From the IMG/VR virus record IMGVR_UViG_3300025697_000151, positions 1 through 23,713 of that record: a stretch of DNA of 23,713 nucleotides; one strand, written 5' to 3'. Positions within the stretch are counted from its first letter, which is position 1. Each line of letters opens with the position of its first letter. This document shows, piece by piece, positions 1 to 23,713 of the stretch. The translations under genes were made by a program, and so were the position numbers. The notes under the pieces are model-generated. The model was not told where the DNA came from and ran no database searches. It saw nothing but the letters and a program-made list of their open reading frames with translations. The stretch is from a virus.

Positions 1-524
1 GGGACCACCATGTTCGGTAGGCCTTGGATTAAGTCATTGACACCGGTTACGACATCCAGGTCATAGAACGGAGAGCTGTATAGTTCGACCTGGGATGAGG
101 TTGTCAGCGCTATGGTGAGTTTATCGCGGATCCAAACATCGGTGGACGTGGCCGTGTCGGCATTGGCCGCTGATTTAATGATATCACAGGTTTGACCCTG
201 ACCAGCTCCGTCATTAACGATCATGATCCCACCGTCAAGGTTGGCCTCGGCAGCAGTCGTGGTAATATTGGGAACTGAAATTGCCCCAATGGCCGCAGCC
301 GTACCGACAGTCACGTTCGCTTCAGCCGGATCATCAGTGCTACGAACCAATGCAGCGATACCGAGCTCAACCCCCCCGGCATACGCATAGTGAAAAGTTC
401 TCAGGCCATACTTGAACCTGGCACCCAATGGATACCGCTGTACAGCCTCAGGGACAAAGAGGCCCTTCGGTTTGCCAACCACACCTAAAAGATGAGGCTC
501 GAAACTCTGAAATTTAGTTAACAT
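1..524 (-). CDS. Hypothetical phage structural protein (3' part cut by window edge)
   Basis: An open frame starts at ATG 524 and runs without a stop to position 1, so at least 174 residues are present and the C-terminus is outside the window. The start is well supported: GGAGGT lies 6 nt upstream of the ATG. The protein opens MLTKFQSFEPHLLGVV and continues with Ala/Gly/Thr-rich, beta-prone sequence and few charged clusters, as is common in virion proteins. It is the next gene after the decoration-like protein in the capsid operon, which suggests a virion or head-completion role. I do not recognise the family. There is no signal peptide, no membrane segment and no catalytic motif. A seven-G run near codon 50 is read in frame without interruption. 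Confidence 0.75.
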   Translation of the reverse strand, partial: MLTKFQSFEPHLLGVVGKPKGLFVPEAVQRYPLGARFKYGLRTFHYAYAGGVELGIAALVRSTDDPAEANVTVGTAAAIGAISVPNITTTAAEANLDGGIMIVNDGAGQGQTCDIIKSAANADTATSTDVWIRDKLTIALTTSSQVELYSSPFYDLDVVTGVNDLIQGLPNMVV

Positions 525-553
525 TTTGCTACCTCCATAATGGTCCGTTAGGG

Positions 554-1009
554 TTAATTGTTCTTTAACACCATGATTTTCCAAACGCTACTGGCTAAGT
601 CAATGGTTCCGGCCGTGGCGTTATTGAGCGTTACCGTGACGGTATTGGTTGCAGTAACTACAGCGGAAACCATGATATCCGTCACATCAACACCGGCTCC
701 AGCGATAGCGAAGTCGCCCAGGGCCGCGCCCGTAACGGTGAAGTCTTTAGACTCCTGGGCCGCAGCACTAAGGCTGCCAGGGTCCCAGGTTGCAGTCCCC
801 TTTAAGACCCCATCACATACGGTATTTATCTCCGCAGCGGCAGCCAAAATCCCATCACAGGCCGTGTTAATCTCCGCAGCCGTGGCGTCTAAGCCAAGAG
901 CGACCAAAGCCGCAACGATGGTCTTGTCCACAAGCTCATGGGCATCCGATGACATGAACACCGGTTGATCTGCTATCCCGCCTTCCGGGACTGGTAAGTT
1001 TAAGGCCAT
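554..1009 (-). CDS. Head decoration / head-fibre-like structural protein
   Basis: This is a 151-aa protein. Residues 40-70 hold two near-identical copies of an AAEINTxCDGxL motif in tandem. Residues 72-149 form a beta-rich, Ser/Thr/Val-rich domain (TWDPGSLSAAAQ, FTVTGAALGDFAIAG, VTATNTVTVTLNN, GTIDLASSVWKI). I recognise that pattern from many phage head operons, where it occurs in small decoration or head-fibre proteins. No enzyme motif is visible. It lies one gene downstream of the major capsid gene, separated from it only by a homing endonuclease ORF, which fits a capsid accessory role. An attachment or decoration function is inferred from domain style and position. A tail or neck protein is the main alternative. 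Confidence 0.65.
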   Translation of the reverse strand: MALNLPVPEGGIADQPVFMSSDAHELVDKTIVAALVALGLDATAAEINTACDGILAAAAEINTVCDGVLKGTATWDPGSLSAAAQESKDFTVTGAALGDFAIAGAGVDVTDIMVSAVVTATNTVTVTLNNATAGTIDLASSVWKIMVLKNN

Positions 1010-1010
1010 A

Positions 1011-1466
1011 TCAAGTCACCTCCAATTTCTTTTTTGTTAAATATTTTAGGTTTGCAATCTTCTGACAGGCACGACATTCTCGCCCACCACCTTTCTTGTT
1101 ATATGTGTTTTCCGGAGTATATTCATGACCTCGTTTGCAGTGCGTTTTATTGCGGTTGTGATCCCCCAAGCTACGGGTTCTCCAAGAAGTTAAAACCTCT
1201 TTAATCCGATCTTTCCTTCTTTGACTCATGAAAGGATATAGGGTCATCATCAACCCAGCGGCCCTTCCCCCTGCCACATACCACTTACTGTAAATATGGC
1301 CCTGTGTATGGGTCCATGTATAAACGTGGCCACCAAATAAGCTTAGAAGCTTTTCAAGCGGCTCAGTGGTCATTTGACAAGCATTAACATAAGGACAGGT
1401 AGAATAATGGAAACTACCATCCCCCTCAATGAATCCCGCAGCCCACGCAATGTCTAACGTATTCAT
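1011..1466 (-). CDS. LAGLIDADG-type homing endonuclease, free-standing
   Basis: The N-terminus contains WAAGFIEGDGSF, a clear LAGLIDADG helix with the catalytic acidic residue in GDG. Only one such motif is present, so the active enzyme would be a homodimer. Near residues 108-137 a Cys/His cluster (HCKRGHEYTPENTY, then CRACQ) resembles the small zinc-binding or DNA-binding tails seen on phage homing enzymes. I start it at ATG 1466. A TTG at 1472 is in frame and overlaps the capsid stop codon, but a GAGAG ribosome site fits the ATG better. The gene sits tightly between the capsid gene and the decoration gene without interrupting either. It is therefore a free-standing mobile endonuclease, not an intron or intein ORF. 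Activity and target site are unknown. Confidence 0.85.
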   Translation of the reverse strand: MNTLDIAWAAGFIEGDGSFHYSTCPYVNACQMTTEPLEKLLSLFGGHVYTWTHTQGHIYSKWYVAGGRAAGLMMTLYPFMSQRRKDRIKEVLTSWRTRSLGDHNRNKTHCKRGHEYTPENTYNKKGGGRECRACQKIANLKYLTKKKLEVT

Positions 1467-1468
1467 GA

Positions 1469-2332
1469 TCAACTCTCACTGCACGCAATTTCAATAACCT
1501 GTTCTTCTTCGATGCGGGTTGCACCAACGTCCATTTTGAGCCATACTTGCCAGGCGTAATTTTTGTCAGCACGCTGGTCAATCTTGGCCTGGATATCGGT
1601 CAAGGTTCCCAAGCCGATTGCGCCCTTTGCGTAGGCGTAGCAATAACGAACTTCCGACGTAAGCTCCAGGAGCTGAGTCCGGATGAACGTGAAGCCCATG
1701 AAGGTGTTGATCTTACCCTCAACAAGCGCTTTCACGGTGTTGTAATCTGCGCTCTTGACTTCCGTGGTCTCCAGGAGGTTTGTGATTTGACGAGCGGCAA
1801 CGACGATATACCTCTCCATGTCCGGATCAACCTCGTCCGCATCCAGTTGCTCCTTGGCCGTCATGAGCTTGGTTAGGGTCAGGCCAACGCTGCCATGCGC
1901 GATTTTCTGGGCTGCCGGCAGGACGACCTCAGTTGTTCCGGTCTGACCTGAATACGAAGAACCGCCCAGGGCGGTAATGATCACCGAATCTTTGGCCCTG
2001 TTCATGGCCATGCGGGCGATCTGGTTATAGTAGTTTTTGGGATCGACGAGCATCCGGACCTGATCTTCCTTGTCAAGCAGCGTAGCCCACACGCGAGGCG
2101 TGGCAGTCTGCTTTCTCCGGGAATGATCAACTTCAATGTTCGGGGTGTCATCGTGGCGGGTTACGAGTTCAACGGCCTCAGTGGAGCCCATCCGCTCCCA
2201 ATACAAGGCATCTCCTGTCACCTGTACCGGTGGGATGGTCGTTCCCTCAAGCCGACTATTCTTCTGCTGGGAAAGAATACGGATTGTATTCTGATACTGC
2301 TCAACGTAATATTGTTCAATTGTTTCTGACAT
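1469..2332 (-). CDS. Major capsid protein (Phage_capsid_2-like)
   Basis: This is a 287-aa protein starting MSETIEQYYVEQYQNTI, followed by segments LYWERMG, DTPNIEVDHSRRKQT, VWATLLDKEDQVRML, DPKNYYNQIARMAMNRAKD and ALGGSSYSG. This order is familiar from phage capsid proteins of the Phage_capsid_2 type, thought to have an HK97-like fold and to form the icosahedral shell. The start is ATG 2332, with GGAGG placed at the correct distance in TTTTTGGAGGATATT. An in-frame TTG four codons upstream lies inside that ribosome site and is rejected. Context agrees: scaffold upstream, decoration downstream. Homing endonuclease genes lie directly before and after it, a known way of targeting an essential conserved gene. 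Confidence 0.88.
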   Translation of the reverse strand: MSETIEQYYVEQYQNTIRILSQQKNSRLEGTTIPPVQVTGDALYWERMGSTEAVELVTRHDDTPNIEVDHSRRKQTATPRVWATLLDKEDQVRMLVDPKNYYNQIARMAMNRAKDSVIITALGGSSYSGQTGTTEVVLPAAQKIAHGSVGLTLTKLMTAKEQLDADEVDPDMERYIVVAARQITNLLETTEVKSADYNTVKALVEGKINTFMGFTFIRTQLLELTSEVRYCYAYAKGAIGLGTLTDIQAKIDQRADKNYAWQVWLKMDVGATRIEEEQVIEIACSES

Positions 2333-2344
2333 AATATCCTCCAA

Positions 2345-2431
2345 AAAGGATCAACCTGTAGGTTAATAAAATTTGAAGGATTACCAGAACCAATCTGATC
2401 CTCCAGGCAACTTATTGCCTACAATGCAGAC
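2345..2431. other. Short intergenic region upstream of the capsid gene with small inverted repeats
   Basis: This gap of about 90 bases lies between the HNH gene and the capsid gene. It holds two perfect short dyads: AACCT-GT-AGGTT at 2353-2364 and AGGCAA-CTTA-TTGCCT at 2405-2420. It also holds the capsid ribosome binding site at its downstream end. Neither dyad is followed by a T tract, so neither looks like an intrinsic terminator. Weak hairpins at this position could alter mRNA processing before the highly expressed capsid gene. I see no convincing promoter. Confidence 0.35.
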
Positions 2432-2860
2432 TTACCTGCAAGTAGTCAGATTCCCATAACGGGGATTGCCTGACATATATTTTTTTGTCCAATACCGTCC
2501 TTTTTGGATAGCATCTTGGACATTATCAAGTGGTGTGCCTAAAAAGAGATGCTTTGGGTTTACACATCTGGGATTATCGCAACGATGCAAAACATTCATC
2601 CCTGCGGGAATTTCCCCATTGTGGATAACCCAAGACATCCTATGGGCCAACCAATAAATATTCCTAAACCATATCCTCCCATAACCTTTGGGAAGAGCAT
2701 TTTTTGTCCATGCCCAACATCCGGCATCCTGGTCGACCTTAAACCCCCGATACAATCTCTCTTTTGGCGTAGCCCGTGGTCGTTTTCCTCTTTCGTCACG
2801 GTGCTTCCGATAATAGCGACGGTCGGTTTCTCTTCGCACCTGGATGTTAGTGCTTGGCAT
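2432..2860 (-). CDS. HNH homing endonuclease (HNH_3-like)
   Basis: This 142-aa protein has a basic N-terminus rich in Arg and Lys, then [34 protein letters not shown] and [19 protein letters not shown]. The last segment is the HNH_3 signature: His of LHRC, Asn of CVNP and His of KHLF form the beta-beta-alpha metal site, and the paired Cys residues fit a structural zinc. The C-terminal [10 protein letters not shown] is also typical of phage HNH proteins. All catalytic residues appear intact. ATG 2860 lies one base after the upstream stop, with GGAG inside the upstream gene, so it is translationally coupled into the head operon. It is probably a free-standing homing endonuclease near the capsid gene. 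Confidence 0.88.
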
Positions 2861-2861
2861 T

Positions 2862-3215
2862 TCAATACTCCAATTCGTCCACGTTTATTTTCCCTTCACG
2901 GAACAAAAGCCGCCGCATTTCGACATAATGAGCTTCCGACATCCAGCCCTCAACAGTCTTTCCGGCTTGCACCTGATACGCCACCTCATAACCGATGAAG
3001 GTCACACCGTCCTCATTCCTGACATTCTTTCGACGGCCCTTGCTTATTACCTTTATATCGGCCAGGTTGATCTTGTCAAGCCTTATGATCTTGCCGTTAA
3101 CCTTTGGTGGCTTTGGCTCCGGGTGGAAACGTGGAGTCTTCTTTGAAGCCCTTTGACCCTTGTCCCATCGGCTGTAATCTTCCTCACTAACCGCTTCTCT
3201 CATTGTGCGTGCCAT
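2862..3215 (-). CDS. Hypothetical protein in head operon, 117 aa
   Basis: This is a basic, hydrophilic protein of 117 aa ([17 protein letters not shown]). A Lys/Pro-rich stretch ([15 protein letters not shown]) leads into a beta-like region with [13 protein letters not shown] and a helical tail [16 protein letters not shown]. There is no signal peptide, membrane span or catalytic motif. A purine-rich site (AGGGAGAGAAG) precedes the ATG. It lies between the scaffold gene and the HNH gene, upstream of the capsid gene. It may be a minor head-assembly factor or simply a conserved small gene of this operon. I do not recognise the family. Confidence 0.7.
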
Positions 3216-3226
3216 TCTTCTCTCCC

Positions 3227-4060
3227 TTATTTCGGGTACGCGGTTTGAAACAATCGTGCCATTTCCCCAACAGCCTCTTTATGCCCAGGGGCGTCCGGGT
3301 TCCAGTGAGCGTGCTTTTGATCTGCATTGATCTCCGCGATCCTGGCCTTGGCCGATTCAGCGCCTAAGACCCCGCCCTTGCCGTCCCCGATGATGTAGCC
3401 GTCCTCTTTCAGCATCTTGCCGACCTGGTAGGCGTACTTGAGCATCAGGGGGTGGTTCCCGACGCCTGATGAGTCCATGAGCGTCTTGAGCTGCGTCACT
3501 TCTTCAGCCGGGAGAAGGCGCTCAATGCCCCTGAGCCCCAACTCGACCCGACCGTCGAACTGATCACCCCAGGACTCTTGTAAGCCCGCAAGCTCGTTCT
3601 TCATGGTCTTCTGAGCTTCGTGGACCTGGCTAAACTGATTGTCATTCCAGGACTGCATGAGTTTCCCGGCTTGCGCCTTACTCAATCCGGCCTCATGGGC
3701 GGTTTTCCCAAACCAATCGACCATGCCCTCATCCCAGTTGACGCCGTCAGGCATCTCAGGCTTTACGAATTCGTAGCCTGCTATATCGTCCGGGCGCCCC
3801 ATCTTTGTATGGAATTCGGTCCACTCTTCTGGTGTGGCGTCGTCTTTTGGGACCCGGACGGAACTGCCTATGAGCTTTTGGCCCTCCACGTAGCTTTTTG
3901 CGAGCCCACCAACGTCTTTGAAGCTCTCAAGGGATTTCTCACTCTTCAGGTCGTCCGGGAGGCCCGAACGCCAATCTTCTTGGCCGCCCTGGTCTTCTGT
4001 ACCCTGACCATCACCGTCCCCTTGTTCTTCGCCCTGGCCGTTGCCCTCTTCTTCTGCCAT
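3227..4060 (-). CDS. Capsid scaffolding (assembly) protein
   Basis: This 277-aa protein begins with a very acidic, Gly/Glu/Gln-rich stretch (residues 1-28). Then come WRSGLPDDLKSEKSLESFKD, VGGLAKSYVEGQKLIG, RVPKDDATPEEWTEFH and the start of KMGRPDDIAGYEF. This succession is typical of the scaffold proteins of T7-like and related podoviruses. The rest is mostly charged helix and ends in a compact basic C-terminus with MARLFQTAYPK, the kind of region that contacts the coat protein. The protein would fill the procapsid interior and leave before or during packaging. It is located between the portal and the coat genes, as expected. No protease triad is visible, so self-cleavage is not suggested. 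Confidence 0.8.
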   Translation of the reverse strand: MAEEEGNGQGEEQGDGDGQGTEDQGGQEDWRSGLPDDLKSEKSLESFKDVGGLAKSYVEGQKLIGSSVRVPKDDATPEEWTEFHTKMGRPDDIAGYEFVKPEMPDGVNWDEGMVDWFGKTAHEAGLSKAQAGKLMQSWNDNQFSQVHEAQKTMKNELAGLQESWGDQFDGRVELGLRGIERLLPAEEVTQLKTLMDSSGVGNHPLMLKYAYQVGKMLKEDGYIIGDGKGGVLGAESAKARIAEINADQKHAHWNPDAPGHKEAVGEMARLFQTAYPK

Positions 4061-4077
4061 CTCGTTCCCCTTTCGTG

Positions 4078-4365
4078 TTAAAGTTCAAATCCATCGTCTT
4101 CCGGGCTCCTGAATAAATCTTCCACCGCTTGTGGGTTTTTGCCTGTAAGAATTATGGCCTCTATCTCTTTAACGACATTCCGCTTGCCGAGGGCTATCCC
4201 AATCTTCGCCATCTCGATTTCCTCGATGGACCCGCAATAAGATCGCCGCATGTCCTTCAAGACGCGCCTACCATGTGGGCTCGTGAATGTCTTCAGGTAA
4301 TCACCGAGCCGAGCCATGTATTCCTGTTGCTGCCTCTTTTGGAGGGCTTTAGAGTTTTCGACCAT
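4078..4365 (-). CDS. Bbp19-like small phage protein
   Basis: This 95-aa protein contains YLKTFTSPHGRRVLKDMRRS, a short spacer, and KIGIALGKRNVVKEIEAIIL. That layout matches small Bbp19-like proteins found next to the portal gene in BPP-1-like podoviruses. There the first helix pair (F-x-[ST]-x-x-G-R-x-V-L) and the GxRNV-type segment are the conserved parts. The molecular role is not established, and position suggests head or connector assembly. The ATG follows the upstream stop directly (4366), so the two are coupled. There is no membrane segment or signal. Identification rests on pattern memory, not on a search. Confidence 0.6.
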   Translation of the reverse strand: MVENSKALQKRQQQEYMARLGDYLKTFTSPHGRRVLKDMRRSYCGSIEEIEMAKIGIALGKRNVVKEIEAIILTGKNPQAVEDLFRSPEDDGFEL

Positions 4366-4563
4366 TTAGTTTGATGGCCCCCTTGGCGTGGCGGCTATGG
4401 CGATCGTCGGGATCATCTTCGGCACTAAAACACAATCGTATCGCTGGAGTACCTGATTGATCTCTGCCAGGCATTTCTTTTCTCTCAGCGCATCATCTCC
4501 AACGATTTCCTTGTGCTGCACCCCACCCTTTATCAACATCGGACCACCACTTGCTTTGTTCAT
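4366..4563 (-). CDS. Hypothetical small protein between portal and Bbp19-like gene
   Basis: I choose ATG 4563 (65 aa, starting MNKASGGPMLIKGGVQHKE) because AAAGGAGC lies 5-6 nt upstream. A longer frame from GTG 4611, overlapping the portal stop, would add 16 mostly Arg/Gln/Glu residues and has only a weaker GGAG. The C-terminal half (CLAEINQVLQRYDCVLVPKM) predicts a helix followed by beta strand. Similar short proteins with an 'evl.kygC.LvP' pattern are frequent in this position of podoviral head operons, with no known function. There is no transmembrane region. Confidence 0.65.
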   Translation of the reverse strand: MNKASGGPMLIKGGVQHKEIVGDDALREKKCLAEINQVLQRYDCVLVPKMIPTIAIAATPRGPSN

Positions 4564-4603
4564 CTTACGCTCCTTTCTCTCTTGGTATCTGCGTTGTTGT
4601 CTG

Positions 4604-6223
4604 CTATCCACCTAATTTCTCCATCATTCCCGGCGGAAGATCCTTAACGGCGCCCGCCCCATCTTTTGCCGCCTTCGCCATGAGCGCGGCCTGTTCAAGT
4701 TCCTCTTGTTTCTTTTGCGCTTCCGCTCTCGCCGTCCTGATTTCATTCTTTTCATCTTCCGAATTGATTAGCTTCGATGGATAGCCCATGACTTCCGCAA
4801 CAAACACGGCGGTTTCATCGAGCTTAAAATTATCCATAATGTCCGGCTTGAGTTCAGCCATTCCGGCGGCAGCTTCGAGTGTGGAATTGATCGCCTCGAT
4901 CTCCGCCACCCTTTGAGCTTTTGCCAGCGGGCTTTCATATTCGACCTTGACGTTCTCCGGGATTTCCACCGGAGGTTCCGGGAAGGCCCCGGACCTGTTG
5001 AGCATATTGAATGTCGTTTCGATGATACGATCCAGGCCATGGAACACGATATTACCGAACGTAGGGCCAAGAAGCTGTTGGGCCAACTGATACCGTCTCG
5101 CAACTTCATACGCCGTCATCTGACCTGTTTGGTCTCTCGGGGGAATGAATTTTACTTTGTCACCGTGGAAGATTTCCCGGATCGAGGCCTTAAGGTCCTC
5201 TTTTTTGACTCGGTTTTCTGAGAACTTGGCACCGGTGATGATAGGCTTAAGATCATTTTCCTTTTTGACGACCGTAAGCCCACCGGGTGTCAACCTTACC
5301 GATCCGATCACGCCTTGATCCACCATCGCCAACGGCGGGAGGATCGCCAACGCCCATTCTTTGAGGGCAAGCTCGCTGGCTTTGTGGATGGTCTTGATAT
5401 CCGGTAACGCCGTCCACCCGGGCCCCCTGCCATAGCTCTCGCCGCTCTCTCTCCGCCAGGGTATGACAAAGTATCGGAAATCGTCATAGCCACCCGTACT
5501 CATGATGGTTTTCTTTCTGACGTCCACATTGTAACTCACGAACGGTTTTTGAGTCTTATGCTTCGCCCCGAACCAGTCGCGGGGGAAACAGGCATGGAGA
5601 AACAAATGCATCTTGGCGGGGTTCTTCTCAGCGTCCTTCTTCAGTTCAGCAGATACCGTGTCCGGCCAGCGTTCGATAGCTTCCTGTGCGCGAATCTCAA
5701 ACTCTCTGAATAGTCCTTTGACCCTTCCGTCCCGGCCCTCCATGATGGCGTAGGACCCTGGTGGCATGGAAATGAAGTTGAAGCCGTTGAACCCGGCCTT
5801 TGTGATTTCATTCTCTTCCACGAACAGGGCACCGGTGCAGAAGGTTACAAGATCGTTCAAGACTTCGATCCATTCACCGGCGAAATTACTGTCTCGAAGG
5901 TAGCCGAACTGTATTTCTTTGCATTCTTCGAGCCATCCCTGGACATCCTTATCGTCTTTCAGGGCTCCGCCGACCTTGAGGCTGAACCAGTCCATGCCCA
6001 TTGAGGTGAGATTACCGTGTATCCAGGCTGCCAGGTCTTCAGCGGCCATGGTTGCGGTTGAATCAAACATCTTCTGAGTGAGTTTGACCCCCGCTTCGAC
6101 CTTGCCGACGATAGAGGCCTTCCGGAAGACGATATTGTCGGCGATCTCTTTCCACATCGTATCCCAAAGAGACCGGTCCTGTTTGAGATTATCGTTGATT
6201 TTGACTAATTCTTTTCCGTTCAT
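4604..6223 (-). CDS. Portal protein (T7 gp8-type head-to-tail connector)
   Basis: This 539-aa protein begins with LKQDRSLWDTMWKEIADNI, followed by MFDSTATMAAEDLAAWIHGN and LTSMGMDWFSLK. These are hallmarks of the bacteriophage head-to-tail connecting protein family (T7 gp8-like). Length is in the family range of about 500-560 aa. Twelve copies would form the ring at one capsid vertex through which DNA enters and to which the short tail attaches. The C-terminal segment is a long Glu/Ala/Lys helix (QKKQEELEQAALMAKAA), matching the barrel and crown helices. It starts one base after the upstream small ORF's stop, which implies coupled translation from a weak GGGG ribosome site. It is intact with no frameshift. 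Confidence 0.92.
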   Translation of the reverse strand: MNGKELVKINDNLKQDRSLWDTMWKEIADNIVFRKASIVGKVEAGVKLTQKMFDSTATMAAEDLAAWIHGNLTSMGMDWFSLKVGGALKDDKDVQGWLEECKEIQFGYLRDSNFAGEWIEVLNDLVTFCTGALFVEENEITKAGFNGFNFISMPPGSYAIMEGRDGRVKGLFREFEIRAQEAIERWPDTVSAELKKDAEKNPAKMHLFLHACFPRDWFGAKHKTQKPFVSYNVDVRKKTIMSTGGYDDFRYFVIPWRRESGESYGRGPGWTALPDIKTIHKASELALKEWALAILPPLAMVDQGVIGSVRLTPGGLTVVKKENDLKPIITGAKFSENRVKKEDLKASIREIFHGDKVKFIPPRDQTGQMTAYEVARRYQLAQQLLGPTFGNIVFHGLDRIIETTFNMLNRSGAFPEPPVEIPENVKVEYESPLAKAQRVAEIEAINSTLEAAAGMAELKPDIMDNFKLDETAVFVAEVMGYPSKLINSEDEKNEIRTARAEAQKKQEELEQAALMAKAAKDGAGAVKDLPPGMMEKLGG

Positions 6224-6224
6224 A

Positions 6225-6482
6225 TCACTGCCCCAATTTCGTCTTATTGCCCGTCAACTGCCCATACTTCGTTGTAGGTTCCCCGGATACCCCGAGGCCG
6301 CTTGTCAGGATCGTGGAGCTCCGGCCCTTACGTTTCCGGGCCAGGTCCCGTTCTTTCTTGGCCGCTTCTTCAGCCGCCCTTTTAACCTCCGGGCTGTCGT
6401 CTGTTGGAACGTCAGGGGGAGGTGTTGGAGCGTAATTCCCACCCCCGCCGAAACAAACAACGCTGAGCTCTATAATATTCAT
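6225..6482 (-). CDS. Hypothetical small protein between terminase and portal genes
   Basis: This 85-aa protein has a short hydrophobic start (MNIIELSVVCFGGGG), a Pro-rich stretch (APTPPPDVP), a charged helix (VKRAAEEAAKKERDLARKRK) and then GRSSTILTSGLG. The last segment, '[KR]GR[SA]STILT', recurs in small proteins next to the portal gene in many podoviruses. Its function is not known to me. The ATG begins one base after the terL stop, with GGTGA about 7 nt upstream, so the gene belongs to the packaging-head operon. Virion-associated or packaging roles are possible but unproven. Confidence 0.7.
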   Translation of the reverse strand: MNIIELSVVCFGGGGNYAPTPPPDVPTDDSPEVKRAAEEAAKKERDLARKRKGRSSTILTSGLGVSGEPTTKYGQLTGNKTKLGQ

Positions 6483-6483
6483 T

Positions 6484-7971
6484 TTACATCACCTCGAAGG
6501 CCGTTTCAGCAACCGGCGCCTTATCTCGTCTAACTACATTGGCACTGACCAGCTTCAGCAACACGTACTGAAGGGCATCGTGGACATGAGAGTATTTGTT
6601 CTTTGTGGGGATCTCCCGGAACGTGCCGGTCGTGCCTATCTCAGGGTACGAATAACCAGCGATAAAGCCGTTTATCAACCTAGTGCAAACCGGATCTATT
6701 AACAACCCGTCGATCTTCCCCAGTTGCCCCTCTACGCTCTCCTTACGGGCCGACCAGTTCTGTTCGGAGGACTGCACGTTGATTCCACATTCATCTCTCA
6801 TTAACATTGAGTTACTGGTAAAACCCCCGTCTTTCTTCGAATATTTGTTCTCCCCTGCAGGATCCTGCCAATCTGTGTATTGAGCGCCAGGAAAGAGCAT
6901 GTTGCATTCCACCTTAACCGCTTCCGCAAAATCAATGATTCCCATCTTGTCAGTGTGGAATTCTTTCATAACCTGAATATGGCCTGGTCTGGGCATTTGT
7001 ATCAAGACGCAGGCCGGGCAATTGCCGGAGTTGTCCCAGCCCCTCCATAACGGTCCTTTCGCCCAGATCAACGGCCCTGACGCGACGTGAAGGTCTCGGC
7101 GGAATTTATTATAAACCAGCTTCCCCATGATCATGACACCGGGTTTTCCATCCACGTACATTGCAGACCAGTCGGGGTTGTCCCGATAATCGTTGATAAG
7201 GTCCTCGTAATAGGCTGGTCGAAGGTTTTTAGCGTTTTCCCGGGGAGGTTGCCAGAATCCAACATGATTAACCTTTGGCTCACCTTTGGGGATAGGTCCA
7301 GGAGGTGGGGTTTCCCAGGCAAAATCGGAATATGTGGGGTGTTCAACATCGGGAGGGTTGGTTGTTTCAACCCCGGCCCTTGTGACATACTGATCTGGGT
7401 GGGCCTCCATCTCTTCTCTGATTTGGTCGTCTGTGTAGTCTTTGAATTCGGGGATTGTTGCTCGAATGCATTTGGCCCAAGTTAGAAAATTCGGTTGTCG
7501 GCCTATCCTATTCTTGAGCATCCGCTTTATTTCGTCGGACACCTCGATAGACTCGTCAATCCAATAGCCGAAAACCTCCAGGCTCTTAAATTTCTTGACG
7601 TCTTGCGGCCTATCACAGGATCGAAACAGAAGCTCGACTTTAACACCATTTGCGTACCTGACGGTGTATTCCATATCGCCAGAGCGATAGTCGCCATTGG
7701 GAAACCAGCCATGATTAGGATCTTTGATTGTCTTGACTGTTGTGTCCATTAACTCACGGTAAGTGTTCCTAACAACTACCCATTTTGTATTATTTAGACC
7801 ATACTTTTTAAAGAGAAAGTGGGGCAGGTAATAACAGACCTCCATTGTTGCGCCTGTCGTTTTCGCGCTACCCACAGGGCCTACGATGCAACGGATCTGA
7901 CCCTTGGATTCATGGAACCGCTTGATCGTGGGAATGGGGTGGTATGGTTTTATTTCTGTTTTCTCAACCAT
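6484..7971 (-). CDS. terL: Terminase large subunit
   Basis: This 495-aa protein is the DNA-packaging motor ATPase plus nuclease. Walker A is GPVGSAKT at residues 31-38, with Ala in place of the usual Gly before Lys. Walker B is FGYWIDE at 134-140. The RNase H-like nuclease half shows GWDNSG with Asp313, a second acidic cluster TDWQDPAG at 366-372, and SHVHDALQY with Asp465. This is the usual three-part acidic site that cuts concatemers. The protein docks on the portal during packaging. ATG 7971 immediately follows the terS stop (TAAATG) with little ribosome site of its own, so it probably depends on translation of terS. All key residues appear intact. Confidence 0.95.
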   Translation of the reverse strand: MVEKTEIKPYHPIPTIKRFHESKGQIRCIVGPVGSAKTTGATMEVCYYLPHFLFKKYGLNNTKWVVVRNTYRELMDTTVKTIKDPNHGWFPNGDYRSGDMEYTVRYANGVKVELLFRSCDRPQDVKKFKSLEVFGYWIDESIEVSDEIKRMLKNRIGRQPNFLTWAKCIRATIPEFKDYTDDQIREEMEAHPDQYVTRAGVETTNPPDVEHPTYSDFAWETPPPGPIPKGEPKVNHVGFWQPPRENAKNLRPAYYEDLINDYRDNPDWSAMYVDGKPGVMIMGKLVYNKFRRDLHVASGPLIWAKGPLWRGWDNSGNCPACVLIQMPRPGHIQVMKEFHTDKMGIIDFAEAVKVECNMLFPGAQYTDWQDPAGENKYSKKDGGFTSNSMLMRDECGINVQSSEQNWSARKESVEGQLGKIDGLLIDPVCTRLINGFIAGYSYPEIGTTGTFREIPTKNKYSHVHDALQYVLLKLVSANVVRRDKAPVAETAFEVM

Positions 7972-8433
7972 TTATTTTTTCTCAATCGGATCCGGGGCCA
8001 ATAGGGTTAGACCCCCGGAATGTTCAATATCATGTTTGTCCGGCCAACGCTTGCTCCTGCGGTTGCGGAGCCAGAACTCGACTGCCTTTGTGTCCGGGGG
8101 GATGAACTTGTTGACTTTCTTTGTAACGATCAATTTACCCTTGCCGGTCACCAGGTCTGGGGTGGCTGAAAGTTCCTTCGTGGTCTCAGAAAAACGAAAG
8201 CCCAAGGCACGGCGCCGCAGGCTTTTTTCAATCGCATCAGAGTCGTATTCGTCTTTCCCCGCGCGTATGGAGTCGTGAAATCCCGGATGTTTCTTCTTCC
8301 AAGTTTGGAGAGTTGCTACATCAACATCGAAGATCCTGGCCAATTTCTTATCCGTAAATCCGAATTCAGCGCAAAACTCAAACGCCTTCGCTGGATAATG
8401 ATCTTGATAAACGGTTGGCCGGCCTGCTGGCAT
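7972..8433 (-). CDS. terS: Terminase small subunit
   Basis: This 153-aa protein starts MPAGRPTVYQDHYPAKAFEF and carries a helix-turn-helix-like segment, GFTDKKLARIFDVDVATLQT, followed by WKKKHPGFHDSIRAGKDEYD. This is the typical DNA-binding N-terminus of small terminases, which recognise the packaging start site and regulate TerL. The middle and C-terminal parts (EKSLRRRALGFRFSETT, AVEFWLRNRRSKRWPDKHDI) are also familiar from phage small terminases. GGGGA lies upstream of ATG 8433. The gene is first after the promoter at 8518-8547 and its hairpin leader. Its position directly before terL is canonical. Confidence 0.88.
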   Translation of the reverse strand: MPAGRPTVYQDHYPAKAFEFCAEFGFTDKKLARIFDVDVATLQTWKKKHPGFHDSIRAGKDEYDSDAIEKSLRRRALGFRFSETTKELSATPDLVTGKGKLIVTKKVNKFIPPDTKAVEFWLRNRRSKRWPDKHDIEHSGGLTLLAPDPIEKK

Positions 8434-8455
8434 GATACATCCCCGCTAGAGGTGA

Positions 8456-8490
8456 GGCATTGAGGCTCCCCCGGTGGGAACCCCAATGCC
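8456..8490 (-). promoter_or_regulatory. Long leader hairpin upstream of terS
   Basis: Read on the minus strand, the arm GGCATTGGGGTTCCC pairs with GGGAGCCTCAATGCC. The stem is 15 continuous base pairs around a 5-nt loop (ACCGG). Two of the pairs are G-U, and on the other strand both become A-C mismatches, so the fold is better for minus-strand RNA. It lies between the predicted transcription start (about 8511) and the terS start. No U tract follows on either strand, so an ordinary intrinsic terminator is unlikely. Possible roles are a 5' mRNA stabiliser, a regulatory or processing site, or part of the terminase recognition (pac/cos) region. Confidence 0.6.
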
Positions 8491-8517
8491 AAGTGAAAGG
8501 AGTAAAGAATACCCCGC

Positions 8518-8547
8518 ATTGTAAAAGAGTGATTTCTTAAATGTCAA
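8518..8547 (-). promoter_or_regulatory. Sigma70-type promoter for the packaging/head operon
   Basis: On the minus strand the sequence reads TTGACA (8547-8542), an 18-bp spacer, then TACAAT (8523-8518). The -35 is consensus and the -10 differs at one position. An A-rich tract just upstream of the -35 could act as an UP element. Transcription would begin near 8511 and read the leader hairpin and terS. The stretch AATGTCAAGC plus eight Ts (plus strand, 8540-8557) recurs exactly at the promoter of the Cro-like gene (11871-11888). Confidence 0.7.
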
Positions 8548-8559
8548 GCTTTTTTTTGA

Positions 8560-9018
8560 TTAAAACCCAATTCCCATCCCGATATGAAAGTTATTACCCA
8601 CCGCCCCAGCCTCAATCCCAATCGTGATAGACTGCCAATAAACCCTGTATTCTTGTGGAATAAAATGAGTAATTACAGGGTGTAGAATCCCCGTGGTTAA
8701 AAAATATAGATCGACCTTGCCCTTGCTTGGCGCCCGCCCCAGGATAGGGTTGGTCTCATAAAATTCATTCCAATCCGCGCTCCGGGTCTGGAGCCAGTCC
8801 GCGCAATGGAGTGTTAGGTAGGTCCCCTCCAGTATCTTATCCGTCTTTGTCCACGGATCGGAGTGGATGCAGCCTGGCAGGCACAGGGATATCAAGATCA
8901 TTATTACCGGCATTTTATACCACTTCCTCTCCATGCGCTTTAGGACTGCCCTTAGCCTAATTATTTTACGGCCCAGCCGCTCACGGGGGGTCAGTTTCGG
9001 GTCTTTTGGCGTTTTCAT
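8560..9018 (-). CDS. Putative membrane lipoprotein, 152 aa
   Basis: The N-terminus is basic, then MPVIMILISLCLPGC forms a signal sequence with a lipobox (LPGC, Cys50). The mature part has DWLQTRSADWNEFYETNPIL and GRAPSKGKVDLYFLTTGIL, followed by hydrophobic helices and GNNFHIGMGIGF. I have seen this ETNPIL/GxxPS pattern in a family of phage and bacterial membrane proteins of unknown function. ATG 9018 has AAGGGGAA upstream. ATG 8913 is an alternative that would give a more usual 14-residue signal before the lipid Cys (117 aa). It is the last gene of the minus-strand early operon. It may be an envelope-modifying protein, such as one for superinfection exclusion, or a lysis accessory. This is only inference. 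Confidence 0.7.
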   Translation of the reverse strand: MKTPKDPKLTPRERLGRKIIRLRAVLKRMERKWYKMPVIMILISLCLPGCIHSDPWTKTDKILEGTYLTLHCADWLQTRSADWNEFYETNPILGRAPSKGKVDLYFLTTGILHPVITHFIPQEYRVYWQSITIGIEAGAVGNNFHIGMGIGF

Positions 9019-9041
9019 CTTGTTCCCCTTTCAATTCCAGA

Positions 9042-9158
9042 TCAATCCAAAAGACAAAGTGCAACAAAACAACAAATGCCATATGCCATGGCCACCAGTT
9101 CCAACCGCCCTCTATCCCCAAAAAATTCCCGAATGTTGCTCGCAATACGTTTCTTCAT
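9042..9158 (-). CDS. Small single-span membrane peptide, 38 aa
   Basis: This short ORF starts at ATG 9158 with AAAGGGGAA upstream, directly after the VRR-NUC stop codon. The peptide has a basic N-terminus (MKKRIASNIREFFGDRGR) and then a hydrophobic segment (LVAMAYGICCFVALCLL) ending at Asp-stop. This is the profile of a small inner-membrane peptide with its N-terminus in the cytoplasm. The gap it fills, between the nuclease and the lipoprotein, would otherwise be an unusual 141-base hole in a tightly packed operon. I do not recognise it. Confidence 0.6.
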   Translation of the reverse strand: MKKRIASNIREFFGDRGRLELVAMAYGICCFVALCLLD

Positions 9159-9159
9159 C

Positions 9160-9537
9160 TCATTCCCCTTTCAATTCCCGTTGAATTATCTCCACAACCC
9201 TCTTGAACGACCTGGCTTGAAAAACGTGATGACCTAAATATTCTAAGATCAACCGCTTTTCCTTCTGCTCCTTCCGGAAAGTTCCACTTTCAGATTTCAG
9301 CTCAATCAACACAATTTTACCACCTGGGAGAAATATGAAGTTATCCGGCCACCCCGGTTCATTCTTTTTCCGGCTTCGATCATGGAAGCACGGCCACCCG
9401 TTTTCTTTGCAATAATCGAGTACCTTTTGTTGGAGCCCGGATTCAAGGCCAGGGTCTGGGGTGTCCTCTGCGTCCGCATCCTTACAGGCCGCTCGCCGTC
9501 CGCGAAGCTCATCAATGTCTTTTTGTGTCCAGTTCAT
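9160..9537 (-). CDS. VRR-NUC domain nuclease
   Basis: This 125-aa protein is a compact PD-(D/E)XK-type nuclease of the VRR-NUC group. Glu32 (LESGLQQKVLDYC) lies in the first helix. HDRSRKKNEPGWPD contains Asp65, and KIVLIELKSESG contains the E-x-K pair Glu79/Lys81. Gln91 and HHVFQARSF complete the fold. Such stand-alone phage proteins are thought to cut branched or flap DNA during replication and recombination. The start ATG overlaps the previous stop (ATGA), with GAGGAT upstream. It lies in the replication operon with the O-like initiator, fitting a role in resolving replication intermediates. The N-terminal 30 residues are a poorly conserved acidic linker. Confidence 0.88.
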   Translation of the reverse strand: MNWTQKDIDELRGRRAACKDADAEDTPDPGLESGLQQKVLDYCKENGWPCFHDRSRKKNEPGWPDNFIFLPGGKIVLIELKSESGTFRKEQKEKRLILEYLGHHVFQARSFKRVVEIIQRELKGE

Positions 9538-10001
9538 CGTATCCTCGTGAGGACCGATATTCTTTGCCTACCAACTAAGCCGCACCCTCCGGAGCCCACA
9601 AAGATAATCAGGTCTTCTTCTAACTTGACCAGCCGCGGGATACTTGAAGTATTTGAAAACTGGAAGGACATTAATTCTTCTGTGTATATCTGGTAGGTTG
9701 GATCATCTGGATTTTGTGAAGAACACCCGCCCTCAGACGCTAATCCAATGGCTGCGAACGATCCGCTAATTAGCCTGTAAGTGCTATCTGGGTATATTTC
9801 CAAGTGTCCAGTTGATACGAATAATTCCTCTTGGTTGTAGTTTTCAATAAGCCATTCTCCATCGATTACCTCAACAAGTTCAATGCTATTGGCGATATCC
9901 ACTGCATAGGCTTTTTCATCCCCGCCTCCACCACAGGATAATAGGGCCAACCCCAAACAAAAGACAACTCCTGCTACCAGCTTTGTTATTGTATTCGCCA
10001 T
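9534..10001 (-). CDS. Putative lipoprotein of early operon, 155 aa
   Basis: ATG 10001 is chosen because AAAGGGGAAAGGAGC lies just upstream. A frame opening at 10028 would swallow that ribosome site. The signal sequence MANTITKLVAGVVFCLGLAL is followed by LSC, a lipobox with Cys23, then a Gly run. The mature part contains VEVIDGEWLIENYNQEELFV and GHLEIYPDSTYRLISG. This looks like the small beta-sheet 'lipocalin-like' layout of many bacterial lipoproteins, with several Cys residues (GGCSSQNP, GSGGCGLVG). The function is unknown. Its place between replication genes is odd for an envelope protein. Phage-encoded lipoproteins can block superinfection, which is one hypothesis. Confidence 0.75.
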   Translation of the reverse strand: MANTITKLVAGVVFCLGLALLSCGGGGDEKAYAVDIANSIELVEVIDGEWLIENYNQEELFVSTGHLEIYPDSTYRLISGSFAAIGLASEGGCSSQNPDDPTYQIYTEELMSFQFSNTSSIPRLVKLEEDLIIFVGSGGCGLVGRQRISVLTRIR

Positions 10002-10028
10002 TTTAAAGCTCCTTTCCCCTTTCTGCAT

Positions 10029-10517
10029 TTATTTTAAACTCCGCCCTTTCGTAACCCCTTCCAGCAATTCAACGACTTTCCCATCGATTAATACGGGCAT
10101 CTTTTTTTCATCCAGGCTCTCGTAATGCTCAACAAATCTCTTTTCGATCCATTTGAGTTCATCATAATCCCGAGCCATTAACCATGACCAGTCTCCAATG
10201 CGCCTTAACGCTTCGCGCACTTTAGGGTTTTCAGGCTCACGGCCTTGCTCAAGGCACTCCATCACCACCCCCCAAGATTCTAGCCCTTTGGAGGCTGTAC
10301 TCCCGATAATCGCAGCCCTGATCTCTCCGGGCTTAGGGAAGCTTGCAAAGGTTCTGCTTCTTACAATTTCCATAATTGCGCCCTTGACCTGGGCAATATC
10401 GAATTCATAAAGAGCATTGAAATACATTTCTGTCTTAATGGCTGAAGGCTGGCCATCGAATACCTCTGACAGCCCGATCATTAAATCAGCGAACATGATT
10501 TCATCCTGTGGCTGCAT
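10029..10517 (-). CDS. Replicative helicase loader/inhibitor (G39P-like)
   Basis: This 162-aa protein contains ADLMIGLSEVFDGQPS, EMYFNALYEFDIAQVKGAI and RSRTFASFPKPGEIRAAI in its first 75 residues. This helical pattern, ending in F-P-K-P-x-E-I-R, is the signature of the G39P-like N-terminal domain. In phage SPP1 G39P binds the replicative helicase and delivers it to the origin protein. The C-terminal part (DWSWLMARDYDELKWIEKRF) is charged helix. The gene overlaps the end of the O-like initiator gene in another frame, with AAGGAGACAAG before its ATG. The pairing copies the lambda O/P and SPP1 gp38/gp39 arrangement. A DnaC-type loader is unlikely because there is no Walker motif. Confidence 0.72.
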   Translation of the reverse strand: MQPQDEIMFADLMIGLSEVFDGQPSAIKTEMYFNALYEFDIAQVKGAIMEIVRSRTFASFPKPGEIRAAIIGSTASKGLESWGVVMECLEQGREPENPKVREALRRIGDWSWLMARDYDELKWIEKRFVEHYESLDEKKMPVLIDGKVVELLEGVTKGRSLK

Positions 10518-11370
10518 CTTGTCTCCTTTCCTGCCGAATTTTTAACCATTGCTCAATTCCGAGATTCTTTTTAGATCCATTGTCCCTATGATAACGGCCA
10601 TTCAAGACTTTTGTCATATTGGTTGGTCTAATTATCCATTCAAGATCTGATTGAAAGTCTGTTTTCTTACCCATTAAAAACTCTGATTCACCAACATAGG
10701 CAAAATACTGATCCCACCATTTTAGATTTTGTCGGTCTGGTTTCTCTCTCCAGCGAGCCCTTAGAATCTTCCGGAGGTGTTCCGGCCAAGATTGAATTTT
10801 TGGTAAAGCCGGAAGGATTTCATGGTAGAGTTTTGTTATCTCGTTATGAGGACAAGCTGGATGTTTCTCACTCTCGCCTTCCCCTTCGGAAGGCAAAGGG
10901 TCTCCAGTGTTATTGTCTTTTGTAACAGTGTCTTTTGTATAAGTGTCTTTTGTGGTACCCTTTTTCGGTAACGTCAAATTACCTTTTTCGGTAACGTACG
11001 TTACCTTTTTCGGTAACGTTACCTTTTTCGGTAACGTGAGCCATTCATCAAAATCCTTTTGAAATCCATAAGTTACAGTAAGGTCGTTACCTTTTTTGGT
11101 AAAGCGAGACGTAGCGTTACCTTTTTTGGTAATGAGGTTCATAGAAAGCAGCTTCTTGATCCCCATCGATACGTGAGGCTTAGAGATCCCAGTACATTCA
11201 ACAAATTGAGAGAGGGAAATAGAATCAGTCAATTTATTCCACCCATAAGTTTTCCGCAGAATCACGTCCAATATCTGACGAGCCTCCCCAGGAATCCTTG
11301 TTCGTCCCAGGGCTTCCATAATCTCATTGGATATCGCCGTGTAGCCATCTTCCTTTTGAGGTGATGCCAT
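10501..11370 (-). CDS. Replication initiator, lambda O-like (Phage_rep_O N-terminal domain)
   Basis: This is a 289-aa protein. Residues 9-75 (GYTAISNEIMEALGRTRIPG, ARQILDVILRKTYGWNKL, DSISLSQFVECTGISKPHVS) are the winged-helix domain of phage replication protein O, which binds origin iterons. Residues 80-155 are a low-complexity linker encoded by the iterons and a 15-bp repeat. Its peptides look repetitive (LPKKVT, VTEKGN, TKDT) only because the DNA is. The C-terminal domain (IQSWPEHLRKILRARWREKP, LKWWDQYFAYVGESEF) is typical of O-like proteins and should contact the helicase loader encoded next. The origin lies inside the gene, as in lambda. GGGGACC precedes ATG 11370. Confidence 0.88.
   Translation of the reverse strand: MASPQKEDGYTAISNEIMEALGRTRIPGEARQILDVILRKTYGWNKLTDSISLSQFVECTGISKPHVSMGIKKLLSMNLITKKGNATSRFTKKGNDLTVTYGFQKDFDEWLTLPKKVTLPKKVTYVTEKGNLTLPKKGTTKDTYTKDTVTKDNNTGDPLPSEGEGESEKHPACPHNEITKLYHEILPALPKIQSWPEHLRKILRARWREKPDRQNLKWWDQYFAYVGESEFLMGKKTDFQSDLEWIIRPTNMTKVLNGRYHRDNGSKKNLGIEQWLKIRQERRQDAATG
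10914..10956. repeat. Tandem 15-bp repeat inside the initiator gene
   Basis: Three head-to-tail copies occur on the plus strand: TGTCTTTTGTAACAG, TGTCTTTTGTATAAG and TGTCTTTTGTGG (truncated or diverged). They start at 10914, 10929 and 10944. They encode the TKDT-type repeats of the initiator linker and directly adjoin the iteron array. They are A/T-rich and could be part of the origin, for example as an unwinding element, or may simply be a slipped repeat in a linker. Confidence 0.65.
10955..11133. repeat. Iteron array: probable phage replication origin
   Basis: Six copies of an 18-bp dyad, consensus GTTACCTTTTTCGGTAAC, are visible. Two are exact (11000-11017 and 11018-11035). One differs at the first base (10978-10995). 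Two end in GGTAAA or GGTAAT with a T6 centre (11086-11103 and 11116-11133). One is degenerate, with a shifted left arm (about 10954-10972). Start-to-start distances are 22, 18, 68 and 30 bases. The array is within the O-like gene, and the peptides are read in two different frames, so the DNA, not the protein, is what is repeated. By analogy to lambda, it is the binding site of the initiator. Confidence 0.82.
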
Positions 11371-11377
11371 AGGTCCC

Positions 11378-11569
11378 CTATTTTTCCGAAGCCTTTTCCA
11401 AGATACTCTCGCTATATGGCTTATGGCTAAGGCTTCCCTCAGGCCTGAAGCTCCAACCTAAATAAAAGCTGCGGTCCTTGCGTAACCCAGGCAAAACCAG
11501 CTGCTCCCCGTTTATAGTTCCCGTAAAGAATGGTCTTTCTTTCATCTTCACCCTATCCCCCATTTCCAT
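11378..11569 (-). CDS. Hypothetical small early protein, 63 aa
   Basis: ATG 11569 follows a strong AAGGAGGTTTCTT site, so I prefer it to the upstream ATG at 11587, which lies within that region. The product begins MEMGDRVKMKERPFFTGTIN, which resembles a small SH3-like beta barrel: 'GDRV' then 'G.I.G' turns. It continues with LRKDRSFYLGWSFRPEGSLS. It could bind nucleic acid or protein. It lies between the Cro-like regulator and the initiator in the early operon. Its exact role is unknown to me. Confidence 0.65.
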   Translation of the reverse strand: MEMGDRVKMKERPFFTGTINGEQLVLPGLRKDRSFYLGWSFRPEGSLSHKPYSESILEKASEK

Positions 11570-11648
11570 AAGAAACCTCCTTCCCATCTTTATTTACGCC
11601 ATACCTCTCCATGATTTACCCCCTTGCATGAGACCTGTGCCGGGAGCT

Positions 11649-11843
11649 TTAAATCAACAAATCTTTAGGATCACAATTCAGAGCCTTTGCCAACCGATTG
11701 ATCGTCTTGAGCGTCAAATCTTTTGGGTTATAGAAATAATACCCGACCGCCTGACGAGTCATGTGAAGCAAGTCCCCAAGCGCCTGATATGTCAGCCCCT
11801 GTCGATCCATTTCCATCTTCAGTTTTTTTGTATTTAGTTTCAT
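11649..11843 (-). CDS. Cro/XRE-family transcriptional regulator
   Basis: This 64-aa protein consists almost only of a helix-turn-helix of the XRE/Cro type: LTYQALGDLLHMTRQAVGYY, with the recognition helix around TRQAVGYYF, then TLKTINRLAKALNCDPKDLL. It has no C-terminal dimerisation or cleavage domain, so a Cro-like role fits better than a LexA/CI-type repressor. It would bind the divergent control region at 11844-11985 and govern both early transcripts. No Shine-Dalgarno site precedes ATG 11843, and the likely promoter would start transcription at or near this ATG. A leaderless mRNA is therefore possible. Confidence 0.85.
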   Translation of the reverse strand: MKLNTKKLKMEMDRQGLTYQALGDLLHMTRQAVGYYFYNPKDLTLKTINRLAKALNCDPKDLLI

Positions 11844-11849
11844 GGCTGA

Positions 11850-11878
11850 ACGGTACTATTGATTTAAAAGAATGTCAA
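11850..11878 (-). promoter_or_regulatory. Probable promoter of the Cro-like gene / leftward early operon
   Basis: On the minus strand TTGACA (11878-11873) is followed after 17 bp by TACCGT (11855-11850), a weak -10. Upstream is an A9 tract. The block AATGTCAAGC plus T8 on the plus strand (11871-11888) is shared with the terS promoter. The start point would fall close to the ATG at 11843. The weak -10 suggests that activity could depend on a regulator. Confidence 0.5.
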
Positions 11879-11895
11879 GCTTTTTTTTTACAGGC

Positions 11896-11909
11896 ATCAA
11901 GGTGTTGAT
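11896..11909. promoter_or_regulatory. Possible operator dyad in the divergent control region
   Basis: ATCAA-GGTG-TTGAT is a perfect dyad midway between the two divergent promoters. A second dyad, CCTTG-A-CAAGG (11953-11963), covers the -35 of the rightward promoter. The two do not share a core, so they need not bind the same protein. Both are candidates for Cro-like regulator binding, based only on symmetry and position. Confidence 0.35.
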
Positions 11910-11954
11910 TTGTCTGGATAATCACGTTTTATTGAATCTATAGCAAAATAATCC

Positions 11955-11984
11955 TTGACAAGGGGTTTCCGGTTGGTCTATGAT
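11955..11984 (+). promoter_or_regulatory. Rightward early promoter
   Basis: TTGACA (11955-11960), an 18-bp spacer and TATGAT (11979-11984) form a good sigma70-type promoter. The start would be near 11991, followed by AAAAAGGAGAG and the first small ORF. The -35 lies inside the dyad CCTTGACAAGG, so a repressor bound there would block polymerase. Confidence 0.72.
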
Positions 11985-12014
11985 GCAGGCAACTTTATAA
12001 AAAAGGAGAGAATC

Positions 12015-12122
12015 ATGAAAAGTAAGAGGCTGGAACAATTAATTGTATGGCTTTGCTGGGCCGTTGTTTTCACCGCCTTTGGGTACTTTTGGCATTTTCG
12101 TGCAACTGGAGGATGGTCATGA
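12015..12122 (+). CDS. Small single-span membrane peptide, 35 aa
   Basis: This is the first ORF after the rightward promoter. AAAAAGGAGAGAATC gives an excellent ribosome site before ATG 12015. The peptide starts MKSKRLEQLIVWLCWAVVFT and includes a hydrophobic Trp-rich span to about residue 26, then a short polar end. Its stop overlaps the next start (ATGA), so it is part of the operon. It resembles no family I know. A small early peptide acting at the host membrane is a reasonable guess. Confidence 0.65.
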   Translation: MKSKRLEQLIVWLCWAVVFTAFGYFWHFRATGGWS

Positions 12123-12289
12123 AAATCACATTTACATGGTGGAGCTGGAGAAACGGGCAGAATCGGAAGGAAATAGTCCTAACGAAAATCAAAAACGGCT
12201 ACCCTTCCAAGAAGTCATACAAGCGGTTCGAGCAGGCCGTGGAAGAACTTAACGGGAAGAAAATCAGGATAGTGGTAAAGGAGGTTTAA
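12119..12289 (+). CDS. Hypothetical small basic protein, 56 aa
   Basis: I choose ATG 12119 because GGAGG lies 6 nt upstream and the ATGA overlap with the previous ORF implies coupling. A longer reading from 12047 would overlap the membrane peptide. The product is basic and Trp-rich at its start (MKITFTWWSWRNGQNRKEIV), then KNGYPSKKSYKRFEQAVEEL and a beta-like end, KKIRIVVKEV. The layout (strand, helix, strand) could bind nucleic acid. It is directly followed by the putative annealing protein, with no intergenic base. The family is not recognised. Confidence 0.65.
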   Translation: MKITFTWWSWRNGQNRKEIVLTKIKNGYPSKKSYKRFEQAVEELNGKKIRIVVKEV

Positions 12290-13438
12290 ATGGAACAAAC
12301 AGCACAAGATATAAACGCAACATTGGAAAGATTCAAGAAAGAAGGCGCTCACCTATTATTGCCGTCAACGTACATTTCAGAACTCCCGCCATATCACAAG
12401 ATCGTGGTGGATAAAGTGTTTTTGGCAGCCGATACGGATGAGCGGGACGTGTACATGCAGGATAAAGGATATGGTCAGAAGCAAGCTAAATACGCTATTG
12501 CCCGGCAGGGCCTCATGAAGCTGGCAAATGCCGCAGGTATCATGTGGGACCCTGCGAGGTGTATCCGGTTGGACGACCGGAGGGACAGGGGTTACGTGGC
12601 TTACCAGGCCGTGGCTGGTCTGAAAAAAATTGACGGCTCCCCCCTCTTCTTCAAGGCCGAATATGATCTTGATTTTGAGGTGATTGAGGATGAGATTACG
12701 GAGGGGTACGAGAATAAACGTAAAGGGTTTGACGGTAGCGAAAGAGACAGCGGAAAGTGGTGGCATAAAATGGACGAAGCCGCACAGGACGCCTATATCG
12801 ATAAATGTATCCGCCGGGACATGCTCCAAAAGCGGAAGCATAAATCGAAACTTGCAGAGACCGGAGCCATGACCCGCGTTGTCCGGGCACTTCTTAACCT
12901 CAAATCGACCTACACGGCGAAAGAGCTTGAGAAACCGTTTATCGTGGTCAGGACGGTGTTCCAGCCTGACTATTCAGATCCTGATACAAAGAAAGCCTTG
13001 GCCGAGGCATCAGTGCAGGCCGTTGCCGGAGTGTTTGGCCCTGCCAGGCAACTACAATTGACGGATGCCCCGGTCAACGTAACCCCCGTGGCCACAACTG
13101 AGTTCCCGGACGATATCCCAGAGGCGCCAGAAGCTGAACCCGGAGATGAGGCCCCGGAAGAGCCAGAGGGTGAAGGGTTCCCAGACCCCGTGACTGCCGA
13201 TTTCCTGACCCTGAGCGTAGAGGATCGAATTACAACCATAGCCGAGGCAGCGAAGCAGCGGGGGATTAAAGACAATAGGGCACTATGGGAGTTCTATCAA
13301 GCCGAGACCGGGAAAAACCCCCCGAAAACCGTCAAAAAGATGCCGGAAGAGGATATGCTTAAATTGTGGCGGGCTCTTATGGCTTTGGAGATAGAAGCGC
13401 CAAAGACTGAGATCCCCGACGACGATATCCCTTTTTAA
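12290..13438 (+). CDS. Putative ssDNA-binding/annealing (recombination) protein with SSB-like C-terminal tip
   Basis: This 382-aa protein has a core at about 20-250: LLLPSTYISELPPYHKIVVD, KYAIARQGLMKLANAAGIMW, DDRRDRGYVAYQAVAG, RRDMLQKRKHKSKLAETGAM and TRVVRALLNLKSTYTAKELE. The order (beta-rich part, then a Lys/Arg helix with 'AETGAM.RVVRALL') is reminiscent of phage single-strand annealing proteins of the RecT/Sak/Erf kinds, in which such a helix lines the DNA groove. This is a likeness, not a proven homology. A Pro/Glu-rich linker follows (about 265-300), then a small helical region and the extreme end IPDDDIPF, nearly identical to the end of bacterial SSB. Strong AGGAGG at the start. Neighbours are SbcD, SbcC and a RecB-like nuclease. 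Confidence 0.55.
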   Translation: MEQTAQDINATLERFKKEGAHLLLPSTYISELPPYHKIVVDKVFLAADTDERDVYMQDKGYGQKQAKYAIARQGLMKLANAAGIMWDPARCIRLDDRRDRGYVAYQAVAGLKKIDGSPLFFKAEYDLDFEVIEDEITEGYENKRKGFDGSERDSGKWWHKMDEAAQDAYIDKCIRRDMLQKRKHKSKLAETGAMTRVVRALLNLKSTYTAKELEKPFIVVRTVFQPDYSDPDTKKALAEASVQAVAGVFGPARQLQLTDAPVNVTPVATTEFPDDIPEAPEAEPGDEAPEEPEGEGFPDPVTADFLTLSVEDRITTIAEAAKQRGIKDNRALWEFYQAETGKNPPKTVKKMPEEDMLKLWRALMALEIEAPKTEIPDDDIPF

Positions 13439-13476
13439 GAAAAGCAGGTGATCGACACATTATCCAGGAGGAACCC

Positions 13477-14691
13477 ATGAGAATACTTCATTTTTCAGAC
13501 GTTCACGTGGAGGACAAGGCAATCGAAGAGGTACGGACTTGCTTAGGCTATATCGTGGAGCAGGCCCAGGACCTTAAGCCCGACCTTATCGTTATGGCCG
13601 GGGACACATTCAATAACCGACTTGTCAAGCTTGATTCACAGGCCGCAAAGCTGATTTTTGAGATGTACGCGAGATTAGCCGATATCGCGCCAATGGTAGT
13701 GATTGTTGGTACACCATCGCATGATGGGCTCACGGTGCAGGTCCTAAGCCACATCATAGGCAGATATCCTATCTATGTTTCGGATTTCCCGGAGCAGATA
13801 TTTTTTACGGGTACGGCCTTCTTTAGTGCCCCCCCAGTGATGGTAGACTGCGAAGCGGTAATCTCCTGCATCCCTACCCCCACAAAACAATACTGGCAGG
13901 AATACGGCGGGAAACACCAATCCGCAAAGGAAACTGACGCAGAGGTCGCCAAAGCCATGGGTGTAATGTTGGCGGACTTCGGAGCTAAAGCCTCAGAATA
14001 CGATTGCCCCCATATCCTGGTCGGTCATTTCTCTGTGGGAGGGGCCTTTGTCTCTGAAACCCAGCAGCTTATAGGAGTCGATATTGAGCTTTCCAGGGAT
14101 CAGATAGGGCTTGCTAACGCGGATCTGGTTTGCCTGGGGCATATCCATTTACGGCAGCGGATAGGGGAAAACATCTTTTATTCCGGGTCCATTTACCGGA
14201 AGGATTTTGGAGAATTAGAGGCGAAGGGTTTCTATCTCCATGAGGTTGATCCGGGTATACCAAAGCAGTACAAGTCCCAATTCATCGAAACCCCAACCCG
14301 GAAGCTGGTTAAAATCAAACACGATTTTATAGATTCCCCTATTTCAGAGCTTGATTTGTCTCTATATTCTCTCGATGAAGACGAGGTAAAAGACGCCGTT
14401 GTGAGAGTTGAAATCAAGGCCTATCAAGACGACGCCGACAAACTCAAAGAGGAGGACATCAAATCTTTCTACATGTCGGCAGGTGCCCGAATGGTTGATC
14501 TTAAAATTCAACGTGTTCCACGGGAAACAGTGCGAAGCGCGAAACTCCTTGAACTCCAAACCCTTCGGGAGAAGATCCGGGAGATGGCCCTCTTACGGAA
14601 AGAAGATGCTCCGGAAAGCATTTTGATCAAAGCAGACATGCTGGAGGGTATGACGCCGGATGCGATTTATAAGGAGATAGGCAATGCCTAA
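13477..14691 (+). CDS. sbcD: SbcD/Mre11-like DNA exonuclease subunit
   Basis: This 404-aa metallophosphoesterase pairs with the SbcC-like ATPase to process DNA ends and hairpins. Motif I is FSDVH (Asp8, His10). Motif II is MAGDTFNNR (Asp43). Motif IV is LVGHFS (His184) and motif V is CLGHIHLRQ (221-224), followed by YSGSIYRKDFGE, typical of Mre11. Motif III is GTPSHDG (78-84), where most family members have GNHD, so the usual Asn is lacking. I believe this variation exists in other phage proteins, but it is notable. AGGAGG lies just before ATG 13477. The C-terminal part (after about 300) should bind SbcC coiled-coil roots. Confidence 0.85.
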   Translation: MRILHFSDVHVEDKAIEEVRTCLGYIVEQAQDLKPDLIVMAGDTFNNRLVKLDSQAAKLIFEMYARLADIAPMVVIVGTPSHDGLTVQVLSHIIGRYPIYVSDFPEQIFFTGTAFFSAPPVMVDCEAVISCIPTPTKQYWQEYGGKHQSAKETDAEVAKAMGVMLADFGAKASEYDCPHILVGHFSVGGAFVSETQQLIGVDIELSRDQIGLANADLVCLGHIHLRQRIGENIFYSGSIYRKDFGELEAKGFYLHEVDPGIPKQYKSQFIETPTRKLVKIKHDFIDSPISELDLSLYSLDEDEVKDAVVRVEIKAYQDDADKLKEEDIKSFYMSAGARMVDLKIQRVPRETVRSAKLLELQTLREKIREMALLRKEDAPESILIKADMLEGMTPDAIYKEIGNA

Positions 14692-14884
14692 GCTCATGCC
14701 GTTAAAACATATCTGTGCTTACTGTACAGGGTACGGTTTCAAGGGAGGCAATCCCGACGGCCCAGGGCAGGCATATTGTAAAGATTACAAGAGATGGTTC
14801 CCGGATCAGATGGACCCGGAGCGGACCCCCGCCGGCATGAGAGGCGGGAAATGTAAACGCTGGAAGCATATGGGGGAAAAATGA
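14684..14884 (+). CDS. Cys-rich small protein, 66 aa
   Basis: The ORF overlaps the end of sbcD by 8 bases and is preceded by AAGGAG. Four Cys are spaced as C-x2-C (HICAYC), then one in AYCKDY and one in GKCKRW, probably a single zinc site. The remainder is basic and aromatic (KRWFPDQMDPERTPAGMRGG). It overlaps the methyltransferase start by ATGA. A zinc-ribbon accessory protein is possible, perhaps for one of its neighbours, but I do not recognise the family. Confidence 0.65.
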   Translation: MPKLMPLKHICAYCTGYGFKGGNPDGPGQAYCKDYKRWFPDQMDPERTPAGMRGGKCKRWKHMGEK

Positions 14885-15531
14885 AGTTACTCGATCTATT
14901 TTGCGGAGCCGGGGGCGCAGCTATGGGATACCATAAAGCAGGATTTGAGGTTGTCGGCGTTGATATTCACCCTCAACCTCATTACCCGTTTGAGTTCCAC
15001 CAGGCCGATGCACTTGAATTTCCACTGAAAGGGTTTGACGTGATACATGCAAGCCCACCGTGTCAGGCGTATTCGAGCTTAAAACACATGTGGAATGCAA
15101 AAAAACATGTTGATTTTTTGCCAGCAACGAGAGCTAGGCTTGTTGCATCGAGGCTACCATATATTATTGAAAATGTTAGGGGCGCACCGTTAATAAATCC
15201 CATGGTTTTATGTGGCACGATGTTTGGGCTTCAGACGGCGGACGGCGATGCCGAATTGTGGCGGCACAGGCTTTTCGAGTCAAACATGGGTTTAACCGTA
15301 GACCTGGAATGCAACCATCGGAAATTAAAGAAGGTTATTGGTGTTTACGGCAGTAGTGGTGGAAAATCAGTAAGGGGCGGTACCCAAGGCTTTAGTGTTA
15401 AAAAAAGGCGTGAGGCTATGGGAATCGATTGGATGAATGGGGCGGAATTATCCCAGGCAATTCCACCGGCATACACAGAGTTTATAGGAAAGAGATTAAT
15501 CGAAATATTTAAGAAAGGAGAAAAGGCATGA
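14881..15531 (+). CDS. DNA (cytosine-5-)-methyltransferase
   Basis: This 216-aa protein has motif I LLDLFCGAGG (residues 3-12), motif II GVDIH, motif IV ASPPCQAYSS with catalytic Cys61, and motif VI ENVRG (97-101). Near the end is AIPPAYTEFIGKRL, the family motif X-like segment that completes the AdoMet site. It transfers a methyl group from AdoMet to C5 of cytosine. It is much shorter than restriction-type enzymes (about 330-420 aa), so the target recognition region is minimal, as in many phage enzymes. No restriction endonuclease is adjacent. It probably protects phage DNA or marks it, perhaps relative to the SbcCD and Cas4-like nucleases encoded on both sides. Confidence 0.92.
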   Translation: MKLLDLFCGAGGAAMGYHKAGFEVVGVDIHPQPHYPFEFHQADALEFPLKGFDVIHASPPCQAYSSLKHMWNAKKHVDFLPATRARLVASRLPYIIENVRGAPLINPMVLCGTMFGLQTADGDAELWRHRLFESNMGLTVDLECNHRKLKKVIGVYGSSGGKSVRGGTQGFSVKKRREAMGIDWMNGAELSQAIPPAYTEFIGKRLIEIFKKGEKA

Positions 15532-17813
15532 AAATCAACAACTTGAAGCTACGCGGATTTATCGGCGTGAAAAAAGGACTTGGATTGGATGAAATCGAAT
15601 TAGATCTCTCCGGTCTTTCCGGGCTCATTGCCCTGTCTGGGCAGAACGGCGCTGGAAAAACTTCAATCCTGGAATCATTACAGCCATACCGGACCCTAGC
15701 CAGTCGATCAAAGGCCCTGCAGCATCATGTATTCATGCGGGACGCCTGCAAGGAGCTTGACTTTGACTTTCAGGGAGACAACTATCGAACCAAAGTCTTG
15801 ATTGATTGCGACTCCGGCAGGCAGGAAGGGTACATTCGGAAAAACGGTGTCAGCGAAATTGATGGTAAGGTCCGCAACTATGACGCATACATTGAAGATC
15901 TTTTCGGTTCAAAGGATCTCTTTTTCAATTCGATCTTTTGTGCTCAGAACGCCTCGAAGCTGTCGGATTTGACGACCGGGAAGCTCAAGGAACTGTTCTC
16001 GGAGTTCCTGCGCCTTGACCAGTACGTAGCCCATGAAGCCACAACAAAGCAGTGCCTCGTCATTCTAGGATCTCAGGCCAGCGTCTACGACCGACAGGTT
16101 GAACGCATTCAGGAGAGCGTCCGGTTGTTGATAGGGGTAGACGAGCAGCTTGAGGGGGCGATTAACGCCAAAACAGAGCAAACAGCCTTGATTACGCAAA
16201 TTGAGCACAGTATCGTGTCCATGGCGTCCAGAATCGTAACCACTGGCGAAATAATCGCAGTCAATGCGATCATGGAAGACCGGGCAGAGGATTTCCGGGG
16301 AAGGATTAAGGCCTCGGAGGCTGGAATTGAAAACGCATCTGACGAATATAACGCCCGGGTGGACGGATTACGCGGCAAATTACGGAAGGTCAAAGCCGAC
16401 ATTTCCACCTTCGATAAGACCCTGGAAATGCGGGATGAGATTGAAGCCGCAACTTCCAGAAAGACAGAGCTGAATGAGAAGATAATAAATCAGACAACGG
16501 CCATTGAACGATGTCAATCTGATCTTTATGCGATCAGGGAAAAAATCCACCAACATGATCAAACCATTCCACCGTCCACCAAACCCCACAAGCGGGAAAA
16601 CGACATTCCTCTGTTGAAGTTACAGATCCAGAATGCCGAAAGCAAGGCCCAAGATCTTGAAAAGAGGGACCCGGACTGCACGTCAAAGACTTGTAGCTTC
16701 ATCGAGGGCGCTTTGCAGGCTCAGGGCTCGGTTGAAGGCTTGCGGGCAGAACTGAAAGCGGTTGGATGGGAAGTCGCGGAACACGACCGGAAGGTTGAAA
16801 CCATCCTGAAAGAAGCCGCCGGAGCCAAAGCCGAGATGCAGGGCATTGAAGACGAAATATCACGTACCGTGAAGATTCTGCAAAAACGGCTTTCCGCCTC
16901 GAAAGTTGAATATGACGAATGTGCGCGACGAGCGGCCCGTCACGACGATTTGAGAGTAGCCATCGCCCAGAAGAAAACCGCCCAAGCCCGCGCAGAGGAA
17001 TTAACCGCCCAGGGAATGAAGGAAAAGACCGTTTTTGATGTAAGAAATGACAACTTATGGGCAGAACTTGACAAAATGCGGGCGTCTTTGGACGAAATCA
17101 TGGCGAAAATTGACAGTTCCGCAAAAGGCACCCTCACGGCGCTTGAGATTACCCATGAAGACAAGCTGGCCGAGAAAAAAGGGATCATGGAGCAGGTTGA
17201 CGCCCTATCTTCCGATATTCAGCAATACCAGCGGGAGATAGAACAGAGGAACGCATACAGGAAACAAGAATCCGAGTTGAACTTGAAACAAGCGAGCATC
17301 CAAACCCAGATAAAGGAATGGACGTATCTAAGGGACGCCCTATCAAAGGACGGACTCCGGGCCCTGGAGATTGATGCCGTAGCTCCATCGATCTCAGCCT
17401 ATGCAAACCAGATCCTTTTCAACACCTTCGGCCCTGCTTATTCCGTGAAGTTGCGGACCCAGGACGATGAGGGACGTGAGGTTTTGGACATCCTGGCTAT
17501 AGAAGAGGACGGCAAGGAAACGCTGTTAGAGGATCTGTCAGGAGGGGAAAAGGTCTGGAGCTTAAAGGCGCTTCGGCTGGCCATGACGTTGATAGCAAAG
17601 CAAAAAAGTGCACGACAATTTTTGAGCGCCCTTGCAGACGAAGAGGATGGCGCCCTTGACGCAGGAAACGCCCAGAACTTCATTCATCTTTATCGGTCTT
17701 TCATGGACGCGGGTGGCTTCGAGGATTGCTATTTCATCAGTCATCGACCTGAGTGCATCGCCATGGCCGACCATGTTTTAGAGTTTGGGAATGGTGGGGT
17801 CTCGATCAATTAA
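15528..17813 (+). CDS. sbcC: SbcC/Rad50-like ATPase
   Basis: This 761-aa SMC-type ATPase has Walker A GQNGAGKTS at 38-46, long coiled coils on either side of a mid-protein hook (DPDCTSKTCSFI, Cys384 and Cys389), the ABC signature LSGGEKVWSL at 670-679, a Walker B region around ALADEEDGALD (702-712) and an H-loop SHRPE (His739). The protein is shorter than cellular SbcC (about 1,000 aa), as in other phage versions such as T4 gp46. It should pair with the SbcD-like protein to process ends or hairpins. The hook is C-x4-C, not the usual C-x2-C. The start overlaps the methyltransferase stop (ATGA). Confidence 0.9.
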   Translation: MKINNLKLRGFIGVKKGLGLDEIELDLSGLSGLIALSGQNGAGKTSILESLQPYRTLASRSKALQHHVFMRDACKELDFDFQGDNYRTKVLIDCDSGRQEGYIRKNGVSEIDGKVRNYDAYIEDLFGSKDLFFNSIFCAQNASKLSDLTTGKLKELFSEFLRLDQYVAHEATTKQCLVILGSQASVYDRQVERIQESVRLLIGVDEQLEGAINAKTEQTALITQIEHSIVSMASRIVTTGEIIAVNAIMEDRAEDFRGRIKASEAGIENASDEYNARVDGLRGKLRKVKADISTFDKTLEMRDEIEAATSRKTELNEKIINQTTAIERCQSDLYAIREKIHQHDQTIPPSTKPHKRENDIPLLKLQIQNAESKAQDLEKRDPDCTSKTCSFIEGALQAQGSVEGLRAELKAVGWEVAEHDRKVETILKEAAGAKAEMQGIEDEISRTVKILQKRLSASKVEYDECARRAARHDDLRVAIAQKKTAQARAEELTAQGMKEKTVFDVRNDNLWAELDKMRASLDEIMAKIDSSAKGTLTALEITHEDKLAEKKGIMEQVDALSSDIQQYQREIEQRNAYRKQESELNLKQASIQTQIKEWTYLRDALSKDGLRALEIDAVAPSISAYANQILFNTFGPAYSVKLRTQDDEGREVLDILAIEEDGKETLLEDLSGGEKVWSLKALRLAMTLIAKQKSARQFLSALADEEDGALDAGNAQNFIHLYRSFMDAGGFEDCYFISHRPECIAMADHVLEFGNGGVSIN

Positions 17814-17843
17814 CCGATAACCAGAAACTTAAAGGAGATAAAA

Positions 17844-18542
17844 ATGAAAATTTCAGTGAAAAACCTATCATCGATCGCAATGCCGGATTTCTGCCCCAGG
17901 TGCTTCTGGATCAAGCAGAACGTGAAAAACATCCCCTTCCAAATCTTCCCAGGGGTGTTTTCCGCAATAGATAGTTGGACGAAAAAGGTTGTCCATTCCT
18001 ATTTTGATACCACAGGGCATGCGCCTGAATGGCTCCCAAATCTTGCAAAAGCCGTCGCATACCACAAAGCCCTCCATTGGTCGAAATTTCGGAGAGAAGA
18101 TTCTGAAACCGGGATAGAGACGAGAGGGGTAGTCGATGACCGCTTTGAGATGGAAGATGGTTCGTTCCATATCCCGGATTATAAGACATCGAAGTTGTCA
18201 GGGAGCCAGGACAAGCTTTTCCCGCTGTACGAAGCTCAATTGAATGCCTACGCCTGGATACACGAAGGAGGGTTTGGCCACGTCTCGGAGATAGATCTGA
18301 TCTACTGTTCGCCACAAACGGATCTATCTGACCTCGAAGAAAGTGAAGGTTTTTACCATGGAGGGTTTCGGATGAAATTCGAGGGAACGATAGTTCCGGT
18401 TGAGATTAAGCCCGACTTAATCCCTGGCCTATTCAAGCGGGCAAAGAGCATTCTTGATATGGACCGGCCACCGGCTGGGGTTGCTGGTTGCAAGGACTGC
18501 ACCGCCATGGAAAACTTGCTGGCTGTATGTGGGAGGGAGTGA
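17844..18542 (+). CDS. PD-(D/E)XK nuclease, Cas4/RecB-like, with Cys cluster
   Basis: This 232-aa protein contains GVVDDRFEME (Asp98/99), FHIPDYKTSK (Asp112, Lys114) and YEAQLNAYAWI (Gln132), which are motifs II, III and QhxxY of the RecB nuclease family. Four or five Cys bracket the core: CPRC (17, 20), GCKDC (216, 219) and Cys229. This Cys cluster pattern is found in Cas4, AddB and phage single-strand exonucleases, where it binds an iron-sulfur cluster. It would degrade or trim DNA ends, 5' or 3' unknown. AAAGGAGATAAAA precedes the ATG. No cas1, cas2 or repeat array is in the window, so it is not a CRISPR adaptation gene here. It fits the recombination module. Confidence 0.85.
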   Translation: MKISVKNLSSIAMPDFCPRCFWIKQNVKNIPFQIFPGVFSAIDSWTKKVVHSYFDTTGHAPEWLPNLAKAVAYHKALHWSKFRREDSETGIETRGVVDDRFEMEDGSFHIPDYKTSKLSGSQDKLFPLYEAQLNAYAWIHEGGFGHVSEIDLIYCSPQTDLSDLEESEGFYHGGFRMKFEGTIVPVEIKPDLIPGLFKRAKSILDMDRPPAGVAGCKDCTAMENLLAVCGRE

Positions 18543-18544
18543 TT

Positions 18545-18841
18545 TTGGGAAAACAATCAATATCAGATAGGCTGAAAATACTCCATGCACAACACCCAGA
18601 TGGCTACGCGGGATCTCCTTTGGCTCCATTGCCGCGTTACCCGGAAAAGGGTGATGAAGTGGAACGTGAAGCCAAAAAAGATAATACACCAATCCGTGCA
18701 GGGCGGTTCTTAATATCTCTCTTCGACGGAACGGAAGACGAGGGCCTGTTGATTACCGATACGGAAACAGGAAAAGGGATGCGGTTTAACGGTGATGTCC
18801 TAGAAAACGCTATTCACGGTATGTGGAATGAGCATTTTTGA
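18545..18841 (+). CDS. Hypothetical small protein before the helicase, about 98 aa
   Basis: The start is uncertain. GTG 18539 overlaps the nuclease stop (GTGA) but lies only 2 nt from GGAGG. TTG 18545 is better spaced from GGAGGGAG and is given here. The product has LKILHAQHPDGYAGSPLAPL near its start, and then RFLISLFDGTEDEGLLITDT and ETGKGMRFNGDVLENAI, an alternating strand pattern suggestive of a small beta-rich fold. It has no known motif. Its stop (TGA, 18839-18841) overlaps the helicase ATG. It may be an accessory protein of the adjacent nuclease or helicase. The family is not recognised. Confidence 0.6.
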   Translation: MGKQSISDRLKILHAQHPDGYAGSPLAPLPRYPEKGDEVEREAKKDNTPIRAGRFLISLFDGTEDEGLLITDTETGKGMRFNGDVLENAIHGMWNEHF

Positions 18842-20517
18842 TGGGGAGTGAAAAGCGATCCATGCGCCAACACCAAAGAGAGTTCAAGGAAGCCATCGAC
18901 GGCGTTATAGCAGGATCAGGAACTAAGGAAGTCCTGGTCCACGTGACGCCAGGCGGAGGCAAATCGGCCTTGCCGATCATTGCCGGCAGGCTGATCACCG
19001 CAGGCCTGGCCGATGCGATTTGCTGGGTGGTTCCCCGGAAATCTTTACAGGATCAAGGAGAAAGGAATTTTATAGATCCCTTCTTCCGGAACATGCTCGG
19101 CCATTCTTTGACAATCCGCTCCAGTACGAACGAAATTAATCCATGCAGGGGCCTTCATGGTTTCGCGACCACCTATCAGGCTATCGGCATGGATGAAAAA
19201 CAGACTGTATTAAGGGATTTTTCAACCAAAAGATATATCCTGATCCTGGACGAATTTCATCACGTAGAAGAGGATGGGGAATGGTTCAATGCCATGGCCC
19301 CCATAGCCAGGAAAGCGGCTTTCCTGATCCTTATGACCGGGACCCTTGAACGAGGCGATAAAAAGCCTATTGCATGGGTGAAATATGAAAACTCGAAACC
19401 TGTCTTAGACGCAAACAGCATCCGGTATGATCGAGAAACCGCACTCAAAGAAAGGGCGATCCTGCCCATCGAGTTTACCCTTTTCGACGGTCATGTGGAA
19501 TGGAAAACGAAAAGCAGCGGGCATAAATCAGGTCTATTATCAGAACGGACCCTTGATGCAGGGGAGGCGCTGGTCACAGCTCTGTCAACCGGGTTTTCCG
19601 ATATGCTTTTAGCTAAAGGAGTCCAGCACTGGAAAGAGACTCTACACCAGCACCCCGGATCTAAACTCCTGATAGTCACAGCCGATTTTGATCATGCGAA
19701 AAAGGCAACAAAAAGGCTCAAAGAGCAGGGACTTTATGTTAAAATTGCCACTTCTCACGACTCGCCACGGGCTCTCCGAAACATAAATGAATTCAAGTTC
19801 GGGAGGCTCGATATCCTGGTCAGCATTGCCATGGCATACGAGGGTTTGGATGCACCACAGATCAACCACATTGTCTTCCTAACCAGAATTCGGTCAAGAC
19901 CATGGGTGGAGCAGTGTATCGCCCGTGCTGTCCGAATTGACCGCCATGCAGGCCCATACAATACCCAGAGGGCGTACATTTTCGCCCCAGACGACTTTCT
20001 TTTCCGGAATGTTGTGGAAGAAATTGAATCAGAGCAGCTTTCAGTGATCATGAAGGCCCAAGAGGAAAGGGGCGAAAGAAGAGAAAACGGAACCGGCGCC
20101 ATCAGGGAGCCGGATGTCATACCGTTAGGATCGATATTAACAGCGGAGAGGTCCTTCTCTTTGGGAGGGGAGAATCATGGGGCCTCTCCGTATCAAACCC
20201 CGACAGATCTTGAGCACGATCTCCGGCATGATATCGAAGAACACGTTCGGGACTTCTGCTTTAAGAATTATTACAGAATCGAAAGGATCAACGCGGAAAT
20301 TAAAGACGCGTTCGGGAAGCCCAGGGCAGAAATGACACTCTCCGAGTTGCGAAACACCCTCGTCTTCATCCGGGACGCTTACCCCCTTAACGGCAACTCG
20401 ATCATTTCACAGGTGAGCCAGCCCAGGGGGAAAGGACGCCGGAAGAGCGCCAAGGCAGAAGAGGTTGAACCGCCAGACCAATTAGAGCTTTTTGGGGCTA
20501 CTCCCTATCATCCTTGA
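18841..20517 (+). CDS. SF2 DEAD/DEAH-box helicase with C-terminal clamp-binding-like motif
   Basis: This is a 558-aa protein. Walker A is TPGGGKS (residues 36-42), preceded by a Q-like region MRQHQREFKE. Motif Ia is VVPRKSLQDQ and motif II is ILDEFHHVEE (DEFH, 137-140). Motif III is MTGT (165-168), and motif VI QCIARAVRID is near residue 360. These are all of the SF2 class (UvrB/type-III-like helicases). After residue 520 a basic linker leads to QLELF at 547-551, which matches the bacterial sliding-clamp-binding consensus QL(S/D)LF. The start overlaps the upstream stop (TGATG). TTG 18838 is an alternative but lies within that overlap. The helicase probably remodels DNA in the recombination set. 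Confidence 0.88.
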   Translation: MGSEKRSMRQHQREFKEAIDGVIAGSGTKEVLVHVTPGGGKSALPIIAGRLITAGLADAICWVVPRKSLQDQGERNFIDPFFRNMLGHSLTIRSSTNEINPCRGLHGFATTYQAIGMDEKQTVLRDFSTKRYILILDEFHHVEEDGEWFNAMAPIARKAAFLILMTGTLERGDKKPIAWVKYENSKPVLDANSIRYDRETALKERAILPIEFTLFDGHVEWKTKSSGHKSGLLSERTLDAGEALVTALSTGFSDMLLAKGVQHWKETLHQHPGSKLLIVTADFDHAKKATKRLKEQGLYVKIATSHDSPRALRNINEFKFGRLDILVSIAMAYEGLDAPQINHIVFLTRIRSRPWVEQCIARAVRIDRHAGPYNTQRAYIFAPDDFLFRNVVEEIESEQLSVIMKAQEERGERRENGTGAIREPDVIPLGSILTAERSFSLGGENHGASPYQTPTDLEHDLRHDIEEHVRDFCFKNYYRIERINAEIKDAFGKPRAEMTLSELRNTLVFIRDAYPLNGNSIISQVSQPRGKGRRKSAKAEEVEPPDQLELFGATPYHP

Positions 20518-20629
20518 GAAATCCAATGATCCCCGTAATGGCCATTGCGCCGATTTCCGGCTTTCCAACCGCAACACACGCCAAGGCGATAACGATGATC
20601 CCGACCATTGCCCATTTTTTGAGCGTCAT
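20498..20629 (-). CDS. Small membrane protein, 43 aa
   Basis: ATG 20629 is preceded by AGAGGGGAATC. The peptide starts MTLKKWAMVGIIVIALACVA, has a second hydrophobic stretch IGAMAITGIIGFL and ends KDDRE, so one or two spans are possible. It ends inside the 3' end of the helicase gene, on the opposite strand (20 bases shared). It is the last gene of the lysis-like cassette. It may be a holin-like or accessory membrane peptide. The overlap of convergent ends implies no terminator between the two operons. Confidence 0.65.
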   Translation of the reverse strand: MTLKKWAMVGIIVIALACVAVGKPEIGAMAITGIIGFLKDDRE

Positions 20630-20638
20630 GATTCCCCT

Positions 20639-20893
20639 CTATTCATTCTGAAACAGAAACGAACATGCAGCATCGACGAAATATCCAATGGGTCCAGATA
20701 ATGCCTGCCAGGTCTCCGCCTGTCCCCCAGTTGAAACACTTGTAACAGCACCAACCACACTCTCCGTGGCGTTCATTACAAACTCTTTCTTTTCTGATCC
20801 AGCATGCGGTTCCCCATCAAATGCTTTTTCCGCAACTCCCACCATCTGGACCACAAACGGTGCAATAGACGTTAAAATTTTAAGCCATCCCAT
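20639..20893 (-). CDS. Hypothetical phage membrane-associated protein, 84 aa (holin-like)
   Basis: ATG 20893 is preferred because AAGGAGAATTATC lies upstream. A longer reading to 20935 adds an Arg-rich start without a ribosome site. The N-terminus, MGWLKILTSIAPFVVQMVGV, is hydrophobic and amphipathic. It is followed by AEKAFDGEPHAGSEKKEFVM and NATESVVGAVTSV. The pattern of a helix followed by 'GSEKKEFV' resembles small phage holin-like proteins of several groups, but the match is loose. No catalytic motif is visible. It lies in a run of small membrane genes after the tail fibre, where lysis genes are often found. Confidence 0.55.
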   Translation of the reverse strand: MGWLKILTSIAPFVVQMVGVAEKAFDGEPHAGSEKKEFVMNATESVVGAVTSVSTGGQAETWQALSGPIGYFVDAACSFLFQNE

Positions 20894-20931
20894 GATAATT
20901 CTCCTTGTGTTAAAGCGTTTATGGTTTCGCC

Positions 20932-21165
20932 TCACTTTGAAAGCCTCCGAACCTCCAGGGTTAAGCCTTTCATCAAAGTTTTCAATTCACACAAATCAGC
21001 ACTGATATCTATGAACTTCATCTCGCTGGAGGTTTGCAGCACCTTTATATTGGTTCCGTGGGACATTGTTGAGCTACAAAACCACAGTAGCCCGGCAGCC
21101 ACCACAACGACACAGACGTTAGTGACTATCCGCTCAAGTTGAGGTCGTTCTTTGTCGTTGGCCAT
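20932..21165 (-). CDS. Small single-span membrane protein, 77 aa (possible i-spanin or holin)
   Basis: ATG 21165 is the only reasonable start inside the non-overlapping region, although its ribosome site is weak and it follows the preceding stop by only 13 bases. The product has a charged start (MANDKERPQLERIVTNV), a membrane span (VCVVVVAAGLLWFC) and a polar C-terminal part (KVLQTSSEMKFIDISADLCE) that could form a short helical rod. N-in membrane topology with an external helical tail is typical of inner-membrane spanins and some holins. No partner o-spanin is evident, though the next gene upstream is exported. Function is not proven. Confidence 0.6.
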   Translation of the reverse strand: MANDKERPQLERIVTNVCVVVVAAGLLWFCSSTMSHGTNIKVLQTSSEMKFIDISADLCELKTLMKGLTLEVRRLSK

Positions 21166-21178
21166 TTTTTCATCACGC

Positions 21179-21442
21179 CTATTCCCCTCCGACCTTCTCC
21201 TTCGTGGTCGCGTCGGGATGCGGAACGGGTTTCGGGGTAACGACATTTTCATTGAAGACCTGATTTAAATGCAGCATCAGGCCGTCCATGTTGTCGATGG
21301 TTATTGTGTTTCCCTGGTTACGTTGAAAAAAAGCGCCGATCTCTGTCTGTACCTCTTTCTGTACTTTCGTTTGGAAATCAGCCTGAGCAATTCCAGGAAC
21401 CAAAAATGCCGCCATAATCAATACTACGGTAAATCTTTTCAT
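21179..21442 (-). CDS. Small exported (signal peptide) protein, 87 aa
   Basis: The first 21 residues, MKRFTVVLIMAAFLVPGIAQ then A, form a classic Sec signal with an A-Q-A cleavage site. The mature 66-aa protein is helical (DFQTKVQKEVQTEIGAFFQR, NMDGLMLHLNQVFNENVV) with a Lys/Pro-rich tail. The ribosome site AAGGAGGCAC is strong. It is the first gene of the cassette after the tail fibre stop. It is probably periplasmic and may act in lysis or in cell-envelope interaction. It has no lipid Cys and no enzyme motif. The family is not recognised. Confidence 0.7.
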   Translation of the reverse strand: MKRFTVVLIMAAFLVPGIAQADFQTKVQKEVQTEIGAFFQRNQGNTITIDNMDGLMLHLNQVFNENVVTPKPVPHPDATTKEKVGGE

Positions 21443-21477
21443 TGTGCCTCCTTGGCTTAATAGGGTTTTTGTATATG

Positions 21478-23713
21478 CTACTCTGTTTTGTCTAATCTTG
21501 TCAAAACACTTTCCATTTGTACCTCAAGAATGTTTACCCTTTTATGGAGTTGAATAATGTATAGGGCTTGTTCTTCAGTCTTAACCATGAGATCGCTCAT
21601 CCTAACCCCATCAGGTTCGGTCAACCCAGGCAATTTGTTATACTCTTTTATATGCTCGTCAACTTCATCAATGGTTGGTACTTCATGATCAGGCCCAAAA
21701 ACAAAATCACACGTAGCCCCAGAGGTTAAATCTCCGTATACACACATATCTCCATAGGTAGCTCCTGTTGCCAACTGTATATACATTAGATTATTAATAA
21801 AAGAACCAAAACTGGTGTTTCTCCTCTGTATCTGAAATACATTACCGTCATTTACAAAATTAAGACTTGATCCACCACTGGTAGAATCCTCAAGCCAGAA
21901 GCTGGGCGAGGTCGTCAGGATGCGCGTACCGAGAGAAGAGGCGGCAACGCCTACCGACAATCCCCCATCTGCTCTCATAGCGCCAGTAGCATACATCCCC
22001 GCAGAACCGGTGCTGACGCCTCCTGCAAAAGCACCACTACCGGTAGAAACAACATTCCCTGCACCGTTTACAGAATACTTCCTAACGCTATTCCTAATAA
22101 TATCAATGAAATACCCTGAATAACTCGCATTACCATAACTTATCTGTAACCCTGCCCCTGTAGTTTTTACACTGCTCTCATCAGAAATGAGTATATCCCT
22201 GGTAGTATTATAACCTGCGATAGTGGTTAAACCTGCATGATCGGTTGCTGCCCTGGTATAGATCATATAAGAATTGCTATTAACTCTGCTGGCCTGCGTA
22301 GTGACTAATACACCATAACTAGGTACTGCTGTACCGGCGGGATGTGTTTGTCCAGTTATGAAGGTGCTCCCCAAAGGAGCATAAAACCCTCTTCCACCAC
22401 CTACATCTGCACGAAAGCAACTAGCATTCCAAGTTGAGCCCGCCCAGAAACAGTCCCCCGATCCATAATTAGCCACTGAATTGGCTGGCCAATCATAGTG
22501 TGCATAATTGCTTACAGTGGTGGGGCTTCCACTCCCCTGCCCCTGCTCTGCGTGAACGTTTCCTTTATACCAGGTGCTAACCTGTCTGGTTGCTCCAGTA
22601 TTGTTAGCAAACATCCTCACTGGCCTAGGCTCATTGTAAGCATTTGGCATGTTATTGTCGGATAAAAGGTCATATCCAAACTTGGAATAGATAGCTACAT
22701 CATGCAGTATGGTATCAACACCTATAGTTAGTTGATCGCTGTTAGGCGTGCTGGTCTCTAAATAAACAGTATCCCATTCTTCTCCATAGATAGTAACCCC
22801 TGCCGGTATAGTATTAACCCAGCTCCCACTATTTAATTTAATCCTGGTATTTCTAGGAATAAAGAACTGTCTAAATCCAGCGGCGTAAGCTGCTATAAGT
22901 GCACCTAAATCGTTAGTACCTGATACCACCCCACTACTGACGGTGGCGTTACTCACTGCGCCGTAGCTTGCGATATTCCCTACCGTTTGAACTCCCGGGG
23001 CACCTCCTCCGATTTCCGTTTCCCAGGCCCCCCTACCACTTCCGTCGGAGACCCAAATATCCCCGGAATTCCCCTCAGAGTTGATTCCGTAGGTATACAT
23101 ATCAGCTATGCCAAGACTTGTCCTGCCTGTCGCAGCAGTAAGGCCGGTTGACGCCCCACTCCATTTAAGCCGATCTGTATATGCCGTGTTCCAGTTTGCT
23201 GAGTTGTTGGTGACAGAGGCGGACCACGCCGAACCAGTGGATAGGGCTATACCGGCGCCGGGGTATGTCATACCGGTAGAAGTCCAATTAGCGTCTCCAT
23301 AGGTTTTAATCGCATGTCCATCAGGAAGGTTAGAGCCGTCAGTCAAAGAGTCTTCAGCATTGCGAGTAGCCGCAGTGCCTAAACCCAAAGAGGATCTACC
23401 AGTGGAAGCCGTCAATCCCGTGGCCCCTCCGTCCCACTTCAATCTGTCTGTATATGCCGTATTCCAGTTGGTGGAATTATTGGTTAAGAATGTAGCCACC
23501 CCTGAGGTTATAACGGGGATATGGTTCGACCATCCTGCCGTATTAATCTGAAGACCTCCATACGTCCCTTTCAATGGTCCCGAGGACCCGGTAAAAGCAG
23601 CCGAATAAGTGGGCAAGCCTGCGCCGTCTCCTATTACTATTGTCCCATTGCCCAAAATTCCGCTAGACGTAATAGGGCTTGTGCCATTTCCAAACAATAC
23701 CCCTTCAGCTAAG
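21478..23713 (-). CDS. Tail fibre / receptor-binding protein (5' end beyond window)
   Basis: The frame is open to the window edge, so the N-terminus is missing; about 744 residues are seen. The N-part has Gly/Thr-rich repeats with NNS[TA]NWNTAYTDRLKW present twice, as in phage tail fibres. In the middle, LGALIAAYAAGFRQFFIPRN and SWVNTIPAGVTIYGEEWDTV resemble the start of a pectate-lyase-like right-handed beta-helix. The C-terminus (CDFVFGPDHEVPTIDEVDEH, EYNKLPGLTEPDGV, VNILEVQMESVLTRL) is the trimerising 'DFVF' tail found in many fibre and adhesin proteins, ending in a coiled coil. It should bind the host surface. Whether it has a glycan-cutting site cannot be told from sequence. Confidence 0.85.
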   Translation of the reverse strand, partial: LAEGVLFGNGTSPITSSGILGNGTIVIGDGAGLPTYSAAFTGSSGPLKGTYGGLQINTAGWSNHIPVITSGVATFLTNNSTNWNTAYTDRLKWDGGATGLTASTGRSSLGLGTAATRNAEDSLTDGSNLPDGHAIKTYGDANWTSTGMTYPGAGIALSTGSAWSASVTNNSANWNTAYTDRLKWSGASTGLTAATGRTSLGIADMYTYGINSEGNSGDIWVSDGSGRGAWETEIGGGAPGVQTVGNIASYGAVSNATVSSGVVSGTNDLGALIAAYAAGFRQFFIPRNTRIKLNSGSWVNTIPAGVTIYGEEWDTVYLETSTPNSDQLTIGVDTILHDVAIYSKFGYDLLSDNNMPNAYNEPRPVRMFANNTGATRQVSTWYKGNVHAEQGQGSGSPTTVSNYAHYDWPANSVANYGSGDCFWAGSTWNASCFRADVGGGRGFYAPLGSTFITGQTHPAGTAVPSYGVLVTTQASRVNSNSYMIYTRAATDHAGLTTIAGYNTTRDILISDESSVKTTGAGLQISYGNASYSGYFIDIIRNSVRKYSVNGAGNVVSTGSGAFAGGVSTGSAGMYATGAMRADGGLSVGVAASSLGTRILTTSPSFWLEDSTSGGSSLNFVNDGNVFQIQRRNTSFGSFINNLMYIQLATGATYGDMCVYGDLTSGATCDFVFGPDHEVPTIDEVDEHIKEYNKLPGLTEPDGVRMSDLMVKTEEQALYIIQLHKRVNILEVQMESVLTRLDKTE
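23104..23481 (-). repeat. Internal duplication in the tail fibre gene
   Basis: Two segments of about 105 bases (23104-23208 and 23377-23481) encode nearly the same 35 residues. Both begin NNS[TA]NWNTAYTDRLKW and end with TGR[ST]SLGxx, where the last two residues are LG in one copy and IA in the other. Shared DNA such as CTGTATATGCCGT supports a recent or maintained duplication. Such modules form repeating shaft domains of the fibre and may be sites for recombination between phages. Confidence 0.65.

Follow-up and report, generated by a model that had tools for sequence, protein, structure and literature searches.

A probable lambda-type replication origin formed by dyads within an O-like initiator gene of a viral contig

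Why should an 18-bp DNA dyad be repeated six times within the coding sequence of a phage replication gene? The window analysed here, a stretch of 23,713 nucleotides, is an IMG/VR contig and possibly a fragment, and all six copies of the dyad (GTTACC-N6-GGTAAC) lie within its minus-strand O-like gene at 10501-11370. It has already been noted that distant O genes, including those of lambda, P22 and phage L, contain different iterons in their coding sequence; gene 18 of P22 and gene 18 of phage L belong to the O family and each has its own, different in-coding repeats (PMC8022706). We conclude, with a probability of roughly 0.9, that the window segment is a phage origin of replication of the lambda type, located inside the gene for its own initiator. 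Beyond prior knowledge, our sequence comparisons point to a residue-level pairing between the initiator and its sites, and to a conserved repeat held in fixed register beside them.

The dyad array and its host gene

The features of the locus, in gene order, are as follows.

10501..11370 (-): O-like replication initiator gene, 289 aa (ORF 11370..10501; PF04492, phrog_345, TIGR01610).
11143..11181 (-): codons of the recognition helix, residues 64-76, KPHVSMGIKKLLS (AlphaFold2 helix, pLDDT about 95).
11173-11175 (-): His66 codon; this residue changes together with arm base -5.
11116..11133: iteron 1, the first along the gene, coding strand ATTACCAAAAAAGGTAAC, read ITKKGN; part of the low-confidence wing is encoded here.
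11086..11103: iteron 2, TTTACCAAAAAAGGTAAC, read FTKKGN; also within the wing-coding stretch.
11018..11035: iteron 3, perfect dyad GTTACCGAAAAAGGTAAC, read LPKKVT; 68 bp past iteron 2, a spacing kept in the family.
11000..11017: iteron 4, perfect dyad, read LPKKVT.
10978..10995: iteron 5, GTTACCGAAAAAGGTAAT, read VTEKGN.
10955..10972: iteron 6, the last, GTTACCGAAAAAGGGTAC, read LPKKGT; its axis and the first ACAAAAGA are 10 bp apart.
10916..10953 (-): predicted unwinding element with ACAAAAGA present three times (10946-10953, 10931-10938 and 10916-10923) at 15-nt spacing, read TKDTYTKDTVTKD.
10029..10517 (-): next gene, in the lambda P position, sharing 17 bp with the end of the O gene; matches phrog_10105 (unknown function) at E = 8.6e-18.

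The gene product matched two curated models above their cut-offs, PF04492 (Phage_rep_O; E = 3e-22, 79.4 bits v 28.7) and TIGR01610 (E = 5.7e-16, 58.8 bits v 45.5). A match to phrog_345 ('replication initiation O-like', E = 2e-34) extended along most of the protein. With its winged-helix N-terminal domain it belongs to the Phage replication protein O family, as the initial annotation had proposed in calling the gene O-like. In a PHROG search, the C-terminal part matched the corresponding end of phage replication initiators and of DnaD-like loaders. An AlphaFold2 model, built on an alignment of 54 sequences, gave a winged-helix domain with helices at residues 15-23, 28-44 and 53-60, a recognition helix at 64-76, and strands at 80-83 and 100-103 separated by a low-confidence stretch at 84-99 (pLDDT about 62-66). 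Iterons 1 and 2 are codons 80-95 and encode most of this wing stretch, so the wing sequence is largely dictated by the DNA repeat. Neither lambda O nor the window protein, used as a phmmer query, retrieved a solved structure from the family, and Foldseek gave no match at E ≤ 0.001; the proteins that Foldseek listed were general winged-helix proteins (CRP, MarR, plasmid Rep, DnaD N-domain) and therefore speak for the fold class only. For O proteins on their iterons, no structure has been solved (PMC10797057).

The coding-sense repeat unit of the array is GTTACC(G/A)AAAAAGGTAAC, and the iterons are inverted repeats with GTTACC/GGTAAC arms around an A-tract centre. Copies start at 10955, 10978, 11000, 11018, 11086 and 11116, with start-to-start distances of 23, 22, 18, 68 and 30. 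The initial annotation had five of these starts right, placed the first copy at 10954, and gave four of the five intervals; the two reading frames it described were confirmed, three copies being read LPKK(V/G)T and three (V/F/I)T(E/K)KGN. The copy at 10955 is the most degenerate of the six (GTACCCTTTTTCGGTAAC, 2 mismatches). Scanning the whole 23.7-kb record at ≤1 mismatch gave matches at five of the six array places and nowhere else, and a reversed control pattern gave 0 matches in the same record. A raw scan at ≤3 mismatches was dropped as uninformative (15 matches v 6.4 expected), the proper control being a synonymous-codon shuffle that keeps the protein and its codon usage (100 shuffles per gene). 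The window array scored 16.0, against a shuffle mean of 2.9 (SD 2.2, maximum 7.0, n = 100). The shuffles never reached the observed score; thus, the window array exists at the level of the DNA and is due neither to chance nor to the encoded peptide.

By sequence, no lambda-P-like loader could be recognised beside the window O gene. The gene at 10029-10517 also had a weak DUF6475 match, below cut-off, and is a possible candidate for a helicase loader. Upstream of the O gene lies a small Cro/CI-type HTH regulator (11649-11843, minus strand), in a lambda-like layout. Elsewhere in the window, a LAGLIDADG-like (1011-1472, minus strand) and an HNH-like (2432-2860, minus strand) homing endonuclease, both assigned by eye, flank the capsid gene at 1469-2344, and a cytosine-methyltransferase-like ORF (14881-15531) stands between an SbcD-like gene (phrog_100; 13477-14691, plus strand) and a gene for an SbcC-like ATPase assigned by eye (15528-17813, plus strand).

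Arrays in related O genes

We assembled 190 non-redundant related genes from viral-contig scans with several seeds, one genome-contig match and annotated phages, a sample biased towards one domain family found by short peptide patterns. An in-gene dyad array scoring above all 100 synonymous shuffles was present in 145 of the 190, and 45 had no array above every shuffle; the calling favours even dyads. The arrays of these 145 relatives use at least 60 different six-base arm words. Arm sequences varied between phages and agreed within a gene, with a consensus of 0.92-0.96 at the five core bases (-8 to -4).

The encoded peptide followed the arms. TTACC arms were read TEKGN-like or LPKK, TTATC arms IKKDN-like or LSKK, and TTGCC arms AKNGN-like or LPK(K/M), and arrays used two or three reading frames in 141/154 genes. 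A further count found identical arm cores in two frames in 103/121 genes, compared with 16 after between-gene shuffling; it is partly circular because the sites were called by similarity, and we relied on the synonymous shuffles instead. The initial annotation had argued that selection acts on a DNA site rather than on the peptide, and had named as the contrary outcome related phages that keep the peptide and lose the dyads. The outcome was the opposite, with peptides changing along with the DNA arms and 0/100 synonymous shuffles reproducing the window array, in agreement with that argument. Its description of the spacing as irregular did not hold, as intervals of 18, 22-24 and 68 bp recur across the family (the 68- or 69-bp gap accounts for 71 intervals).

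Outside the genes the arm words were at chance level. Up to 3 kb of flank on the relatives, 464,502 bases in all, contained 2 matches to the iteron arm word, and a shuffle also gave 2. Both flank matches belong to one relative, L254, at nt 606-630 of its O gene, just past the 600 nt called as gene. At about nt 606-650 the L254 gene has two more iterons, GTTACCGAATCAGTAAC and GTTACCGAATCGGTAAC, and some arrays thus sit later in the gene. A viral-contig scan with TTACCRAAAAAGGTAA gave mostly single-site matches; the one examined, L015 with five sites, was a true relative. One genome-contig scan found a single relative, in a deltaproteobacterial MAG.

In L003 (match 3001-3501), and also in L154, a whole unit made up of an iteron and a linker, VTKKGDTLNVTYGIQKDFEKWRVSPKKVSP, has been duplicated in tandem without loss of frame, which adds iterons and gives a direct view of array growth. 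L123 has the N-terminal domain and TTACC iterons of the window (61% identity over the N-part), with a C-terminal sequence that is apparently different; domains appear to have been swapped behind the origin.

Recognition helix and arm bases

We compared every protein column with every arm base in 132 even-spaced arrays, leaving out odd-spaced lambda-like arrays. The strongest pair was residue 66 and base -5 (excess MI 0.77 bit, z = 16.7). Residue 66 sits at the start of the modelled recognition helix and outside the iteron-encoded stretch; covariation at residues 80-95 was discounted, as the codons there are the iterons themselves. The pairing was tight for His (with C, 44/45) and Asn (with T, 20/22), was also seen for Lys (C, 6/7), Leu (T, 5/6) and Val and Glu (G, 6/6), and was loose for Ala, Thr, Arg, Ser and Gln. 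Contacts of His or Lys with the G opposite C, and of Asn with the A opposite T, would be chemically ordinary. Arg69 occurred with C(-4) in 87/89 cases and Pro65 with T(-7) in 48/48, bases that are common anyway.

Pairs of genes with similar domains but different bases at -5 differed at residue 66 in 22/25 cases, compared with 8/25 control pairs with the same base (25 disjoint pairs). On a tree built without the recognition helix, 26/41 changes of base -5 fell on branches with a residue-66 change (P = 1.4e-9, ranking first among 79 columns; second-ranked P = 1.2e-3), a count that is approximate, as it comes from Fitch parsimony on a short-alignment tree. Because both the matched pairs and the tree show the signal, shared ancestry does not explain it. 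When only genes below 60% identity were used for prediction, residue 66 gave the right base at -5 in 97/132 arrays, against 64 for the majority base.

In the window protein, His66 is paired with C(-5) and Pro65 with T(-7); position 69 is an unusual Met where most relatives have Arg69, yet C(-4) is kept. At the sequence level, this indicates that the protein reads its own dyads. The helix-arm covariation also gives strong, though indirect, support to symmetric sites bound by the initiator of the same gene, a possibility raised in the initial annotation.

The A-rich repeat and the proposed origin

Right after its last iteron the window continues with CACAAAAGACACTTATACAAAAGACACTGTTACAAAAGACAATAAC, and the lambda counterpart is GACACAAAAGACACTATTACAAAAGAAAAAAGAAAAG. 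These AT-rich repeats, absent from the initial annotation, have the consensus ACAAAAGA(C/A)A(C/A)TATT, occur on one strand only and adjoin the last iteron. The 190 genes contained 315 coding-strand copies of ACAAAAGA and 1 on the other strand (synonymous shuffles, 78 expected, maximum 91). Copies are spaced 15 or 14 nt apart, and about a third of them (67 and 34 of 315) depart from the main frame. In 56 genes the distance between the first copy and the axis of the last iteron-like site is exactly 10 bp, and in 20 more it is 9.5-11 bp. Unlike the arms, ACAAAAGA hardly varies among the phages that have it, which include lambda, P22, HK97 and Escherichia phage Bas106; P22, HK97 and Bas106 differ in helicase arrangement, so the motif is independent of loader type.

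The motif was missing in 46/190 relatives, and in phi80 and CBP1 it was absent after the last iteron. Relatives that lack an array or lack ACAAAAGA (45-46 genes, for example L141, L148 and Mimir87) may have other iteron types, such as direct repeats or longer spacers, or other unwinding repeats. The A/T runs of Caldibacillus phage CBP1 are an example of a possible repeat of the latter kind.

AT-rich single-stranded DNA is bound by lambda O and by the O proteins of two Stx phages (PMC7466680), and plasmid Rep proteins bind their own AT repeats as sequence-specific single strands (PMC4081077). By analogy, our best guess is that, once the DNA is opened, one ACAAAAGA strand is contacted by a conserved region of O; if true, the shared fixed-register repeat would mean that its single strand is read by some component common to these replication systems. 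Earlier work, cited in PMC10797057, had noted repeats in the lambda origin. We found no earlier account of the shared motif and its register, nor any of the lambda AT repeat sequence, in the literature searched, whose coverage largely excludes older journals.

In lambda, O dimers bind iterons that are imperfect inverted repeats of 19 bp, each with an A-tract, and the iterons stand before a 40-bp A+T-rich region that opens (PMC7466680; PMC5043065); O binds as a dimer and bends DNA (PMC5043065). The four annotated iterons of lambda (NC_001416) are read in three frames, as IPQNEG, SPKTRD, SLKLGD and YPSKQG. The initial annotation had held that dyads with a T-rich centre set the window apart from lambda, a contrast that falls away as lambda iterons are themselves A-tract dyads, bound by O dimers and read in three frames. 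Like lambda, the window has repeats in the initiator gene past the DNA-binding domain, each an inverted repeat with an A-tract, in several frames, with the same polarity and the same order of parts, and downstream of the last iteron it has an AT-rich region, which in both contains ACAAAAGACACTATTACAAAAGA directly past that iteron. They differ in that the four lambda iterons have TCCCTC-type arms around an odd spacer and lie entirely downstream of codon 116, whereas the six of the window have GTTACC arms around an even spacer, and the first two fall in wing-coding codons 80-95 and are followed by the 68-bp gap. P comes after O in lambda, whereas the window's following gene is not recognisably lambda P.

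The Stx phages P27 and 933W also have six iterons in the O gene and an AT-rich tract, but with lambda arms, and the extra copies add 13 residues to the O protein. Two of the six Stx iterons are required for plasmid transformation, though one is weakly bound (PMC7466680). P22 and HK97 share the ACAAAAGA repeat with the window, whereas P22 and L differ from it in arms and spacer lengths and in the phage DnaB-type helicase that comes next. Iteron plasmid origins usually lie outside the rep gene. Those of RK2 and others resemble the window in having initiator sites beside AT-rich repeats bound as single-stranded DNA (PMC4081077), but their Rep binds iterons as a monomer (PMC5043065). P1 repL/oriL has an origin within the initiator gene and an AT-rich element sensitive to synonymous changes, but no dyad array is described in the abstract on which this comparison draws (PMC9948254).

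Could the array serve some other purpose? As operators, the dyads would let the O protein or another regulator control transcription, with no replication start. The Foldseek lists do hold many dyad-binding repressors of MarR/ArsR type, and a bound array within a gene could block transcription, but neither the promoter of the gene nor the remaining flank, up to 3 kb, contains any copies, the repeat known from lambda's AT-rich region comes after the array at a fixed register, and arrays of four to seven sites suit an origin better. We therefore consider operators improbable. A function in the mRNA, with each dyad forming a hairpin (6-bp stem, 6-nt loop) that governs translation or mRNA stability, seems very improbable: free change in the stems would be expected wherever pairing is preserved, whereas the arms are near-identical among the sites of one gene and covary with the DNA-recognition helix, even though each dyad can be folded as a stem-loop and the arms are complementary in every array-bearing relative.

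There is likewise very little to suggest that the repeat belongs to the peptide, with TEKGN/LPKK linker units spread by duplication and the DNA likeness incidental. The linker is of low complexity and a whole block is duplicated in some relatives such as L003, but synonymous shuffling never recreated the array, the same DNA is read in two or three frames in most genes, and the peptide changes with the arms. A replication origin is the well-supported reading of the array, and that replication would start here follows by analogy from lambda. Site architecture and binding specificity are supported computationally; melting, loading and origin activity are assigned by homology with lambda.

As an origin, the segment would most likely work as follows. 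The N-terminal winged-helix domain, probably as a dimer, would bind each 18-bp dyad with one recognition helix per arm, placing His66 near the C(-5):G pair. Six filled sites would form a bent nucleoprotein complex (O-some), and the adjoining A-rich repeats (ACAAAAGACACTATT, which begin 10 bp away from the last iteron's axis) would melt and be held as a single strand. The C-terminal part of the O-like protein would then recruit the helicase, directly or via a loader.

What is known of origin specificity in the O family comes from only a few lambdoid phages. Since target sites and initiator share one gene, a few hundred environmental O genes amount to a natural selection experiment that names likely contact residues. 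With each gene holding both reader and target, it is reasonably probable, in our judgement, that the family has a readable protein-DNA code, in which residue 66 specifies base -5 (His or Lys for C, Asn or Leu for T, Val or Glu for G), residue 65 is linked to -7 and residue 69 to -4, together with a sequence-specific unwinding repeat in fixed register to the last iteron, common to divergent O-type origins including lambda. The conserved AT repeat with its fixed register turns lambda's loosely described AT-rich region into a defined sequence whose reader can be searched for, and origins in uncultured phage genomes can be located from the O gene alone.

What the first reader, a model, noticed from the sequence alone, without database searches (positions are those of the whole stretch)
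12290..13438. Possible new single-strand annealing protein family with an SSB-type C-terminal tip (DDDIPF)
The N-terminal core has no catalytic motif, but a Lys/Arg helix and AETGAM.RVVRALL segment look like phage annealing proteins. The linker and final IPDDDIPF copy the layout and end of bacterial SSB (E. coli ends DDDIPF), the tip that recruits exonucleases, RecO, PriA and others. The protein sits directly before SbcD/SbcC and a RecB-like nuclease. A protein that binds or anneals ssDNA and also mimics the SSB tip could compete with SSB or call host repair proteins to phage DNA.
Basis: partly seen in the sequence, partly recalled or inferred. Interest (0 to 1): 0.78.

Follow-up and report, generated by a model that had tools for sequence, protein, structure and literature searches.

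The report
Phage DNA annealer with SSB tail
This phage gene encodes a member of an unnamed protein family that looks like a very distant relative of DNA strand-annealing proteins (RAD52/Red-beta), sits next to the phage's SbcD-SbcC nuclease genes, and ends in the same short peptide that bacterial SSB uses to recruit repair enzymes, which matters because known phage annealers read that peptide on SSB rather than carry it.

Summary
The ORF is real: 12290-13438 (+), 382 aa, good ribosome site, stop directly after ...IPDDDIPF. It belongs to a family known only as phrog_13782 ("unknown function"). I collected about 27 members. In 16 of 18 members with the same architecture the protein ends in an SSB-like tip (DDDIPF, EDDIPF, DDVPY, EELPFE and similar) with synonymous codon changes. 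Among 381 distinct ORFs of 100 aa or more in the fetched loci, only these 16 and two true SSBs end this way. A second type carries a C-terminal zinc ribbon instead. SbcD and/or SbcC follows in every locus with enough flank. An AlphaFold core model (pLDDT 87) has human RAD52 as top PDB hits, but weakly (E 0.02-0.08, TM 0.2-0.35). A profile comparison picks out one Red-beta segment (score 27; controls 16 or less). No Pfam, NCBIfam or PDB sequence match exists, and none of 24 virus records carrying the family has RecT, ERF, Rad52 or Sak. Most likely: a divergent annealase paired with SbcCD, whose tip engages SSB-binding partners. Annealing and tip binding are untested. SSB-like tips also occur on other phage proteins, including one Red-beta homologue.

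The parts
12290..13438 (+). 382-aa protein of the phrog_13782 family; predicted divergent single-strand annealing protein with SSB-like C-terminal tip
   Evidence: ORF and translation; phrog_13782 E=8.9e-36; relatives
12280..12284 (+). GGAGG ribosome-binding site, 5 nt before the ATG
   Evidence: read directly
12290..13045 (+). N-terminal core, residues 1-252: predicted alpha/beta annealase-like domain
   Evidence: AlphaFold2 core model pLDDT 86.6, pTM 0.77; Foldseek top hits human RAD52
12776..12904 (+). residues 163-205: basic helices with RKHKSKLAETGAMTRVVRALL, the segment that matches Red-beta; holds invariant A193, R196, R199
   Evidence: invariant columns; hhalign to Red-beta profile score 27.3
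13046..13183 (+). residues 253-298: acidic, proline-rich, low-confidence (probably disordered) linker, net charge -12
13184..13387 (+). residues 299-366: small helical C-terminal domain; replaced by a zinc ribbon in one branch of the family
   Evidence: AlphaFold2 model; family comparison
13418..13435 (+). residues 377-382, DDDIPF: SSB-like C-terminal tip
   Evidence: 16 of 18 relatives keep it with synonymous codon changes
13477..14691 (+). SbcD-like (Mre11-type) nuclease gene, conserved partner
   Evidence: PF00149 1.9e-8; phrog_100 SbcD-like 5.5e-27
15528..17813 (+). SbcC-like (Rad50-type) ATPase gene, conserved partner
   Evidence: phrog_77 SbcC-like 6.7e-41
17844..18542 (+). PD-(D/E)XK (RecB-like) nuclease-like gene
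   Evidence: PF12705 E=6.6e-4, 20.1 bits, below the 22-bit cut-off
18838..20517 (+). SF2 helicase gene, also present in several related loci
   Evidence: PF04851 2e-10, PF00271 2.7e-9

Best explanation
It is a phage recombination protein: a divergent single-strand annealing protein of the broad RAD52/Red-beta kind that works with the phage's SbcD-SbcC (Mre11-Rad50-like) nuclease. SbcCD opens or resects ends; the N-terminal core coats the resulting ssDNA and pairs it with a complementary strand. Through the flexible acidic linker and helical domain each subunit displays an SSB-type tip (DDDIPF), so that a coated strand looks like SSB-coated ssDNA to proteins that read that peptide (host RecO, ExoI, PriA and others, or phage proteins). 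Shown here: family membership, conservation of the tip, gene association with sbcD/sbcC, absence of other known annealers in the same records. Inferred from weak fold and profile evidence: annealase fold. Inferred from established knowledge of SSB: recruitment by the tip. It may also regulate DNA binding in cis, as an acidic tail.
For: Tip: 16/18 C-termini, synonymous changes, 0/1879 internal matches; only 16 family members + 2 SSBs among 381 distinct ORFs. Annealase: top PDB fold hits are human RAD52 for the whole model (E 0.06-0.2) and for the core alone (top 11 hits all RAD52, E 0.024-0.075, prob up to 0.89); viral library hits with names include Rad52/59/22, ERF and 'essential recombination function' proteins. 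Profile comparison of the core: Red-beta 27.3 (P 0.005) against 9.7-16.3 for SbcD, helicase, SSB, DUF669, gp2.5 and reversed controls, at RKHKSKLAETGAMTRVVRALLNLKSTYTAKELE against WQSHPKRMLRHKAMIQCARLAFGFAGIYDKDEAE. Context: SbcD and/or SbcC follows in the window and relatives. Slot: RecT, ERF, Rad52, Sak absent from 24 virus records with the family; AAA_24 (Sak4-type) none over cut-off.
Against: No sequence match to any annealase family in Pfam, NCBIfam or PDB. Fold hits do not reach E<0.001 in the PDB and TM-scores are 0.2-0.35, under the 0.5 used in PMC11783212. The order of elements has a long helical insert before the last strand. Profiles of RecT, ERF and Rad52 gave no signal. Two members lack a clear tip (L019 AVGF, L220 ENPY) and one clade has a zinc ribbon. 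Virus records are mostly fragments, so absence of other annealers is limited evidence.
Confidence: 0.62

Rival explanations
1. It is a third subunit or regulator of the phage SbcCD (Mre11-Rad50) complex, not an annealase; the tip docks the nuclease to SSB-binding proteins or competes with SSB at DNA ends.
For: The gene is directly or nearly directly upstream of sbcD in almost all loci, often with overlapping ends, in both C-terminal types.
Against: Fold hits point to RAD52, not to known Mre11-Rad50 accessory proteins; the Red-beta-like segment. An annealer next to a nuclease gene is the normal arrangement for phage two-component recombinases, so the neighbourhood does not favour this rival.
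Confidence: 0.15
2. It is an ssDNA-binding or recombination-mediator protein (SSB substitute, RecO/UvsY/Orf-like) that binds ssDNA but does not anneal; the tip makes it an SSB stand-in.
For: SSB-like acidic linker and tip; several DDDIPF-ending phage proteins are other ssDNA-binding proteins.
Against: At least five records carry a separate SSB gene, three of those read in full end DEIPF, DDDIPF and DDVPF, so no SSB substitute is needed there; no OB-fold match.
Confidence: 0.15
3. The tip is only a self-regulating acidic tail (competing with ssDNA for the protein's own basic groove), not a mimic that recruits SSB partners.
For: Linker and tip are strongly acidic; T7 gp2.5 has an acidic tail ending in phenylalanine (DEDGDF).
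Against: The conserved part is the hydrophobic I/V/L-P-F/Y end after one or two acidic residues, with a fixed position at the C-terminus, the feature read by SSB-binding proteins, while the acidic linker itself varies freely.
Confidence: 0.2

Closest known systems
Red-beta (phage lambda Bet) and its family
   Same: Phage recombination gene next to a nuclease gene; the only annealase profile with a signal, at Bet residues about 143-177; N-terminal DNA domain plus a separate C-terminal interaction domain. One sampled Red-beta homologue, Serratia phage Eta Bet, ends DDDVPFE.
   Different: No Pfam-level similarity. Red-beta's C-terminal three-helix domain binds lambda exonuclease and E. coli SSB (PMC8303780); here the protein carries an SSB-like tip itself. 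Lambda Bet has no tip. Partner nuclease is SbcCD, not lambda exonuclease.
RAD52 / ERF / Sak annealase superfamily
   Same: Top fold hits; alpha/beta core in the N-terminal ~250 residues; partner-binding C-terminus.
   Different: TM-scores 0.2-0.35, no sequence-level match; ERF, RecT and Rad52 genes sampled from the same host phylum (33 proteins) have no SSB-like tip.
Bacterial SSB (E. coli SSB, tip DDDIPF)
   Same: Last six residues identical to the E. coli tip, and preceded by an acidic flexible linker.
   Different: No OB fold by sequence or by model; extra helical domain between linker and tip; phages with the family may encode a true SSB as well.
T7 gp2.5
   Same: ssDNA-handling phage protein with acidic C-terminal tail ending in F.
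   Different: Different fold and no profile similarity; tail lacks the I-P-F motif.
phrog_13782
   Same: This is the family the protein belongs to (all 20 members of A5 match it).
   Different: It carries no functional annotation.

Membership tests
phrog_13782 | profile match | tested here: met
   E=8.9e-36 for the window protein; 20 of 20 members of A5
RAD52/Red-beta annealase superfamily | match to a Pfam/NCBIfam annealase model (RecT, ERF, Rad52_Rad22, SSAP_Sak) | tested here: not met
   no hit for the protein or 19 relatives up to E=1
RAD52/Red-beta annealase superfamily | annealase fold (three-stranded sheet crossed by a helix, hairpin, helices) | tested here: inconclusive
   RAD52 is the top PDB hit for the full and core models but E 0.02-0.1 and TM 0.14-0.35
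RAD52/Red-beta annealase superfamily | shared short sequence signature | tested here: inconclusive
   hhalign to a Red-beta profile 27.3, P=0.005, over 34 columns; controls 16.3 or lower; RecT, ERF, Rad52 profiles no signal
RAD52/Red-beta annealase superfamily | ssDNA binding, oligomerisation and strand annealing | not testable with these tools
   needs purified protein
bacterial SSB (PF00436) | OB-fold domain | tested here: not met
   no PF00436 hit in the window record or for the protein; profile score 9.7
bacterial SSB (PF00436) | C-terminal acidic tip ending in I/L/V-P-F | tested here: met
   DDDIPF, conserved in 16 of 18 relatives
bacterial SSB (PF00436) | tip binds SSB-interacting proteins | not testable with these tools
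   needs binding assays
T7 gp2.5-type annealing SSB | gp2.5 fold / sequence | tested here: not met
   hhalign score 15.2, same as controls; gp2.5 not among top 50 fold hits

The most novel reading that the evidence does not exclude
A new, structurally divergent family of phage annealases built to work with an Mre11-Rad50-type nuclease, which instead of reading the SSB tip (as Red-beta and RecT are reported to do) displays its own copy and so takes over the SSB interaction network on phage DNA; one branch of the family exchanged this module for a zinc ribbon.
Probability: 0.35. Interest if true: 0.78.

Novelty: new variant of a known kind. Interest (0 to 1): 0.6.

Why it matters
Published work ties the host range of phage annealing proteins, and of recombineering tools built from them, to recognition of the last residues of the host SSB (PMC10711431; Red-beta CTD-SSB contact in PMC8303780; Sak4 stimulated through the tip of its cognate SSB in PMC5928155). 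An annealase family that carries that peptide reverses the arrangement. If confirmed, it gives a test of whether an annealer needs SSB contact at all when it can recruit SSB partners itself, and a natural annealase-SbcCD pair. It also puts a function on an unannotated phage protein family.

Tried and rejected
Sequence-only routes to a known family failed: Pfam, NCBIfam, PDB phmmer and profile searches gave nothing. Plasmid collection: no match; phage collection: one unannotated gut contig; near-identical phage DNA: none. Profile comparison with RecT, ERF and Rad52 sets from Desulfobacterota: no signal. The idea that the C-terminal helical domain is the Red-beta SSB-binding three-helix domain was tested by hhalign and not supported (E=0.23). 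The idea that the tip stands in for a missing SSB was rejected for at least five records that also encode SSB. The idea that the tip is unique to SSB and this family was rejected: of 78 ORFs ending DDDIPF in an arbitrary first batch from viral contigs only 22 resembled SSB by phmmer; others were SF2 helicases, a processivity factor, other ssDNA-binding families and unknowns, but none was of this family or RecT/ERF/Rad52. Broad alignment A2 was too diverse to seed a collection scan. The tree of the core groups tip and zinc-ribbon members (3 changes each, shuffles 8-9) but deep branches are poorly supported, so the direction of the exchange is not resolved.

Full report
Observation. The ORF 12290-13438 (+) encodes 382 aa and ends IPDDDIPF-TAA. 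GGAGG lies 5 nt before the ATG. The window is a 23.7-kb virus record with head, terminase and portal-type genes on the minus strand and recombination genes on the plus strand. Downstream lie SbcD-like (13477-14691), a small ORF, a short cytosine methyltransferase-like gene, SbcC-like (15528-17813), a PD-(D/E)XK nuclease-like gene and an SF2 helicase.

Family. The protein matches only phrog_13782, function unknown, and nothing in Pfam, NCBIfam or PDB by sequence. Relatives came from viral contigs, a Desulfobacterales MAG (70% identical) and Desulfobacterota genomes (6 of 395 with a match; one of these, L014, is doubtful and was not used). Two architectures share the core. One has an acidic linker, a small helical domain and a C-terminal tip. 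The other, in a set of phages including gut contigs, has a C-terminal zinc ribbon of the C-x2-C...C-x2-C type.

The tip. The ends of the 18 proteins of the first architecture are listed codon by codon: IPDDDIPF, LVEDDIPF, PFDDDIPF, DVEELPFE (twice), DIGELPFD, KPKDDVPY, KDDDGIPF, AKDDDIPF, KTNTDVPY, EPKQDVPY, RIDDEIPF, LPDDDIPF, KESEDIPF, MPDDDIPF, MPEDDIPF, and two weak ones, ATPTAVGF and PDKEENPY. Codons for D, I/V, P and F vary synonymously, so the peptide is under selection. The motif occurs at none of 1879 internal positions of the linker and C-terminal regions of the same proteins, so it is not explained by their acidic composition. Over all fetched loci at that time, 18 of 381 distinct ORFs of at least 100 aa ended in [DE][ILVM]P[FYW] with at most one further residue (or the near variant DDxIPF): 16 family members and 2 SSBs. 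Limits: three ends carry one residue after the F, and some have Y for F.

Tips elsewhere. In an arbitrary first batch of viral-contig hits to a DDDIPF-stop pattern, 22 of 78 ORFs resembled SSB by phmmer. The rest included SF2 helicases, a processivity factor, other ssDNA-binding families and unknowns. So the tip is a module that several phage DNA proteins carry. Among annealases, 33 ERF, RecT and Rad52 proteins sampled from Desulfobacterota had none. Among 11 Red-beta homologues one, Serratia phage Eta Bet, ends DDDVPFE; others end in loosely similar acidic tails.

Fold. AlphaFold2 with 20 sequences gave pLDDT 78.5, with a confident core, a disordered linker (254-297) and a helical C-terminal domain. 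The core alone with 23 sequences gave pLDDT 86.6 and pTM 0.77. Foldseek against the PDB ranked human RAD52 first: 14 of the first 15 hits for the full model and the first 11 for the core, with E 0.02-0.2, probability up to 0.89, TM 0.14-0.35 (one entry higher on its own length). The viral library gave one hit under 0.001 without a name, and named hits such as a Rad52 homologue, ERF superfamily and Rad52/59/22 proteins. This is consistent but weak. Published work takes TM>0.5 as conservation of the annealase motifs (PMC11783212), which is not reached here. The superfamily fold as described in PMC9870868 has a three-stranded sheet crossed by a helix plus a hairpin; the model has two long paired strands (102-112, 118-128), a helix before them (72-82) and a further strand (217-224) only after a long helical insert, so the match is partial.

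Profile evidence. Comparison of the core alignment with profiles built here gave 27.3 (P=0.005) for Red-beta and 9.7-16.3 for all others, including RecT, ERF, Rad52, SbcD, helicase, SSB, DUF669, gp2.5 and reversed alignments. With several profiles tried this is suggestive, not proof. The nine invariant columns (L23, P25, A193, R196, R199, Y208, E212, F217, G250) include two arginines in this helix and no evident catalytic set.

Context. SbcD and/or SbcC genes follow in the window and in all relatives with enough flank, in both architectures; in L015 and L223 one fused gene follows. Genes for RecT, ERF, Rad52 and Sak were absent from all 24 virus records with the family, and AAA_24 (Sak4-type) gave none over its cut-off. 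These records may be fragments. Five records also encode SSB; those read in full end DEIPF, DDVPF, DDDIPF and DDVPF. So the tip does not simply replace a missing SSB.

Mechanism. Best reading: SbcCD processes ends, the core binds and anneals the ssDNA, and the tip on a flexible arm gives the nucleoprotein the same recruiting signal as SSB. [quoted passage not shown] In this family the annealer itself carries the ligand. C-terminal regions of annealases are generally for partner binding rather than annealing (PMC11783212), which fits the exchange of tip and zinc ribbon between branches. Conserved presence of the tip is shown; annealing, partner binding and competition with SSB are inferred.

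Novelty. An unannotated family, probably annealase-like, with a conserved SSB-like tip and an SbcCD partner. Because annealases, SSB-like tips and nuclease-annealer pairs are each known, and a Red-beta homologue with a tip exists, I rate it a new variant of a known kind rather than categorically new. A literature search for the peptide with phage annealers found no report of such a tip on an annealase; only open-licence papers were searched.

Noticed in passing
window 14881-15531 (+): A short cytosine-C5 methyltransferase-like gene (PF00145 matches only its first part; phrog_363 2.7e-38) and a small ORF sit between sbcD and sbcC; L003 and L004 lack an obvious counterpart there.
   Followed up: partly
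window 1011-1472 (-) and 2432-2860 (-): Two ORFs look by eye like homing endonucleases inserted among structural genes: one with a LAGLIDADG-like WAAGFIEGDGSF, one HNH-like ([14 protein letters not shown]).
   Followed up: no
window 12119-12289 (+): A 56-aa gene overlaps the ribosome site of the finding; a similar short protein (WWDWKDGQRRKTV...KNGY) lies upstream in L004.
   Followed up: no
L238 601-1440 (Serratia phage Eta, KC460990.1): An annotated Red-beta homologue ends DDDVPFE, an SSB-like tip on a recognised annealase family member.
   Followed up: partly
L127, L150, L155, L163 (viral contigs): SF2 helicases that end in DDDIPF; L162, a processivity-factor-like protein, ends so too. SSB-like tips look widespread on phage replication proteins.
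   Followed up: partly
L015 8981-12868; L223 5200-9018: Fused gene of about 1270-1300 aa directly after the family gene: SbcC-like by match, with a nuclease-like SbcD start in L015 (MKILHTADWHIG).
   Followed up: no
L016/L023 loci: Annealer-like protein ends EELPFE while the SSB a few genes away ends DEPF or DDDVPF: two different tips in one phage operon.
   Followed up: no
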